Shown here: piece by piece, positions 1-64,000 of the stretch | Position numbering within the stretch: the stretch's first letter is position 1 | Layout of the letters: every line of letters starts with the position of its first letter | NCBI RefSeq assembly: GCF_001519055.1 | Contig: NZ_KQ954287.1 | Location: 1-64,000, forward strand | Length of the DNA: 64,000 nt | Reading direction: 5' to 3' | From: Novosphingobium sp. Fuku2-ISO-50 | Lineage (GTDB): Bacteria > Pseudomonadota > Alphaproteobacteria > Sphingomonadales > Sphingomonadaceae | Translations under genes and position numbers: made by a program | Notes under the pieces: model-generated | What the model was told of the DNA's origin: nothing | Database searches by the model: none | What the model saw: only the letters and a program-made list of their open reading frames with translations

Positions 1-6
1 AGGGAA

Positions 7-132
7 CCTCTGATTCAGCCCAATCAGCATCTGACCCACCCCACCTCGTCCCGCGAAGGCGGGAATGACGAAAGAGGAGCTTGGCAAGCCAGAGCAAAAG
101 CGTGATTCTTGCAAAAGGGACTGAATCAGAGG
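7..132. repeat. MITE-like element with 12-bp terminal inverted repeats
   Basis: CCTCTGATTCAG at 7-18 is repeated as its exact reverse complement at 121-132, enclosing about 100 bp. The interior holds a sphingomonad-style palindrome (47-70, CCCGC-GAAG-GCGGG flanked by a CGTC/GACG-type border), related to the palindrome at 18669. The element lies directly downstream of the ackA stop and contains no gene. It could be a small non-autonomous transposable element or a repeat doublet that also ends ackA transcription. No target-site duplication could be seen. Confidence 0.4.
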
Positions 133-136
133 CGCT

Positions 137-1321
137 CTAAAGCCCGAGACAGGCCACCGTATCGAGCGCGATCATCCGTTCTTCGTCGGTGGGCACGACC
201 ATGATCGCTATGCGGCTGTCGCCCGCGCTGATCGTGCGCGCGTTCGCCGCATTGGCCGCCGGATCGAGCGTCAGGCCAAGGAAGCCCAGCCGTTCGCAGA
301 TCAGGCTGCGGATCAGCGAATCGTTTTCCCCGATCCCGGCGGTAAACACCAGGGCATCGATCCCGCCCATGCTGGTGCAAAGCGCCGCAATTTCGCGCGC
401 AGCCCGCGCGACAAACAAGGTGACCGCCTGGCGCGCCGCTTCGCCATCACTGGCATGGAGCGCGCGCATGTCGCTCGACAGCCCCGATACGCCGAGCAGC
501 CCCGATTGCTGATAAAGCAAGGTTTCGACCGCCTCGGCACTCATCCCCTCGTGCATGATCAGGTGCAGCACCAATCCGGCATCGAGCGTGCCGCAACGCG
601 TGCCCATCACCAGCCCGTCGAGCGCGGTAAAGCCCATCGTCGTATCGACGCTTTTGCCGCCGCGCATCGCGCACAGGCTGGCGCCGTTGCCCAGATGGCC
701 GACGACGACGCGCCCGGCGACCAGTTCGGGCGCCGTGCGCGCCAGTTCGCGCGCGATGAAGGCATAAGACAGCCCGTGAAACCCATAACGCACCAGCCCG
801 CGATCATGGAACGCGCGCGGCAGGGCAAAGCGCGTGGTCTCGTCGGCGCGCCCGCGATGAAACGCGGTGTCGAAACACGCCACTTGCGGCACATCGGGCA
901 TGAGCTTCGTCATGGCGCGGATCGCGGCAAGGTTGTGCGGCTGATGCAGCGGGGCCAGTTCCGACAGCGCATCAAGCCGGTCCATCACGGCGTCCTCGAT
1001 CCGCACCGGGCTTGCATAATCCGCGCCGCCATGGACGACGCGATGGCCAATGCCGACGATCCGATTGTCGCCAAGATGCCCTTGCGCCCAGGTGATCAGT
1101 TCGCCCAGCAAGTCTTCGTGAGTCATCGCCGCGCCGTCGTCCCAGCGCCGGTCGATAGCGAGCGAACCGTCATCGGCGCGCGCGGCGAGATGCGGCGCGG
1201 TGCCGATGCCCTCGATCTTGCCCCCGGCGGCGTGATGCGGATGACCTGCGTCATCGAGCCGATAGAGCCCGAACTTGATGCTCGACGATCCGGCGTTGAG
1301 GCTGACCAGCGCGCGGGTCAT
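137..1321 (-). CDS. ackA: acetate kinase
   Basis: The 394-aa product is a normal-length acetate kinase of the ASKHA fold. It interconverts acetyl-phosphate plus ADP and acetate plus ATP in the cytosol. The N-terminus carries the adenosine/phosphate loop (NAGSSSIKF, residues 9-17). The family motifs GHRVVHGG, GFHGLSY and GHLGNGAS are present, as is the C-terminal FTAGIGEN box. Its ATG overlaps the stop of the upstream phosphotransacetylase gene in an ATGA junction (1318-1321), so the two are translationally coupled and run acetyl-CoA to acetyl-phosphate to acetate. The TAG stop at 137-139 falls just after the MITE-like repeat. Confidence 0.97.
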   Translation of the reverse strand: MTRALVSLNAGSSSIKFGLYRLDDAGHPHHAAGGKIEGIGTAPHLAARADDGSLAIDRRWDDGAAMTHEDLLGELITWAQGHLGDNRIVGIGHRVVHGGADYASPVRIEDAVMDRLDALSELAPLHQPHNLAAIRAMTKLMPDVPQVACFDTAFHRGRADETTRFALPRAFHDRGLVRYGFHGLSYAFIARELARTAPELVAGRVVVGHLGNGASLCAMRGGKSVDTTMGFTALDGLVMGTRCGTLDAGLVLHLIMHEGMSAEAVETLLYQQSGLLGVSGLSSDMRALHASDGEAARQAVTLFVARAAREIAALCTSMGGIDALVFTAGIGENDSLIRSLICERLGFLGLTLDPAANAANARTISAGDSRIAIMVVPTDEERMIALDTVACLGL

Positions 1322-2796
1322 TGCCCGGCCCCGAAAGGCTGATCGGGCGAAGCGGATTCAGGCGAAATCTGGCCGGGCAGCAATGGCCCCGGCGCCTGCC
1401 CCGGCACGCCCCAGGCGCGCACCAGCATGATCGCCACCGCTACCGAAGCCGCACGGGTGCGCTGGCTGTCGGCCCGGCTGGTCAGGATGATCGGAACCCG
1501 CGCACCGAGCACGACCCCGGCGGCATCGGCATCACCCAGAAACGTAAGCTGTTTGGCCAGCATGTTGCCCGCTTCGAGATTGGGCACGACCAGAATGTCG
1601 GCATGCCCCGCAACGGGCGAGACAATGCCCTTTTCGCGGGCCGCCGCCTCGCTGATCGCATTGTCAAAGGCCAGCGGGCCATCGAGAATGCCGCCGCTGA
1701 TCTGCCCCCGGTCGGCCATCTTGCACAAGGCGGCGGCGTCCATCGTCGCGCGCATCGCCGGATTGACCGTTTCCACCGCCGCCAGAATTGCCACTTTCGG
1801 CTCGGGCAGGCCCAGCACGTGCGCCAGATCGATGGCATTGGCGACGATGTCCGCCTTTTCCTCGATCGTCGGCTCGATATTGATCGCGGCATCGGTAATC
1901 AGCAGCGGCTGTTCGCGCCCGTCAAGCTGCATGACAAAGACATGGCTGATCCGCCGCCCGGTGCGCAGACCGCTGTCATGCGCGACGACCGCAGCCATCA
2001 GTTCGTCGGTGTGCAGCGATCCCTTCATCAGCATCGCCGCCTGCCCTTCGCGCACCAGCGCCACGGCCCTGGCTGCCGAATCGTGGCTGTGTGCGGTGGC
2101 GACCAGGCGATAGGGGGTGATGTCGCATCCGGCCTCGACCGCTGCCGCGCGGATTTTCGCTTCGGGCCCGACCAGCAGCGGCACGATCATGCCCGCCTCC
2201 GCCGCTTCGACTGCTGCTTCGATCGCCGCCGCGCTGCAAGGATGGACGACCGCCGTGGGCACTGCCGCGCCGCCCCTGGCCGCCGCCAGCAGGCGTTCGT
2301 GGCAGGGATTGGCGGCAATATGCACATCGGGCAGCGCGATGCGCGGTCGGCGCACTTTTTCATCGGGCGCGATCACTTCGGCCACGCCCGTGATCACGTC
2401 GCGCCCCTGCTGATTGGTGCAGCGGCAATCGAGCGTCAGGCGGCGACGCGCCACATCGCGCGCGGTCACCGTCACGCTGGCGGTCACCGTGTCGCCGATC
2501 CCCACCGGCGCGGTGAATTTCAGGCTTTGCGAAAGGTAGATCGTGCCCGGCCCGGGCAGCTTTGTGCCGAGCACCGCCGAAATCAGCCCCGCCCCCCACA
2601 TGCCATGCGCGATGACCCGGTGAAACATGTCATGCGAGGCAAATTCGGCATCGAGGTGCGCCGGATTGACGTCGCCCGACACCGTCGCAAACAGCGTGAT
2701 GTCGGCGGCGGTCAACGTGCGCGACACACTGGCGCTGTCGCCTGTGGCGATCTCGTCGAATGTCCGGTTCTCGATCATGTCAGGCGTCTGGGACAT
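1318..2796 (-). CDS. bifunctional MaoC-like enoyl-CoA hydratase / phosphate acyltransferase
   Basis: The 492-aa protein has two parts. Residues 1 to about 150 are a MaoC/PhaJ-type hotdog hydratase, with AxxSGDVNPAHLD and AHGMWGAGLIS around the predicted catalytic Asp/His. Residues of about 170-480 are a phosphate acetyl/butyryltransferase domain. Such fusions are known in alphaproteobacteria and are usually called bifunctional enoyl-CoA hydratase/phosphate acetyltransferase. The start MSQTPDMIENRTF (ATG 2794-2796) was chosen because the upstream in-frame stretch has no hydratase similarity. It is directly coupled to ackA, which supports acyl-CoA to acyl-phosphate to acid with ATP gain. The hydratase part may link to beta-oxidation or PHA precursor supply (inference). 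Substrate chain length cannot be read from the sequence. Confidence 0.93.
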   Translation of the reverse strand: MSQTPDMIENRTFDEIATGDSASVSRTLTAADITLFATVSGDVNPAHLDAEFASHDMFHRVIAHGMWGAGLISAVLGTKLPGPGTIYLSQSLKFTAPVGIGDTVTASVTVTARDVARRRLTLDCRCTNQQGRDVITGVAEVIAPDEKVRRPRIALPDVHIAANPCHERLLAAARGGAAVPTAVVHPCSAAAIEAAVEAAEAGMIVPLLVGPEAKIRAAAVEAGCDITPYRLVATAHSHDSAARAVALVREGQAAMLMKGSLHTDELMAAVVAHDSGLRTGRRISHVFVMQLDGREQPLLITDAAINIEPTIEEKADIVANAIDLAHVLGLPEPKVAILAAVETVNPAMRATMDAAALCKMADRGQISGGILDGPLAFDNAISEAAAREKGIVSPVAGHADILVVPNLEAGNMLAKQLTFLGDADAAGVVLGARVPIILTSRADSQRTRAASVAVAIMLVRAWGVPGQAPGPLLPGQISPESASPDQPFGAGQ

Positions 2797-2900
2797 TGGG
2801 GGGATCTCGCGACAGACAGGGAAATAGAGTGCCTGTCGCAATAGCAGCCTGCACGTCCTGCGAGTTTGCGTCAGGTCAATCCCATCCACAAGGGCCCACC

Positions 2901-4538
2901 TTATTGCACCAGACGCGCGCTTTGCACGGTGATGGTAAACAGCGCCTGCAAGGCCGCCGTGATGCTCTGGTCGGTCGATACCTGATAGAACAGGGCCTGT
3001 CCGGCCGAATTGGTCGAAGCGCATTGCTTCAACGCGGGCACCAGCGTGTCGGTGGGATTGATTTCGTTGTATTCATACGAATATCCCGAAGAGATCGCCG
3101 ACGGCAGATATTGCGTATAGAGCACGGCGATCTGAATGTTCTGGGCCTTGATTTTCGCGCACAAGGCAATGTCTGCCGCCGTCAGCGGACCGCGAGCCAG
3201 GGTGGAAATGCCTTCGGCGTTGCTGGCGGCATTGTATTCGTCGACCATCCCGTCGGTGATCAGCAACAGAACTTCTTGCGGATTGGCCCCGACCGCGCCC
3301 GATCCCCCTGCCGGCATGGTGCTGTACAGCGTGTTGAACATGTGCGTAAAATCGGAAGCCCAGTCATAGGTCAAAGTGACTGACGAGGTCGGCTGCGCGT
3401 TCGCGACCCAGTAATCCACATTGGAGCTGCTCCCAAGATTCGGCACGCTGATCGTGTTGTAGTTCGAAGACGTCAACGTGGTCATCGTGCTCAACGGCGA
3501 AACAGGAATGACCGATGTGCTGCTTCCCAGCCCCTGATAGCCAAACCGGAACATCTGAAAGCCATAAGTCGTCTTGTACTGTTGCGACATGTTATAGGCG
3601 TATGGGATCAAATCCTGGACTGCAGAAGATGCGTCATTGATACGCAAATCGATGGTCGATGTCGTTCCGCCATAGACCAGGCCGTAATTCTGCGTGATCC
3701 AATATCCGTCCGCAACATAACCTGATGACGGAGCTGTAACGCTTTTTCCGGCCGTATCATAATAACCGCCGCTGCACGCCTTGTTCCCGGAAGCGATCGC
3801 GGTGCAAAGCATATAGGTCTGATTGCTTCCGGCAGCTGAGCTATAGGACGTACTGGGGACATAGATATAATACGTTTTACCGCCCACGGTCACCCTCGGC
3901 GTGTTGGTCGTGTTGGGCGGGGTTTGCACGTGGCAAGCAAAGGCGCAGTTGTTGGTCGCACCTTGCAGCAGGCTGATCCCGGCCGTGGTCGAGGGGATCA
4001 GCATCGAGGGCGACGTATCGACCGCAATGAAGAAATTGATGTTCGGCGGCTGCGACGCGTTAGCGGTCGAAGACCCCGTGATCGCCAGCGTGTTGATGCC
4101 GATGAGCGAGCTGAACACCGTGTTGACCGACGCATTGTAGGTAACCGTGGTCGTGCGCAACGTGCCCGAACAGTTTGCACTCGTGCTGACGGGCGTGATC
4201 GAGACCTGGGGATAGCCCGACGCAAACGCCACCGTGCCCTGCCAACTGGCTGCCTGCGAGTTGAACAGCGCTGTCGCCGCCGCCTGCGCGTTGGCACTTG
4301 TCTGGCACAGCATGGTGGGGTCGACCGTGGCCAGCGCGGCGGCATCCGCCGCTGCATTGAGCTGGGTCTGGATCATTTCCGCGCGCGCATAGTCGACCCC
4401 GAATCCGATCGCGATCATGATCGGAATCAAGCCAACGATCAGGATGACCACAACATTGCCCTGCGGATCCGCCCATAGGCGACGGACGAATCCATCGATC
4501 CGTGCAATAATACCTGGGCAGAATGGGTTTTGCATCAT
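2901..4538 (-). CDS. TadG-like pilus assembly protein with vWA domain
   Basis: The 545-aa protein begins with a short cytoplasmic stretch and one membrane helix (about 29-45), followed by a Tad-type pseudopilin N-terminal signature (YARAEMIQTQLNAAADAAAL). The rest is a secreted Ser/Thr/Asn-rich region. Residues after about 130 hold a von Willebrand A-like fold with a MIDAS motif (DTSPS) and the later ITDG element. The start could be either of two adjacent ATGs (4538 or 4535). It is the last gene of a three-gene Tad-like operon (8 bp after the preceding stop). Tad proteins work in the inner membrane and periplasm to build Flp pili. The partners TadA, RcpA and the Flp pilin are not in this window. 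Confidence 0.85.
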   Translation of the reverse strand: MMQNPFCPGIIARIDGFVRRLWADPQGNVVVILIVGLIPIMIAIGFGVDYARAEMIQTQLNAAADAAALATVDPTMLCQTSANAQAAATALFNSQAASWQGTVAFASGYPQVSITPVSTSANCSGTLRTTTVTYNASVNTVFSSLIGINTLAITGSSTANASQPPNINFFIAVDTSPSMLIPSTTAGISLLQGATNNCAFACHVQTPPNTTNTPRVTVGGKTYYIYVPSTSYSSAAGSNQTYMLCTAIASGNKACSGGYYDTAGKSVTAPSSGYVADGYWITQNYGLVYGGTTSTIDLRINDASSAVQDLIPYAYNMSQQYKTTYGFQMFRFGYQGLGSSTSVIPVSPLSTMTTLTSSNYNTISVPNLGSSSNVDYWVANAQPTSSVTLTYDWASDFTHMFNTLYSTMPAGGSGAVGANPQEVLLLITDGMVDEYNAASNAEGISTLARGPLTAADIALCAKIKAQNIQIAVLYTQYLPSAISSGYSYEYNEINPTDTLVPALKQCASTNSAGQALFYQVSTDQSITAALQALFTITVQSARLVQ

Positions 4539-4546
4539 GACAAGAC

Positions 4547-5236
4547 CTAGTTGAGCCTTGGGCTCATGTAAATGGTATCTGTAAATGTCGTGGCAGAAAA
4601 AGAACTGTAGGCCACAGCAGGTGTGTAGGTGTAATTGATCGTCGCAACCCACACATAGGCACCGGCAGTGCCGACTTGCGTGACGGTCGATGTTCCTGGC
4701 GCATAGTTGGTACAAACATCCGAACCATCGGGAGACGCCGGAATCAGCGGCGACCCCGCCGCGACAAATCCGCTGGGCAATGCCACCACGCTGTTCGCCG
4801 ATTGCGTGGCAACCGAGGGCAACGTCCCCGCCGTCAAAGTCGATGTGGCGGCCGTCGCCGTGTTCGAAGCGATTTGCGCGGGCGTCTGGGTCTGCGCCTG
4901 TGTCCACACGACATAAGCGTTGTTCTGGTCGCAAATCCGCAGCAACGAAATCTGCTCTGTGGCATTGGCCACACCGTACGGCGTCATTACCACGGCAGCG
5001 GCATTGAGGAAGGCCGTGGCCGAAGTGGTCGACGGTGATGCGGCAACCAGCGTCGGCGAAAAGGCGCGACTGGTCATGTCGGCCAGCGCGCGCGTGGCCA
5101 GCGTGACTTTGCGATTGCAGGCAATCATGTCGGACATGACATAGCCGCCGAGATAGAGCACCAGCATGAACGGCAGGACGATGGCAAATTCCACCAGCGC
5201 ATAGCCACCCTTGTCGCGCAGCAGTCTTTTCAGCAT
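4547..5236 (-). CDS. TadE-like pseudopilin
   Basis: This is a 229-aa protein with a TadE-type N-terminus: a short basic leader (MLKRLLRDKGG), then the Glu-containing hydrophobic helix (ALVEFAIVLPFMLVLYL). The remaining ~190 residues are an extracytoplasmic, Thr/Ala/Ser-rich domain with two Cys (ICDQN and VCTNY). ATG 5236 was preferred over an in-frame ATG at 5257 because it limits the overlap with the upstream gene to 7 bp. TadE-family minor pseudopilins are needed for tight-adherence pilus biogenesis. The low similarity expected in the C-terminal domain makes an exact TadE versus TadF label unsafe. Confidence 0.83.
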   Translation of the reverse strand: MLKRLLRDKGGYALVEFAIVLPFMLVLYLGGYVMSDMIACNRKVTLATRALADMTSRAFSPTLVAASPSTTSATAFLNAAAVVMTPYGVANATEQISLLRICDQNNAYVVWTQAQTQTPAQIASNTATAATSTLTAGTLPSVATQSANSVVALPSGFVAAGSPLIPASPDGSDVCTNYAPGTSTVTQVGTAGAYVWVATINYTYTPAVAYSSFSATTFTDTIYMSPRLN

Positions 5237-5985
5237 ATCGTCGTCCCGGTCGGGCACGAGTAGTTTTCCGTCACGATCACCTGGGTCGCCACGAGTTCGC
5301 GGTAACTGTTGGGATCGTTGGCGATATTGCTGCTGATGTTAAAGCCGAGCAGGCTGGTAAGCGTGGGCCACAGATACACCAGTTGCACCACGATGATATT
5401 GCCCTGCCCGCCCACCGTGCTGGTAACGCCGGTGCCGTAAACCGTACCGTTGGCAGTGCCGCTGCCGTTGTTGGTCAAAGTGCCGGTGGTGTCGAACGTG
5501 AACGTCGGCGCCGTGTTGGCGGTCGTGCTGAAACTGCTGGCCGACGTGCTGCCGAAGCTTCCCGCCGTGGTAACGACTGCGGTCAACTGACTGCAACTGA
5601 GGAACGGCGGCAGAAGGCTGCCATTGCCGAACGCGACAGCCGAGCTGGAACCGGACGGCGTATAAGTCAATGTGCCGCAAATCGCCTGCTGAAACTGCGC
5701 GCCGGTCATGCCCGGGTTGGACACACTGGTGGACTGAAAGCTTTGCGCCTGCCCGGTCAGCAACAGGCGCGCACCGGCCTCAGCCGCCGTTTCCAGCCCC
5801 TCTTGCGCCATATAGGTCAACGCCGTTTGCAAGATGGCGACGAGAAGCGCGATGAACGCGGGCATGATCAGGGCAAATTCGATCGCCGCAGCGCCGCTGC
5901 GATCGCATCGAAGCGCGGCAATGCATTGACGGGTCCACCGTCCTTGCCCCCAATTTTGCCGCGCCAATTGCATCTGCCTGTTCAC
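5230..5985 (-). CDS. TadE-like pseudopilin
   Basis: The first gene of the small Tad-like operon encodes 251 aa. After about 30 basic residues comes the TadE signature (SGAAAIEFALIMPAFIALL), with the conserved Glu inside the membrane helix and then an amphipathic GLETAAEAGARLLL segment. The exported part is Gly/Ser/Thr-rich, with Cys pairs near residues 83-131 and at the very C-terminus (YSCPTGTTIC). It overlaps the next gene by 7 bp, which indicates translational coupling. An alternative start lies four codons downstream (5973). A 74-bp gap separates it from the MFS gene upstream and could hold the operon promoter. Confidence 0.83.
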   Translation of the reverse strand: MNRQMQLARQNWGQGRWTRQCIAALRCDRSGAAAIEFALIMPAFIALLVAILQTALTYMAQEGLETAAEAGARLLLTGQAQSFQSTSVSNPGMTGAQFQQAICGTLTYTPSGSSSAVAFGNGSLLPPFLSCSQLTAVVTTAGSFGSTSASSFSTTANTAPTFTFDTTGTLTNNGSGTANGTVYGTGVTSTVGGQGNIIVVQLVYLWPTLTSLLGFNISSNIANDPNSYRELVATQVIVTENYSCPTGTTIC

Positions 5986-6059
5986 CCGGATTCCCCAGGC
6001 TGTATTTTTATCATCGAGTCCTTAAAACGATGTAAAATCGGGATCGGCGGCGGGCGACG

Positions 6060-7409
6060 TCAGCCGCCGGGCGTTTCCAGGCCATGACCACAGGGCCCGG
6101 TCTCGTGCCGCCAGAGCATAAACACCGACGCCAGTGCCGCGAGGCTGATCGCGCCAAAGAACAGCAGGATCGCGTCATAGCCTTGCGGATGCGCAGGCCC
6201 CGCCCCCGCGCGGTCGGCCAGGGCTCCTGCGATCAGGTTTGACGCAGCGATCCCCAGCGATTGCATCAAGGTGATCAGGCCAAGCGCCGTGCCCAGCCGT
6301 TCGCGCGGCACGATCATCGTCGTCGCCGGCCAGATCACCGCCGGCACCAGACCCCAGCTGATCCCCATCAGCACGGTCGAAATCCACGGATTGATATTGG
6401 TCAGCCCCAGCACGGCCAGCGTGACCGGCAAGAGCAGCGTGCCGAACACCAGCATCATCGCCCGGTTGCCAAAACGGTCGGCCAGCACGCCGAACAACGG
6501 CGTGGCAAAGATCGCGGCGGCAAACACCCCCGAATTGACCTGGCCTGCCGCCTGTAACGACAAGTGCTTGGCATGCTGAAAGTATTCGACCGCATAAGTC
6601 TGGCGAAAGGGAAAGAACACCGCCGCATAAAGCACATGGAGACCCAGAATGTACCAGAACGCCGCGTCAAACCGCAGCCGCGCCAACCCGCGCGGCGTCG
6701 CCGGTGCAGCCCGTGCCGTCACCGGCAGAGCCGGGCGGCTCGGTTCGAGCGCGTAAAATACCAGCGCCGCCGCCAGGCCCAGCCCGGTAACCCCCGCCCC
6801 CAGCCACAAAGGCGGCTGCCATCCGGCATCATAAAGCGGCCGCGCCCAGGTCGACGACGTGTTGCACAAAAACGATCCGACCCGCGCCAGCGACAGGAAC
6901 AGTCCCGTGGCCAGCGCAATCCCGCTGCGCGGAAACCACAAGGCAAGGCCTGCGACCAGCGCCATGAAAATCGCCCCTTCGGCAATCCCGAAAATCAGCC
7001 GCCCCAGCCACATCACCCAATAGGGCGTACCGATCGCGGTAAGACAGGCGCCGACCACCCCGATCGCGGCGGTCCACAGCGCGATCCGCGCCGCACCATG
7101 GCGATCGATCAGAACCCCGCCGACCAGCGCCAGCGCGACATTGGGCCAATAGATCGCGGCATTCAGGCTGCCGATATGGCCTTGCGTAAATCCGCGCTGG
7201 CGGATGAGCAGATCGGCAATTTCGCCGATCACGTCGGTTTCGTAATACGTCGCCAGAATGGCCACGGCGGCGACCATCAGGGCCAGCCAGCGCAGCGGAA
7301 TCGCCGGCAGGTCGGCATCCGCGCCCCACCCCCGGTCCTGCCCGATCGTTCCATCGGGCCCCAAATCCGAAACCGCCGCCACGCCCCGCCCCCCTTTCAT
7401 CCCAGGCAA
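6060..7409 (-). CDS. MFS transporter (MFSD1-like)
   Basis: The 449-aa polytopic protein has about 12 predicted membrane helices. The region after helix 1 (WPNVALALVGGVLIDRHG) and the following LGRLIFGIAEGAIF and LSLARVGSFL segments resemble, from memory, the MFSD1 branch of the major facilitator superfamily more than sugar or drug porters. Known MFSD1 members export dipeptides from lysosomes; the bacterial substrate is unknown. The start is ATG 7409, or 7400 three codons later. It lies 59 bp downstream of the glycoside-hydrolase-like gene on the same strand, so they may be cotranscribed. A role in peptide or sugar transport is inference only. Confidence 0.85.
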   Translation of the reverse strand: MPGMKGGRGVAAVSDLGPDGTIGQDRGWGADADLPAIPLRWLALMVAAVAILATYYETDVIGEIADLLIRQRGFTQGHIGSLNAAIYWPNVALALVGGVLIDRHGAARIALWTAAIGVVGACLTAIGTPYWVMWLGRLIFGIAEGAIFMALVAGLALWFPRSGIALATGLFLSLARVGSFLCNTSSTWARPLYDAGWQPPLWLGAGVTGLGLAAALVFYALEPSRPALPVTARAAPATPRGLARLRFDAAFWYILGLHVLYAAVFFPFRQTYAVEYFQHAKHLSLQAAGQVNSGVFAAAIFATPLFGVLADRFGNRAMMLVFGTLLLPVTLAVLGLTNINPWISTVLMGISWGLVPAVIWPATTMIVPRERLGTALGLITLMQSLGIAASNLIAGALADRAGAGPAHPQGYDAILLFFGAISLAALASVFMLWRHETGPCGHGLETPGG

Positions 7410-7468
7410 ACCCTGCGCCCCATCAAGGGCGCGCTTGCGTGTCGGAATGATGACAGTCGGGAAAAGCG

Positions 7469-8998
7469 TTACACAAACATGAAATTGGCAGAGGAAAGCT
7501 GGCTCATGCTGACATGGTCGAGCACCAGATGATCATGCGCGTCATAGGTGATCACTACATTGCCGCCCGATTGCTGCATCGCACCTTCGAGCGCGGCGTA
7601 ATTGGCAAACAGGCTTTTGTCGAAGTGGATCACGTCGCCCGAGGCCGGGCTGGGCAGGAAACCGTCGATCGTTTCGTTTCCAAACCCCTTGTGAAAGACA
7701 AAAGTATCGTCATTGCCGCCGGCCTTGATCACATCGCCCTTTGCGCCGACGATCACCATGCCTGACGCGACAGCCTCGATCGTTTTCGAAGCGCCTGCCT
7801 TGGCCGCAGACGCCGTCGTCGCCAGGTGCGTGGCCTCGACGATCAACGGATCGGCGCCGACCGCCAGCGTGATCGACGCAACATTGTGATAGACCGCGAT
7901 CGGCGTCGTGCCCGAAATCGGATCATAGACCGCGATCGTTGCCTGCACATTGGCAAAGCGAATGGTGTCGGTATGGGTAACCGGCGCGATTTCACTGTGC
8001 GTGGTGTTGTTCCAGATGGTCTGTTCGTCCCAGATCACCACGTCGAAAACGTTGGTCGCCTTTTGCAGCGCCAGCGAATTGGTCGTCTTGTCCGCGCCGC
8101 CGATCGTGTAGGACACGGACCCCGGCGTAAAGGACGATGGCCCGCCGCCCAGGATTGTCGTCAGATCGTGCAGCGCGACGGCGGCCGGTTTGGCCGCGTT
8201 GCTGTAATCGAACAGGCCATAGTGATTGCCGGTGTTCGTGTTCGTCGCGTCGGGATAGGCATCGAGCAATTCATAAAGGATCACCGTCGCCGCCCCCGCC
8301 GACTTGGCATCGAAAATCATGTCGAGATCATAGATCGCCTGAACATGGGCATCGACGCCGCCCGATACGCCGGGCAAAGTCGAATAGCCGGACTCGGTCG
8401 CCACGAAAGGCTTGCCCGACGGGATCGAGGCGAGGTTGCTTTTCAGATAGGCCAGCGGCGCAGCGCCATTGTTCGCATAAGGATGGATCGCGGCATAATC
8501 GTAGCCCGTGGTCGACGAGGCCCCCGCATTCATCGTGTAGCTGTAGACCGTGGTGCCGTGCAGCACCGAACTGGCCCCGACATCGGCATAGAGCGCATTT
8601 TGAAACGCGATCGCCGCCGGGGCCCCGGTCAGGCCATTGTAGCTCGCCCCGAAATTGTTGATTTCGTTGGGCCCCTCGATCGCGACGAGCGCGCCGGGAT
8701 GGGCGGCTGCGAAATTGGCCATCTGGGTCACGCTGTTGGCCGGGGTGTTGTTGGTATAAAGCAGCATGTCAAAGCGGATGCCGCTGCTGGCGGCGAGATT
8801 ATAGGCCGCCTGCCCCTGCATTCCTGTCCAATAGGCTGCCGTGCGGATGAGGCTGACCCCTATATATTTCAGGTCAGCCAGGACGTTCTGGATATTGGCA
8901 TATTTGCCGTCGGTATAATCGATCTCGGCATCGATACCGATCGAGGCGACGAAGCTGGCTGCGCTGGCGACGGTTGCTTTGGTCATGACCGCCAACAT
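7469..8998 (-). CDS. glycoside hydrolase-like protein with RTX-type C-terminus
   Basis: The 509-aa protein has no N-terminal signal peptide. Residues of about 15-290 look like a (beta/alpha)8 clan-A glycosidase: an EGPNE motif places a probable acid/base at Glu112, and ATESG places a probable nucleophile at Glu202. The C-terminal ~100 residues (GGNDDTFVFHKGFGNETIDGF, then a FxxxHxxL block) resemble the calcium-binding RTX/M10-serralysin-type tail recognised by type I secretion systems. That arrangement suggests export of a polysaccharide-active enzyme through an ABC/TolC route (inference). No T1SS genes are in the window. Alternative ATGs lie at 8998 and 8986. The polysaccharide target cannot be predicted. 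Confidence 0.75.
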   Translation of the reverse strand: MLAVMTKATVASAASFVASIGIDAEIDYTDGKYANIQNVLADLKYIGVSLIRTAAYWTGMQGQAAYNLAASSGIRFDMLLYTNNTPANSVTQMANFAAAHPGALVAIEGPNEINNFGASYNGLTGAPAAIAFQNALYADVGASSVLHGTTVYSYTMNAGASSTTGYDYAAIHPYANNGAAPLAYLKSNLASIPSGKPFVATESGYSTLPGVSGGVDAHVQAIYDLDMIFDAKSAGAATVILYELLDAYPDATNTNTGNHYGLFDYSNAAKPAAVALHDLTTILGGGPSSFTPGSVSYTIGGADKTTNSLALQKATNVFDVVIWDEQTIWNNTTHSEIAPVTHTDTIRFANVQATIAVYDPISGTTPIAVYHNVASITLAVGADPLIVEATHLATTASAAKAGASKTIEAVASGMVIVGAKGDVIKAGGNDDTFVFHKGFGNETIDGFLPSPASGDVIHFDKSLFANYAALEGAMQQSGGNVVITYDAHDHLVLDHVSMSQLSSANFMFV

Positions 8999-9017
8999 AG
9001 GTCATAACCGTTTTTAA

Positions 9018-9089
9018 CAATTGTATATGACTGGTAAACGCGATTTCAGGTCAATTACAATTCATTGCAAACAAATAAATCAATTGTAT
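9018..9089. promoter_or_regulatory. AT-rich intergenic region with repeated CAATTGTAT boxes
   Basis: The 105 bp between the glycosidase-like gene and the GMC oxidoreductase stop is far more AT-rich than its surroundings. CAATTGTAT occurs at 9018-9026 and again at 9081-9089. A related CAATTACAA lies at 9052-9060. The repeats sit upstream of the minus-strand glycosidase gene, so they are candidate promoter or regulator-binding elements. No specific factor is recognised. Confidence 0.35.
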
Positions 9090-9103
9090 TCATCCTGATT
9101 TTG

Positions 9104-11011
9104 TTACGTTACATCGATAAACGACTTGCCCTCTTTTGCCAAGCCCCACTCAGCGGGATCGATTACAGGATCTGGCGATGCAGACCCGGCCTCCTTTTCG
9201 GTCAGCATAAAGCCCGCATCAGGCGCGATCGGCCCGCCAACCGGCTCCGCATCGGGCGCCGGGACATCGCCCGGAACCGACAGCGAGGCCGCAACCGGCT
9301 CAGGGTGCGCCGCGATATGATCGGCCAGGCGGATCGCCATGGCCAGGATCATCAGCGTCGGATTGGCATGGCCGATGGTTGGAAAGACCGACGCGCCGGC
9401 AATGTAGAGCCCGGCGATGCCATGGACCTGGCAATCGGGATCGACCACGCTCAGCGCCGGATCACGGCCCATCCGCGTGGTTCCCGCGGTATGCGCCATA
9501 TCGCGCAGCACCAGCCGGTTGCTCGCCCGTTGCGCGACGGCGTCGATCGGAACGAATCCGGCGATCCCGGCGCGGCGCAGATCCGCGATCAGGAGGTGGG
9601 CGCCTTTCAGCATCGCCTCTGCGCTCGCCGCGCCCGGCTCCCACCGGATGCTGGCGCGGGGCAGGCCGAGCGGATCGCACTCACGCGCAAGCGTAACCCG
9701 GTTGGCCGGGTCGGCGCCCTGCTCGGCAATCAGTTCGAGATGCAGGCGATCGAGCTTGCGACTGCCGCCTTGCGCGAGATAGTCGCGCGCGACAAAATCG
9801 GCGTTGATCCACACCGCCGCATCGACCACGACACGCTTGAACGCATCGGGCACGCGCGGGCTTTCGAGCAGCTTGCGCCCCAGCGCCGAAGCGATCGTCG
9901 CGCCATTGCCCAGCACGACGCGCAAGTCGGCCCAAACCTGCCCGCTGCGCCCGCGCAAAAGACGCCCGAACGCGGCGACCGGATCGTCGCGCGACAGCTC
10001 GACTGCGGCAAAGGCCGCCATGTTCGGCAGGCGCTCGCGCTCCTGGCAATCCGGGCGCAGCGCCAGACCATGCGAATACATATAGATGCGATGCCCCCGC
10101 CGCAGCGGGAAAAAGCCCATCAACCGCGCAGCCGCCGCGCAGCCCGCCCCCTCGATCGTGCCGATCCGGACTGTCGGATGGTCCATCAGGTATCGGCCGA
10201 TCGCGGGCAAGCCTTGCGCCCCGGCCACCCCCGGCCGATCCAGTTCCGACAGCAGGAGCAGGCGCGCATTCTCGATCGCCCCGGCGGCCAGCACCACGTG
10301 CCTGGCAGACAAGACCGCGCGCCGTCCGCTGCCGAGCGATGACAGGCATTCCACGCCATCCAGCCGCCCCTGTGCAACCCGCACCCGCGCCGCCGTGGCG
10401 TTCGTCACCACGGTCACCCCGGCAAGGTCGTCATGGCGCAAATCATCACCCATGCGCGTCACGTCGGTCACTTTGCGGCGCGACCGCGCAAATTGCCAGA
10501 AATGCGAATCAAATGCCGCCATCCGCGCCACGCCTTCGGGGCGCACGGCGTCGCGGTCCGCCTCGCAGGCCGCTTCGTTCAACAAGGGCCCGAGTTCGAG
10601 ATGCTGCGCGGCGCGATCGACGAAGGGCGCCAGATCCCCGTGCGCAATCGGCCAGCCGGTTTCCGCCAGCCAGGCCCGGGGCGCGAAATCCGCAGGCGCA
10701 AACGGCGCAACTTTGCCCGCCCACGCCACAGTCGATCCGCCCAGCACCCGGTTGCGCACGCCAAACTGCTGCCCTTCGGCAGACCAGAAGCGCATCTGCG
10801 GCGCATGCCAGTCCTGCCTTGCGCGGCGCACCGCCGGATCGCCGAGCGTCCCCGTCGCCTCGACCGCGTTGAGCGCCTCGTGCGCAGCGGTTTCCTCAAA
10901 GCCGCCGCTCTCGACCAGACAAACGCGCAAACCGCGCGCGGACAATTCGCGGGTCATGACGATTCCGGCCGCCCCGCCGCCGATGATCAGGACATCATGA
11001 TCGGTCAGCAC
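9104..11011 (-). CDS. GMC-family FAD oxidoreductase
   Basis: This is a glucose-methanol-choline oxidoreductase of about 635 aa. The FAD dinucleotide-binding motif (DVLIIGGGAAGIV followed by CLVESGG) is at the N-terminus. The GMC C-terminal block includes AHTAGTTRMG and the IGHANPTLM active-site region. The last ~70 residues are a Pro/Ala-rich extension not typical of the family. The start is uncertain: GTG at 11011 sits directly before the FAD motif, but in-frame coding potential (ITRYFDFDRAD) continues a little upstream and reaches a TTG at 11194. An AT-rich palindrome at 11135-11153 inside that extension argues for a start downstream of it. Substrate unknown; family members oxidise alcohols and sugars. 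Confidence 0.88.
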   Translation of the reverse strand: MLTDHDVLIIGGGAAGIVMTRELSARGLRVCLVESGGFEETAAHEALNAVEATGTLGDPAVRRARQDWHAPQMRFWSAEGQQFGVRNRVLGGSTVAWAGKVAPFAPADFAPRAWLAETGWPIAHGDLAPFVDRAAQHLELGPLLNEAACEADRDAVRPEGVARMAAFDSHFWQFARSRRKVTDVTRMGDDLRHDDLAGVTVVTNATAARVRVAQGRLDGVECLSSLGSGRRAVLSARHVVLAAGAIENARLLLLSELDRPGVAGAQGLPAIGRYLMDHPTVRIGTIEGAGCAAAARLMGFFPLRRGHRIYMYSHGLALRPDCQERERLPNMAAFAAVELSRDDPVAAFGRLLRGRSGQVWADLRVVLGNGATIASALGRKLLESPRVPDAFKRVVVDAAVWINADFVARDYLAQGGSRKLDRLHLELIAEQGADPANRVTLARECDPLGLPRASIRWEPGAASAEAMLKGAHLLIADLRRAGIAGFVPIDAVAQRASNRLVLRDMAHTAGTTRMGRDPALSVVDPDCQVHGIAGLYIAGASVFPTIGHANPTLMILAMAIRLADHIAAHPEPVAASLSVPGDVPAPDAEPVGGPIAPDAGFMLTEKEAGSASPDPVIDPAEWGLAKEGKSFIDVT

Positions 11012-11744
11012 GTCGGGCGGACAATCGGCCCTGTCGAAATCGAAATAGCGTGTGATGGCAGCACCTGTCGCCTTGCCGACCGCCTGCGCCCTGCACAGAC
11101 GGCTCGCGTGATCCCAACCGACCCACCAGGATGTTGAAAAACAATATTTTTCAGACAACCGTCCCGTTGTTCCGTAACGGGAAAGGGCGCTCAACAGCCG
11201 CCCAAGTCAAGCAACCCGCCGCCGCAAATGGGTCGCAATTCGCGCTAGTTACAACGACATGCCAATCCAACCCACGGTTTCTGCACGCTTCATGAATCAC
11301 CAATATTGCAGAAATGGACCAATTGTCGCCGCACATCACGCGGCATCGACGCCCGTCGTGACACGCCGTTTACAGCGACACGAGACAGGCTTTGGACATG
11401 ATTACGCGCGACCCGCTCACGGCGGCCCACCAGATAAACCGGCCACACCACCGAACAAAGTGCGCGATCACGAACGCCGGGAAATACCGAACACTGTGCG
11501 AACGCGCTCGGGATTCGAACCGCACAGCGAAGCGGCTTGCCGCGCAGCGCAACAAAGGACTCAGAGGGTTCCGAAAGGCTGGGTCGGACTTCCCGTCAAC
11601 GACCCAACACTGAAGGCAACTGGAGCGGGCGAAGGGATTCGAACCGCACAGCGAAGCGGCTTGCCGCGTAGCGCAGCAAAGGACTCAGAGGGTTCCGAAA
11701 GGCTGGGTCGGACTTCTCGTCAACGACCCAACACTGAAGGCAAC
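11012..11744. other. long intergenic region: possible GMC leader, AT-rich palindrome, tRNA-tail repeats
   Basis: No convincing protein gene is seen here. From 11012 to about 11160 is the probable leader or N-terminal extension of the GMC gene. Nothing recognisable is found from about 11160 to 11500. The rest is occupied by tandem repeats derived from the tRNA-Gly 3' end. Short open frames in this stretch on either strand mainly translate the repeats and were not accepted. Confidence 0.6.
11135..11153. promoter_or_regulatory. AT-rich inverted repeat upstream of the GMC oxidoreductase
   Basis: TGAAAAA (11135-11141) and its exact complement TTTTTCA (11147-11153) are separated by 5 bp. Such an AT block stands out in this GC-rich DNA. 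It could be an operator or part of the promoter for the minus-strand oxidoreductase gene. Confidence 0.35.
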
Positions 11745-11757
11745 TGGAGCGGGCGAA
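11510..11757 (-). repeat. two tandem 124-bp repeats carrying the 3' end of tRNA-Gly
   Basis: Unit one is 11510-11633 and unit two is 11634-11757; they differ at only three positions. In the direction of tRNA transcription (minus), each unit starts with a copy of the tRNA-Gly T-loop/acceptor 3' half including CCA, continues with the tRNA's downstream flank, and ends by re-entering a T-loop (GGTTCGAATCCC). A third, incomplete T-loop copy ends the array near 11510. Each unit also contains an inverted repeat (TGGGTCG ... CGACCCA). The layout recalls the E. coli tyrT downstream repeats (rtT RNA), each of which begins with a piece of the tRNA 3' end. Confidence 0.9.
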
Positions 11758-11819
11758 GGGATTCGAACCCTCGACCCCAACCTTGGCAAGGTTGTGCTCT
11801 ACCCCTGAGCTACGCCCGC
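11745..11819 (-). tRNA. tRNA-Gly (anticodon GCC)
   Basis: The minus strand folds as a full cloverleaf. The acceptor GCGGGCG pairs with CGCCCGC, and the D-arm GCTC...GAGC and T-arm with GTTCGAATC are present. The anticodon stem CAACC/GGTTG encloses TTGCCAA, so the anticodon is GCC. The 3' CCA is encoded (11745-11747), giving 75 nt. Its 3' half is copied in the tandem repeats immediately downstream. Confidence 0.97.
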
Positions 11820-12042
11820 TCGTGCGTTGCGCCGAACCGTTGCTTTTCCCTAGGAAATGCGCCGTTCGGCTGGGGTGAGGCGGGCCAATAACGGTGATCC
11901 GGCAGGTGCGCAACCCCCCAAATGCACTTTCTTTGCACAATCATGCGCCGAGCCCGCGTTCGCGCCATTTGCCCTTGCCGAATGGGCCGGCGATCCCACA
12001 TGGTGGATCGAACCCTATTTCCGATCACCCCGTTGCGGAGAC

Positions 12043-12972
12043 ATGCGCGTGGCAAGCCTTGGCCTCAATCTCGAAGAACAGAAAGCGGTCGACCGATTCC
12101 GCCAGGCGGTGGTCGAACCCTCGATGACCAAGCTGGTGATTCTCGATTTCTGGGCGGAATGGTGCGGCCCGTGCAAGGCCTTGACTCCCTTGCTCGAAAA
12201 GGTCGCCGCCGAATATGCCGACAAGGGCGTGGTGCTGGCCAAGATCAATGTCGACGAAGATGCCTTCATCGCCGCGCAGTTTCAGGTGCGCTCGATCCCG
12301 ACGGTCTATGCCATGTTTCGCGGCCAGCCGGTCGCCGATCTGACCAACGCGCGCACCGAATCGCAGCTGAAACAGGTTCTCGACCAGATTCTGGCGCAAG
12401 TGCCGGTCGAGGCGGGCGATGCCCCGGCGCAGGACATCACCCCGCTGCTGACGATGGGTGAAGACTTGCTGGTGCGGAACAATCTGACACAGGGCGATGC
12501 CGAACAGGCGATCGACGTGTTTGCCCAGATCATCGAACTCGCGCCGGACAACGCGCATGCCCATGCCGGGCTGATTCGCGCGATGCTTGCCGCCGGGCAC
12601 AAGGACGAGGCCGCCGCCCTGCTCGGCGCGCTCGATCCCAAGCTGGCCGAAGACCCCGTGTTTGCCCAGCCCCGCGCCGCGCTCGCGCTGGCCGAGGATG
12701 CGCCCGAGGCGGACGAGCTGATCGCGCTGCGCGCAGCGGTCGCCGCCGATCCCGACAATTTCGAGGCGCAGCTTGCGCTTGCCAACGGCCTCTATGCCGG
12801 CGGCGACCGTGACGGCGCAGCGGGCGTGTTGCTGGCCATGGTGGCCAGGGACCGCGCCTGGAACGAAGGCGCGGCGCGCACGCGCCTGTTGCAGATCTTC
12901 GAAGCGATCGGGCTGGAAGACCCCTGGGTCGCCGCCACACGGCGCAAGCTGTCGACGGTTCTGTTCGGATAA
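12043..12972 (+). CDS. cnoX: CnoX/YbbN-type thioredoxin-TPR protein
   Basis: The 309-aa protein has an N-terminal thioredoxin domain (residues 10-115) with an intact WCGPC active site (Cys41/Cys44). A TPR-like helical region follows (about 130-305), giving the architecture of CnoX (YbbN), a redox-linked holdase/co-chaperone that hands substrates to GroEL. E. coli CnoX lacks the CxxC pair; this one keeps it, so thiol-disulfide activity is possible. ATG 12043 was chosen because GGAG lies seven bases upstream and homology starts there. An in-frame reading from 11857 would run from the tRNA flank. It is followed after 5 bp by the Lon-domain gene. Confidence 0.9.
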   Translation: MRVASLGLNLEEQKAVDRFRQAVVEPSMTKLVILDFWAEWCGPCKALTPLLEKVAAEYADKGVVLAKINVDEDAFIAAQFQVRSIPTVYAMFRGQPVADLTNARTESQLKQVLDQILAQVPVEAGDAPAQDITPLLTMGEDLLVRNNLTQGDAEQAIDVFAQIIELAPDNAHAHAGLIRAMLAAGHKDEAAALLGALDPKLAEDPVFAQPRAALALAEDAPEADELIALRAAVAADPDNFEAQLALANGLYAGGDRDGAAGVLLAMVARDRAWNEGAARTRLLQIFEAIGLEDPWVAATRRKLSTVLFG

Positions 12973-12977
12973 TCGGG

Positions 12978-13604
12978 ATGGGCGGCGCGATGACCACGGA
13001 ACGGCTGTCGATCTTTCCCCTGCCCGGGGCGCTGCTGTTCCCCGGCCTGCAATTGCCGTTGCATATCTTCGAGCCGCGCTATCGTGCGATGGTCTCCGAC
13101 GCGCTTGCGCGCGATCAGCGCATTGCAATGATCCAGCCGCAGACCATCGAGGAAGGCGCGCCGCTCTATCGCATCGGCTGCGTCGGCAAGATCGTCGATG
13201 TCGAAACGAACGACGACGGGCGCTATAATCTGGTGCTGCAAGGCATCGCCCGGTTTCGCGTGCTGCGCGAACTCGATGTGACGACGCCGTTTCGTCAGGT
13301 CGAGGCAGAGCTGATCCCCGACGATGGCGAGGCCGCGCTGAGCGCGATCGAGCGCGCCGGTTTCGAGCAGGAGGCACGCAAGTTTGCCGCAAGGCAGGGC
13401 TATGCGGTCGACTGGGAATCGGTCAGCAAGCTTGACGATGCCGCGCTGATCAACGGCGTCTCGCAAATCGCCCCGTTCGACATCGCCGCCAAACAGGCCC
13501 TGCTCGAAGCCAACTCGCTCGCCGCGCGCTGCGAATTGCTGATCCAGCTCATGCAATTCTTCGGCCGCCGCGACCGCGACGATGGCCGCGTGACGCTGCA
13601 ATAA
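12978..13604 (+). CDS. Lon N-terminal (LON substrate-binding) domain protein
   Basis: The 208-aa protein consists essentially of the Lon protease N-terminal domain: FPLPGALLFPGLQLPLHIFEPRY at the start, then a beta-rich body and a helical C-terminus. There is no ATPase or protease domain. Such stand-alone LON-domain proteins are common beside the CnoX-type gene in alphaproteobacteria. The role is presumed in protein quality control, but no biochemical activity is established. The start is ATG 12978 or ATG 12990. It forms a two-gene operon with cnoX. Confidence 0.9.
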   Translation: MGGAMTTERLSIFPLPGALLFPGLQLPLHIFEPRYRAMVSDALARDQRIAMIQPQTIEEGAPLYRIGCVGKIVDVETNDDGRYNLVLQGIARFRVLRELDVTTPFRQVEAELIPDDGEAALSAIERAGFEQEARKFAARQGYAVDWESVSKLDDAALINGVSQIAPFDIAAKQALLEANSLAARCELLIQLMQFFGRRDRDDGRVTLQ

Positions 13605-13607
13605 AGA

Positions 13608-14324
13608 TCAGCCCCCGTTTGCCGGGGTTTCGCGCGCGATTACTTCGTGCATCGCGCCGTCCTGATAGATCCAGGCATGAAGCGCGCGCGCGCCATCGGG
13701 CCGCACCGTGCTGCGCCAGAAGAGCGAGCCATCGTCGGAGCGACCGTCGCGGCTGTCGGCTTCCGGCGGCGGTACAGCCGCGGGCAACGGGCGCAGCGGC
13801 GGCGGGCCGGCCTTGCGATCAGGCGGACCGTCTTCGCGCGGAATACGCGCCGGGCAATCAGCCAGTTTGCCGGTGATCCAGTCGGGCGCCGGGGGCATGA
13901 CCGTCAGCGGCCCCGCATCGGCGAGCAACCACTTGTAATCGAGCTTTTTCTGCCGTTTCCACACCATGGCGAACCAGCCGCCGTTCCACAGCCCCGCGCT
14001 GATCCCGGCAGTCCCGTCGCACGACGCCCAGACCGTGCCCGTCTGGCGACCGGCAAACCACGGCGCCGCATCGTGCGCTTTCAGCCAGAGCTTGGCCGGG
14101 CTGCGCGCCGGGGCGACGAATTCGGCATTGTCGTCGGCTGTCGCGGCCAGCGCGGCATTGGGCCCCTTGGCGCGCGCAAGGTGCGCCAGCGCGCTTTCCG
14201 CTTCGACCAGCGCGCTGGGATTGCCCCGTGGGGTCAGCCCACCGCGCGAGGATTGCGCGATCGACAGGGTCGGCGCCAGCCCGAGGGCCAGCGCCAGTAC
14301 CGAAGGAAGAATGCGGCGGATCAG
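13608..14324 (-). CDS. secreted protein of unknown function, probable CTG start
   Basis: A stop-free frame runs the full length between 14324 and 13608 (238 codons plus stop) but has no ATG, GTG or TTG until 13967, well inside it. The upstream part has strong protein character: it opens with a textbook signal peptide ([20 protein letters not shown], then IAQ before the likely cleavage), then Ala-rich helical sequence and a conserved-looking [20 protein letters not shown] segment. The most economical start is CTG 14322-14324, which overlaps the folD stop as CTGA and mimics the usual ATGA coupling; ATT 14310-14312 is another option. The C-terminal half contains [11 protein letters not shown] and [11 protein letters not shown]. 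Two Cys may form a periplasmic disulfide. Family not recognised. Confidence 0.75.
13613..13630 (+). terminator. weak hairpin terminator after the Lon-domain gene
   Basis: CCCCG (13613-13617) pairs with CGGGG (13623-13627) and is followed by TTT. It lies a few bases after the LON-domain stop and inside the last codons of the convergent gene. The stem is short and the U-run weak. Confidence 0.35.
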
Positions 14325-15214
14325 ATCGTTCCCTCGGGCAGCGTGATCCCGGCATTGCGGAACGCGGCGACCAGCGCATTGCGCAAGAGCACGGCAATCG
14401 TCATCGGCCCGACTCCGCCCGGAACCGGGGTAATCGCGCCCGCGACTTCGCTCGCCCCGGCAAAATCGACATCGCCGACCAGCCGCGTCTTGCCCGGCTC
14501 TGCCGCCGCGACGCGGTTGATGCCGACATCGATCACGGTCGCGCCGGGCTTGATCCAGTCGCCCTTGACCATTTCGGGCCGTCCGACGGCGGCGACGACG
14601 ATGTCGGCGCGGCGGACCACTTCGGGCAGATTGCGCGTGCGGCTATGCGCCACGGTTACCGTGCAGCTTTCCGCCAGCAGCAATTGCGCCATCGGCTTGC
14701 CGACGATGTTCGACCGCCCGATCACCACCGCATCGAGCCCCGACAGGCTGCCCAGCCGGTCCTTGAGCAGCATCAGGCAGCCCAGCGGCGTGCAGGGGAC
14801 AAAGCCCGGCTGCCCCACTGCGAGCCGCCCGGCGTTGGTCACGTGAAAGCCGTCGACATCCTTGTCGGGATTGATCGTGGCGATGACTTTCTGTTCGTCG
14901 CAATGCGCGGGCAGCGGCAATTGCACGAGGATGCCGTCGACCGCCGGATCGGCATTGAGCGCCTCGACCAGCGCGATCAGCTCCGCCTCGGGCGTGTCGG
15001 CAGGCAGGCGGTGTTCAAAGCTCGCCATGCCGGCGGCCAGCGTCGCCTTGCCCTTGGACCGGACATAGACCTGGCTGGCCGGATCTTCGCCGACCAAAAC
15101 CACGGCGAGCCCCGCCTTGCGCCCGCTTTGCGCGGTAAATTCGGCGGCAAGCGTGGCGATACGGCCGCGCAGGCCTTCGGCAAACAGCTTCCCGTCAATC
15201 ACATCAGCAGTCAT
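14321..15214 (-). CDS. folD: bifunctional methylenetetrahydrofolate dehydrogenase / cyclohydrolase
   Basis: This is a 297-aa FolD of normal length. It carries the catalytic block YVRSKGKA (Lys of the YxxxK motif), the QLPLP loop and DGFHV. The Rossmann motif [12 protein letters not shown] binds NADP. The C-terminus has the family [10 protein letters not shown] signature. FolD interconverts 5,10-methylene-THF and 10-formyl-THF for purine and formyl-Met-tRNA synthesis. The start MTADVIDG (ATG 15214) is 4 bp after the yggT stop, so the genes are cotranscribed. Confidence 0.97.
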
Positions 15215-15218
15215 GCGT

Positions 15219-15521
15219 TCAATACCCCGACATGGCCAGGCCGCGCAGCAGCAGCGACAGCAGTTGCAGCCCGACAATCAGCACCAGCGGCGAAAAATCG
15301 ACCGCCCCGGTCTGCGGCATCGCGCGCCGGATCGGCCCGAGAACCGGTTCGAGCAGCGCATTGAGCGCGCGATAGATCGTCAGGACGACTTCGTTGCGCG
15401 GGCTGACGACGTTGAACGCCATCAACAAACCCAGCACGAACTGGACGATGACGATCGTGCTGACCACGCTGATCAGGTAATCGAGCATCTGAACAAGGGT
15501 GTAGAGCAGCACGGGGGGCAA
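15219..15521 (-). CDS. YggT family membrane protein
   Basis: The 100-aa protein has two hydrophobic segments (about 5-35 and 75-97) around a conserved amphipathic loop ([27 protein letters not shown]), the hallmark of YggT proteins. These integral membrane proteins have been linked to osmotic or K+ tolerance and to cell-division or photosystem organisation in different lineages; no molecular function is firm. An internal ATG at 15488 is an alternative start. It lies in the argB-yggT-folD operon. Confidence 0.92.
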
Positions 15522-15558
15522 TCCTTCGAATCAGGTGCGGCGAATAAGGTGCGGCGAA

Positions 15559-16488
15559 TCAGGCGCGGATCAGCGTTCCGGCGCCGCGTGCGGTAAAGAC
15601 TTCCAGCAACATGGCATGCGGCACGCGGCCATCAAGCACAACCGCCGCCTCGCACCCGGCCTCGACCGCGTGGACGCAGGTTTCGAGCTTGGGAATCATT
15701 CCGCCGCTGATCGTGCCGTCTTCTGCCAATCGGGCGATATCCGCAGGGGTCAGATCGGTCAGCAGCGACTTGTTCTTGTCGAGCACGCCCGGCACATCGG
15801 TCAGCAGGAACAGCCGCGCCGCGCCCAGCTCTGCCGCGATCGCGCCGGCCATCGTGTCGGCATTGATGTTATAGGTATGCCCGTCGTCGCCCACGCCGAT
15901 CGGCGCGATCACCGGGATCATACCGGCAGCGCAGGCGGTGTGAATGATCGTCGGGTCGATCGCCGATGGTTCGCCGACAAAGCCCAGATCGACCGACAAT
16001 TCATCGCCGCTGTCGGGATCGATGATCACCTTTTCGACTTTGGTCGCCGTGATCAGGCCCGCGTCCTTGCCCGAAATGCCCAGCGCCTTGCCACCGGCGG
16101 CGGCGATCCAGCTGACCAGTTCCTTGTTGATCCGGCCAGACAGGACCATTTCGGCAATTTCCGCAGTCACGGCATCGGTCACGCGCAGCCCGTCGACAAA
16201 GCGCGATTCGATACCGAGCTTTTTCAGCATCGCGCCGATCTGCGGGCCGCCGCCGTGAACCACCACCGGGTTGATCCCGATCGCTTTCATCAGCACGACG
16301 TCCTGCGCAAAATCCTGCTGCGCGGCGGGGTCGCCCATCGCGTGTCCGCCGTATTTCACGACAAAGGTCTTACCCGCATAGCGCTGCAGGTAAGGCAAAG
16401 CCTCGATCAGGGTTTCCGCCTTGTCGAGCATTGCCTGGCGATAGACGTCGCTGGTGTCGATATTCGTAGCCATGATGGACGCGGGCAT
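15559..16488 (-). CDS. argB: acetylglutamate kinase
   Basis: The 309-aa amino acid kinase-fold enzyme phosphorylates N-acetylglutamate in arginine synthesis. The N-terminal [10 protein letters not shown], the [10 protein letters not shown] glycine loop and the [21 protein letters not shown] segments match ArgB. The N-terminal extension (about 25 residues with a helix) is typical of arginine-sensitive hexameric forms, so feedback inhibition is likely (inference). The start is ATG 16488, or the ATG five codons later (16473, MATNIDTS). It follows the queuosine-precursor transporter by 51 bp and precedes yggT by 37 bp. Confidence 0.97.
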
Positions 16489-16539
16489 TACGCGACTGCG
16501 GATGAAATGGAAATGAATTCGCGCCGCAGATTCACCGAA

Positions 16540-17223
16540 TCAGGCGCGATCGAGCGCGCGACCGAGCCGCACGCCAAGCCACACCAGCACCGGCACCAGG
16601 ATCGTCGACAAAACGACCTTGGCAATGATCTGGCTGCCCATCATCACGCCCAGCGGCAGCGGATGCCCGTCAGCGCCCACCACGCCCCAGAACGACAGGC
16701 TGATAAAGATCACCGTATCGACAATCTGGCTCAACAGGCTGGCAAACCAGGCGCGCACCATCAGCAGGCGCCCCGCCAGCCGCGCAAAGACCAGCACATT
16801 GAGCGTTTGCGACAGGCCATACGAACACAGCCCCGCAAACTGCATCCGCGCGCCCTGCCCCAGAATCAGCGCAAATTCCTTCTGATAGGCCCAGACCGGC
16901 GCGGGCGGCACGAGATCGATCACCGAGCGGATCAGGATCATCGACAGGATCAGCGGGACAAAGCCATAGCGCACCATGCGCTGCGCCACGGCCACCCCGT
17001 GCAGCTCGCTGACCACGCTCGACAGCACGATCAGCAGCAGAAAGGCGAATATACCGCTTTCGACCGTCATCCGCCCGATCACCGGCCAGACCCCGACATC
17101 GGCCAGCTTTGCCCCCAGCACCCCCGCCAGCACGGCCATCCCGCCATAGACGAGCGCATAGAGAAACAGCGAGCGCGGCACGGCGATAGCGGGCGATGGA
17201 GCGGGCGAATGAACGGTTTGCAT
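16540..17223 (-). CDS. queuosine precursor transporter (YhhQ/VUT family)
   Basis: The 227-aa protein has about six membrane helices and the family pattern: GAKL after helix 1, the SSVVSELHG segment, and the C-terminal VDTVIFISLSFWG motif. YhhQ of E. coli imports the queuosine precursors preQ0/preQ1. The start MQTVHSPAPS (ATG 17221-17223) was chosen because upstream in-frame sequence overlaps the divergent nupC and is not hydrophobic. It appears to head the operon toward argB, with a 94-bp divergent promoter region to nupC. Confidence 0.9.
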   Translation of the reverse strand: MQTVHSPAPSPAIAVPRSLFLYALVYGGMAVLAGVLGAKLADVGVWPVIGRMTVESGIFAFLLLIVLSSVVSELHGVAVAQRMVRYGFVPLILSMILIRSVIDLVPPAPVWAYQKEFALILGQGARMQFAGLCSYGLSQTLNVLVFARLAGRLLMVRAWFASLLSQIVDTVIFISLSFWGVVGADGHPLPLGVMMGSQIIAKVVLSTILVPVLVWLGVRLGRALDRA

Positions 17224-17317
17224 GACAAGCCGATAGCGGATTTTGACCGCGTGCCAAATTGCCTTTACCCGTTTGGTTCCTTGATCCCCGTTCAGCTGCC
17301 GGAGCACACCCGCATCC

Positions 17318-18580
17318 ATGCACATCGCCTCCAGTCTTGCCGGAATGGCGCTGATCCTCATGCTCGCGGTGGCGCTGTCGCATGATCGGCGCGCCATTCG
17401 CCTGCGCGTCGTGCTGCCCGCGTTTGCGCTTCAGGCCGGGTTCGCCGCGCTGGTCCTGCGCTTTCCGCCGGGCAAAGTCGCGCTCGAAGGCGCGGCGCAT
17501 GGCGTCGAAAGCCTGCTTGGCTATGCCCGCGCCGGGGTCACGTTCCTGTTCGGGCCGCTCGCCGCGCCGGAGATCGGCGGGCACAGCTTCGTCATTTCCG
17601 CGCTGCCGACGATCGTGTTTTTCGCCTCGCTGATCTCGATTCTCTATTACCTCGGCGTGATGCAGCAAGTGATCCGCTGGATCGGCGGCGCGCTCGAAGC
17701 GATCACCGGGATCAGCCGGGTCGAAGCGCTTTGCGCGGCGGCCAATATCTTCGTCGGGCAAAGCGAATCGCCCTTGGTGATTCGCCCTTATCTCGCCGCG
17801 CTTGCCCCGGCGCAGGTGTTTACCGTGATGACCGTGGGCATGGCGGGCGTCGCGGGGACCATCCTCGCGGCCTATGCGGCGATGGGCATTCGCATCGACT
17901 ATCTGGTCGCCGCCGCCTTCATGTCGGCGCCGGGCGGCGTGCTGATGGCCAAGCTGATCTATCCCGACGAGCCGCCCGCCCCGCCCGAGATCGAAGGCGA
18001 CGCGCCGCTGCCCGACCCGCATGAGCCGATCATCGCCGAAACCGATCATGGCGAGGAACGCCCGGCCAATCTGATCATGGCCGCAGCACAAGGCGCGCAG
18101 ACCGGCGTCCGGCTGGCGGTTGCGGTCGGCGCGATGGTGCTGGCGTTTGTCGCGCTCGTTGCGCTGGCCAACGGGCTGCTCGGCTGGCTGGGCGGGCTGA
18201 TCGGCCATCCGGGCCTCGCCTTTCAACAGATCATCGGCGCGGTGTTCGCCCCGGTTTTCCGCCTGATCGGCGCGCCCGACTGGCACGAGGCGGAAATCGC
18301 GGGCGGCATGTTCGGCACCAAGATCGTGCTCAACGAATTCGTCGCCTTCATCGATCTCGGCGCGATCAAAGGCCTGAGCGCGCAGACCGTGGCGATCGTG
18401 ACCTTTGCGCTATGCGGCTTTGCCAATTTCAGCTCGATCGCGATCCAGATGGCCGTCGCCGGCGGCCTCGCCCCCAACCAGCGCCCAACCATCGCCCGCC
18501 TCGGCCTGCGCGCGCTGATCGCCGGCGCGCTGAGCAACCTGATGAGCGCGGCGCTGGCGGGGTTGTTTCTGACGGTTTAG
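17318..18580 (+). CDS. concentrative nucleoside transporter (CNT/NupC family)
   Basis: The 420-aa inner-membrane protein has the CNT core: GQSESPLVIRPYL (nucleoside/Na+ site), the APGGVLMAKLIYP segment, and GTKIVLNEFVAF. Family members couple nucleoside uptake to Na+ or H+. A ~30-residue acidic, Pro-rich cytoplasmic loop (PDEPPAPPEIEGD...) separates the two halves. The start ATG 17318 begins directly with the first membrane helix. Nearby is an MTA/SAH-type nucleosidase, so a purine nucleoside salvage link is possible. Confidence 0.95.
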   Translation: MHIASSLAGMALILMLAVALSHDRRAIRLRVVLPAFALQAGFAALVLRFPPGKVALEGAAHGVESLLGYARAGVTFLFGPLAAPEIGGHSFVISALPTIVFFASLISILYYLGVMQQVIRWIGGALEAITGISRVEALCAAANIFVGQSESPLVIRPYLAALAPAQVFTVMTVGMAGVAGTILAAYAAMGIRIDYLVAAAFMSAPGGVLMAKLIYPDEPPAPPEIEGDAPLPDPHEPIIAETDHGEERPANLIMAAAQGAQTGVRLAVAVGAMVLAFVALVALANGLLGWLGGLIGHPGLAFQQIIGAVFAPVFRLIGAPDWHEAEIAGGMFGTKIVLNEFVAFIDLGAIKGLSAQTVAIVTFALCGFANFSSIAIQMAVAGGLAPNQRPTIARLGLRALIAGALSNLMSAALAGLFLTV

Positions 18581-18668
18581 GCGGCCTTCCCCTCAAAGGG
18601 GGTGAGCAGGTCTTTCGCGAACGCACCGAAGGACAAATGGCAACTTTCGCCCAATTGCGGACATACTC

Positions 18669-18785
18669 TTCGTCATTCCAGCGAAGGCTGGAATCCAGTT
18701 GCGACGCCTCGAATAGACACAACGTATTCCATAATCAGTACCGTAGCCCCCGTCACTGGATTCCAGCTTTCGCTGGAATGACGAA
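18669..18785. repeat. REP doublet (REPIN-like), TCATTCCAGCGAAGGCTGGAA type
   Basis: TTCGTCATTCCAGCGAAGGC (start of 18669-18699) recurs in inverse orientation at 18755-18785, with a small change in the loop (GCGAAGGC versus GCGAAAGC). Each copy is itself a hairpin (TTCCAGC-GAAG-GCTGGAA). Two oppositely oriented REP units about 55 bp apart fit a REPIN layout. A variant of the same palindrome is inside the MITE-like element at the window start. Confidence 0.7.
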
Positions 18786-18940
18786 GCGACGTGTTGGCGA
18801 CGACAGCTAACCTCCAATTCCGGTCGTTCCGCCGATGCATTCGCAAGACCTGGGAACCGCCTGACAGAGCCCCTCACCGTGCGGCAACCTGATCCCCATA
18901 TCTCAACTGCGCATATTTTATGTATGGTAATCAAATAGGT

Positions 18941-19050
18941 CCGCTCGTCCTGAGCCTGTCGAAGGACGCGCGCAACGGTTCGTCAGGTGATCAGGTCAGT
19001 GCACAGCGCAAGCCTCGGTGCGAGTCCTTCGACAGGCTCAGGACGAGCGG
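18941..19050. repeat. 27-bp perfect inverted repeat doublet (CGTCCTGAGCCTGTCGAAGG type)
   Basis: A 27-bp sequence at 18941-18967 recurs as an exact reverse complement at 19024-19050. Its core CCTGAGCCTGTCGAAGG is a very common intergenic palindrome in sphingomonad genomes (from memory). The 56-bp interior is unique. Confidence 0.75.
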
Positions 19051-19216
19051 ATATTTCCGAAAAAACAATATTATATCTCAATGCGCGGGCGGGCTTGCGC
19101 CAAGCCCTGCCTATTCACTCAGGTCGATCTTCGGCGGCAACCTGAATGCCGCGCGCGGGGGCGATACAGGTTAAATGACCCGATGTGTGGACGACACAGC
19201 CCTTCAGGGGGCGCGC

Positions 19217-19849
19217 TTATTGCGCCAGGGCATCCGGCAGCATATCCACCGCCTTGGCCAGTTCCTCGTCGAGGTGGCCCAGCAGGTTGGTCCAGTCGTG
19301 CAGCCCGGTCGGCGGCTCGGGCCCGTCGGAAATCCCGCGCAGGCCCATCAGCGGCACGTCGAACAGCGCGCAGACCCGCGCCAGCGCGAATGTTTCCATA
19401 TCGACCATGTCGGCATCGATCGCCGCATAGCGATCGCCCGACAGGACATCGCCGCCGGTCGACAGCCGGGCCGCAGCGATCGGCAGCGGGGTTGCCAGCG
19501 GAATGTCGACCGGATGGTCGAGAAACGGCGTCACGCCTTTGGCAAACCCGAACGGCGAGGCATCGATGTCGCGCCATGACACGCTCTTGACCTGAAACAC
19601 CTCGCCCAGCGGGCAGACTTGCGATCCCGCCGAGCCGAGGCAGACGACCAGATCGGGGCGTTGTCCTGCGCGCGCCAAAGCCCCCATGGCCAAGGCACCC
19701 TTCATCGCCGCCTCGATCGGGCCGACGCCGGTAAACAGCGGATTGAAACGGGCGCGCAAATGCGGGCCATATTCGGCGTCGGCGGCCATGACGAACAGGA
19801 CATTCCTGCCCGCCATCGGCACCAGATCAGGGCGATGGTCGTGCGGCAT
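19217..19849 (-). CDS. MTA/SAH nucleosidase-type phosphorylase-superfamily protein
   Basis: The 210-aa protein matches the purine nucleoside phosphorylase/nucleosidase superfamily. It has an N-terminal VLFVMAADAEYG with the catalytic-type Glu, GVGPIEAAM, LGSAGS, and the diagnostic MVDMETFALARVC nucleoside-binding segment followed by RGISDG. This suggests hydrolysis of methylthioadenosine or S-adenosylhomocysteine (or a related purine nucleoside). It is shorter than E. coli Mtn (about 232 aa) and the substrate is not certain. Starts at 19849 or 19816 are both possible. The gene is 12 bp downstream of the carboxylesterase. Confidence 0.85.
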   Translation of the reverse strand: MPHDHRPDLVPMAGRNVLFVMAADAEYGPHLRARFNPLFTGVGPIEAAMKGALAMGALARAGQRPDLVVCLGSAGSQVCPLGEVFQVKSVSWRDIDASPFGFAKGVTPFLDHPVDIPLATPLPIAAARLSTGGDVLSGDRYAAIDADMVDMETFALARVCALFDVPLMGLRGISDGPEPPTGLHDWTNLLGHLDEELAKAVDMLPDALAQ

Positions 19850-19861
19850 GGCGCGCCCCTA

Positions 19862-21424
19862 TCACGAATGCGGCGCGTTGATCAGGGGGCAAAGTGCAAG
19901 ATCGGCAATCGGCGCGGCATGCGCCGTGGCGCCAAGATGCATGACCGGAATCTGGGCCGGATCGGCGGCCCCGACGGGCCAGCGCGGCCAGACCGGTAGC
20001 CCGGCGCCATTGGGATCGCCGCCTTTCGCGAAATTGACCCAATAGCGCATGACCGTGTCCGACAGCGCGCGATCGACCGGCTCGCTCGGCAGCCAGGCCG
20101 CCCCGGTGCCGAAGACATAGGGGATTTCCGCGCCATGATAAGCGCCAAAGCCATGGTGTCCCGGCCGCACCCGCTCAAAGCGATAGACGAAGGTCGGCTG
20201 TCCGGCGGCGCTGGTTTCCCCGGCCAGCGTCACCGCCGGGCAATGAAACACCGGCGCGCTGGCCAACAGGTCGGCGCGGGTCGCCGGGTCGTTTGACAGG
20301 CGCTGCAACAGATGCGCGGCATCCCCCGCATGGGCCATGCCGAGCAGCGTCGAGGCTTCGCCCGCACCGCGCGTTGCCGGATCGGCGGGCAGATCCATGC
20401 GGAATTCGTCGGCATTGCTGCCGATCAGCAGCGGTACGCGAAACGCCTGCTTTGGCGGGACCAGCGGCGCGGCAAACTGCCCCTTGCGCCGTTCGGCTTC
20501 TGCCCGCACGAGTTCCTGGGCCGAATGTTGCGCCAGCGCGGCGGCGCTGACATCGCGGCCATAGAGATCGAGCGCGGCGCGGGTCGCGGCGGCAGGCGTG
20601 GCCAGCGCGCCATCGGGCAAATAGCCGCTTTCGACGATCGCGCGGGCAAACAGGCCGCGCGCCACGGGCATATGCATCAGCGCAACGATGTCTGTGCCCC
20701 CGGCAGATTCGCCAAACAGCGTCACACGCGCAGGATCGCCGCCAAACGCGGCAATATTGGCCTGAACCCAGCGCAGCGCGGTGATCTGGTCGGACAGCCC
20801 CTGTCGCCCGGCGCTGACATCGGCAATCGCGGGATGCGCAAAAAAGCCCAGCGCGCCAAGGCGATAGTTGAGCGTGACGACGATCACGCCCTTGCCCGCC
20901 AGCCGCGCGCCGCGATAATCGGGCTCGTGCCCATAGCCGCTGATGTTCGATCCGCCATGGACCCAGACCATCACCGGCAGGCCCTTTGCCGCCTTCGCGC
21001 GCGGCGCGGCGGGGGACCAAATATTGAGAAACAGGCAGTTTTCCGCGCCGGGCGGCGGCGGCGGCACGACATCGGAATCGCTGCCCATGGCCACGGCCAG
21101 CTTGCGATACCACAGAGTGGTCCCCTCGCCCTGCGGACAGGCCGCGCCGAAGCGGGTCGCATCGATCGGCCCACGAAGGCGCGCCAGCGTCGAAACATGC
21201 CAGCGCCGATCGCCGACCGGCGGCGTGGCGTAAGGAATGCCAAGAAACGCGCTGACCCCGCCGGCCAGCGCCAGCCCCTTCACGCGCGCCGCGCCCACCG
21301 CGATCTCGGGCTGCCGTTCGGCAGATGCGATACGCGGCGCCACCGTTTCGGCCGCAACCGGCCCCGCCAGCGCAAGCGCCAGCAGTGCAGCGCGCCATGG
21401 CGCGTATGCGGTTAGCCCGATCAT
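19862..21424 (-). CDS. type-B carboxylesterase/lipase, secreted
   Basis: The 520-aa alpha/beta hydrolase has a cleavable signal peptide (APWRAALLALALAGPVAAE). Type-B carboxylesterase marks follow in order: FLGIPYATPPVGDRRW, ENCLFLNIWSP (the EDCL motif), the oxyanion HGGSNISG, the nucleophile elbow GESAGG, an Asp/Glu region (NADEFRMD), and the catalytic His in GAYHGAEIPYVFG. It should hydrolyse carboxylic esters in the periplasm or outside the cell. It overlaps no other gene and leads into the nucleosidase gene, with which it is probably cotranscribed despite no obvious pathway link. Confidence 0.92.
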   Translation of the reverse strand: MIGLTAYAPWRAALLALALAGPVAAETVAPRIASAERQPEIAVGAARVKGLALAGGVSAFLGIPYATPPVGDRRWHVSTLARLRGPIDATRFGAACPQGEGTTLWYRKLAVAMGSDSDVVPPPPPGAENCLFLNIWSPAAPRAKAAKGLPVMVWVHGGSNISGYGHEPDYRGARLAGKGVIVVTLNYRLGALGFFAHPAIADVSAGRQGLSDQITALRWVQANIAAFGGDPARVTLFGESAGGTDIVALMHMPVARGLFARAIVESGYLPDGALATPAAATRAALDLYGRDVSAAALAQHSAQELVRAEAERRKGQFAAPLVPPKQAFRVPLLIGSNADEFRMDLPADPATRGAGEASTLLGMAHAGDAAHLLQRLSNDPATRADLLASAPVFHCPAVTLAGETSAAGQPTFVYRFERVRPGHHGFGAYHGAEIPYVFGTGAAWLPSEPVDRALSDTVMRYWVNFAKGGDPNGAGLPVWPRWPVGAADPAQIPVMHLGATAHAAPIADLALCPLINAPHS

Positions 21425-21478
21425 CGCGGTCTTGTCCCAATTGCCCGGCGCGAGAATGCCCGAAAAGGAAGCCTTTGC

Positions 21479-24091
21479 CTAGCTGTTGGCCTCGCGCTTG
21501 AGCTCATAAAGAAGGTCGAGCGCGGCACGCGGAGACAGCGCGTCGATGTCGAGCGTGTTCAGCTTGTCCCGCAAGGCATCGACTTTTTCTTCCGCCGCCT
21601 CGATCGCGGCGGCAAACAGCGGCAGATCGTCGAGCCCGGCGGCAAGGCCCCCGGTCGCCGAGCGCCCTTTTTCGAGCCGATCGAGCACCGATCGCGCGCG
21701 GCGGATCACCGGCTGCGGCACGCCCGCCAATTTGGCGACCGCCAGACCATAGCTCTTGTCCGCAGGGCCCGGCGCGAGTTCGTGCAGCAAGACGAGATCG
21801 CCTTTCCATTCGCGCGCGCGGACATGATGCAGCGACAGCGCCGCGCAGCTTTCGGCCAGCCGCGCCAATTCGTGGTAATGCGTCGCAAACAGGCAGCGGC
21901 AGGCATTGACCTCGTGCACCGCCTCGACCACCGCCCAGGCCAGCGCCAGCCCGTCATACGTCGATGTCCCGCGCCCGACTTCGTCGAGAATGACAAAGCT
22001 GCGCGGGCCCGCCTGCGCCAGAATCGCGGCGGTCTCGACCATTTCGACCATGAATGTCGAACGCCCGCGCGCCAGATTGTCGCTCGCGCCGACGCGGCTG
22101 AACAGCCGATCGACCACACCGATCGTCGCCGCCTCGGCAGGGACGAAGCCCCCGGCCTGGGCCAGCAGCACGATCAGCGCGTTTTGCCGCAGAAATGTCG
22201 ATTTACCGCCCATGTTGGGCCCGCCGACGAGCCACAGCCGATCTTCGGGAACCAGTCGGCAGTCGTTGGCGACAAAGCGTTCACCGCGCACGCCCAGCGC
22301 CGCCTCGACCACCGGATGGCGCCCGCCGACGATGTCGAGCACCGGCTCTTCGACCACGCGCGGCAGGGACCAGCCGCCTTCCGCCGCGCGCTCGGCAAGC
22401 CCTGCGGCGACATCGAAGCGGGCGAGCGCGGCGGCGGTGCGGGCAATCGCCTCGCGCGCGGCGACGGCGCGGGCCGAAAGATCCTCGAAATGGGCTTCCT
22501 CGGCAGCGAGCGCATGCCCCCCCGCTTCGGCAATCCGGCTGGCCTCTTCGTGCAGCGCCAAAGCGTTGAAGCGCACCGCGCCGGCCATCGTCTGGCGATG
22601 GGTAAAGCCCGAATCCGGCGCCATCAGCCGGTCGGCATGACGCGCTGGCACTTCGATGAAATAGCCGAGCACGCCGTTGTGGCGGATTTTCAGCGCGGCG
22701 ACGCCGGTGTCATCGCGGTATTTCGCCTCCAGCGCGGCGATGGCGCGGCGCGAATGGCTGGCCATGCTGCGCAATTCGTCAAGCGCGGCGTCATAGCCTT
22801 CGGCAATGAACCCGCCGCTGGTGCGCTCGGTCGGCGGCGCGGGAACCAGCGCGCGGGCGAACAAGTCGACCAGCGCGCCATGCCCGCGCAAATGCGGCAG
22901 GAGCCCGGCGGCAAGCTGCGGCAAATCGGCCATCTGGCCGATCAGGTCGGCCAGCCGCGCCGCTTCGGCAAGACCGTCGCGCAACTGGCCGAGATCGCGC
23001 GGGCTGCCCCGCCCGGCCACCACGCGACCGATTGCCCGGCCAATGTCGGGCGCGGCGCGCAGCAACGCCCGGACATCGCCGCGCAACAAGGGATCATCGT
23101 AAAGCCAGCTTACCAGTTCGAGCCGTTGGCGGATCGCGCCGATGTCGGTCAGGGGCGCCGACAGGTCTTCGGCCAGCATCCGCGCGCCCGCCCCGGTGAC
23201 ACAGCGGTCGACCGCTTCGATCAGACTGCCGCGCCGCCCGCCGCCCGTGGCTTGCGTCACTTCGAGGCTGGTCCGCGTCGCTTCGTCCATCGCCATGGTC
23301 TGGTCCGACGTGCGCGCCTGCGGGGGCAAAAGGAACGGCAGGCGCCCGCGCCCGACATGGTCGAGATAGTCGATCAACCCGCCTGCGGCTGCCAGCATCG
23401 CGCGCGAAAATCCACCAAAGCCATCAAGCGTGGTGACCCCGTGGATGTCGCGCAACACCGCTTCGCCACGGCCCGCGTCAAACCCGCGCACCGGGCGCGC
23501 CGCAGCCTCGGGCGGCACGGCCAGACCTTGCGCGGCGGCGGATTCGGAGACGATCACTTCGCTCGCGCCGATCCTGGCCAGCGCCGCGCCCAGCACGTCG
23601 GGCGCGCATTCTTCAAGCTCCATGCGCCCGGTCGAAATGTCGCAGGCGGCCAGACCGACCGCGCCCGAGACGAAGCACACCGCCGCCAGCACATTGGCCC
23701 GGCGCGGTTCGAGCAGCGCTTCCTCGGTCAACGTGCCCGCCGTAACGAAACGGACGATGTCGCGCGCGACCAGCGCCTTCGCCCCGCCGCGCTTTTTGGC
23801 CTGTTCGGGGGTTTCGACCTGCTCGGCGATGGCCACGCGGCATCCGGCGCGAATCAGCCGCGCGAGGTAGCCTTCGGCGGCATGGACCGGCACGCCGCAC
23901 ATTGGCACCGGCGCGCCGCCATGTTCGCCCCGGCTGGTCAGCGCAATGTCGAGCACCTGGCTGGCGCGGCGGGCATCATCGAAAAACAGCTCGAAGAAAT
24001 CGCCCATGCGATAGAACAACAGGCAACCGTCGGCTTGTGCCTTGAGCGCAAGATATTGCGCCATCATCGGAGTTGGGGCATGAGAGGTCAC
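21479..24091 (-). CDS. mutS: DNA mismatch repair ATPase MutS
   Basis: This is an 870-aa MutS with the standard layout. The mismatch-reading domain carries GDFFELF (Phe-x-Glu kept; the middle residue is Phe rather than Tyr). Connector, lever and clamp domains follow. The ATPase has Walker A GGPNMGGKST, a signature region (RGRSTFMVEM) and Walker B FVILDEVGRGTSTYDGLA. The C-terminal helix-turn-helix dimerisation part is present. GTG 24089-24091 (VTSHAPTPMMAQYL) fits family N-termini better than the ATG at 24127; the ATG at 24067 would lose conserved residues. mutL is not in the window. Confidence 0.97.
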   Translation of the reverse strand: MTSHAPTPMMAQYLALKAQADGCLLFYRMGDFFELFFDDARRASQVLDIALTSRGEHGGAPVPMCGVPVHAAEGYLARLIRAGCRVAIAEQVETPEQAKKRGGAKALVARDIVRFVTAGTLTEEALLEPRRANVLAAVCFVSGAVGLAACDISTGRMELEECAPDVLGAALARIGASEVIVSESAAAQGLAVPPEAAARPVRGFDAGRGEAVLRDIHGVTTLDGFGGFSRAMLAAAGGLIDYLDHVGRGRLPFLLPPQARTSDQTMAMDEATRTSLEVTQATGGGRRGSLIEAVDRCVTGAGARMLAEDLSAPLTDIGAIRQRLELVSWLYDDPLLRGDVRALLRAAPDIGRAIGRVVAGRGSPRDLGQLRDGLAEAARLADLIGQMADLPQLAAGLLPHLRGHGALVDLFARALVPAPPTERTSGGFIAEGYDAALDELRSMASHSRRAIAALEAKYRDDTGVAALKIRHNGVLGYFIEVPARHADRLMAPDSGFTHRQTMAGAVRFNALALHEEASRIAEAGGHALAAEEAHFEDLSARAVAAREAIARTAAALARFDVAAGLAERAAEGGWSLPRVVEEPVLDIVGGRHPVVEAALGVRGERFVANDCRLVPEDRLWLVGGPNMGGKSTFLRQNALIVLLAQAGGFVPAEAATIGVVDRLFSRVGASDNLARGRSTFMVEMVETAAILAQAGPRSFVILDEVGRGTSTYDGLALAWAVVEAVHEVNACRCLFATHYHELARLAESCAALSLHHVRAREWKGDLVLLHELAPGPADKSYGLAVAKLAGVPQPVIRRARSVLDRLEKGRSATGGLAAGLDDLPLFAAAIEAAEEKVDALRDKLNTLDIDALSPRAALDLLYELKREANS

Positions 24092-24270
24092 GTCGCCGGG
24101 GCTAGACCAGAAACCGGCATATCTCAAACCGCTGCCTCGAGGATATCGACAATTCCGCGACCCTGGATGACATTACCGAGGCATCCGGGACAGCGTCTGG
24201 CAGCGCAAACGGCAAAAAACCGGGCAATCAGGATTTCGGGCCCCACAGGGCAGCGCGAATCCATCCGTCC

Positions 24271-25908
24271 ATGCAGGTTGGGTTGAAAGTGCGGCGATTC
24301 CGCTTCTGGCCATTTACCATCACAAAGAACGGGCTACCCTGGCTGAGCGGCCCGGGCATGGCGCTGATCGTGCTGCTCGTGTGCCTGCCGTTCGTGCTGG
24401 TCGAAGTGCCGCCGCTGATCGACATTCCCGGACACATGGGCGCCGCCGCGATCGAGGCCGCCGGGCCGAACAGCCCGCTGGAAAAATATTTCGCGTGGAA
24501 ATGGGTGTTTACGCTCAATATCGGCGACGGCGTGCTGATGAAGCTGATCGGCGCGCAATTCGGCGTGCTGGCCGCCGGGTGGTGGTCGACGGTGCTGGCC
24601 ACGGGGCTTTATGCCGGCGGGTGCCTTGCCACGATCCGCATGCTCAATGCGCGCGGCGGGCATGGGGCGGGCTGGGCGCTCATATATGTGTTCAGTTTTC
24701 CGCTGCTCACCGGGTTTCTCAACTTCATTCTCGCGACCGGGCTCTCGCTGAGCGCGTTTGCCGCCTCGATCTGGCTGGAAAAACAGCCGACCCGGCGCGC
24801 GGCGATGCTGATCGTGATTCAGCCGGTGGCCATGCTGTGCCATGCGATCGGCGGGCTGCTGCTCGCGCTGTTGATCGGGGCCAATGCGGTCGGGCGCGAA
24901 ATGGACGCGCTGCCCGCAGGCTGGTGGCGGCCTTCGCGGTTTCGCGAAGTGATCGCGACGCACGACTGGCGCGCGGCGATGCGGCGGCTGATCGTGCTGC
25001 TCTGGCCGCTCGCGGCCACGGTGATCACCATCCTGCTGTGGAAATTCCTGTCGCCCGCCCCTGCGCGCAGCTTCAACCGCTGGCGCTGGGACGAAAAGGA
25101 ATGGTATCTGATCCTGACGCTGCGCGACCAGTCGATGATCCTCGATGCGGCGACGACGATCGCCTGCTATGCGCTGATCACGTTGGGCTGGCTGATCGGC
25201 GGGCGCTGGAAATGGTCGCAATTCCTGCCCGGATTTCTCGTCCTGGCCGAATTCGTCGCGATCCCGAGCGACATCAACGGCAGCAATTTCGTCGATGTGC
25301 GGCTCTTGCCGGTGGCCTGCATGCTGTTGCTCGGGCTGATGGACTGGAGCCGGGCGCGGCCGCGCATTGCGCAGATCGTCGCTTATAGCGGCCTCGTTCT
25401 GCTCGCGCTGCGGCTGGTCGTCACGGCGGCAAGCTTTGCCGATTATGCCGAGGATTTTCGCAAGCAACTGGTCGCCTTGCAGCATATCGAACCGGGCAGC
25501 CGCGTGCTCGCCTTTGTCGAACATTCGTGCCTTGAGGAATCCTGGCGCAACACCCGGCGCGACCATCTCGCCAGCCTGGCCAGCCTCTATCGACAGGCTT
25601 GGGTCAACGACAACTGGGCCGTGCCGGGGCTGCACATGGTCGTCCCGCGTTTTCGCCCGGGCCGCAATTTCACCGCCGATCCGTCGGAATTCGTGTGGTC
25701 CGAACGCTGTGCCGGGGGGCGGCTGCGCAGCGTCGACAGCGCGCTCAAATATGCGCCGATCGAACGGGTCGACTATGTCTGGCTGATCGATACCGGCCTG
25801 CCCAAACGTCCCGACCCGCGCCTGCAGCTCGTCTGGCAGGACGGGCGCAGCCTGTTGTTCGCCGTGCGCCCGCTGGCGATCCCCAATTGGCAGCCGCGCG
25901 GATTGTAA
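24271..25908 (+). CDS. polytopic membrane protein of unknown function (GT-C-like topology)
   Basis: The 545-aa protein has about 10-11 hydrophobic helices and a soluble C-terminal domain of roughly 130 residues containing several Cys and Trp. After the first helix there is VEVPPLIDIPGHMGAAA, an acidic loop plus His. That resembles the first periplasmic loop of GT-C glycosyltransferases, although the match is loose. Thus a polyprenyl-sugar-using transferase is one possibility; no family is recognised. It is divergent from mutS across 143 bp and upstream of maeB. Confidence 0.8.
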   Translation: MQVGLKVRRFRFWPFTITKNGLPWLSGPGMALIVLLVCLPFVLVEVPPLIDIPGHMGAAAIEAAGPNSPLEKYFAWKWVFTLNIGDGVLMKLIGAQFGVLAAGWWSTVLATGLYAGGCLATIRMLNARGGHGAGWALIYVFSFPLLTGFLNFILATGLSLSAFAASIWLEKQPTRRAAMLIVIQPVAMLCHAIGGLLLALLIGANAVGREMDALPAGWWRPSRFREVIATHDWRAAMRRLIVLLWPLAATVITILLWKFLSPAPARSFNRWRWDEKEWYLILTLRDQSMILDAATTIACYALITLGWLIGGRWKWSQFLPGFLVLAEFVAIPSDINGSNFVDVRLLPVACMLLLGLMDWSRARPRIAQIVAYSGLVLLALRLVVTAASFADYAEDFRKQLVALQHIEPGSRVLAFVEHSCLEESWRNTRRDHLASLASLYRQAWVNDNWAVPGLHMVVPRFRPGRNFTADPSEFVWSERCAGGRLRSVDSALKYAPIERVDYVWLIDTGLPKRPDPRLQLVWQDGRSLLFAVRPLAIPNWQPRGL

Positions 25909-26064
25909 CGGCCTGCGACAGTTCCGGAAAACGGAACCGTCCGAGCGAAAAACCGAATTCCTCCCGCCTTGACGCAGCGGAAAAGAGGATACAGTGCCAC
26001 GGCACACCGAAGGCGCCATGCCGCCGCAAGCGCCGCCATGGCGCGATCGAGTTGGGGATAAACG

Positions 26065-28329
26065 ATGTCTGATGAAAGCAACGTCCGTTTCACCGAACGC
26101 GAAGCGCTGTTCTATCACAAGACGATCCGCCCCGGCAAAATCGAGATCATCGCCTCAAAGCCGGTCGCCACGCAGCGCGACCTCAGCCTTGCCTATTCGC
26201 CCGGCGTCGCCGTGCCGGTCCAGGCGATCGCCGACGATCCGGCCTGTGCCTATGACTATACCGCCAAGGGCAATCTCGTCGCGGTGATTTCCAACGGGAC
26301 CGCGATCCTGGGCATGGGCAATCTCGGCGCGCTGGCGTCAAAGCCGGTGATGGAGGGCAAGGCAGTGCTGTTCAAGCGCTTTGCCGACGTCGATGCGATC
26401 GACATCGAAGTCGACACCGAAGACCCCGACAAGTTCATCGAGGCCGTCGCGCTGCTCGAACCCAGCTTCGGCGGGATCAATCTCGAAGACATCAAGGCGC
26501 CCGAATGCTTCATCATCGAACAGGCGTTGCGCGACCGGATGAAAATCCCGGTAATGCACGATGACCAGCACGGCACCGCGATCATCTCGGCCGCCGGCCT
26601 GCTCAACGCCTGTTTCCTGACCGGGCGCAGCCTTGCCGACGTCAAAGTCGTGGTCAACGGCGCGGGGGCGGCGGCGATCGCCTGCACCGCGCTGATGAAG
26701 GCGATGGGCGTGCAGCACAACAATGTGATCATGTGCGATCGCTCGGGCGTGATCTATCAGGGCCGCCAGGACAGCATGGACCAGTGGAAGAGCGCGCATG
26801 CCGTGCCCACCGAGGCCCGCTCGCTCGAAGACGCGCTGAAAGGCGCGGACATATTCCTCGGCCTGTCGGCGGCCAGGGCGCTGAAGCCCGAATGGGTCAT
26901 GGACATGGCGCCGCAGCCGATCATCTTTGCCATGGCCAATCCCGATCCGGAAATCACCCCGCCCGAAGCCAAGGCGGCGCGCCCCGATTGCATCGTCGCC
27001 ACGGGCCGGTCGGACTATCCCAATCAGGTCAACAACGTGCTCGGCTTTCCGTTCATCTTTCGCGGCGCGCTCGACGTGCGGGCGACGACGATCAACGAAG
27101 AGATGAAAATCGCCGCAGCCAAGGCGATTGCCGAGCTGGCGCGCGAACCGGTGCCCGAAGAAGTCGCCGCCGCCTACGGCAAGAACCACCAGTTCGGGCT
27201 CGACTATATCATCCCCGCCCCGTTCGACCCGCGCCTGATGGAAGTCGTTTCGTCCGCCGTGGCCAAGGCGGCGATGGATTCGGGCGTGGCGCGGCTGCCG
27301 ATCGAGGATTTCGAAGTCTATCGCAACGCGCTCAAGGCGCGGCTCAACCCGACGACGTCGGTGCTGACCAACGTCTATGCCCAGGTGAAGCAGAACCCGA
27401 AGCGGGTGGTCTTTGCCGAGGCGGAAAACGAAGTCATGCTGCGCGCGGCGATTCAGTACCGCGATTTCGGCTATGGCACCCCGGTCCTCGTCGGCCGCAC
27501 CCAGGCGGTGGTCGACAAGCTGCTCGAACTGGGCGTGTCGAACCCCGACAGCTATGAAATCCACAATTCGTCGATTTCGCCGCTGGTCCCCGAAATGGTT
27601 TCCTATCTCTATCCGCGTCTGCAGCGCCGGGGCTTTCTCGAACGCGACGTCAAGCGGATGGTCAATCAGGACCGCAACGTGTTTGCCTCGCTGCTCGTCG
27701 CGCTGGGCCATGGCGACGCGATGATTTCGGGCATGACGCGCACGTTTTCGCAAACTCTGGCCGAAGTGCGCCGCGTGCTCGATCCCAAGCCGGGGCATAT
27801 CCCCTTTGGCATTCACCTGATGGTTGGCAAGAACGACACCGTGTTTCTGGCCGACACGACGGTCAACGAACGCCCCTCGGCCGCAGATCTGGCGCAGATC
27901 GCGACCGAGACGGCCGCCGTCGCGCGCCGCATGGGGCATGAACCGCGCGTCGCGTTCATGTCGTTTTCGACCTTCGGCAATCCGTTCGGCAAATGGAACG
28001 ACAATATCCGCGACGCGGTGGCGATCCTCGACGAACGCAAGCCCGGCTTCGAATACGAAGGCGAAATGGCCCCCGACGTCGCGCTCAATCCCAAGGTCAT
28101 GGCCAATTACCCGTTCAGCCGCCTGTCGGGCCGGGCCAACGTGCTGATCATGCCGGGGCTGCAATCGGCCAATATCTCGGCCAAGCTGTTGCGCGAACTG
28201 GGCGGCAATGCGGTGATCGGCCCGATGCTGATCGGCATGGAAAAGCCGGTCCAGATCGCCCCGATGACCTCGATCGCGCCCGACATCCTGACGCTTGCCG
28301 TGCTCGCGGCCGCAGGGATCGCGGGCTAA
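26065..28329 (+). CDS. maeB: NADP-dependent malic enzyme with C-terminal phosphotransacetylase-like domain
   Basis: The 754-aa protein is MaeB-type. The malic enzyme domain spans residues 1 to about 420: SLAYSPGVAVP, the DDQHGTA metal/substrate loop, and the Rossmann segment VVVNGAGAAAIAC. A catalytically silent phosphate acetyltransferase-like domain follows (about 430-750), typical of this family and thought to mediate acetyl-CoA control. It decarboxylates malate to pyruvate with NADP reduction, feeding acetyl-CoA and NADPH. Stop at 28327-28329, followed by palindromic repeats. Confidence 0.96.
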   Translation: MSDESNVRFTEREALFYHKTIRPGKIEIIASKPVATQRDLSLAYSPGVAVPVQAIADDPACAYDYTAKGNLVAVISNGTAILGMGNLGALASKPVMEGKAVLFKRFADVDAIDIEVDTEDPDKFIEAVALLEPSFGGINLEDIKAPECFIIEQALRDRMKIPVMHDDQHGTAIISAAGLLNACFLTGRSLADVKVVVNGAGAAAIACTALMKAMGVQHNNVIMCDRSGVIYQGRQDSMDQWKSAHAVPTEARSLEDALKGADIFLGLSAARALKPEWVMDMAPQPIIFAMANPDPEITPPEAKAARPDCIVATGRSDYPNQVNNVLGFPFIFRGALDVRATTINEEMKIAAAKAIAELAREPVPEEVAAAYGKNHQFGLDYIIPAPFDPRLMEVVSSAVAKAAMDSGVARLPIEDFEVYRNALKARLNPTTSVLTNVYAQVKQNPKRVVFAEAENEVMLRAAIQYRDFGYGTPVLVGRTQAVVDKLLELGVSNPDSYEIHNSSISPLVPEMVSYLYPRLQRRGFLERDVKRMVNQDRNVFASLLVALGHGDAMISGMTRTFSQTLAEVRRVLDPKPGHIPFGIHLMVGKNDTVFLADTTVNERPSAADLAQIATETAAVARRMGHEPRVAFMSFSTFGNPFGKWNDNIRDAVAILDERKPGFEYEGEMAPDVALNPKVMANYPFSRLSGRANVLIMPGLQSANISAKLLRELGGNAVIGPMLIGMEKPVQIAPMTSIAPDILTLAVLAAAGIAG

Positions 28330-28336
28330 GCCATTC

Positions 28337-28473
28337 CTCCCCGTGCCGGGGAGGGGGACCGCCCGCAGGGTGGTGGAGGGGGCTATCCTCGTGACACCAC
28401 CCGGGGCTAAGGCGTGCCCAAGGCGCAACCCCTCCACCACGCGCCGCGTGGTCCCCCTCCCCGGTTCGGGGAG
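28337..28473. repeat. inverted repeat doublet between maeB and thiSG
   Basis: CTCCCCGTGCCGGGGAGGGG and onward (28337-28382) is repeated in inverse orientation at 28429-28473, with several mismatches in the middle (CCGCCCGCAGGG versus CCACGCGGCGCG). Each arm contains a CCCCG/CGGGG hairpin. The doublet fills the space between two convergent genes and can act as a bidirectional terminator. The GGGGAGGGGGACC...GGTGGAGGGG pattern is a familiar sphingomonad intergenic repeat (from memory). Confidence 0.7.
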
Positions 28474-28476
28474 TAT

Positions 28477-29451
28477 CTAGATCAGGCCGGCAAGCGGGCT
28501 CGACGGGTCGGCATATTTGCGCGTGCCCATGCGGCCCGCAAGATAGGCGTCGCGCCCGGCTTCGACCGCCAGTTTCATCGCGCGGGCCATGCGGATCGGG
28601 TCTTTCGCTTCGGCAATCGCGGTGTTCATCAGCACGCCGTCGCAGCCCAGTTCCAGCGCGACCGCCGCATCGCTCGCCGTGCCGACGCCTGCATCGACCA
28701 ACACCGGCACTTTGGCCCCTTCGACGATCAGGCGGATGGTCACGCGATTCTGAATGCCGAGCCCCGATCCGATCGGCGCGCCCAGCGGCATGACCGCCAC
28801 GGCGCCCGCGTCTTCCAGCTGCTTCGCCGCGATCGGATCGTCGGTGCAATAGACCATCGGCAGAAAGCCCTCCTTGGCCAGCACTTCGGTCGCGCGGATC
28901 GTCTCGATCATGTTGGGATAGAGCGTGCGCGCCTCGCCCAGCACTTCGAGCTTGACCAGATCCCAGCCGCCCGCCTCGCGCGCCAGGCGCAGCGTGCGGA
29001 TCGCGTCTTCGGCCGTGAAACAACCGGCGGTATTGGGCAGATACGTGATCTTTTTGGGATCGATGAAATCGGTCAGCATCGGCGCCTTGGGGTCCGAGAC
29101 ATTGACCCGGCGCACCGCGACCGTGACGATTTCCGCGCCCGAGGCCTCGACGGCGGCGGCGTTCTGCGCAAAATCCTTGTACTTGCCGGTGCCGACGATC
29201 AGCCGCGAGGTAAATGTGCGCCCGGCGACGCTCCAGGTGTCATTGCCGCCGCCGACGAAATGGACGATTTCCAGCACGTCGCCATCGGCCAGCGCGACTT
29301 CGTCCAGCGTCGAGCGCGGCACGATCACCGCATTGCGTTCGACCGCGACTTTGGCGGGATCGAGGTCGAGCGCGCGAACGAGATCGGCAATCGAACCGGG
29401 GGCGGCGCGGCGGGGTTCGCCGTTGACGATGATCTGAAGAGGGTCGGTCAT
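28477..29451 (-). CDS. thiG: fused sulfur carrier ThiS / thiazole synthase ThiG
   Basis: The 324-aa protein is a fusion. Residues 1-69 are a ThiS-type ubiquitin-fold carrier that ends in GGG, and residues 70-324 are thiazole synthase ([21 protein letters not shown] with the imine-forming Lys, [34 protein letters not shown]). It makes thiazole phosphate of thiamine from deoxyxylulose phosphate, dehydroglycine and ThiS-thiocarboxylate. Because ThiS is N-terminal, its Gly-Gly is internal and not a free C-terminus. The start MTDPLQIIV (ATG 29451) is 46 bp downstream of the CLC gene. No TPP riboswitch-like leader is visible, and thiC/thiE/thiO are absent here. Confidence 0.94.
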
Positions 29452-29497
29452 GGCAAAGGCCATACCGTGCTTGTCCTGCCGATCAAGCGAGTCGGCC

Positions 29498-31237
29498 CTA
29501 ACCTTCGCCAAACATGCGCCTTTGTGCCGCTTCGATTTCTTCGAGATAGCGGCGGCGCGCGTGCTTTTCGGTCAGCACGCCGATCACGCGCCCGGCCTCG
29601 TCGACCACGGCCAGTTCATCGGCGCTTTCGGCGTCGAAGGCGGCGAGGATCGGCTTGATCCCGCAATCGGGGGCCAGCGTGACATTGGCGAGGCGCGCGA
29701 GCGGGGCGATCGGCGCCGCCGGGTCCAGTGCCGACGTATGGACCGCCGCGCTGGCGACAATACCGCGATAGACGCCCTGCGCATCGACCAGAATCGCCTT
29801 GCTGGCCGATCCCGGCGGGACTGTGTCGCGAAACACCGCCACCGTCGCCGTTTCCGGAACAGTCACGAAATCGCGGCGCATCATCCGCTCTGCCGTCAGC
29901 GACAGCATCCAGCCGATGTCGCGCGGCGAGCGGATGTCGGACCCGCGCACATGCAGCCGCCATGTCGAGAACGAATAGCCGAATGCTTCGCGCGTCACCG
30001 CGCTGGCGATGAGCGCGGCAGTCAGGACCACCCCCATCAGCGAAAAATCGTGAGTCGTCTCCAGCGTCAGCAGCGCCAGCGTCATCGGCCCGCCGATCAC
30101 CGAAACGCACAGCGCGGCCATGCCGACCAGCGCAAAATCGGTCGGATCGAACATGACGCCAAGCCCGACGAGATTGAGCGCTTCGGCAAAGGCCTGCCCC
30201 GCCAGCGAGCCGAGGAACAGCGAGGCAAAGAACAGCCCGCCGCGAAACCCGCTCGCCAGCGAAATCACCGAAGCGGCGATCTTGAGCCCGAGGATCAGCA
30301 ACAGATACTGCACCGGCGGACGCGTCAACAAATCGAGATGCAGCGCGCCATGCCCCGCCGACAGCGCCTGCGGCGAAAGCCAGGCGACCGGCATCAGCAA
30401 CGCCCCGCCCAATACCGGGCGCCATACGCTGCCGCGCGTCGCGGATTGCAACAGGCGCTCGACGGCAGTGACCAGGCGCATCAGCATGATCCCCAGCCCC
30501 GCGCAGATCAGCCCCAGCGCAACCGCCGCGCCATAATCGAAAACGGTCCGCGCGCGGCTGACCGTCAGGGCCACGAGATAGGGCTCGACCCCCAGCCAGC
30601 GCAGCACCAAAACCCCGGCCAGCGTAGCCGCAATGACCGGCGCGACAGCCCCGATGCTGTAAGAGCCGATAACGATTTCAAATGCATAGAACGCGCCCGC
30701 CAACGGCGCGCCAAACGCCGCACCGACGCCCGCCCCGGCGCCTGCACCGACCAGCGTGCGCAGATCGGCGCGGCGCAAATTGAGCCATTGGCCCAGCAAC
30801 GACGCCATGCCGCCGCCCATCTGGGCATACGTCGCCTCCAGCCCGACCGACGCGCCGCAGCCGTTCGACACGATCGTCTGCGCCGCGATCACCAGATTGT
30901 CGCCGGCGGGGATGCGCCCGCCATGCAGCGCATTGGCCTCGACCACATCGACCGGCGCCCCGCCGCGCCGCGCCATCCAGCGCCCCAGCGCGACGATCCC
31001 CGCCCCGCCAAGCGGCAGCGCGAGCAGGCGCCAGGGATGCTGAATCGAGGCAAGCGCGCTCAACCGGTTTATCGTCACGCCATAGAACAGATGCTGCATG
31101 GCATGCGCCAGCCAGCTTTGCGCCAGCGTAGCCAGCCCGGCAGCGCTGCCGACCAGCGCCGCCAGCACGATCAGCGCCGCCTCGCTTTCGCGCAGGCGCC
31201 GCCGCAGGCGGATCGCAAGGGAGCGCGCAAACCCCAT
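29498..31237 (-). CDS. CLC-type chloride channel/antiporter with C-terminal CBS domains
   Basis: The 579-aa protein has the CLC pore fold (residues 1 to about 430) and a tail with two CBS-like segments ([19 protein letters not shown] and [19 protein letters not shown]). The second selectivity motif, usually GREGP, reads GLEAT here, keeping the gating Glu. The first motif, usually GSGIP, is not recognisable, and the third ([12 protein letters not shown]) is close to GxFxP but lacks the Pro. Anion selectivity may differ from classical CLCs. The ATG at 31235-31237 overlaps the MFS stop (TGATG), so the two genes are coupled. Confidence 0.9.
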
Positions 31238-32565
31238 CAGGCAACCGTCCGGATGCGCGCAACCAGCATCGCGGCCAATACACAACACCCGGCCGCACCG
31301 GCAAAGCCCGGCGCCCACAGCACATCCGCCGCGCCCCCCGTCAGGCCGAGCACGATCAGCGGCACGAGAATCGAAGGCAGCGTGTTGGAAAGGTTCATGT
31401 AGCCGAGCATTTCCCCCGGCCGGGCATGGCCGCGCAACAGTTCCGCCACAAGCGCGGCATCCAGCGCGAGATAGGCGATCAGGCCGACCTGAAACAAGCC
31501 ATAGCCGACCATCAGCAGCGCGCCATGCCCCCCTTGCACCGCGCCGAGCGCCAGCGCCGCCGCCAGCGCGCCGGCCATCATCGGCGCGCGGCGGCGGCGA
31601 TGGCGATCCGACCAGTGCCCGGCCGCCACGGTCACGATCAGCACGACCAGCGTCGTCGCCATGACCAGCCGACCATAAAGCCCGTCAACCGCCTGTCCCG
31701 GCTCAAGCCCGACCCGCCCCGGATGACGCACCAGAAAGAGATAGAAATACGTCATCATGAACGCCGCGCCGCCTTGCACCAGCAACCGCGCCAGCCCGGC
31801 CCGCCACAAATCGCGGCGCCACGCACCCCACAAATCGCGACGCCACGCACCATCGTGCGCCGACGGGGGCAACGGCTCCTCGGGCGCAGGCAATACATTC
31901 TTTGCAGGCAGTACATCCTTTGCAGACAGTACTGGCGCCGCAGCCGCAAAAGGCCAGACCGCGATCAACGGCAGCACCGCCAGCATCACCGCGCCCGCCA
32001 GCGCGACAAACGGCGCCCATCCATCTCGCGGAAAGAGCAGCGCAGCGGCCCCGGTGCCAAGACCGGCAAGCGGCATGGCCAGATTGCTCAAGGCCGCCAC
32101 GCGCCCTTTCGCCCGGTCGGGAAAATAATCGACCAGCAGCGCCCCTGCCGGAGCGAACATCAGATTGAGCGCGACCTGAAACACGATCAGCCCGCCGATG
32201 ATCAGATCGACGCGCCGGGCAAAGCCAAGGCCGATCAGCGCCACCACAGTCAGGCACAGCCCCAGCGCGATCGGGGCGCGCCGGTTGCCGTGGCGTCGAC
32301 GCCAGCCGTCGCTGATCCGTCCGGCGAAGATATGGGCGAGGCTGGCCGCGACCGCGCCGGTCAGCATCACGACCGAAGCCATCGCCGCTGCATGCTGCGG
32401 CGCGATCGCGACGATCCGCCGGGGCAGCAACAGAGTCAGCAGCGGCGCATAAGCCAGATGGGCGCCAAACATCGCAAGCGCAAAGAGCGACGCGCCGCGC
32501 TTGTCGGAAATGCCCGCCCCGATCCGGCGCGAAGCTGCATCCCTCCCGATTGTCAAAACTTGCAC
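31237..32565 (-). CDS. MFS transporter
   Basis: The 442-aa protein has about 12 membrane helices, with MFS signatures GRISDGWRRR after helix 2 and SDRHRRRRAP after helix 8. It recalls GPH/sucrose-type or BCD-type MFS members; substrate unknown. The central cytoplasmic loop is built from two in-frame tandem duplications: three 6-residue units (VLSAKD, VLPAKN, VLPAPE) and a WRRDLWGA/WRRDLWRA pair. The first start is GTG 32565, with other possible starts a few codons later. It is translationally coupled to the CLC gene. Confidence 0.85.
   Translation of the reverse strand: MQVLTIGRDAASRRIGAGISDKRGASLFALAMFGAHLAYAPLLTLLLPRRIVAIAPQHAAAMASVVMLTGAVAASLAHIFAGRISDGWRRRHGNRRAPIALGLCLTVVALIGLGFARRVDLIIGGLIVFQVALNLMFAPAGALLVDYFPDRAKGRVAALSNLAMPLAGLGTGAAALLFPRDGWAPFVALAGAVMLAVLPLIAVWPFAAAAPVLSAKDVLPAKNVLPAPEEPLPPSAHDGAWRRDLWGAWRRDLWRAGLARLLVQGGAAFMMTYFYLFLVRHPGRVGLEPGQAVDGLYGRLVMATTLVVLIVTVAAGHWSDRHRRRRAPMMAGALAAALALGAVQGGHGALLMVGYGLFQVGLIAYLALDAALVAELLRGHARPGEMLGYMNLSNTLPSILVPLIVLGLTGGAADVLWAPGFAGAAGCCVLAAMLVARIRTVA
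31804..31851. repeat. 24-bp tandem duplication in MFS loop
   Basis: Two adjacent 24-bp copies (31804-31827, 31828-31851) differ at one base and encode the repeated WRRDLW octapeptide of the transporter's central loop. Confidence 0.9.
31886..31933. repeat. 18-bp tandem repeat (2.7 copies) in MFS loop
   Basis: Units 31886-31903 and 31904-31921, plus a partial unit to 31933, encode VLPAKN-like hexapeptides. The copies have diverged at a few bases, so the array is not very recent. Confidence 0.88.
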
Positions 32566-32625
32566 CGGCTCATGCCCGCAGCCATAACCGGTGCCCCACC
32601 GCTTGACGAGCCCTCCGCGCGCAGG

Positions 32626-32949
32626 TCAGGCCTGCGCGCACCGCGCATTCGGCTCGCACAAGTCGCACAGCGCGTGAATCACGCCCGAGACGATGCGGTC
32701 TTTCAGGCTGTACCAGCGGGTATTGGCATCGACCCGGACGGTGACGATGTCTTCCGCGCGCAGCAGCGCGAGATGCTGCGACACGCCCGATTGCGACAGG
32801 CCGGTCATCACCACCAGTTCGGTCACGCTGGCTTCGCCCTCGTCCATACGGCACAGCATCAACAACCGCTCGGGATGGCTCATCACTTTGAGCCGCTGCG
32901 CCATCTGGCCGGCATTGGACTTCAATTCGGAAAGGTCGTTCGGTTTCAT
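32626..32949 (-). CDS. ArsR-family transcriptional repressor (BigR/SqrR-like)
   Basis: The 107-aa winged-helix protein has the ArsR signature ERLLMLCRMDEGEASVTEL and recognition helix SQSGVSQHLALLR. Cysteines are at 33, 95, 98 and 104. Cys33 in the LCRM position together with a C-terminal Cys about 62-65 residues later matches the spacing of the persulfide-sensing pair in BigR and SqrR, so sulfane-sulfur or redox sensing is plausible (inference). No His/Asp-rich metal site is evident. It is divergent from an AhpD-like/TrxC operon across 259 bp that contains an AT-rich palindrome, and is likely autoregulated there. Confidence 0.88.
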   Translation of the reverse strand: MKPNDLSELKSNAGQMAQRLKVMSHPERLLMLCRMDEGEASVTELVVMTGLSQSGVSQHLALLRAEDIVTVRVDANTRWYSLKDRIVSGVIHALCDLCEPNARCAQA

Positions 32950-33095
32950 GGTGCCTCCCCAGATAGAGCGATCCCGTCATCGCGCAAGACCACGCAGATC
33001 GCCGGCGGCGCGACCATGAACGCCCCGCCCATGTCGCGGAACGTGCCCCGGGGCACTTCCCACACGAATTGCGGTCCGTTCAAATCATTTCTTGC

Positions 33096-33119
33096 GAATA
33101 TGCTATTTTACGAATATTC
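33096..33119. promoter_or_regulatory. candidate ArsR operator between arsR and ahpD-like gene
   Basis: GAATAT (33096-33101) and ATATTC (33114-33119) form a perfect 6-bp inverted repeat with 12 bp between, within an AT-rich stretch of otherwise GC-rich DNA. The spacing and A/T character suit an ArsR-family dimer site controlling both divergent transcripts. Not experimentally known. Confidence 0.45.
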
Positions 33120-33208
33120 ACCAAGCACCATTCATGCGACGCGATCGAGGCCGAAGGCCAGCGACTGGTCGGCGCAAGTTATAACTGACTGTCAAACAGG
33201 AGCATGCC

Positions 33209-33559
33209 ATGAACAAGGATTGGCCGCAGATGGCCCGCGATCTCTCTGCCGCGATCAAGGAAGTGCGCGTCGGCGCGCCCGACGTGATGAAGAACTTTTC
33301 GGCGATGGCCACGGCGGCAACCGGCACCGGCGCGCTCGACACCAAGACCAAGGAATTGATGGCCATGGCCATCGCGGTCGCCATCCGCTGCGACGGCTGC
33401 GTCGCGTTTCATGCCCAGGCGGCGGTCAAACATGGCGCCAGCCGCGAGGAAATCATGGAAACCATGGGTCTTGCCATCTACATGGGAGCCGGCCCCAGCC
33501 TGATGTATGCGGCGCAAGCTGTGGAAGCCTTTGACCAGTTCGCCGCCGCGAAAGGCTAA
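33209..33559 (+). CDS. carboxymuconolactone decarboxylase / AhpD-like protein
   Basis: The 116-aa all-helical protein has the CMD/AhpD core and the redox motif CDGCVAFHAQAAV (CxxC plus His), which in AhpD relays electrons to alkyl hydroperoxide reductase. A good AGGAG lies upstream of the ATG. Its neighbour trxC starts 4 bp after its stop, so a thiol-redox role is more likely than aromatic degradation (inference). Confidence 0.9.
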   Translation: MNKDWPQMARDLSAAIKEVRVGAPDVMKNFSAMATAATGTGALDTKTKELMAMAIAVAIRCDGCVAFHAQAAVKHGASREEIMETMGLAIYMGAGPSLMYAAQAVEAFDQFAAAKG

Positions 33560-33563
33560 CACG

Positions 33564-34007
33564 ATGTCCGCCCCGGAAATCCTCGCGCCGGAATTGGTTG
33601 TCTGTCCGCACTGTCTCGCGCTCAATCGCGTCGAACACGACCGGCTGGACAATGCGCCCAATTGCGGCAAGTGCCACGCCGCACTGTTCACCGGCCATCC
33701 GCTGGCGCTCAACGCTGCCGCCTTTGCCGCGCATGTCGGCAAGGGCAGCCTGCCCGTGCTCGTCGATTTCTGGGCGCCGTGGTGCGGCCCGTGCCGCACG
33801 ATGGCCCCGGCGTTTGCCGAAGCCGCGCATGTCCTCGAACCGCAGATCCGGCTGGCCAAAGTCGATACCGAGGCCGAGCAGGCGCTGGCCGGGGCGCATG
33901 CCATTCGCTCGATCCCGACGATGATCCTGTTTTCGGGCGGGCGCGAGGTAAAGCGGGTGTCGGGCGCGATGGACGCGCGCCATATCATCGCCTGGGCGCG
34001 ATCCTGA
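33564..34007 (+). CDS. trxC: thioredoxin 2
   Basis: The 147-aa protein has the TrxC layout: an N-terminal zinc-finger-like module with two CxxC pairs (CPHC, CGKC) at about 14-37, then a thioredoxin domain with FWAPWCGPCR. Cytosolic TrxC reduces protein disulfides and is oxidative-stress linked in E. coli. The start MSAPEILAPEL follows the AhpD-like stop by 4 bp; a longer in-frame start overlapping that gene is less likely. A strong hairpin terminator follows. Confidence 0.95.
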   Translation: MSAPEILAPELVVCPHCLALNRVEHDRLDNAPNCGKCHAALFTGHPLALNAAAFAAHVGKGSLPVLVDFWAPWCGPCRTMAPAFAEAAHVLEPQIRLAKVDTEAEQALAGAHAIRSIPTMILFSGGREVKRVSGAMDARHIIAWARS

Positions 34008-34026
34008 CCCGCCCAAAGGCTCCATG

Positions 34027-34062
34027 AAAAACCCCGCGAGGCACGCGCCTTGCGGGGTTTTT
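34027..34062. terminator. bidirectional rho-independent terminator (trxC / cydX)
   Basis: AAAAACCCCGC (34027-34037) pairs with GCGGGGTTTTT (34052-34062), and the stem extends inward through GAGG/CCTT. The A-run and T-run on both sides make it functional in both directions between the convergent trxC and cyd transcripts. Confidence 0.9.
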
Positions 34063-34086
34063 CATATTTGCGGAAAGGTCCGGTGT

Positions 34087-34197
34087 TTATACGGCGGGAT
34101 CGTCATCGATCGGCGAATTGAATTCGTGCCACAGGCCGTTGATCACGCCAAAGGCGACGGCAAAGCCAACGCCGAGAACCCAGGTAAAATACCACAT
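34087..34197 (-). CDS. cydX: cytochrome bd oxidase small subunit CydX
   Basis: This is a 36-aa single-span protein that begins MWYFTWVLG, the invariant N-terminus of CydX. One membrane helix follows and then an acidic tail (DDDPAV). It starts 17 bp after the cydB stop and ends the cydA-cydB-cydX operon. CydX stabilises the haem pair of cytochrome bd. It is easily missed because of its size. Confidence 0.95.
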   Translation of the reverse strand: MWYFTWVLGVGFAVAFGVINGLWHEFNSPIDDDPAV

Positions 34198-34214
34198 GTC
34201 GCTTGGCCTTTCGC

Positions 34215-35363
34215 TCAATAGAAGTCGGGGCTGGTGCGCACTTCGGCCAGCGTGATCCGGCCCGACAGAACTTTCATCACCCAGAACGTATAAGCGAGCA
34301 CGATCGGCAGGAAGACGATCGTCACCAGCAGCATGATGAACAGCGTCAGATGGCTCGACGAAGCGTTCCACACCGTCAGGCTCGACCGCGGATCGATCGA
34401 ACTGGGCAGGATGAAGGGAAACATCGACAGGCCGACAGTGGCGATGATCCCGGTCGTCGCCAGCGCGGTGCCGACAAAGTTCATCCATCCGCGCCGCGCC
34501 GAAATCCCGGCGAGCGCGAGCAGCGAACCGACAAAGCCGAGCACAGGCGCCGCGATCATCCACGGATGCGCGCCGTAATTGTCCAGCCAGGCCCCCGGCG
34601 CGGCGACGCTCGGCGACATCAGCGGATTCGATGGCCCTTCGACATCGACGGCGCCGACAAGATGCATCCCCATGCCCGATTTCGCCACCATCAGTCCGCC
34701 CAGCGCAAACAGCACCATGCTGACCATCGCGGCAATCCGCCCGATGGCGCGGGCACGGACCAGAACCGGGCCTTCCTCGGCCTTGACCGCCAGCCAGCCC
34801 GCGCCGTGCAGCGCCAGCATCGCCACCGACAACAGCCCGGTCAGCACGGTAAACGGCGTGAACAGCCCGAGCAGCGAGCCTTCGTAGGTCATGCGCAGAT
34901 CGCTGTCGAAGCGGAACGGCGCACCGACCAGGACATTGCCCACGGCCACGCCGAACACCAAAGCGGGGACAAATCCGCCGACGAACAGCGCCCAGTCCCA
35001 GCGCGCGCGCCAGGCGGCATCGGGGCGTTTCGAGCGGTACTTGAACGCCACCGGGCGCAGGATCAGCGATGCCAGCACGAGGAACATGGCCAGGTAAAAG
35101 CCCGAAAAGCTGACCGCATAGACGAACGGCCAGGCGGCAAAAATCGCCCCGCCGCCGAGGATCAGCCAGACCTGGTGTCCTTCCCAGTGCGGCGCGATCG
35201 TGTTGATCGTCAGGCGCCGTTCCTCGTCATTGCGCGCCACAAACGGCAGCAGCGCGGCGACGCCAAGGTCATAACCGTCGGTCAGCGCAAAACCGATCAG
35301 CAGCACGCCGAGCAGCGCCCACCAGATCAGGCGCAAGGTTTCATAGTCGAGCGGGATATGCAT
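34215..35363 (-). CDS. cydB: cytochrome bd ubiquinol oxidase subunit II
   Basis: The 382-aa protein begins MHIPLDYETLRLIWWALLGVLLIGFALTDG-like, with the conserved DGYDLGVAALLPF and WEGHQVWLILGGGAIFAAWP motifs of CydB and about eight further helices. It pairs with CydA to form the quinol oxidase. The ATG at 35361-35363 lies 13 bp after the cydA stop. Confidence 0.97.
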   Translation of the reverse strand: MHIPLDYETLRLIWWALLGVLLIGFALTDGYDLGVAALLPFVARNDEERRLTINTIAPHWEGHQVWLILGGGAIFAAWPFVYAVSFSGFYLAMFLVLASLILRPVAFKYRSKRPDAAWRARWDWALFVGGFVPALVFGVAVGNVLVGAPFRFDSDLRMTYEGSLLGLFTPFTVLTGLLSVAMLALHGAGWLAVKAEEGPVLVRARAIGRIAAMVSMVLFALGGLMVAKSGMGMHLVGAVDVEGPSNPLMSPSVAAPGAWLDNYGAHPWMIAAPVLGFVGSLLALAGISARRGWMNFVGTALATTGIIATVGLSMFPFILPSSIDPRSSLTVWNASSSHLTLFIMLLVTIVFLPIVLAYTFWVMKVLSGRITLAEVRTSPDFY

Positions 35364-35376
35364 GTGCCTGTCTCCC

Positions 35377-36945
35377 TTATTCGGCGGGAAGCGGAGCAAG
35401 GCCGTCGGCAAAGCCGTGGTCCTCGCCGGGGGCGTGTTCGATCGGTCCCTTGCGGATCGAGGCGATCATCAAGCGGACCTCGATCACCGCCAAAGTGCCA
35501 TAGAGCGCGGTAAAGCCGATGATCGTCGCCCAGACCTGGGACACGGTCAGCGAAGAGGCGCCCAGGAACGTCGGCAACACGCCGTCGACCGCCCAGGGCT
35601 GGCGCCCGATTTCGGCCAGTACCCAGCCGCCCTCGATCGCGAGCCACGGCAGCGGCATCATCACCACCGCCAGCCTGAGGAACCAGCGCTTCGAAAAATG
35701 GCAGGCCGACGCGCACCAGAAAGCCGCAGCGAAATAGGCGATGAAGCCAAAGCCAAGCCCCGCCATCCCCCGGAACAGCCAGAACATCACCGGCACATTG
35801 GGAATGGTATCGGCAGCGGCGCGCAGGATCTGGTCATTGGTCGCCTGACGCGGGTCAGCGACATAGCGCTTCAACAACAAGGCAAAGCCGATGTCGGCCT
35901 TGTGCGCCTCGAACGCGGCCCGCGCCGACAAGTCGAAGCGGTTCGCTTTCAGCTTTTGCACCGCGTCATAGGCGATGATCCCGCTGCTGATGCGCTGATC
36001 GGCGCGCAGCACCAGATCGTCGATCCCGGTCACTTCGCCCGACAGGCTGCGCGTCGAAATCAGGCCCAGCACATAGGGCACCTGAATCGCATAGCGGGTC
36101 TTGTGCGCGGCGACATCGGGCACGCCGAACAGAGTGAGCCCGGCAGGCGCGTCTTCGGTCTTCCACATCGCCTCGATCGAGGCGAGCTTCATCTTCTGGT
36201 TGTCGGTCAGCGCATAGCCGCTTTCATCGCCCAGCACGACGACCGAAAGCGACGAGGCCAGCCCGAACGCGGCGGCGACCATCATCGAGCGGCGCGCGAC
36301 ATTGGTCCATTTTCCGCGCAGCAGATAGATCGCCGAAACCCCCATGACGAAAGTCGCGGCGCAGACATAGCCCGCGCTGACGGTGTGGACGAATTTCGCC
36401 TGCGCCACCGGATTGAACAGCACGTCCTTGAAATCGGTGACTTCCATCCGCATCGTCGCGGGATTGAAGCTCGCCCCGACCGGGTTCTGCATCCAGCCGT
36501 TGGCAATCAGGATCCACAGCGCCGAAAGGTTGCTGCCAAGCGCGACCAGAAACGTGACCACCAGATGCTGCACCCGGCTCAACCGGTCCCAACCGAAGAA
36601 CATCAGCCCGATCATCGTGGCTTCGAGGAAAAAGGCCATCAGCCCCTCGATCGCCAGCGGCGCGCCGAAAATGTCGCCGACATAGTGCGCGTAATAGGCC
36701 CAATTGGTGCCGAATTCGAATTCCATGGTCAGCCCGGTGGCCACGCCGAGCACGAAATTGATGCCGAACAGCCGCGCCCAGAACCGGGTGATCACACGCC
36801 AGATCGGGCGCTTGGTGATGACATAGATGCTTTCCATGATCACCAGCATGAACGACAGGCCGAGCGTGAGCGGCACGAACAGAAAATGGTACATCGCGGT
36901 CAGTGCAAATTGCAGCCGCGAAAGTTCGATGACAGCCATGTCCAT
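35377..36945 (-). CDS. cydA: cytochrome bd ubiquinol oxidase subunit I
   Basis: The 522-aa CydA is E. coli-like in length, with a long Q-loop. Haem ligands are visible: His20 (AMYHFLF), the b558 His in FVHTVSAGYV, and the b558 Met in VPVMFWLFRGM. The GRQPW signature sits near the C-terminal helices and KxxxE residues are in the Q-loop region. The enzyme reduces O2 with quinol in the inner membrane with high oxygen affinity and tolerates sulfide, NO and peroxide in known cases. Its upstream region carries an AT-rich palindrome. Confidence 0.97.
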   Translation of the reverse strand: MDMAVIELSRLQFALTAMYHFLFVPLTLGLSFMLVIMESIYVITKRPIWRVITRFWARLFGINFVLGVATGLTMEFEFGTNWAYYAHYVGDIFGAPLAIEGLMAFFLEATMIGLMFFGWDRLSRVQHLVVTFLVALGSNLSALWILIANGWMQNPVGASFNPATMRMEVTDFKDVLFNPVAQAKFVHTVSAGYVCAATFVMGVSAIYLLRGKWTNVARRSMMVAAAFGLASSLSVVVLGDESGYALTDNQKMKLASIEAMWKTEDAPAGLTLFGVPDVAAHKTRYAIQVPYVLGLISTRSLSGEVTGIDDLVLRADQRISSGIIAYDAVQKLKANRFDLSARAAFEAHKADIGFALLLKRYVADPRQATNDQILRAAADTIPNVPVMFWLFRGMAGLGFGFIAYFAAAFWCASACHFSKRWFLRLAVVMMPLPWLAIEGGWVLAEIGRQPWAVDGVLPTFLGASSLTVSQVWATIIGFTALYGTLAVIEVRLMIASIRKGPIEHAPGEDHGFADGLAPLPAE

Positions 36946-37041
36946 CGGGGGGAATCCCTTGCAGTTTGGCGCCGGGGCGTCAGAGAGTCGAACAGCCGGC
37001 CCGGCGAACGTCGGACCGGTCTTTCAATTCGGGCATTTCCA

Positions 37042-37061
37042 ATATAATGTACTCATAATAT
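37042..37061. promoter_or_regulatory. AT-rich imperfect palindrome upstream of cydA
   Basis: ATATAATG (37042-37049) faces CATAATAT (37054-37061), matching at 7 of 8 positions, about 100 bp before the cydA start. It is a candidate promoter/operator for cydABX; the regulator is unknown and the half-sites differ from those at 33096. Confidence 0.4.
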
Positions 37062-37263
37062 AGTTAGATCGCTTGCCGCGCTGCAAATTCCGCGCCGGAT
37101 CGCCGCGCCGCCTTGTGGTGGATCCCGGACAGCGTTGGCGCAGTCCTTTTTGCAGCCTGGCTGGCGCATTGTATCAGTCATCGGATCGTTTTTCATCAAG
37201 CAGATAGTCTAGGTCCGGCGCTGATCGTTGCGGGCGCTGCGCCGTGGCCGTGCTGGCGCATGA

Positions 37264-39446
<2,183 letters not shown>

Positions 39447-39467
39447 CGGCCCGGTTGGAACCCCGCT

Positions 39468-39881
39468 TCAGCGCGCCATCAGGAAAAAGGTCAGCCCCAT
39501 CGCAAGATATGCGATCAGCCAGAAGCCCGCATCGATCAGCGCCAGTCGGCGGCTCACGCGCAAATTCATGTAGTTGACCCACATCGCCGGGATGATGAAG
39601 GCCCCGGCAAGCCCGCCCGACATCATGAAATAGAGCCACGGCTTGACCGACAGCGTGGCGGGACCGACGCGGGCAAACATGTGGCCGATCATCGTCGCCG
39701 AAATCAGCAGCAGGGCAAAGCTGGCCAGCGCCGTGCGCCCCGGCGCGATCCGCTGCCCCAGTCCACCGGGCCCGAGCTCCTCCAGCCGGGCACGACCATG
39801 GATCGGGCCATACCACAAGGCAGACACCCCCAGCGCGACCAGCGCTGCCACAAAGACGCCCAACCAGTTAACCGGACCCAT
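39468..39881 (-). CDS. DUF1761 family membrane protein
   Basis: This is a 137-aa protein with four hydrophobic helices. It opens [26 protein letters not shown], the family's conserved N-terminal part with WYGPIHG, and contains [29 protein letters not shown] precedes the ATG. The function of DUF1761 proteins is not known. It is convergent to the NlpD-like gene and divergent from rimO. Confidence 0.88.
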
Positions 39882-40007
39882 AGACCGCTCTCCAGCGCGC
39901 CATTTCGTGAAAATGACGCGGATTTTGCACATACATATCGCCGCCCGTGTTGGCAATTCGCGGGCCCCCGTGACGCAGCCGTCAAAACAGGCTATGCGCC
40001 GCGCCTG

Positions 40008-41402
40008 ATGGCTTCCGATCAATCCCCCCAAATCGTTCCCGCCCCTCCCCGCGTCGGCATGGTCAGCCTCGGCTGTCCAAAGGCGCTGGTCGATTCCGAG
40101 CGGATCCTGACCCGGCTGCGCGCCGACGGCTATGACATGAGCGCCGATTATCAGGGCGCAGATGTCGTTCTGGTGAACACATGCGGCTTTCTCGATTCGG
40201 CCAAGGAGGAAAGCCTGGCCGCGATCGGCGAGGCGATTGCCGAAAACGGCCGAGTCATCGTGACCGGATGCATGGGCAACGAAGCCGAAGCGATCCGCGC
40301 GCGCTTTCCCCAGGTTCTCGCGGTCACCGGCGCGCACCAGTACGAAGATGTCGTCGATGCGGTCCATGCCGCCGCGCCGCCGGGCATGGGGCCTTATATC
40401 GACCTCATTCCCCAGGCCGTGCCGGGCGATGTCAAACTGACCCCGCGCCACTACAGCTATGTGAAGATTTCCGAAGGCTGCAACCATGCCTGCGCCTTTT
40501 GCATCATTCCGCAATTGCGCGGGCCCCTCGTCAGCCGCCGTATCGACGCCGTGCTGCGCGAGGCGGAAAAGCTGGTCGCGGCGGGCACGCGCGAATTGCT
40601 GATCATCAGCCAGGACACGTCTGCCTATGGTGTCGATGTCCGCCATGAAGAACGGCAGTGGAAAGGCCATGCGGTGCGCACCCACATGACCGATCTCGCG
40701 CGCGAACTGGGCGGTCTGCGCACCCCCGATGGTCAGGTGCCGTGGGTACGGCTGCACTATGTCTATCCCTATCCCCATGTCGAAGCGGTGATCCCGCTCA
40801 TGGCCGAAGGATTGATCACGCCCTATCTCGACATCCCGTTCCAGCATGCCAGCCCCGCCGTACTGCGCGCGATGAAGCGCCCGGCAAACGAGGCCAAAGT
40901 GCTCGAACGGCTGCGCACATGGCGCGACATCTGCCCCGACCTCGCCATCCGGTCGAGCTTTGTGGTCGGCTTTCCGGGCGAGACCGAGGACGATTTCCGC
41001 TATCTGCTCGACTGGCTCGACGAAGCGCAGCTCGACCGGGTCGGCGCATTCCGGTTCGAGCCGGTCGCAGGCGCTGCGGCCAATGCCTTGCCCGATCAGG
41101 TGCCCGAGGCGGTCAAGGAAGAACGCTATGCCCGCCTGATGGAAAAGACGGAGGCCATCAGCCGCGCCAAGCTTGCCGCCAAAGTCGGCCGCACGATCCG
41201 CGTGATCATCGACGACGTGGGCGAGCCCGACGAAGACGGCGACATCGGCGCGACCGGCCGGTCTCAGGCCGATGCGCCGGAGATCGACGGCGCGGTCCAT
41301 CTGCGCAACGTCCCCGCCGATCTCGCCCCGGGCGATTTCGTCGATGTCGCCATCGAAGAGGCCGATGATCACGACTTGTTCGGGGTGATCGTCGCGGACT
41401 GA
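40008..41402 (+). CDS. rimO: ribosomal protein S12 methylthiotransferase
   Basis: The 464-aa radical-SAM enzyme has an N-terminal methylthiotransferase domain with three cluster Cys (SLGCPKA, NTCGF, TGCMG), the radical-SAM CNHACAFC motif at about 160, and a C-terminal TRAM domain (about 390-460). RimO adds a methylthio group to Asp of ribosomal protein S12 in the decoding centre. The start [11 protein letters not shown] was chosen close to the first conserved strand ([16 protein letters not shown]). Confidence 0.97.
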
Positions 41403-41446
41403 ACGACCGCTTGCAAGGCAGGCGCTGCGGCTTAGGGTGGCGGTCC

Positions 41447-42865
41447 ATGAAACGACCGATCCGCACCCTGATCGCGCTGGCGCTTGCCGCCCTGCCGCTG
41501 ACGGCCATCCCCCTGCCCGCAACCGCCCAGGCGCTGAGCCCGGACGAGGACATGGCGATCGACAGCGCCGTCACCGCGACGCTCGCGCGGACCGGGGTGC
41601 CCTCGGTGTCGATCGCGGTGGTGCGCGATGGAAAGCTGGTCATGGCGCGCGCCTGGGGACAGGCATCCGCCACGCTGGGCCCGGCAAAGCCCGACATGCC
41701 CTATCAGATCGCGTCAAATTCGAAGCAGTTCCTCGGCGCGCTGATCCTGCTGCTCGCCGATCAGGGCCGCCTGTCGCTCGATGACAAAGTGGCCAAATGG
41801 TTGCCGCAAGTCAGCGGCGCGGAGCGCATGACCGTGCGCCAGCTTTTGTCGCACACTTCCGGGCTGCAGGATTACTGGCCGCAGGACTATGCCTTTGCCG
41901 CAATGGCCGAGCCGACCACGCCCGAAGCGATCATCCGCCGCTGGGCGATGAAACCGCTCGATTACGATCCCGGCACGCGCTGGCAATATTCCAACACCGG
42001 CTATGTCGTCGCCGGGCGGATTGCAGAACTCGCCGGTGGCGCGCCTTTGGCCGACTTGCTCGACCAGTACCTGTTCCGCCCGCTGGCGATTCACCCGCGC
42101 TTCATCGACGATGCGGTGGGGCCGCGCTATCCGCAAGGCCATGACCGCTATGCGCTCGGCCCGGTCCATGCGGTGACGCCGCCTGCGCGCGGCTGGCTGT
42201 TTGCCGGGGGCGAATTGACCATGACCGCGTCCGAGCTGGCCCGGTGGGACATCGCGCGGATCGAGCGGCAAGTGCTCCCCCCGCGCGACTGGGCCGAACA
42301 GGAAACCGCCGTGCGCCTGACCGACGGGACCAGCAGCGGCTATGGCCTTGGCGTCCACCTGGCCGAGCGAGAGGGGCGCCGGGTCATCGATCACGGCGGC
42401 GAATCGATCGGATTCCTGTCGCAAAACACCGTCTGGCCCGATGATCGCGCCGCTGTCGTGGTGCTGACCAATGCGGGCTTTTCCGATACCGATACCGCGC
42501 TGACCGACGCGATCGCCAAAGTGATCCTGCCCCGCGCAGTCCAGGCGCAGACCGGCGAAGCGGCACGGATCGACGACGCGCGCGCCGAATTCGCCGCGCT
42601 CGGCGCCGGACGCTTTGTCGCAAAACGGTTTACCGACAACGCGCGCGGCTATTTCACCGCCACGGCGATTGCCGACTATCACCGCTCGCTCGCCGCGCTC
42701 GGGCCCTGCACCGGCTTTGCTGCCAAGACAAAACCCCGCCTGCGCGGCGGCTTCGTCAACCGCAATTTCACCGTCACGTGCGGCAAGCGCGATCTGACCG
42801 TGATCACCTATGCCGAACGCGGGCCGAACGGGCGCTGGGAACAGATCCTGATCAGCCCTGATTGA
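41447..42865 (+). CDS. serine hydrolase, beta-lactamase/class C PBP-like, secreted
   Basis: The 472-aa protein has a signal peptide (TLIALALAALPLTAIPLPATAQA). The penicillin-binding fold shows SNSK (Ser90-Lys93), YSN (YSNTGYV) and HGG (IDHGGESIG) at the three active-site positions typical of class C-type esterases and peptidases. A ~120-residue C-terminal part follows with two Cys. Such proteins are often D-aminopeptidases or esterases, not resistance enzymes. The start is ATG 41447, 44 bp after the rimO stop. Confidence 0.9.
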   Translation: MKRPIRTLIALALAALPLTAIPLPATAQALSPDEDMAIDSAVTATLARTGVPSVSIAVVRDGKLVMARAWGQASATLGPAKPDMPYQIASNSKQFLGALILLLADQGRLSLDDKVAKWLPQVSGAERMTVRQLLSHTSGLQDYWPQDYAFAAMAEPTTPEAIIRRWAMKPLDYDPGTRWQYSNTGYVVAGRIAELAGGAPLADLLDQYLFRPLAIHPRFIDDAVGPRYPQGHDRYALGPVHAVTPPARGWLFAGGELTMTASELARWDIARIERQVLPPRDWAEQETAVRLTDGTSSGYGLGVHLAEREGRRVIDHGGESIGFLSQNTVWPDDRAAVVVLTNAGFSDTDTALTDAIAKVILPRAVQAQTGEAARIDDARAEFAALGAGRFVAKRFTDNARGYFTATAIADYHRSLAALGPCTGFAAKTKPRLRGGFVNRNFTVTCGKRDLTVITYAERGPNGRWEQILISPD

Positions 42866-42895
42866 ATGGTCACGCCGCTGGCAGTCCGCTGCGAA

Positions 42896-42924
42896 TTGAC
42901 ATAGTGTTTAACGAGTCGATTAAA
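42896..42924 (+). promoter_or_regulatory. candidate sigma70-type promoter upstream of the flavin monooxygenase
   Basis: TTGACA (42896-42901) is followed after 16-17 bp by GATTAA/ATTAAA (42918-42924), about 20 bp ahead of the monooxygenase ribosome-binding site (GGGAGAG). GTTTAA and TTAAA-type half-sites overlap it and could bind a repressor. Confidence 0.5.
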
Positions 42925-42942
42925 AACAGCCGGGAGAGAACC

Positions 42943-44448
42943 ATGGTCGCCAGCGCGACACAACAAGGTACGGCAGACGCGCCGCTCGATCTGATCATCG
43001 TGGGCGCGGGGCTTTCGGGCATCGGCATGGCCGCGCACATGCAGGCGCTGTGCCCCGATCAGCGTTATGCCGTGCTCGATCGCCGCGACCGCATCGGCGG
43101 GACATGGGATCTGTTCCGCTATCCGGGCGTCCGCTCGGACAGCGACATGCATACGCTGGGCTTTGTCTTCGAACCCTGGCGGCATGAAAAATCGATCGCC
43201 GACGGCCCGGCCATTCTCGACTATCTCGACCGCATTGCCGACGAACGCGGCATTCGCCCGCATATCCGCTTTGGCACGCGCGTCGTGTCCGCCGATTGGG
43301 ACAGCGCGGCCGCGCTATGGCGGCTGGAGGTCGAAGCCGCCGGTGCGCGCAGCCGGATCGCTGCTCGCTTCCTGTTCCTCGGCTCGGGCTATTACGACTA
43401 CGACGATCCCCACGAGGCCGATATTCCCGGCAAGCAGGACTTTGCCGGACGGCTGGTTCATCCGCAATTCTGGCCCGCCGATCTCGACTATGCCGGAAAG
43501 AATGTCGTGGTCATCGGATCGGGCGCAACCGCGGTGACCGTGGTCCCGGCCATGGCGAAGACCGCCGCCCATGTCACCATGCTGCAAAGGACTCCGACCT
43601 GGATGGCCTCGCGCCCGGCGCGCGATGCGCTGGCCAATGGCTTGCGCCGCGTCCTGCCCGAAAAGCTGGCCTATCGCCTGACCCGGTTCAAGAACATCAA
43701 GCTGCAATCGATGGTGTTTCACCGCGCGCGCACCCGGCCCGACAAAGTCAGGGCGTTCCTGATCAAACAAACGCAAAAGCTGCTTGGGGCCCATTACAAC
43801 GCGCGCGATTTCACCCCGCCTTATGACCCGTGGGATCAACGGCTGTGCCTCGTGCCCGATGGGGACTTGTTCGCCGCGATCCGCAAGGGCCGCGCGAGCG
43901 TGGTCACCGACCGGATCGAGCGCATCGACGCGACCGGGGTGCAGCTCGCCTCGGGACAGCATCTCGACGCCGATGTGATCGTCACGGCGACCGGGCTTAA
44001 AATGACCATGGCGGGCAAGATCGCCATCAGCCTCGACGGCGTGCCGATCGATTGGTCGCAGCACTGGTACTACAAGGCGTGCATGTTTTCGAACGTGCCC
44101 AATCTCGTCGCGGTGTTCGGCTATCTCAACGCATCGTGGACGCTGCGCGCGGACATCATCTCCGACTATGCCTGCCGCCTGCTGAACCTGATGAAGGCGC
44201 GCGGGCTCGCGGTCGCTGTTCCGGTCCTTGCCGCCGATCACGACCTCGTTGAACATGATCCGTTCGATTTCTCGTCGGGCTATATCGCGCGCGCGCGCCA
44301 TCTCCTGCCCAAAAGCGCGTCGGCGATGCGCTGGCGGCTGAGCCAGGATTATCTGCGTGATCGCGCCTGGATGAAAAGCGATCCGCTCGACGACGGCGTG
44401 CTGCGGCTCGAACCCGCCCCCGAAAACGTTCTGCAAGCCGCCGAATAG
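42943..44448 (+). CDS. flavin-containing / Baeyer-Villiger-type monooxygenase
   Basis: The 501-aa protein has an FAD Rossmann motif (IIVGAGLSGIGMAAHM) and RIGGTWDLFRYPGVRSDSDMHT. The BVMO fingerprint is FAGRLVHPQFWP (FxGxxxHxxxW), followed by the NADPH Rossmann motif (VVIGSGATAVTVVPAMA). It should insert oxygen from O2 using NADPH into ketones or oxidise soft nucleophiles; substrate unknown. A strong Shine-Dalgarno (GGGAGAG) precedes ATG 42943, which rules out the longer in-frame start at 42862. It likely has its own promoter. Confidence 0.93.
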   Translation: MVASATQQGTADAPLDLIIVGAGLSGIGMAAHMQALCPDQRYAVLDRRDRIGGTWDLFRYPGVRSDSDMHTLGFVFEPWRHEKSIADGPAILDYLDRIADERGIRPHIRFGTRVVSADWDSAAALWRLEVEAAGARSRIAARFLFLGSGYYDYDDPHEADIPGKQDFAGRLVHPQFWPADLDYAGKNVVVIGSGATAVTVVPAMAKTAAHVTMLQRTPTWMASRPARDALANGLRRVLPEKLAYRLTRFKNIKLQSMVFHRARTRPDKVRAFLIKQTQKLLGAHYNARDFTPPYDPWDQRLCLVPDGDLFAAIRKGRASVVTDRIERIDATGVQLASGQHLDADVIVTATGLKMTMAGKIAISLDGVPIDWSQHWYYKACMFSNVPNLVAVFGYLNASWTLRADIISDYACRLLNLMKARGLAVAVPVLAADHDLVEHDPFDFSSGYIARARHLLPKSASAMRWRLSQDYLRDRAWMKSDPLDDGVLRLEPAPENVLQAAE

Positions 44449-44490
44449 GCCCCTTGCACGGGGCCGCCATTGCTATATCGCTGGGCCTTG

Positions 44491-45252
44491 ATGACCGAAA
44501 CCAACCGCATCTGGACCGCCGCGCTGATCGTCGTGGGCGACGAAATCCTGTCTGGCCGCACGCAGGACAAGAACATCGCGCAAATCGCCACCTGGCTTGG
44601 CGTGCAGGGGATTCGCCTGCGCGAAGTGCGCGTCGTGCCCGATGTGACCGCAGCGATCGTCGAGGCGGTAAACACCTTGCGCGCGCGCAACGATTACCTG
44701 TTCACCACCGGCGGGATCGGCCCGACTCACGATGACATCACGGTCGATGCCGTGGCCGAAGCGCTGGGCGTGCCGGTCGTGGTCCATCCCCGTGCGCGCG
44801 CCATTCTCGAATCCCATTACGCCACGCGTGGCGGGCTGACCGAGGCCCGGTTGCGCATGGCGCGCGTGCCCGAGGGTGCCGACCTTATCGAAAACCGCCT
44901 GTCGGGTGCGCCCGGCATCCGCGCGGGCAATGTGTTCCTGATGGCGGGCGTGCCTTCGATCACCGCGCAAATGCTCGACGGGCTGACCGGAAAGCTCGAA
45001 GGCGGGTTGCCGCTCCTGTCCCACACCGTCGGCTGCTGGGTCGCCGAAAGCGAGATCGCCGACTTGCTGCGCGAAACCGAAGCGAGCTTTGCCGGAGTCC
45101 AGATCGGCAGCTATCCGTTCTTTCGCGAAGGCCGCACGGGCGCCAATTTCGTGATCCGGTCGACCGATGCGACCGTGCTCGCCGCCTGCGCCCGCTCGCT
45201 GGGCGAGGCCCTGGCCACCCTCGGACGAGAGCCGTTCGACGGCGGGATATGA
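44491..45252 (+). CDS. CinA-type molybdopterin-binding (COG1058) protein
   Basis: This is a 253-aa MoCF/CinA-N domain protein: AALIVVGDEILSGRTQDKN, FTTGGIGPTHDDITVDAVAEALG, and the later VFLMAGVPSITAQMLDGL. It lacks the C-terminal deamidase domain of full-length CinA. Relatives hydrolyse ADP-ribose or nicotinamide nucleotides; the exact function of this short form is not known. The start MTETNRIW (ATG 44491) fits the family. Its stop overlaps the next gene's ATG (ATGA, 45249-45252). Confidence 0.9.
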   Translation: MTETNRIWTAALIVVGDEILSGRTQDKNIAQIATWLGVQGIRLREVRVVPDVTAAIVEAVNTLRARNDYLFTTGGIGPTHDDITVDAVAEALGVPVVVHPRARAILESHYATRGGLTEARLRMARVPEGADLIENRLSGAPGIRAGNVFLMAGVPSITAQMLDGLTGKLEGGLPLLSHTVGCWVAESEIADLLRETEASFAGVQIGSYPFFREGRTGANFVIRSTDATVLAACARSLGEALATLGREPFDGGI

Positions 45253-45815
45253 CGCGCGCGATCCCGGCCGTCCTGTCCGGCCTGCTGCTGGCGGGTCTTG
45301 CCACGGGCTGCGTCCGCGATGGCACGCTCGCCGATTTTCGCCGCACGCTCGCCGCGCAGGACAGCGCGACGCTTGCGCTCGAACAATGGTGCGCCCGGCG
45401 CGGGATCGCCAATCCGGCGCATGTCGAAGCCGCCACGCAGAACGATGCCGACGCCATCCCCGCCACGCCTGCGATCCGCGCCGCGCTCGGCGTCGGGCCG
45501 GACGAACCGCTGCGCGTGCGCCATGTCCTGCTTTCCTGCGGCGGAACGGTGCTGTCCGATGCGCGCAACTGGTATGTCCCCGCGCGGCTGACGCCGGACA
45601 TGAACCATGTCCTCGACAGCACGCGCATGCCGTTCGGCAAAGTCGTCGCGCCGCTCGGCCTGCATCGCCGGACGCTTTCTGCCGGGGCCCCATCGCCGGC
45701 GCCCTGCCCCGCCGGCACGATCCAGCACAACACCGCCGTGCTGCATCGCGATGACGGCACGGCCTACAGCCTGGTCAGCGAATGCTACACGCGGGCCAAT
45801 ATCGCGCCGCGCTGA
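45249..45815 (+). CDS. lipoprotein with chorismate-lyase-like segment
   Basis: The 188-aa protein has a lipoprotein signal (GLLLAGLATGC, Cys21). The mature part contains RVRHVLLSCGGTVLSDARNWYVPARLTPDMN followed by PFGKVVAPLGLHRRTL, an order of elements that recalls UbiC/chorismate lyase-fold proteins (Arg, W/YxP, PLG...R). A membrane-anchored periplasmic form would not be the ubiquinone enzyme, so function is open. It is translationally coupled to the CinA-like gene. Confidence 0.75.
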   Translation: MTRAIPAVLSGLLLAGLATGCVRDGTLADFRRTLAAQDSATLALEQWCARRGIANPAHVEAATQNDADAIPATPAIRAALGVGPDEPLRVRHVLLSCGGTVLSDARNWYVPARLTPDMNHVLDSTRMPFGKVVAPLGLHRRTLSAGAPSPAPCPAGTIQHNTAVLHRDDGTAYSLVSECYTRANIAPR

Positions 45816-45924
45816 GCGTATTGTCCGAGGCTTGTATCTGATCCGAATCAAGGACAACCATGCCAAAATGGGCCATAGGCCAACGCGGGGACTACGATGC
45901 AATCGCTGGACAGGGGGAAATCCG

Positions 45925-47286
45925 ATGCCAAACGCATCCAACACAAAACGAACTGCACTGCAGCATACCAAGCTGGCACTCCGTCTGGCGCTGCCCACGG
46001 CAGCTTGCCTCGGTGCGCTGGCGCTGACGCGGCCCGCTGCGGCCGTGCCGAGCTTTGCCGACCAGACCGGGCAACCGTGCCAGGCCTGCCATGTCGGCGG
46101 TTTCGGGCCGCAACTCACCACATTCGGGCGCGAATTCAAGCTGAACGGTTATACGATGCGCGCCAAGGCGTTCAACGTGCCGCTGTCGGCGATGGCGATC
46201 GGGGCATACACCCACACCAAGGCCGATCAGGTGCCCGCGCCGGACAACCTGAAGCCCAACGACAATTTCACGCTGGATCAGGTCGGCTTATTCCTCGGCG
46301 GCGGGATCGGCGAGCATGTCGGCGGGCTGGCGCAGGTCACCTACGACGGTATCGGCAAAGTCTGGACTTGGGACAATATCGATATCCGCGTGGTCAATCA
46401 GGGCAAGCTGTTCGGCAAGGACGCGACCTACGGGTTTGACATCAACAACAACCCGACCGCACAGGACGTGTTCAACACCACGCCGGCTTGGGGCTTCCCC
46501 TATACCGGCGGCGCCGTGGCACAGACCCCGGGCGCGGCGACCTTGGTCAACGGCGCGCTGGCGCAGCAAGTGCTCGGCGTGTCGGCTTATGCCTGGATCG
46601 ACCACCACTTCTATCTTGAGGCCGGCGGCTATACGTCCCCGGCGTCGGGCACGCTGCAATGGCTGGGCGCTGATCCGATCGGGATGGGCGACATCCATGG
46701 TGTCGCGCCCTATGGCCGCATCGCCTATCAGCGCGATCTGGGCAACGGCACGTTGCATGTCGGCGCGCTTGCCCTGAAGGCGGCGATCAATCCCGGGCGC
46801 GACCGTTCAACCGGGGTGACCGACCATTACACCGATCTCGGGGTCGATGGTTCGTACATGCTGCCCTTGGGCAAGGGCGACACTTTTACCCTTCAGGCCC
46901 GCTATATCCATGAAGCCCAGAGCCTGCAGGCGAGCTGCGCGCTCAGCGAAATGCCGCTCGATTGCGCGAACGTCAACATTGGCGAGCTGCGTGGCGACGT
47001 GGCCTATAACTGGCACGGCAAAGTCGGACTGACGCTCACCGGCTTTACCACGACAGGATCGGTCAACAACTTCGTCTATGCCGGCAACACGATTGACCGC
47101 CCCGACAGCAACGGGGTCATGGGGCAAATCGACTTCACCCCCTGGGGCGCGGGCAATGGTCCACTCGGCCCGCTGGTCAATCTGCGCGTCGGCGCGCAAT
47201 ACACCGCATACCGGCAGTTCGACGGCACCACAGCCAACGCCAGTGACAACAACTCGCTCCGCCTGTTTACCTGGGTCGCGTTCTGA
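45925..47286 (+). CDS. Cyc2-like fused monoheme cytochrome-outer membrane porin
   Basis: The 453-aa protein has a signal peptide (about 1-40, ending RPAAA), then PSFADQTGQPCQACHVGGF with one c-type haem site (Cys52, Cys55, His56), a linker (LTTFGREFKLNGYTM), and about 360 residues of alternating amphipathic, Gly/aromatic-rich strands that end in the outer-membrane signature LFTWVAF (C-terminal Phe). This single-haem-plus-barrel layout and the ...SFAxQTGxxCxxCH...FGRxFKxxGY pattern match, from memory, the Cyc2 family of fused cytochrome-porins, some of which oxidise Fe(II). GGGGG precedes ATG 45925. No partner cytochromes are nearby. Confidence 0.75.
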   Translation: MPNASNTKRTALQHTKLALRLALPTAACLGALALTRPAAAVPSFADQTGQPCQACHVGGFGPQLTTFGREFKLNGYTMRAKAFNVPLSAMAIGAYTHTKADQVPAPDNLKPNDNFTLDQVGLFLGGGIGEHVGGLAQVTYDGIGKVWTWDNIDIRVVNQGKLFGKDATYGFDINNNPTAQDVFNTTPAWGFPYTGGAVAQTPGAATLVNGALAQQVLGVSAYAWIDHHFYLEAGGYTSPASGTLQWLGADPIGMGDIHGVAPYGRIAYQRDLGNGTLHVGALALKAAINPGRDRSTGVTDHYTDLGVDGSYMLPLGKGDTFTLQARYIHEAQSLQASCALSEMPLDCANVNIGELRGDVAYNWHGKVGLTLTGFTTTGSVNNFVYAGNTIDRPDSNGVMGQIDFTPWGAGNGPLGPLVNLRVGAQYTAYRQFDGTTANASDNNSLRLFTWVAF

Positions 47287-47293
47287 TCCTTCA

Positions 47294-47326
47294 ATCTGCA
47301 ATTCGGACTTTGTCCGAATTGCAGAT
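47294..47326. terminator. perfect 15-bp stem hairpin after the cytochrome-porin gene
   Basis: ATCTGCAATTCGGAC (47294-47308) and its exact complement (47312-47326) flank a TTT loop. It begins 8 bp past the stop codon. There is no T-run after the stem, so it may be a terminator, mRNA 3' stabiliser or a protein-binding palindrome. It is less GC-rich than its surroundings. Confidence 0.6.
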
Positions 47327-47379
47327 GTCGGAGAAATGACCTCTATCCCGCTGATGACAAACAAGCGGGATGGATAATT

Positions 47380-48285
47380 TTGCGCATAGTCCTGACGGGA
47401 TCATCAGGCCGATTGGGCCGACAACTCGCCGCCGCGTTACGCGCAAAGGATCACCGCGTTACCGGGCTCGACCTCGTGGCCGGGCCCGAAACGCAAGTTG
47501 TCGGCTCGGTCGCCAATCGCACCGTGGTCGACCGCGCCTTTGCCTTTGGCGCCGACGCCGTGATCCACACCGCCGCGCTGCACCAGCCCGACTTGCGAAA
47601 GGCCGCGATGCGCGCCTTTGTCGATGTCAACGTGAGCGGCACGCTCAATGTCCTCGAAGCCGCACGCGCCGCCGGCTGCACGCGGATCGTGCTGACATCG
47701 AGCACTTCGCTGATGATCGATGCCGCGCTCTCGGCGGGGCAGGCTGATCGCGCGCAATTCCTCGATGAAAGCCACGGCCCGCTGGCGCCGCGCAACATCT
47801 ATGGCGCGACCAAGCTGGCGGCGGAAAATCTCGCTCGCCTGTTTGCCGAAGGAAACATTGCGGTCGCCGCGTTGCGCCTGTCGCGCTTCTTCCCCGAAGA
47901 CGACAACGCCATCGGCCTGATCCGGGGCGACAATGCACGCGCCATCGAGCTGCTTCACCGCCGCCTGACGCTGACCGATGCCGTGGCCGCATGCATCCAT
48001 GCGCTCGATGCGGCAAAGCCCGGCTTTGCCGCCTATATCGTGTCCGCGCCGACCCCGTTCCGCCGCGACGAAGCGGTCGAGCTCAAACGCGACGCGGCCT
48101 CGGTCATCGCGCGCCACTTCCCCGATGCCGCCGCGCTGTTTGCCGCGCGCGGCTGGACTCTGCCGCGCTCGATCGACCGGGTCTATGATGCGGGCCTGAT
48201 CGAGCGCGAACTGGGCTTTCGCTGCACGACGGACTTTGCCGCGCTGCTCGAAAGCCTGCGCACAGGGGCGCCGCTTCCCTTTTGA
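47380..48285 (+). CDS. NAD-dependent epimerase/dehydratase (extended SDR)
   Basis: The 301-aa protein has the nucleotide motif GSSGRLG, catalytic Ser (SSTS) and YGATK (YxxxK) at about 147-151. It likely acts on a nucleotide-sugar or related substrate; not identified. The start is TTG 47380 (LRIVLTGSSG): no ATG is in frame upstream of the Rossmann motif, and GGGA lies about 10 bp before. It ends at a strong terminator facing rplA. Confidence 0.87.
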   Translation: MRIVLTGSSGRLGRQLAAALRAKDHRVTGLDLVAGPETQVVGSVANRTVVDRAFAFGADAVIHTAALHQPDLRKAAMRAFVDVNVSGTLNVLEAARAAGCTRIVLTSSTSLMIDAALSAGQADRAQFLDESHGPLAPRNIYGATKLAAENLARLFAEGNIAVAALRLSRFFPEDDNAIGLIRGDNARAIELLHRRLTLTDAVAACIHALDAAKPGFAAYIVSAPTPFRRDEAVELKRDAASVIARHFPDAAALFAARGWTLPRSIDRVYDAGLIERELGFRCTTDFAALLESLRTGAPLPF

Positions 48286-48299
48286 TCGGCGCGCATACG

Positions 48300-48336
48300 A
48301 AAAGGGCGGCCGGGACTGCTCCCGACCGCCCTTTTT
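48300..48336. terminator. bidirectional terminator between epimerase and rplA
   Basis: AAAAGGGCGG pairs with CCGCCCTTTTT, and an inner CGGGA/TCCCG stem tightens the hairpin. The A-run and T-run on the two sides serve both converging transcripts. Confidence 0.9.
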
Positions 48337-48356
48337 CGTGTTCGGTGTCTGACGGA

Positions 48357-49058
48357 TCAGCCGCCGTGGACTTCGGTCAGATCGACCTTGATCCCCGGAC
48401 CCATCGAGCTCGACAGGCCGACCTTGCGCAGATACTTGCCCTTGGCGCCCGACGGCTTGGCCTTGACGATCGCGTCGACAAACGCGTCGAAGTTGGCGCG
48501 CAGCGCTTCGTTCGAGAACGACAGCTTGCCGATGCCGCCATGGATGATCCCGGCCTTTTCGACGCGGAATTCGATCTGGCCGCCCTTGGCTGCCTTGATC
48601 GCTTCGGCAACGTTCGGAGTCACGGTGCCCAGCTTCGGGTTCGGCATGAGGCCCTTGGGGCCCAGGATCTTGCCGAGACGGCCGACGACGCCCATCATGT
48701 CCGGCGTCGCGATGACGCGGCCATAATCGACATTGCCGCCCTGCATTTCTTCGAGCAGGTCTTCGGCGCCGACGCGGTCAGCCCCGGCGGCGAGCGCCGC
48801 TTCGGCCTTGTCGCCGCGCGCGAACACGGCAACCTTGACGTCCTTGCCGGTGCCCGAAGGCAGCGTGACCATGCCGCGAACCATCTGGTCGGCATGACGC
48901 GGATCGACGCCGAGATTCAGCGCGACTTCGAGCGATTCGTCGAACTTGGCGCTCTTGAGATCCTTCAACAGCGCGATGGCTTCATCGATGCCGTAAAGCT
49001 TCTGGTTGTCGCCGAGCTTGGCGGTAAGGGCCTTGGCCTTCTTGGTCTGCGTTGCCAT
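48357..49058 (-). CDS. rplA: 50S ribosomal protein L1
   Basis: This is a 233-aa L1 with the conserved [12 protein letters not shown] region, the [19 protein letters not shown] core and the [18 protein letters not shown] segment. The start [11 protein letters not shown] (ATG 49058) lies 4 bp after the rplK stop. It binds 23S rRNA at the L1 stalk and can repress its own rplK-rplA mRNA in known bacteria. Confidence 0.98.
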
Positions 49059-49062
49059 CGGA

Positions 49063-49494
49063 TCAGCCCTCCACAACCTGGATGCCCATCGAACGGGCAG
49101 AACCTTCGATGATCTTCGCCGCCTGCTCGATCGAGTTGGCGTTGAGATCCTTCATCTTCGCCTGGGCGATTTCGGCAAGCTGCGCCTGCGTGATCGTGCC
49201 GGCAGAAGCCTTGCCCGGAGTCTTCGAACCAGACTTGAGACCGAGCGCCTGCTTGATGAAGAAGGTCGCCGGCGGCGTCTTGGTGATGAACGTGAACGAG
49301 CGGTCGGCATAGACGGTGATCACCGTCGGCAACGGCGTGCCCTTTTCCACTTCCTGAGTGGCGGCGTTGAATTCCTTGCAGAAACCCATGATATTCACGC
49401 CGCGCTGACCCAGCGCAGGCCCGATCGGCGGCGAAGGCTTGGCTTCGCCTGCCTTGATCTGCAGCTTGATATAGCAGTCGATCTTTTTGGCCAT
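49063..49494 (-). CDS. rplK: 50S ribosomal protein L11
   Basis: The 143-aa L11 begins [30 protein letters not shown]-like with the thiostrepton-region Pro-rich N-domain, and ends with the RNA-binding C-domain ([13 protein letters not shown]). It is part of the GTPase-associated centre. Its AGGAGG-type ribosome site (GGAGGCC) is directly before the ATG. Confidence 0.98.
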
Positions 49495-49682
49495 GATGGC
49501 CTCCTTGTAGTCCTGTTGGGGTTGCCCCCGCAGAGGTAGCGGTCAAACAGAGCGAACCATAAAGGCCCGCGCCTCCCGCAGCGGAAACACCCGGGTTTTA
49601 CCGGGTGAAGGGCGCGCGCATAACAGCACGCGCGAAAAATGCAAGCACCGCCTCCCCCCGCAAGCGAGAAGAGGCGCGCCTG
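49495..49682 (-). promoter_or_regulatory. rplK-rplA leader with small hairpin
   Basis: This is the 188 bp between nusG and rplK. CACCCGG (49588-49594) pairs with CCGGGTG (49601-49607), and GCGCG/CGCGC repeats flank it at about 49611-49633. The position fits a promoter and an L1 autoregulation target in the L11 leader, but the classic L1-site sequence was not identified. Confidence 0.45.
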
Positions 49683-50219
49683 TTATCTGACCAGTTCGAC
49701 TTCTTCGAAAGCGAGTTCGACCGGTGTGGCGCGACCGAAGATCGACACCGACACCTTGACGCGCTGCTTTTCGAAATCGAGCTCTTCGACGATGCCGTTG
49801 AACGAAGCGAAGGGCCCCGCGTTGACTTTGACCGAATCGCCGATTTCGTAATCGACCAGGATCTGGTTGCTCGGTTCGGCAGCCATGGCATCGCGCGCGC
49901 CGAAATAGCGCTGCGCTTCCTTTTCGGAAATCGGCTGCGGCTTGTTGTTGGTGCCGAGAAAGCCGGTCACTTTGGCCGTGTTCTTGACCAGGTGATAGAT
50001 GTCGTCGTTCAAGGTCAGCTTGGCGAGAACATAGCCGGGCATGAACTTGCGTTCGACCTGGACTTTCTTGCCGCGCTTGACTTCGGTCACGGTCTCGGTC
50101 GGCACTTCGACCGCTTCGACCAGTTGTGACAGGCCTTTGCGCTCGGCTTCGGCGATGATCGCTTCGCGGACCTTGTTTTCAAAGCCGGAATAGGCGTGGA
50201 TGATATACCAACGGGCCAT
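49683..50219 (-). CDS. nusG: transcription antitermination factor NusG
   Basis: This is a 178-aa NusG with an N-terminal NGN domain (MARWYIIHAYSGFENKV, FMPGYVLAKL) and a C-terminal KOW domain (GDSVKVNAGPFASFNGIVEEL). It binds RNA polymerase and Rho or S10. ATG 50219 lies 35 bp after the secE stop; homology starts exactly there. Confidence 0.98.
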   Translation of the reverse strand: MARWYIIHAYSGFENKVREAIIAEAERKGLSQLVEAVEVPTETVTEVKRGKKVQVERKFMPGYVLAKLTLNDDIYHLVKNTAKVTGFLGTNNKPQPISEKEAQRYFGARDAMAAEPSNQILVDYEIGDSVKVNAGPFASFNGIVEELDFEKQRVKVSVSIFGRATPVELAFEEVELVR

Positions 50220-50254
50220 GGGGATTTCCTGAACAGAACTGCCGCTTAGGGCAA

Positions 50255-50449
50255 TCAAGCAAGCGAAAGAAGAAGCCGGACGGCATAGCCGAACAGGGTA
50301 TCGATACCGAGGAAGAACACCGACAGCAGCAGCATCATGACCCCGACAAAAATCGCCGTGGTCACGGTTTCCTGGCGGGTCGGCCAAACGACCTTGCGCG
50401 CTTCGGCTTTGACCTGGTTGAAAAACTCGCTCGGGCTGGTCCTGGCCAT
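50255..50449 (-). CDS. secE: preprotein translocase subunit SecE
   Basis: This is a 64-aa single-span SecE with the conserved amphipathic helix (SPSEFFNQVKAEARKVVWPTRQET) and one membrane helix. The start MARTSPSEFF (ATG 50449) matches the alphaproteobacterial form. It is the first gene of secE-nusG-rplK-rplA. The tRNA-Trp that precedes secE in many proteobacteria is instead at 55.0 kb. Confidence 0.96.
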   Translation of the reverse strand: MARTSPSEFFNQVKAEARKVVWPTRQETVTTAIFVGVMMLLLSVFFLGIDTLFGYAVRLLLSLA

Positions 50450-50778
50450 GGCTCTCTTCTTGCCTTCAACGAAAATGTACACGCCTTCCGCCTAGGGGTC
50501 ATCGCCGCCCCGGACAAGTCCGGGAGGGGCAAGTAACGCTCCATGTATGCGGGAGAGATTCGCATCTAGGCGGCGACGCGCAAAAACGCAAGGGCAGGCC
50601 TGAACAGCGGCGCAAGGCAGTGCGAATCCCGCGCAATTGCGCCCGATTCGCTGCAATGCCTGTTGCACAAGCGCCAAAGCCGTGGCCTGATACGCGCTCC
50701 GGGGGGCTGTCTTCGGAAAAAACGAAAGCGATGCCGCCGGCACGAGTACCGGACGGCACGTGAAAGGGAGAGTGATGC
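50450..50778. other. 329-bp divergent intergenic region (secE / AMP-binding gene)
   Basis: No gene is seen. It should hold the promoter of the secE operon (minus). On the plus strand, GGGAG about 10 bp before 50779 provides the ribosome site of the AMP-binding gene. Overlapping short frames here have no recognisable content. Confidence 0.6.
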
Positions 50779-52110
50779 ATGGGCGAGCCGCACCTCGCCG
50801 TGCCTTCGGCAGTGCCTGACACGGCCGAGCGCACTGCGCATGTCTTCACGCTTGACGGCTATGTGCGCTTCTGGGCCGAAGACAGGCCCGGTCGGCTTGC
50901 GCTCGATACCTCCGACGCGGTGCTCGACTTTGCAGACCTCGACCGGATCACGGCAGCGATCGCGGCGGGTTTTGGCGAGCTTGGCGTCGACGAGGGCGAT
51001 CGAATCGCCTGGCAGGGGCGCGATGCCGGGCTGTTTTTCATGTTGTTTCTGGCTGCGGCGCGCGCCGGGGTGGTCATGGTGCCGATCGAGCCTGACCATG
51101 CCTGTGATGCCGCGCAGGCCATCGTCGAAGACGCCGGGGCAAAGGCGGTGTTTCTGGGCAGCGGGCATGCCATGGTCAGGGCCGCCATGGCGGGGCTCCC
51201 GGGCCCTGTACGCTCCGACCCCGTGCGCTCCGGCCCTGTGCGCTGCCTCGATGCCGATGAAACGCGGCGCTGGATCGCGGGCCTTGCCCCCGCCAGGCTG
51301 GCCGCGCCTGCCCCCAATGCCGCGGTCCTGCACCTTTACGAGCCCGGCCCGGTGGTCAATCCGCCCCGTGAACTGCGCCCCCCTGACTTGCGCCCCCCTG
51401 ACTTGCGCCCCCGTGACTTGCGCGGCACGCTCTTGTCGCATTGCAATCTGCTTGGCCTGCGCAAGGCGATGCTGGGCCATGATTTGCCCCACGTCGCGCC
51501 CGGCGATGACGAAGCGCTGATGGTGGCCATGCCGTTCTGGCGCATCGCGGGGATCGGCCCGGTGGTCATGGCTCTCGCCGCGGGCGTGCCTGCCGTGATT
51601 CGCGCCCCTGCCGATCCCGCCGACATCGTAGCCGCCCTCGCTGCCCACAGGGTAACGCGGCTCTATATCGCGCCCGCCGACCTTGGCGCCGTGCTCGACC
51701 ATCCCGCCGCGACCGCGTGCCAAACCTTGCGCTATATCACCTGCGGCCCGCAGGCGGTCGCCGCCGGGCTGCGCCGACGCGTCCGGGCGCGGCTGTCCGC
51801 GCGCCTTGTCCGCAGCTATGGCCGCCCCGAAACCGCAGGGACAATCGCCATGCTGCCCCCCGACGAGGCCGAGGCGACCAGCGCCGTCGGGCATGCCTTG
51901 CCGGGGGTGGAACTCCGCATTGTCGACGCCGACGGCACCCCGCTTCCCGCAGGAACGACGGGCGCCATCGCGGCGCGATCGTCCAGCACCATGCTCGGCT
52001 ATTGGAACCGGCCCGAAGCGACCGCCATGGCGCTGACCCGCGATGGCTGGGTGCTGACCGGCGATCGCGGCCATCTCGATACGCAAGGGCGGCTTCATTT
52101 GGCCCCCTAA
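50779..52110 (+). CDS. degenerate, C-terminally truncated AMP-binding (ANL) protein
   Basis: The 443-aa protein is similar to the large domain of acyl-CoA/acyl-AMP ligases (FADLDRITAAIAAGFGELGVDEGDR, MPFWRIAGIGPVVMALAAG, YGRPETAGTIAML, LTGDRGHLDTQGRLHLAP) but ends right after the hinge motif. The whole C-terminal domain with the catalytic Lys is missing. The P-loop (usually YTSGTTGxPKGV) is replaced by LYEPGPVVNPPREL and then three LRPPD-type pentapeptides. A second array (PVRSD, PVRSG, PVRCL) lies upstream. It is therefore probably inactive as a ligase: a pseudoenzyme or decaying gene. A good ribosome site (GGGAGAG) precedes the ATG. The stop directly abuts the convergent GGDEF gene. Confidence 0.78.
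   Translation: MGEPHLAVPSAVPDTAERTAHVFTLDGYVRFWAEDRPGRLALDTSDAVLDFADLDRITAAIAAGFGELGVDEGDRIAWQGRDAGLFFMLFLAAARAGVVMVPIEPDHACDAAQAIVEDAGAKAVFLGSGHAMVRAAMAGLPGPVRSDPVRSGPVRCLDADETRRWIAGLAPARLAAPAPNAAVLHLYEPGPVVNPPRELRPPDLRPPDLRPRDLRGTLLSHCNLLGLRKAMLGHDLPHVAPGDDEALMVAMPFWRIAGIGPVVMALAAGVPAVIRAPADPADIVAALAAHRVTRLYIAPADLGAVLDHPAATACQTLRYITCGPQAVAAGLRRRVRARLSARLVRSYGRPETAGTIAMLPPDEAEATSAVGHALPGVELRIVDADGTPLPAGTTGAIAARSSSTMLGYWNRPEATAMALTRDGWVLTGDRGHLDTQGRLHLAP
51204..51248. repeat. 15-bp tandem repeat (3 copies) in AMP-binding gene
   Basis: Units at 51204-51218, 51219-51233 and 51234-51248 share CCCYGTRCGCTCCG and encode PVRSD/PVRSG/PVRCL. The repeat keeps the reading frame. Confidence 0.88.
51376..51420. 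repeat. 15-bp tandem repeat (3 copies) replacing the P-loop region
   Basis: Units 51376-51390, 51391-51405 and 51406-51420 (CGCCCCCCTGACTTG, last with one change) encode RPPDL pentapeptides, exactly where related enzymes carry their nucleotide-binding loop. Confidence 0.92.
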
Positions 52111-53922
52111 TCAGGCGACGGCGCGAACCCCGTTGCGCCCTGATCGCTTCGCTTCGTAAAGCGCCAGATCGGCGCTGTCGAACAGCGCGTCGCGGGTCAT
52201 CCCCGGATGCATTTGCGCCAGCCCGCACGAAATCGAGGTCAAGACCCGCACATTCCCCGCGATCACGATCGGCTCTGCCGCGATCATCCTGGTGATCCGT
52301 TCGCAGGCCGCGCGCGCGGTTTCGAGGCCGCAGCGGAACAGGATGGCGAATTCGTCCCCGCTCAACCGCCCGACGACATCATCCTCGCGCGTGCCGGCCA
52401 ACAGGCGGCGGGCGATTTCGACCAGCGCGGCATCGCCCGCCGGATGGCCATGGGTGTCGTTGATGGTCTTGAAATGATCGACATCGATCAAGGCCAGCGT
52501 CAGCTCGCGTCCGGGCGTGGCGGCGGCCGCCTCGATCGCCCGCAGAAACCGCTGGCGAAACCCGGCGCGGCTGAACACACCGGTCAGGTCATCGGTTTCG
52601 ATCCGCCGCGAAATCGCCAGTTCGCGCGCCTTGCGCAACGTGATGTCGCGCAGCGTGATGACCGATCCGACCGCCTGGCTTTCCCCTTGTGCGACGCGCA
52701 GCGAAGCCTCGAGCGTGATCTGCGGCTGGCCCGGTGCGCGAAATTCGACCGTGCGCAATCCGCCCGCGGCGGGCCCTTGCAACAACTGATCGAGCGCAAC
52801 CCCGGCGCGCGTCGCCAGCTTTGTCAAAGACACGCCGACCAGATCCTCAGGGCTTCGCCCCAGATAATCGCGCACCGGGCCATCCGCCCAGCGACAGATG
52901 CCCGCGCCATCGAAGCCGAGAATCGCATCGGGCGAATGCGCCATGATCAGCCGAAGCAGTTCTTCGCGATCGGCCAGCAAGGCGCGGGCCTCTGCGCGCG
53001 AGGCGACGATTGCCGCAACCGGCATCGCCGTGCACAACAAGACCGCCAGATAGGCCTGAAAAAACAGCGCCTGAAACACCGGCCCCTGATGAATCAGAGC
53101 CATCGGCCCGCCCTGGTGCAGCGAGGCCATCGCACCGATCACCGCGACCAGAATGACCCCGCCCTGAGTCGACAGCCGCCCCGATCCGAACGACAGCAAA
53201 AGCAGCGTGGAAAACGACAGGAACAGGATCGGCAATCCACTCTGGGCAAAAACGACAACCGTCACCGCCGCATGGAGCGCAAACAGCCCCAGCGCGCGCG
53301 CATGCCCGACGGGGGATTGCGCCTTGATCGCGCGGGCATAGCTTCCATCAAACAACGCTTTGAAAAAAGGCGTGAAAATGACGAACCCAAGCGCGTTGCT
53401 GCCATACCAGCGCAGGAACGACGTCCCCATGGGCGTTCCATAGGTCAGTGCCGAGACCAGCGCCCCGGCCCCCGCCCCCAACGCCGGCGTGACCAGCCCC
53501 GCGCCGAACAGGAAACGCACCATCGTGCGCCCATCGGCCAGGATTTCCTCGCTCGCCCGCGAACGATCCATACACCAGGCCGCCATCGCCGTCTGGGCCA
53601 TGTTGATCACGCCATAGAACACGATGCCGCCCGACCAGCCCCGCGCCACGCCATTGGCCAGAAGATTGGCCAGCCATCCCGCCAGCAGCAACGCAGACCA
53701 GTCGCGCCGTGGCCGTGACAACATCAGCGCCAGGATGACCGCATCCGCCGGCCAGACGGTGGCATGACTGCGCCCGTCGCTGGTCAGGACAATCGTCGCC
53801 GTGGCCATCAGGAAATAGGTCGCGGCGCCCACAAAAGCCCACAGAGCCCGGTCGCGCAGCACGCGGCCTTCGCCATCGCTCACCTGATCTTGCCTCAGCA
53901 CCATACGGTCACCTTTTGGCAA
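52111..53922 (-). CDS. diguanylate cyclase with MASE1, PAS and GGDEF domains
   Basis: The 603-aa protein has an N-terminal MASE1 membrane sensor (about 25-310, eight helices, with the WPADAVILALML region). A PAS domain (about 330-440) and a GGDEF domain (about 450-600) follow. The active loop reads LSGDEF (Ser for the first Gly, tolerated in active cyclases), and RxxD five residues upstream (REDD) forms an inhibitory c-di-GMP site. It should make c-di-GMP from two GTP. The start is ATG 53922 or 53904. Its stop codon is directly adjacent to that of the convergent AMP-binding gene. Confidence 0.94.
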   Translation of the reverse strand: MPKGDRMVLRQDQVSDGEGRVLRDRALWAFVGAATYFLMATATIVLTSDGRSHATVWPADAVILALMLSRPRRDWSALLLAGWLANLLANGVARGWSGGIVFYGVINMAQTAMAAWCMDRSRASEEILADGRTMVRFLFGAGLVTPALGAGAGALVSALTYGTPMGTSFLRWYGSNALGFVIFTPFFKALFDGSYARAIKAQSPVGHARALGLFALHAAVTVVVFAQSGLPILFLSFSTLLLLSFGSGRLSTQGGVILVAVIGAMASLHQGGPMALIHQGPVFQALFFQAYLAVLLCTAMPVAAIVASRAEARALLADREELLRLIMAHSPDAILGFDGAGICRWADGPVRDYLGRSPEDLVGVSLTKLATRAGVALDQLLQGPAAGGLRTVEFRAPGQPQITLEASLRVAQGESQAVGSVITLRDITLRKARELAISRRIETDDLTGVFSRAGFRQRFLRAIEAAAATPGRELTLALIDVDHFKTINDTHGHPAGDAALVEIARRLLAGTREDDVVGRLSGDEFAILFRCGLETARAACERITRMIAAEPIVIAGNVRVLTSISCGLAQMHPGMTRDALFDSADLALYEAKRSGRNGVRAVA

Positions 53923-54084
53923 TACGTGTTAACAGACCATTGCCAACGGCCACCCAAAGACGCGCGGATGCAGATTCATGCGGCAAACGACTGCCGTGAA
54001 GGCATGAGGCGCGAAAGGATGGGAAGCCCCCGAACAGAGGCGCGACCCTCGGCAAACCCGCAACTACCGAACCCGCGAGAACGC

Positions 54085-54106
54085 AATGCGCAATTATTTG
54101 CGCATT
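54085..54106. promoter_or_regulatory. hicAB operator 1 (palindrome)
   Basis: AATGCGCAA (54085-54093) and TTGCGCATT (54098-54106) form a perfect 9-bp inverted repeat with a 4-bp spacer, about 40 bp before hicA. The RHH-type C-terminus of HicB is the likely binder (autoregulation). Confidence 0.75.
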
Positions 54107-54127
54107 ATCCATTGCACACCGCCCACG

Positions 54128-54151
54128 CCATGTGCATATATTTGCGCATGG
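54128..54151. promoter_or_regulatory. hicAB operator 2 overlapping the hicA start
   Basis: CCATGTGCA (54128-54136) faces TGCGCATGG (54143-54151), 8 of 9 matches, sharing the TTGCGCAT core of operator 1 and spanning the hicA ATG. Two related sites suit cooperative antitoxin binding. Confidence 0.6.
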
Positions 54152-54330
54152 AGCGAAACAGCAGGCAGATCGTCAAGCGCCTTGTCGACGAAGGGTTCGA
54201 ACTGGTGAAAGTCGCCGGTTCGCATCACAAGTTCCGCAAAGCCGATCGGGTCGTGATTGTCCCGCACCCGAAAAAGGATCTGCCGCTGGGCACCGCTCGC
54301 AACATAGCAAAGATGGCCGGGTGGCTCTGA
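54148..54330 (+). CDS. hicA: HicA family mRNA interferase toxin
   Basis: The 60-aa double-stranded-RNA-binding-fold protein has the HicA pattern: RQIVKRLVDEGFELVKVAGSHHKFRK with the catalytic-type His (GSHHKF), then VVIVPHPKKDLPLGTARNIAKMAGW. HicA toxins cleave mRNA. The start MERNSRQIV is preferred over an in-frame ATG at 54130. The antitoxin gene starts 29 bp after the stop. Confidence 0.93.
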   Translation: MERNSRQIVKRLVDEGFELVKVAGSHHKFRKADRVVIVPHPKKDLPLGTARNIAKMAGWL

Positions 54331-54359
54331 CCCACCCGACCGGCGCCAAGGAGGGCGAC

Positions 54360-54752
54360 ATGAAATATTTTTATGCCATCGTGCATAAGGATGAAGATAG
54401 CGCCTGGGGCGTGTCTTTCCCCGATCTGCCCGGCTGTTTTTCGGCTGCGGATGACGTGAAGGACATCGTGCCCAACGCGTGTGAGGCGTTGAGCCTGTGG
54501 TTCGAAGATACCCCGTTCGTGCAACCGATGCGCCTCGACGAAGTGCAAGGCGCTGCGGCTGCCGATCTGGCCGCCGGCGCTTTCATCGTTGCGGTTCCTT
54601 ACGTGCGTAACGACGGGAAAGTGGTTCGCGCAAATATCTCGCTTGACCGGGGCATGCTGGTCGCGATCGACAGAGCCGCGACCGAGCGCAACCTGACCCG
54701 CAGCGCGTTCATCGCTCAATCGGTGCTCAACGAAATTCAGGGCGCGCATTGA
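54360..54752 (+). CDS. hicB: HicB family antitoxin
   Basis: The 130-aa protein has a partial RNase-H-like HicB domain (KYFYAIVHKDEDSAWGVSFPDLPGCFSAADD) at the N-terminus and a ribbon-helix-helix segment (VRANISLDRGMLVAIDRAATERNLTRSAFIAQSVL) at the C-terminus. It neutralises HicA and binds the operators. GGAGG lies 5 bp before the ATG (54360-54362), stronger than the hicA site, so more antitoxin than toxin is expected. Confidence 0.93.
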   Translation: MKYFYAIVHKDEDSAWGVSFPDLPGCFSAADDVKDIVPNACEALSLWFEDTPFVQPMRLDEVQGAAAADLAAGAFIVAVPYVRNDGKVVRANISLDRGMLVAIDRAATERNLTRSAFIAQSVLNEIQGAH

Positions 54753-54997
54753 CCGGTGATCGAGAGGACATCCTCTACCGCCAGTGATTTCGATCTGGTC
54801 GTCAAGGATTGCCCGCCGACTGCCCGATCCTTGAGCGCCACTTTCATACGGCATTTGCCAAGCAAAAGACTCCGAGGCGAGCGGTTCGAACGCACCCCGG
54901 AAATTGATTCTCAAATTGACGAATTAGCTGCCGCTGGAAAAGCGGCCAACGCCACCCCTTCCTGACGAACTGAAATATAACAGCTTCTGAAAGAAAA

Positions 54998-55073
54998 TGG
55001 CAGGAGTGGGGGGACTCGAACCCACGGCCCTCGGTTTTGGAGACCGATGCTCTACCAACTGAGCTACACTCCT
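54998..55073 (-). tRNA. tRNA-Trp (anticodon CCA)
   Basis: The minus strand folds as a cloverleaf: AGGAGTG acceptor, D-arm GCTC...GAGC, anticodon stem CGGTC/GACCG-type around CTCCAAA (anticodon CCA), and T-arm GGGTTCGAGTCC. CCA is encoded (54998-55000). The 76-nt gene lies 89 bp upstream of aat in the opposite orientation. Confidence 0.97.
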
Positions 55074-55162
55074 GCATCCAGGGCTTACGCACCGGAAGAG
55101 CGTCGCCCATAGTGGGTTGACGAAAGGGATGCAACCGCAGAGATCATCAAAATCGACAGACC

Positions 55163-55969
55163 ATGGCGCGCGAAGATCCTCATATCATTCCGCCCGAGCT
55201 TTTGCTCAGGGCTTATCGCGCCGGGATCTTTCCCATGGCCGACAGCCGTGACGATCCCGAAATCTATTGGGTCGAGCCGCGTATGCGCGCGATCCTGCCG
55301 CTCGACGGCTTTCACCTGTCGCGCTCGCTGGCCAAAACGCTGCGCCGCGACCATTTCCGCGTGACCTGCAACACCGCGTTCGACGCCGTGATCGATCATT
55401 GCGCCGCGCCGCGCGCCGATGCGGAAGAAAGCTGGATCAGCGCGCGCATCCGCGACAGTTATCGCCAATTGCACGCCTTGGGCGCAGCCCATTCCATCGA
55501 AACATGGGCGACCGGGCCCGATGGCGTGGAACGGCTGGTCGGCGGGCTCTATGGCGTGGGCTTTTCCCGCGTATTTTGCGGCGAGAGCATGTTTGCCCGC
55601 GAAACCGATGCATCGAAAGTGGCGCTGGCCTGGCTGGTCGCGGCCTTGCGCTTTGGCGGCGCGGAACTGCTCGATTGCCAGTTCACCACGCCGCATCTGG
55701 CCTCGCTGGGCGCGGTCGAATTGCCCCAGGCCGACTATCTGGCGCTGTTGGCCCATGCCATGCGGCCTGCCGAGCCCGGCGATCGGGCACTTTACTGCGG
55801 CGGGGCGTCTTCAACCGGGGCGTCGTCCCCGCCTGCCGCATCTGCGGCGACATCGGGGGCGGGCGCGCTTTTGCCCTTGGGCTTTGCCGCTCTCATCGAA
55901 GCGGCGGCGGCGGGCTCGTCTTCTTCGCCCGGGAATTTCATCGCGCAGTCCTTGACCCAGACGTCATAG
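55163..55969 (+). CDS. aat: leucyl/phenylalanyl-tRNA-protein transferase
   Basis: The 268-aa protein has the family landmarks: YRAGIFPMADS, WVEPRMRAILPL, ESWISARIRDSY, LVGGLYGVGFSRVFCGESMFARETDASKVAL and LLDCQFTTPHLASLGA. It adds Leu/Phe to N-terminal Arg/Lys of proteins for ClpS/ClpAP degradation. The last ~55 residues (Ala/Ser/Gly-rich) exceed the usual length, because no stop occurs until 55969, inside the convergent DUF2155 gene; the overlap is 178 bp. The extension is probably non-conserved. Confidence 0.94.
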   Translation: MAREDPHIIPPELLLRAYRAGIFPMADSRDDPEIYWVEPRMRAILPLDGFHLSRSLAKTLRRDHFRVTCNTAFDAVIDHCAAPRADAEESWISARIRDSYRQLHALGAAHSIETWATGPDGVERLVGGLYGVGFSRVFCGESMFARETDASKVALAWLVAALRFGGAELLDCQFTTPHLASLGAVELPQADYLALLAHAMRPAEPGDRALYCGGASSTGASSPPAASAATSGAGALLPLGFAALIEAAAAGSSSSPGNFIAQSLTQTS

Positions 55970-56475
55970 ACCGGATGTTCGACCACATTGAGCGAAGGCG
56001 TGTTCTTGAACAGCCAGCCGGAAAACACCTTGTGCCAGGCCAGCCGGTCCTGAATGCTGGCACGTTCCTCGACAAAGACCTGGACGAAGGCGCCGGTTTC
56101 CTGCGGGTCTTCCCATGGCGCGGTGCGCTCGCAGGTCGCCAGCTTGATGATGACATTGCCCACCCGGCGCGATTCGCCGGGCCTTAGCACCACATCCTGC
56201 GTGATATTGTTGCGCTTGTTGATCAGGCCAATCGTGGCGACGCGGTCCTTGACCGGCGTGCCATAGTCGTTTTCGACCACGCCGCTTGCCAATGCCGATG
56301 GTCCGGCGGCCTCGGTCGCTTCGGCAGGCGGCGGCGCTTCGGACTGACGGTTGCAGGCGGCAAGCGCCAACGCCAGCCCGACCGGGCCAACCACTCGTCC
56401 GGCCACCCGCCCAGCCACCCGCCCAGCCACCCGCAACGCTGAAAAAACTCGCAAAGCGGGAACCGGGCGCATCAT
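55792..56475 (-). CDS. DUF2155 domain lipoprotein
   Basis: The 227-aa protein has a lipoprotein-like N-terminus ending LALALAAC. The DUF2155 core is GRRVGNVIIKLATCERTAPW-like to ERASIQDRLAWHKVFSGWLFKNTPSLNVVEHPVYDVWVKDC (about 105-185). A charged Ala/Pro tail follows. The stretch before the hydrophobic signal core is built from four VAGR-type repeats (12 bp each). Function unknown; in sphingomonads it commonly sits between aat and the NDUFA12 gene. It lies 27 bp downstream of NDUFA12 and overlaps aat in the antisense direction. Confidence 0.87.
   Translation of the reverse strand: MMRPVPALRVFSALRVAGRVAGRVAGRVVGPVGLALALAACNRQSEAPPPAEATEAAGPSALASGVVENDYGTPVKDRVATIGLINKRNNITQDVVLRPGESRRVGNVIIKLATCERTAPWEDPQETGAFVQVFVEERASIQDRLAWHKVFSGWLFKNTPSLNVVEHPVYDVWVKDCAMKFPGEEDEPAAAASMRAAKPKGKSAPAPDVAADAAGGDDAPVEDAPPQ
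56391..56438. repeat. 12-bp tandem repeat (4 copies) in lipoprotein N-terminus
   Basis: Units CCACTCGTCCGG, CCACCCGCCCAG (twice) and CCACCCGCAACG extend the basic region of the DUF2155 signal peptide in frame (RVAG repeats on the minus strand). Confidence 0.9.
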
Positions 56476-56502
56476 GGGGTGGGTTTGCGAATGGGCGAGG
56501 GG

Positions 56503-56919
56503 TCAGGCCTGGTCGGGCGACCAGGCTTCGTAATCGCCCGTCGCCGCGGCGCGCTGACCACCGCGTTCAAGCGCACCCTGCGGACGATAGGCCGCCGAAG
56601 TGCCCGTGGCGTTGGGCGTATAATCGACTTCCCAGACGCGCGCCGGGGGCAGATTGCTTTCGGGCACGCCGTCAAAGCTGCCGTGCAGCCAGCCATGCCA
56701 TTCGGCCGGCACGCGGCTGGCATCGTTGGCACCATTGTAGATGACCCAGCGGCGCTCACGCCCGGCAAAGGGGTGGCCCTTGGGGTAAGGCTTTTTCGCG
56801 CGGTAATATCGATTACCCTGCGCGTCTTGCCCAACTTGCTCGCCGTGACGGGCGCTGTCGAGCCAGGTGCCGAAGGTGGCGCCGTCCCACCATGTGAAAA
56901 TCGTGCCGAGGATGCTCAT
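56503..56919 (-). CDS. NADH:ubiquinone oxidoreductase subunit NDUFA12-like
   Basis: The 138-aa protein matches the B17.2/NDUFA12 accessory subunit of complex I: FTWWDGATFGTWLDSARHGEQVGQD, NRYYRAKKPY, GRERRWVIYNGANDASRVPAEWHGWLHG. It is found in alphaproteobacteria and mitochondria and sits on the peripheral arm. It is an informative marker for the source lineage. It is cotranscribed with DUF2155. Confidence 0.93.
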   Translation of the reverse strand: MSILGTIFTWWDGATFGTWLDSARHGEQVGQDAQGNRYYRAKKPYPKGHPFAGRERRWVIYNGANDASRVPAEWHGWLHGSFDGVPESNLPPARVWEVDYTPNATGTSAAYRPQGALERGGQRAAATGDYEAWSPDQA

Positions 56920-56985
56920 GGCGCTAGCGCTTAGCCCTTTCCGGGGGGATGAAGCAAGGACGTCGTGCAGCTCATTTCGGACTTA

Positions 56986-57513
56986 CTACCATTGGACGGT
57001 ATCGCCGGGATTGATGCCCAGTTCCGCCGCGCGCCCGGCGTTCAATTCGAGCACGCCCGCCGCCTCGCCTGCCGAGGGCAGCGGAGTCTCGTCGTAAGGC
57101 ACGGCATTGCGCGCGATATTGAGCACTTTATGATCGGCGCCGATGAACAGGATGTCGAGCCCGATGACGGTGTTTCTCATCCAGAATGCAGTGCGCCGGG
57201 GCGGATTGGTCGGAAAGATCATGCCTTCGTCGGCGCCCATCGCGCGGCGAAACATCAGCCCGCGCTCCTGCTCGGACGCGGTCGCGGCGACTTCGACCTG
57301 AAACGTGTGCGCGCCGCGCGCGCCGGTGACGGTAAGCGGGATGACCGCAAGGCCCGAAATCGGGTGCAGACGCGGCGCATGCGCAGAGGCTGCCGGATCC
57401 GCCGTGTTGCCGGGCGTATCGCCGGCCGCGACCGGCGAACAGGCGGCAAGCACGGCGCCTGCGACAACGCCCCCAACGATGCGGAAAACCACTTTACGAA
57501 TCATCAGCTTCAT
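56986..57513 (-). CDS. DUF192 family lipoprotein
   Basis: The 175-aa protein has a lipoprotein signal (FRIVGGVVAGAVLAAC). The DUF192 core is FQVEVAATASEQERGLMFRRAMGADEGMIF, TAFWMRNTVIGLDILFIGADHKV and GVLELNAGRAAELGINPGDTV. Function unsettled. The start is ATG 57513 or 57504; both overlap the recX 3' end by a few bases, so it follows recX in an operon. Confidence 0.9.
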   Translation of the reverse strand: MKLMIRKVVFRIVGGVVAGAVLAACSPVAAGDTPGNTADPAASAHAPRLHPISGLAVIPLTVTGARGAHTFQVEVAATASEQERGLMFRRAMGADEGMIFPTNPPRRTAFWMRNTVIGLDILFIGADHKVLNIARNAVPYDETPLPSAGEAAGVLELNAGRAAELGINPGDTVQW

Positions 57514-58087
57514 CCACCCATTCCTGCGCCGCCGCCACATCGGCCGCATCGACCAGCGCGCGCGCCGTGCCATGCGAATGCCCGGCGCGCATCATCGCCG
57601 CCACTTGCCGCGCGCGCAGGGCCGGATCAAGGACGCATTCGCCCCCTTCGCCTGAACCGCGCCCGAACGGCCCCAACCGCCGCCGCCGGGCAAAGGCCAG
57701 CGCAGCGATGCGATTTTCATGCTCGTTGCCGCCCGCTTGCGCGATCAGGGGCGCCTCGATTCCGTCGCGCGCCAGCGTTTCGGCAATCCGCCGCGCGCCA
57801 TAGCCCCGGCGCATCAGGCTTGCCCCGCGCGCCAGAGCAAATCCGGCATCGTCGACATAGCCGAGATCGACCATCCGTGCGACCGCCGCCGCCACATCGG
57901 GCGGTGCCTCGCCATCCCAGCCGCGCTCTCTGATCTTGCGCGTCAGATAGGCCGACAGCCGCCCCGCGCTCGTTGCAAAGCGCGCGACGTAAGACAGCGC
58001 CAGCTCGTCGATCTGGCGCGAATCGAGCGGCTTTGGTGCCCTGCGTTTGCCCGAACGCCCCTGATTGTCCCGTTCGTCCATCATCAC
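57494..58087 (-). CDS. recX: RecX family regulator
   Basis: This is a 197-aa helical-repeat protein with a basic N-terminus. RecX features include LSAYLTRKIRERGWDG, MVDLGYVDDAGFALARGASLMRRGYGARRIAETLARDGI, and a C-terminal AAMMRAGHSHGTARALVDA repeat. RecX limits RecA filaments. recA is not adjacent here. The basic, Ser/Lys-rich first 25 residues vary in the family. Confidence 0.9.
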   Translation of the reverse strand: MMMDERDNQGRSGKRRAPKPLDSRQIDELALSYVARFATSAGRLSAYLTRKIRERGWDGEAPPDVAAAVARMVDLGYVDDAGFALARGASLMRRGYGARRIAETLARDGIEAPLIAQAGGNEHENRIAALAFARRRRLGPFGRGSGEGGECVLDPALRARQVAAMMRAGHSHGTARALVDAADVAAAQEWVDEADDS

Positions 58088-58199
58088 GCCTTATTCGTGC
58101 CACAGTCGCGGATAAAGGAGAACTCTGGCCTCATGCGCGCAATTGTGCCATCGGCCCGCGACATAAAACTGCAAAAGACTATAGACCCCGGGGTAGCAG

Positions 58200-59957
58200 A
58201 TGACCGTTTCCGAAGCCGTCCGCGATGTGGCGGCGCTGGTGCCGACACCCAATGATGACGCCCAGCCGCGCCGCTTCGCCGATTTTGCGACGTTCTGCGA
58301 CGCACTCGACTATGCCGCAGCCGGCGAGCGCGGGTTCAATTTTCATGACGCACGCGGCACTTTGTCGCGCGTCTATCCCTTTGCCGAGCTGCGCGCCGAT
58401 GCGCTGGTCGCCGCACACCGGCTGATCGCGCATGGCATCGCGCCGGGCGATCGGGTCGCGCTGATTGCCGAAACCGGCCCCGAATTCGCCGCCTTGTTCT
58501 GCGGCACGATCTATGCGGGCGCCTGGCCGGTGCCGCTGCCGCTGCCGACCAGCTTTGGCGGCAAGGACAACTATATCGACCAGATCACGGTGCAGCTGGC
58601 CAGCTCCGACCCGCGCGTCCTGCTTTATCCCGACGAAATCGGCGCGATGTGCGCCGCCGCCGCCGCGCGTCAGGGCTGCCCGGGGCTGAGCTGGCAGGAT
58701 ATTGCCGCGATCGAACCGGCCAAGGGCGATCTGCCCCCGGCCGATCCCGACGCGATCAGCTATCTGCAGTATTCGAGCGGATCGACTCGCTTTCCCCACG
58801 GCGTGGCCGTCACCCACCGCGCCTTGATGGCCAATCTTGCCGGCCATTCCCACGGCATGAAGATCCAGAACGGCGACCGCTGCGTCAGCTGGTTGCCGTG
58901 GTATCACGACATGGGCCTCGTCGGCTGTTTCCTGTCGCCGATCGCCAATCAGGTCTCGGTCGATTTCCTCAGAACCGACGATTTCGCGCGGCGCCCGCTC
59001 GCCTGGCTCGACATGATCAGCCGCAACAAGGGCACGACCGTCTCCTATTCGCCGACATTCGGCTATGACATCTGCGCGCGGCGCATTTCCAGCCAGACCA
59101 ACGTGGCCGAACGCTTCGATCTGGCGCGCTGGCGCGTGGCAGGCAACGGCGCCGACATGATCCGCCCCGATGTCATGCAGGGCTTTGTCGATGCCTTTGC
59201 CCCCGCCGGGTTCAAGGCCGCCGCGTTCCTGCCCAGCTATGGCCTGGCCGAAGCGACTTTGGCGGTCACGCTGATGCCGCCGGGCGAAGGCATTCGGGTC
59301 GAACTGGTCGAAGAGGAGCGCCTGTCGGGCAGCCCGCGCGATCTGTCGCGCCCCGCGCGCTATCGCGCGATCGTCAATTGCGGCGTACCGGTGCGCGGCA
59401 TGGAAGTGGAGATTCGCGGCGAATCCGGCGCGCCCGTCGCACACCACCATATCGGCAAAGTGTGGTGCCGCGGTTCGTCGGTGATGCATTCCTATTTCCG
59501 CGATCCCGAATCGACCGAGGCCGCGATGGTCGACGGCTGGCTCGATACCGGCGACATGGGCTATCTCAACGCGGACGGATACTTGTTCATCGTCGGTCGG
59601 GCGAAGGACATGATCATCATCAACGGCAAGAACCACTGGCCGCAGGACATCGAATGGGCGGTCGAACAGCTGCCCGGATTCCATCAGGGCGACATCGCCG
59701 CCTTTTCGATCGAGACCGAATCGGGCGAAGAAGCGCCCGCCGTGCTGGTCCATTGCCGCGTCTCGGACCCCGAGGAACGGCTGCGCCTGCGCGACCAGAT
59801 CCGCGACAAGGTCCGCGCGATCACCGGCATGAACTGCGTCGTCGAACTGGTCCCGCCGCGCACGCTGCCGCGCACCAGTTCGGGCAAGCTCAGCCGCGCC
59901 AAAGCCAAAAAGCTGTATCTGACCGGCGAAATCGAACCCTACAGCCTCGCCGCCTGA
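58200..59957 (+). CDS. fatty acyl-AMP ligase (FAAL)
   Basis: The 585-aa adenylate-forming enzyme has P-loop YLQYSSGSTRFPHGVAVTH (about 183-201), WYHDMGLVGCFLSPI, YGLAEATLAV, LDTGDMGYLNADGYLFIVGRAKDMIIINGKN and a C-terminal PRTSSGKLSRAKAK with the catalytic Lys. The WYHDMGL block and overall length favour FAAL over acyl-CoA ligase. It would activate a fatty acid as acyl-AMP for transfer to a carrier protein or enzyme. No PKS or acyl carrier gene is adjacent. Confidence 0.92.
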   Translation: MTVSEAVRDVAALVPTPNDDAQPRRFADFATFCDALDYAAAGERGFNFHDARGTLSRVYPFAELRADALVAAHRLIAHGIAPGDRVALIAETGPEFAALFCGTIYAGAWPVPLPLPTSFGGKDNYIDQITVQLASSDPRVLLYPDEIGAMCAAAAARQGCPGLSWQDIAAIEPAKGDLPPADPDAISYLQYSSGSTRFPHGVAVTHRALMANLAGHSHGMKIQNGDRCVSWLPWYHDMGLVGCFLSPIANQVSVDFLRTDDFARRPLAWLDMISRNKGTTVSYSPTFGYDICARRISSQTNVAERFDLARWRVAGNGADMIRPDVMQGFVDAFAPAGFKAAAFLPSYGLAEATLAVTLMPPGEGIRVELVEEERLSGSPRDLSRPARYRAIVNCGVPVRGMEVEIRGESGAPVAHHHIGKVWCRGSSVMHSYFRDPESTEAAMVDGWLDTGDMGYLNADGYLFIVGRAKDMIIINGKNHWPQDIEWAVEQLPGFHQGDIAAFSIETESGEEAPAVLVHCRVSDPEERLRLRDQIRDKVRAITGMNCVVELVPPRTLPRTSSGKLSRAKAKKLYLTGEIEPYSLAA

Positions 59958-59966
59958 GCACGGGCA

Positions 59967-60938
59967 TCATCGCCGCTGCGGTCGCCATGCGGCGGGGTCG
60001 GCGGCGATGCGCATGACCGCCGCCAACACAGCCTCGTCTTCCGGGCGCACCGCATCGACTGTGCCCAAGGGTTCGTAATAGGCGGTCACGGCGAGCGGCG
60101 CGGAAAAATGGCGATCGCCCACCGGGGCCAGCGCCAGCGCGATGTCGTTGATTTTCGCGGGCAGTTCGGCCCCGGTCCACGTGCCGGTCTTGTCGCCCCC
60201 CTGCCATCGGGCGGGCAGCCCGCCGCGCAACCGCCCGAGCCCGGTCGGCGCGCCCTTCATCCACCCCCACAGCCGCGCGCGCGATTCGCCCGACAGCACC
60301 GATCCGGTCAGCAGCCGCGCCACTGTCGCCGCCATCGCGGCGGGCGTCGTCGTGTCCTGATCCGCCCCCGGCGCGACCCGGTTGAGCGCGGGCTCGTGAT
60401 GATCGAGGCGGCTGATCGGATCGCCCGTGGCGCGCCAGAAGGCCGTCAGCGCCGCCGGACCGCCAAACCGCGCGAGCAGGAGATTGGCGGCGAGATTGTC
60501 GCTGCGCTCGACCGCCGCTTCGGCCAGTGCAAAGACGGGCAGCCCTTCCTGGCCCGCCAGCACCGGGTCCGCCGCGATCTTTTCCGCCGCCGCGCCCGTC
60601 ACCGGCGACGCGGGCAGCACGTCGAGCACCGAATAAGGCACCACTTCATCGCCCCGCGCGCGCCCGGCGTCGATTTGCGCCAGGACCATGGCGGCCAGCG
60701 ACAGCTTGAACGTCGAACAATGGGCAAAACGCTCGTCCTGGCGCCAGCCGAAGCCGCGCGCGCGCGCGCTGTCGAGCACCATCACGCCGAGCCGCCCGCC
60801 CGATCGACGCTCAAGCGCGCCAAGCCATCCGGCGCCTGTCAGCGCGCGCGCCGACGGGACCGCCAGCGCAGGAACGGGAACGAGCGAGGCGCCCAGCGCG
60901 CCAAGAATCGTACGACGATCAAGAGAAACAGAAGCCAT
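59967..60938 (-). CDS. class A beta-lactamase, Tat-exported
   Basis: The 323-aa protein begins MASVSLDRRTILGALG, a twin-arginine signal. The active-site set is complete: SxxK (Ser75-Phe-Lys78 in CSTFK), SDN (RSDNLAAN), ExxLN (HEPALN) and KTG (DKTGTW). It would hydrolyse beta-lactam amides in the periplasm. A Cys directly before the nucleophile Ser recalls carbapenemases such as KPC, but the partner Cys next to KTG is absent (Trp instead). Chromosomal location and normal composition suggest an intrinsic gene. It is convergent with FAAL, with 9 bp between stops. Confidence 0.94.
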   Translation of the reverse strand: MASVSLDRRTILGALGASLVPVPALAVPSARALTGAGWLGALERRSGGRLGVMVLDSARARGFGWRQDERFAHCSTFKLSLAAMVLAQIDAGRARGDEVVPYSVLDVLPASPVTGAAAEKIAADPVLAGQEGLPVFALAEAAVERSDNLAANLLLARFGGPAALTAFWRATGDPISRLDHHEPALNRVAPGADQDTTTPAAMAATVARLLTGSVLSGESRARLWGWMKGAPTGLGRLRGGLPARWQGGDKTGTWTGAELPAKINDIALALAPVGDRHFSAPLAVTAYYEPLGTVDAVRPEDEAVLAAVMRIAADPAAWRPQRR

Positions 60939-61058
60939 GGCGCGGCAGGCTAGCCCGGTTTCCGACCAACCGCCAATCCCCATCGACCATGCACCCTTGC
61001 AGGTCGGGCCGCGCCGGGCCATCTTCGCAGCGATAAACGCCTCCAACAGAGTACCCCC

Positions 61059-62264
61059 ATGGCCAGCACCAGCGCCGATACCGCCCCTGCCCTGACTTTG
61101 ACCCCGCCCGATCCGGTGCCCGTGGTCGCGCCGCAACAGGCCGCCGGGCTGGTTCCGCTGACCGACGAGACCTGTACCAAACTCGACGAGCGCGCCGACG
61201 CCTTTGTCGCCGACCTGATCGCGCAAGACGCCGCCAGCCCCGAATTCGGCAGCCGCGTCGATCAGTTGACCGCGATGGGGGCCAAGGAAATCGCCGCCGC
61301 CGCCGGGATGTCGAACCGCTTTCTCGACCGCCCGGTCCGCGCCATGGACAAGGATAGCGGAGTCGGCAGCGATCTTGCCGCGCTGCGCCGCACGGTCGAA
61401 GATCTCGATCCGGGCAAGCGCGGGGTGACCGGCAGCGGGCGCAAGCTGTTGGGCATCATCCCCTTCGGCAACCCGGTAAAGCGCTATTTCGACAGCTATG
61501 TCTCCGCGCAGGGCCATATCAAGGCGATCCTCGACCGGCTCGCCTCGGGCAAGGACGAATTGCTCAAGGACAATGCCGCGATCGATGTCGAGCGAACCAA
61601 ACTGTGGGAGGCGATGGGCAAGCTCGAACAGATGATCCACATCGCGCGCACGCTCGATCAAAAGCTGGAGGAGGCCGCGCTCGATCTCGATCACACCGAT
61701 CCGGCCAAAGCCAAGGCCTTGCGCGAATCGGCGCTGTTCTACACGCGGCAGCGCACGCAGGATCTGCTGACCCAGATGGCGGTCACCGTGCAGGGCTATC
61801 TCGCGCTCGATCTGGTCAAGAAGAACAATGTCGAGCTGATCAAGGGCGTCGACCGCGCGGGTACGACCACAGTCGCCGCGCTGCGCACCGCCGTCACCGT
61901 GGCGCAAGCGATGACCAACCAGCGGCTGGTGCTGCAACAGATCACCGCGCTCAACACCACGACGGCCAATATCATCGATGCCACCGGCACGATGCTGAAA
62001 GACAACACCGCAAAAATCCACGAGATGGCGGCATCGAGCACGATCCCGCTCGAAACGCTGCAAAAGGCGTTTCAGAACATCTATGAGACGATGGATTCGA
62101 TCGACACCTTCAAGCTGAAAGCGCTCGATTCGATGAAGCAGACCGTGACCACGCTGTCGAACGAGGTCGAAAAGTCGAAAGGCTATATCGCCCGCGCGCA
62201 GGCCACCAGTTCGACCGGCAATGCGGCCCCGCACCCGGCCCTGTCGCTCGACGCAGAAGGCTGA
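61059..62264 (+). CDS. TelA family toxic anion resistance protein
   Basis: The 401-aa mostly helical protein has the TelA core: IIPFGNPVKRYFDSYVSAQGHIKAILDRL, EQMIHIARTLDQKLE, QMAVTVQGYLALDLVKKNNVELIKGVDRA, QRLVLQQITALNTTTANII. TelA proteins were first linked to tellurite resistance and in Bacillus pair with XpaC-like proteins in envelope stress. It is followed after 2 bp by the XpaC-like gene, so they form a unit. Confidence 0.93.
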   Translation: MASTSADTAPALTLTPPDPVPVVAPQQAAGLVPLTDETCTKLDERADAFVADLIAQDAASPEFGSRVDQLTAMGAKEIAAAAGMSNRFLDRPVRAMDKDSGVGSDLAALRRTVEDLDPGKRGVTGSGRKLLGIIPFGNPVKRYFDSYVSAQGHIKAILDRLASGKDELLKDNAAIDVERTKLWEAMGKLEQMIHIARTLDQKLEEAALDLDHTDPAKAKALRESALFYTRQRTQDLLTQMAVTVQGYLALDLVKKNNVELIKGVDRAGTTTVAALRTAVTVAQAMTNQRLVLQQITALNTTTANIIDATGTMLKDNTAKIHEMAASSTIPLETLQKAFQNIYETMDSIDTFKLKALDSMKQTVTTLSNEVEKSKGYIARAQATSSTGNAAPHPALSLDAEG

Positions 62265-62266
62265 TC

Positions 62267-63007
62267 ATGGCCGGCGAAGCAAGCGACCACACGCAGATCA
62301 TGCAAGCCGCGCGCGCGACGCTGGCGTTTCAGCAGGATGGCGGGCGCCGTGCCTCAGGTCGTTCGATCGGGCGGCGCTCGGCGGAATTGAAGCGCCAGCA
62401 TGTCTTGCGCAAGCTGGTACGCGCCAGCCTTGCGGTCGGCGTGATCCTGTTTGCCGCGACGATAGCCGGGATCATGATCGGCGGGATCGGCCTTGGCGGG
62501 TTCGTGCTGACGATTGTGGCGCTCGTGCTGGCGGTCGGCTTTTTTGCGGTGTTTCCCCGGTTGAAAGTGCCCGATCTCGGCGCGCTCAATCGCGGCGACG
62601 TGCGCGCCACGGTCGGGCGCACGCAATTGTGGCTCGAATCGCAGCGCCCCGCCCTGCCGCCGCCCGCCGCGCGCCAGCTCGATGCGATCGGCGCCCGGCT
62701 CGATGCGCTGGGTACGCAGATGGCGGGGATCGACCCGGCCGAACCGGCGGTGGGCGACGTGCGCCGCCTGATCGGCGAACACTTGCCCGGCATGGTCGCC
62801 AGCTATGTCCGCATCCCCGCCCATCTGCGCAGCGAAACGCGCGGCGGCAAGACCGCCGATGCGCAATTGACCGAGGGCCTGTCGCGCATCACCGATGAAA
62901 TCGACACGCTGTCGCGCCGTCTGGCCGATGGCGACATCGACGCGCTGGCGACCGAAGCGCGCTATCTTGACTATCGCTATGGCAACGCGCTTGAGGAAAC
63001 GCCCTAG
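62267..63007 (+). CDS. XpaC-like membrane protein
   Basis: The 246-aa protein has two adjacent membrane helices (about 52-73 and 75-93) and a cytoplasmic helical C-domain with GLSRITDEIDTLSRRLADGDIDALATEARYLDYRYG, the pattern of XpaC (5-bromo-4-chloroindolyl phosphate hydrolysis family) partners of TelA. The enzyme name is historical; the function is likely as a TelA partner at the membrane. Confidence 0.82.
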   Translation: MAGEASDHTQIMQAARATLAFQQDGGRRASGRSIGRRSAELKRQHVLRKLVRASLAVGVILFAATIAGIMIGGIGLGGFVLTIVALVLAVGFFAVFPRLKVPDLGALNRGDVRATVGRTQLWLESQRPALPPPAARQLDAIGARLDALGTQMAGIDPAEPAVGDVRRLIGEHLPGMVASYVRIPAHLRSETRGGKTADAQLTEGLSRITDEIDTLSRRLADGDIDALATEARYLDYRYGNALEETP

Positions 63008-63093
63008 TGGATTGTTTTTGACATTTGCATCCCGCCATCCGGATAGCACGGTAGCAAATGTCAGAATCGGACCACTAGCCTTCCGGAGCATTG

Positions 63094-63399
63094 ATGCGTC
63101 TCGAAATTCCCCACTCGCTCGGCAAGGATGAAGTCCGCCGCCGCATTGCCGCACGCATGGACGGCGCCGAAGCCAAAGCGGGCGCGCTGGTCGGCGGCCC
63201 GCTCAGCCTGACGCTGCACTGGATCGGGCAGGACCGCCTGTCGGTCGAAGCCTCGACAATGGGCTATACCGTGCCGACCACGCTCGACATCACCGAGACC
63301 GCGCTGGTGTTCGATGTGACGATACCGGGCGGTCTGGGCTTTGCCCGCGGCATGATCGAAAAGATGATCCGCGAACGGGGCGAAAAGCTGCTTTCCTGA
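63094..63399 (+). CDS. polyhydroxyalkanoic acid system family protein
   Basis: The 101-aa protein resembles the PHA granule-region family: RLEIPHSLGKDEVRRRIAARM, SVEASTMGYTVPTTLDITETALVFDVTIPGGLGF and a basic C-terminal helix. These small proteins occur in PHA/alphaproteobacterial genomes; role unclear. GGAG precedes ATG 63094; a TTG one codon earlier is less likely. Confidence 0.85.
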   Translation: MRLEIPHSLGKDEVRRRIAARMDGAEAKAGALVGGPLSLTLHWIGQDRLSVEASTMGYTVPTTLDITETALVFDVTIPGGLGFARGMIEKMIRERGEKLLS

Positions 63400-63412
63400 C
63401 CGGGAGGGCAGC

Positions 63413-64000
63413 TTACCGATCGACGAAACAGTCCCGGATCGCGGCGCTGTATTGCGCCACATTGGCCCCGCCACAGGGGTCGAGCGTCTTGAGAAAGGCC
63501 CGGCTCCGCGCACGATAGCCATCAAGCTCTGCCTCGTGGCAGGCCATCGCCGCCAGCAGCGCCCGCGCGCCGTCCTCGCAATCCAGATCACGATAGCGAT
63601 AGCCGCAATCGGCCAGCAGCGCGGAATTGTGAATCAGCGGGAAACCGCCGTGCAGCGCCTCGTAATAGAGATAGTTCTGCGCATTATCGACGTGATGCGA
63701 CACGATGCAATGGGCCAGATCATGCATGATCCGGCTGATCTTGTAGCGCGGCCGGAATGTGACGAGCCCGCTGCGCACCACATCGAGGGCTGCGGCGAAA
63801 TGGGCGAAATACCCCTCTCGCGAAAACAGATCGGCGTTGAAGACCTGCATCGCGGCCAGGACCTGCGGCTGCCTGCGATAGACCTCTTCGCAGATCAGCA
63901 TCGGAACATGGCACGTCTTTACCGAGCACCGGTTGGGCTCCATGATCGCGATCCGCCAGGGCGCACCGTCCGGTTTGTACCCCCATGGCCGCCCGGTCGC
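63413..64000 (-). CDS. DUF2827 family protein (partial, N-terminus beyond the window)
   Basis: The frame is open from the stop at 63413 to the window end (at least 195 aa). Residues PWGYKPDGAPWRIAIMEPNRC, MLICEEVYRRQPQVL, HCIVSHHVDNAQNYLYYEALHGGFPLIHNSALLADCGYRYRDLDCEDGARALL match the C-terminal half of DUF2827, a glycosyltransferase-like family found in surface-polysaccharide loci. An ATG at 63943 is internal, not the start. Confidence 0.85.
   Translation of the reverse strand, partial: ATGRPWGYKPDGAPWRIAIMEPNRCSVKTCHVPMLICEEVYRRQPQVLAAMQVFNADLFSREGYFAHFAAALDVVRSGLVTFRPRYKISRIMHDLAHCIVSHHVDNAQNYLYYEALHGGFPLIHNSALLADCGYRYRDLDCEDGARALLAAMACHEAELDGYRARSRAFLKTLDPCGGANVAQYSAAIRDCFVDR

Follow-up and report, generated by a model that had tools for sequence, protein, structure and literature searches.

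Cyc2, a cytochrome fused to a porin, is a leading marker gene for microbial iron oxidation, and many of its homologues lie in organisms that are not known to oxidise iron. Homologues beyond the known iron oxidisers are described in the relevant sections of several papers (PMC8406198, PMC6344600, PMC10654088 and PMC10715153). The sections of PMC8406198 that deal with the protein give it a signal peptide, a single CXXCH haem site with PXL behind it, a length of more than 365 aa and a 16-strand barrel, for which OprO and OprP are named as porins, and they place a cytochrome c gene often beside cyc2. In the scheme set out there, the haem lies on the periplasmic side and is reduced by a dissolved donor that has come in through the pore; the electron then passes to a periplasmic carrier. 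The 1,593-sequence Cyc2 tree of the same sections was screened with the motif PXFAR[Q/K][T/Y], and it is stated that the function of homologues from other organisms needs verification and that genetic tests are challenging in iron oxidisers. According to the passages of PMC10715153 on Acetobacteraceae, Cyc2 homologues of that family often adjoin a mono- or di-haem cytochrome and come mainly from acidophiles and photosynthetic members. With regard to Novosphingobium, a count of 'oxidative EET' genes in MAGs from Trout Bog Lake gave 0-2 of them, and 0.86 of the MAGs were EET-positive (PMC12285243, Table 1). Since the pipeline used was largely FeGenie-based, we infer that these genes are probably Cyc2 homologues; they come from the same genus as the gene described here, and the part of PMC12285243 that scores them names neither gene, sequence, partner nor regulation. 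In the literature searched, the genus appears together with Cyc2 beyond that paper only in a reference. Cyc2 in Novosphingobium is therefore probably already in print, and the suggestion of a first-pass annotation, that the present locus was the best candidate for an undescribed system in its stretch of DNA, is not supported in view of these reports.

The gene examined here lies in a stretch of Novosphingobium DNA of 64,000 nucleotides, called the window below, and its features are collected in Table 1. In translation the open frame reads ...AAAVPSFADQTGQPCQACHVGGFGPQLTTFGREFKLNGYTM...LFTWVAF*; AVPSFADQTGQPCQACHVGGFGPQLTTFGREFKLNGYTM comes after the signal peptide, and the C-terminal residue is Phe. 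The sole CxxCH of the protein (C52, C55, H56) begins at mature residue 12 if cleavage occurs before V41, as judged by eye, and PQL at residues 62-64 corresponds to the PXL that soon follows CXXCH in Cyc2. Nine residues of this region are invariant in all 41 aligned homologues (C52, C55, H56, P62, L64, G68, F71, K72 and Y76), from which we conclude that the CxxCH did not arise by chance. The first-pass annotation had read the protein in the same way, as a haem site after a signal peptide joined to a barrel that ends in Phe, and the pattern that it gave for the family, SFAxQTGxxCxxCH...FGRxFKxxGYTM, fits as well.

Table 1. Positions of the cyc2 features and of the cytochrome bd genes in the window.
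Feature	Position	Strand	Basis or remark
cydB + cydA (cytochrome bd)	34215..36945	-	9.0 kb from cyc2; not counted as part of the system
FNR/FixK-type box CTGATCCGAATCAA, predicted	45838..45851	+	one mismatch to TTGAT-N4-ATCAA; 73 nt from box end to ATG
Ribosome-binding-site-like AGGGGG, ahead of ATG 45925	45912..45917	+	sequence
Cyc2-type fused cytochrome-porin gene, 453 aa	45925..47286	+	sequence, homologue alignment, tree, model
Signal peptide, residues 1-40, cleavage before V41 by eye	45925..46044	+	sequence
Haem domain, residues 41-78; motifs AVPSFADQT (from A40), CQACH, PQL	46045..46158	+	sequence, alignment
CQACH haem-binding site, residues 52-56	46078..46092	+	sequence; C52, C55, H56 invariant in 41/41 rows
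16-strand beta-barrel, residues 87-452	46183..47280	+	AlphaFold2; nearest solved folds are 16-strand porins
Perfect 15-bp inverted repeat, TTT loop, just past stop codon	47294..47326	+	-27.3 kcal/mol, z -7.9

Some further residues deserve mention. The distal haem ligand might be either the invariant Lys72 or Met90, which lies in the first strand and is present in 37 of 41 homologues; a Met near residue 90 was seen by eye in only about three of the seven full-motif rows. The cysteines C338 and C347 (window 46936-46965) are near-invariant in one 13-row homologue alignment and possibly form a disulphide in an outer loop. The segment N(Y/F)DGxG before the last strand is absent from the window copy (around 47227-47240) and kept in all 18 other rows of a separate alignment.

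Database searches with the window protein gave no Pfam family, a single chance match in NCBIfam (E 0.12) and, with the single sequence, no match in the PDB. A profile search of the PDB was discarded, as its 15 weak matches (E 0.017 or worse) were confined to a small segment of a single, unrelated toxin chain and were attributed to chance. Homologues were found in 9 of 61 related genomes, namely in 8 of the 37 same-genus genomes (own genome included) and, weakly (E 1.9e-4), in one elsewhere in the order. They were likewise found in nine named genome loci (eight sphingomonads and one Opitutaceae), and on 9 of 72,556 plasmids; at wider range, 16 of 387 genomes from the class and 64 of 397 from the phylum gave a match. 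In a 54-row tree the window protein sits in nested clades, each with support of 100/100, first with Novosphingobium sp. FSW06-99, then among 12 Novosphingobium-type rows and then within 16 rows, 13 of which are sphingomonads. Comparing the profile of the 41 homologues with that of seven rows of family f174, all from that one family and carrying the full motif EA[IV]PAFARQTG..C..CH, gave 99.4% probability with E 3e-21 over 288 columns; the f174 rows presumably resemble Zetaproteobacteria. Tree, profile comparison and gene neighbourhoods together support a place of the window protein with the Cyc2-type cytochrome-porins, as the first-pass annotation had proposed on the basis of the layout.

The protein departs from the described family in its signature. 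Upstream of the haem site it reads AVPSFADQT, so that AXPXFAR[Q/K][T/Y] is missed by Asp46 in place of Arg, and since the signature Arg is replaced, we call the protein a Cyc2-like variant rather than a strict member. The Arg is absent from all 16 rows of the clade around the window protein (10 Asp, 4 Glu, 1 Ala and 1 Met) and from five further rows of the tree outside it. Among the 54 homologues, 33 keep the Arg and 23 carry the strict PXFAR[Q/K][T/Y], the other 10 Arg-keepers failing by other letters; in a second set of 25 loci, Arg is kept in 24 and replaced by Glu in one. The change to Asp may alter the redox potential or the partner. Set against Cyc2 as described in PMC8406198, the window gene shares the signal peptide, the single CxxCH with PxL behind it, the OprO/OprP-like 16-strand barrel and a length (453 aa) above 365 aa, whereas it has Asp for the signature Arg, falls outside the strict screening motif and is without a partner gene.

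The AlphaFold2 model has a mean pLDDT of 86.7 and a pTM of 0.81, with 16 strands within residues 87-452, which is the barrel that the first-pass annotation had expected from structure prediction. OprO (4rjx and 4rjw) and OprP (2o4v) rank 15, 18 and 20 among the Foldseek matches to the model, and VIA-align gave a Z of about 22 for OmpC/OmpF. These general and phosphate porins have the same 16-strand barrel, but they are without a haem segment and show about 7-14% identity among the matches listed. Averaged over ten-residue blocks, the confidence of the model is 47-49 for residues 31-50 and rises to 72-84 for residues 51-90, and the haem position is therefore a presumed one.

Neighbouring genes were delimited by a GC3-based script. 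Upstream of cyc2, Pfam matches identified radical SAM/TRAM, beta-lactamase-fold, FAD oxidoreductase and molybdopterin-binding-domain proteins, with one gene unmatched; downstream there is an epimerase gene, followed by that of ribosomal protein L1 on the opposite strand. No haem-protein ORF flanks cyc2 in the window, and PADLOC detected nothing there. Seven Novosphingobium-type loci (the window and L011, L012, L013, L014, L015 and L016) share one chromosomal region for cyc2, with the molybdopterin-binding-domain gene on its left and the rplA/rplK/nusG cluster on its right. Both flanks of the region are visible in the window, L014 and L015, the last of these being Novosphingobium percolationis c1; in L013 the left side is present and nusG lies further right, with other genes in between. 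The remaining contigs are shorter, L011 ending at the gene, L012 being without the left side and continuing for 477 nt after the gene, and L016 being without the 5' part. At none of the seven loci is there a cytochrome gene beside cyc2 where the contig shows the flanks, and in L017 and L019 cyc2 is also alone, at other sites. The region shows a minor local rearrangement: the epimerase gene (window 47380-48285) is 3' of cyc2 in the window, and L013 and L014 have it on the 5' side. The first-pass annotation had noted a gene that stands alone and a cytochrome bd operon 9 kb away. The former holds for the window locus but not for several relatives (see below); the latter was correctly placed (Table 1), but is probably unrelated to cyc2, because among 15 relative loci (flanks of up to 8 kb, several much shorter) there is no ORF for which cydA or cydB is the best match in the window, and because bd oxidase draws electrons from quinol, not from cytochrome c.

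In relatives, cyc2 is found with a range of electron carriers. A small cytochrome c gene overlaps its 3' end at four same-genus loci (L003, L004, L006 and L007) and on a Polymorphobacter plasmid (L020), and one lies nearby in L008, where cyc2 is in two pieces; in L005 there is no cytochrome c gene within the 1.5-kb flanks. In L130 (the gene of L031 with more flank; same class), a Glu-variant cyc2 is followed by genes for a HiPIP and a cupredoxin (8205-10571), possibly as a compact relay operon. Caballeronia L021 has a HiPIP before and a di-haem cytochrome c after cyc2, an A. ferrooxidans plasmid (L023) a c-type cytochrome after it, and Opitutaceae L018 Rieske and cytochrome b genes before it. 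By a rule that overlooks carriers without haem, 29 of 80 loci have a same-strand haem ORF with a signal-like stretch close to cyc2 (28 downstream, one upstream), compared with 3 of 80 for the opposite strand; no haem ORF is linked at 51 of 80, and many flanks are short (0.5-1.5 kb). These unlinked loci and the missing partner at the window make the case from gene neighbourhoods weaker. The single upstream case (L111) is a four-haem ORF 584 nt before cyc2. In the 8 of 10 regions that were inspected by eye for a rus-type operon, as an anchor to the tested A. ferrooxidans Cyc2, none was seen. In L125 (7394-7978; genome G360), an ORF between cyc2 and a cytochrome c gene has a sub-threshold hemerythrin match (E 0.0036) and is a possible link to iron or oxygen. 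The adjoining cytochrome c genes agree with the descriptions of Cyc2 in PMC8406198 and of the Acetobacteraceae proteins in PMC10715153. With the latter the window gene also shares an alphaproteobacterial host and differs in being without a partner and outside the acidophiles and photosynthetic members, a likeness drawn by description, only Acidiphilium plasmid copies having been compared by sequence.

The window's own genome (G000) contains candidates for the missing links. Six of its proteins match the partner cytochrome c, the best-scoring with 41% identity; among the matches listed (4 of 6), these class I cytochromes c are encoded on contigs C1, C2, C4 and C7, and the window on C3. Since a dedicated cytochrome c gene is absent in the window's Novosphingobium branch, we propose that a general cytochrome c takes its place. 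Three haem-copper oxidases are also encoded, and their ORFs suggest the types aa3, bo3 and cbb3. A HiPIP as the absent partner was dismissed, there being no match in G000 and one in 61 relatives, and so were photoferrotrophy and autotrophy, as G000 has no reaction-centre match and no match to the RuBisCO large chain. Eight genomes of the genus, the own one among them, have a Cyc2 match, and of these G036 alone has a reaction-centre match; the RuBisCO match in G020 is a 48-position fragment at a contig end.

As judged by its own ribosome-binding-like sequence and the inverted repeat at its 3' side (Table 1), cyc2 probably forms a single-gene transcript. The inverted repeat, which has no T tract, is a likely transcript end and is not among the terminator-like sites of a scan that required a T run; no sigma-70-like promoter was detected at the window cyc2. 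The predicted box upstream also has one mismatch to the consensus TTGA[CT]-N4-[GA]TCAA given for the sphingomonad Sphingopyxis granuli TFA in the section of PMC7713065 on such sites. Taken alone, the window box with its one mismatch is a weak candidate; the whole window holds five sites with at most one mismatch to TTGAT-N4-ATCAA (0.9 expected), and with the looser sphingomonad consensus the count is nine (3.1 expected).

At the family level, cyc2 upstream regions are clearly enriched in FNR/FixK boxes. In a first set of 55 non-redundant 420-nt regions before the haem motif, perfect TTGAT-N4-ATCAA occurs in 6 and a site with at most one mismatch in 19, against means of 0.035 and 0.69 (maxima 1 and 3) in 200 dinucleotide shuffles and 0-1 and 0-4 sites in seven equal-length control windows in the gene and its flanks (44-55 loci each). 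The 60 rows behind this set left out L001, L002, L007-L010 and L027, each of them a duplicate, a weak match or a gene that is cut or in two pieces, as well as L016, L042, L045, L062, L063 and L065, where the motif pattern had no match; removal of L070, L071 and L072 (cut stretches) and of L025 and L067 (near-duplicates) brought them to 55. In the second set, for which pattern and span had been fixed beforehand, 3 of 25 loci have a perfect box and 7 of 25 one with at most one mismatch, compared with 0.03 and 0.52 expected from 300 shuffles (maxima 1 and 3) and 0 and 0-2 in seven control windows. These 25 were retained from 33 loci (L090-L122) after exclusion of L090, L096, L104, L105 and L120-L122 (genes already seen) and L113 (no motif match), and were drawn from the best-scoring matches only, 71 of 300 genomes having matches; a few genomes of the same order (L050, L052, L054, L057 and L058) were already part of the first set. 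The near-match of L116, one of the seven, falls within the coding region, only 24 nt ahead of the haem motif. It should be underlined that the box-bearing rows are not independent events, as the rows are related.

Among the 12 Novosphingobium-type rows, 8 have a site with at most one mismatch to the Sphingopyxis consensus (letter shuffles 0.23, maximum 2 in 300) and 4 to the stricter TTGAT-N4-ATCAA; by either pattern the box is absent in L004, L006, L013 and L015. G000 encodes two proteins with an N-terminal CxxCx7C and a Crp-type helix-turn-helix, one of them encoded at a distance of about 1.5 kb from cbb3. The cbb3 oxidase gene itself has TTGACCGGTGTCAA at its 5' end (L084 near 3094), an exact match to the sphingomonad consensus, as would be expected of an FNR target. 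A search for a common upstream footprint across six loci was abandoned, the window and L011 being similar throughout and the other four aligning poorly. In family f174, loci L064, L066 and L068, whose Cyc2 has the full motif, carry the variant (A/G)TGAT-N4-ATCAC, which differs from the FNR consensus at two positions; it precedes the haem motif by 216-221 nt, a distance similar to that of the other boxes. Among the matches listed in our literature search there was no report of FNR boxes at cyc2; in the part of PMC5506826 on RegA control in A. ferrooxidans, FNR appears in a reference only.

The gene is under purifying selection. Six pairwise dN/dS values (Nei-Gojobori) range from 0.08 to 0.29, the highest being that of the window against L011 (0.29). 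The others are 0.26 for the window and 0.24 for L013, both against L015, 0.13 for L012 against L014, 0.11 for L004 against L006, and 0.08 for L003 against L005, where a dS of 2.3 is near saturation. These values indicate that the lone cyc2 is constrained, although less strictly in the window lineage than in the partnered pair L004/L006.

We consider it rather probable that the Cyc2-type haem porin is an accessory electron inlet, probably induced at low oxygen, which feeds a general cytochrome c. The gene product would be a 16-strand outer-membrane porin with an N-terminal monohaem c-type cytochrome segment, presumably placed towards the periplasm. The haem would be reduced by small reduced donors that pass into the pore, the most likely being Fe(II) in solution or reduced humics, and the electron would go on to a periplasmic cytochrome c and from there to the aa3 or cbb3 oxidase. 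As its own transcription unit, cyc2 would probably be induced at low oxygen through the FNR/FixK-type site, and in a heterotroph it would provide an accessory energy input (lithoheterotrophy) or remove, or defend against, Fe(II) at low oxygen rather than serve autotrophic iron oxidation. More tentatively, and with less conviction than we would need to call it probable, the reading may extend to the family: Cyc2 haem porins may be widely FNR/FixK-regulated in Pseudomonadota, with the Asp/Glu lineage in heterotrophs as a lone, oxygen-switched inlet to the cytochrome c pool and cbb3 that the strict screening motif leaves out.

Electrons might also flow outwards, in which case the haem porin would discharge them at low oxygen onto an acceptor outside the cell, such as Fe(III) or humic quinones. 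FNR-type control would be equally apt for such a pathway, and the four-haem ORF of L111 would suit it, but at the window no haem-protein ORF flanks cyc2 and the neighbours in relatives are HiPIP, cupredoxin and small cytochromes c, carriers that commonly feed oxidases. The passage of PMC10715153 that cites Cyc2 isoforms in ferric iron reduction speaks for this direction, whereas the potential of 208 mV reported for Cyc2PV-1 in PMC8406198 suits electron uptake from Fe2+, and on balance we regard outward flow as unlikely. The electron carriers adjoining cyc2 in relatives of the 16-row clade also argue against a sensor or a metal or redox gate, in which the haem plug would govern passage through the porin with no net electron flow for energy. 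A conserved site with no dedicated partner, a single haem and a general-porin fold would fit such a role; no recurring regulator or receptor gene was seen beside the lone cyc2 (by eye, with names from the window's Pfam matches only), and we find this explanation quite improbable.

The absent partner gene, the N(Y/F)DGxG segment that is lost from the window copy and kept in 18 of 18 others, the window's dN/dS of 0.29 at the top of the six pairs and a two-piece match in genome G022 could each be taken as signs of a relic, an orphan cyc2 that outlived its partner and is now degrading. Yet the haem-domain invariants are all retained, dN/dS is far below 1 and seven loci keep cyc2 at one region, which makes decay a very improbable account. 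That the protein is an ordinary substrate porin with an accidental CxxCH, as its general-porin structural neighbours might suggest, is scarcely credible, since few positions of the protein are as conserved as CxxCH and its flanks, which do not vary in 41 of 41 rows. The inlet feeding a general cytochrome c is accordingly the reading that we retain.

Compared with the first-pass annotation, the analysis adds the substitution in the signature, the partner genes that relatives possess and the FNR-type box. With respect to the literature, three points seem new: that the substituted rows form a clade of their own, that the lone gene keeps a conserved site, and that FNR-type boxes occur across the family. 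The Arg-to-Asp/Glu clade means that screening by a text motif overlooks part of the Cyc2 family. Novosphingobium isolates are generally cultivable, and a heterotroph with a single lone cyc2 could permit a deletion test. The FNR-type boxes, if real, offer a simple low-oxygen expression test and could explain a role that is not seen in aerobic culture.

Two minor observations concern the gene records themselves. Two-piece copies of cyc2 occur in genome G022 (C59, 14559-15862, adjoining matches) and on an Acidiphilium multivorum plasmid (L025, 5890-7258, two ORFs), indicating occasional loss of the gene. Of seven plasmid records, two have the cyc2-like start annotated just after or beyond the CxxCH (L021, 6067-6082; L022, 6100-6259), so that the deposited proteins are without the haem site and would fail haem-motif filters.
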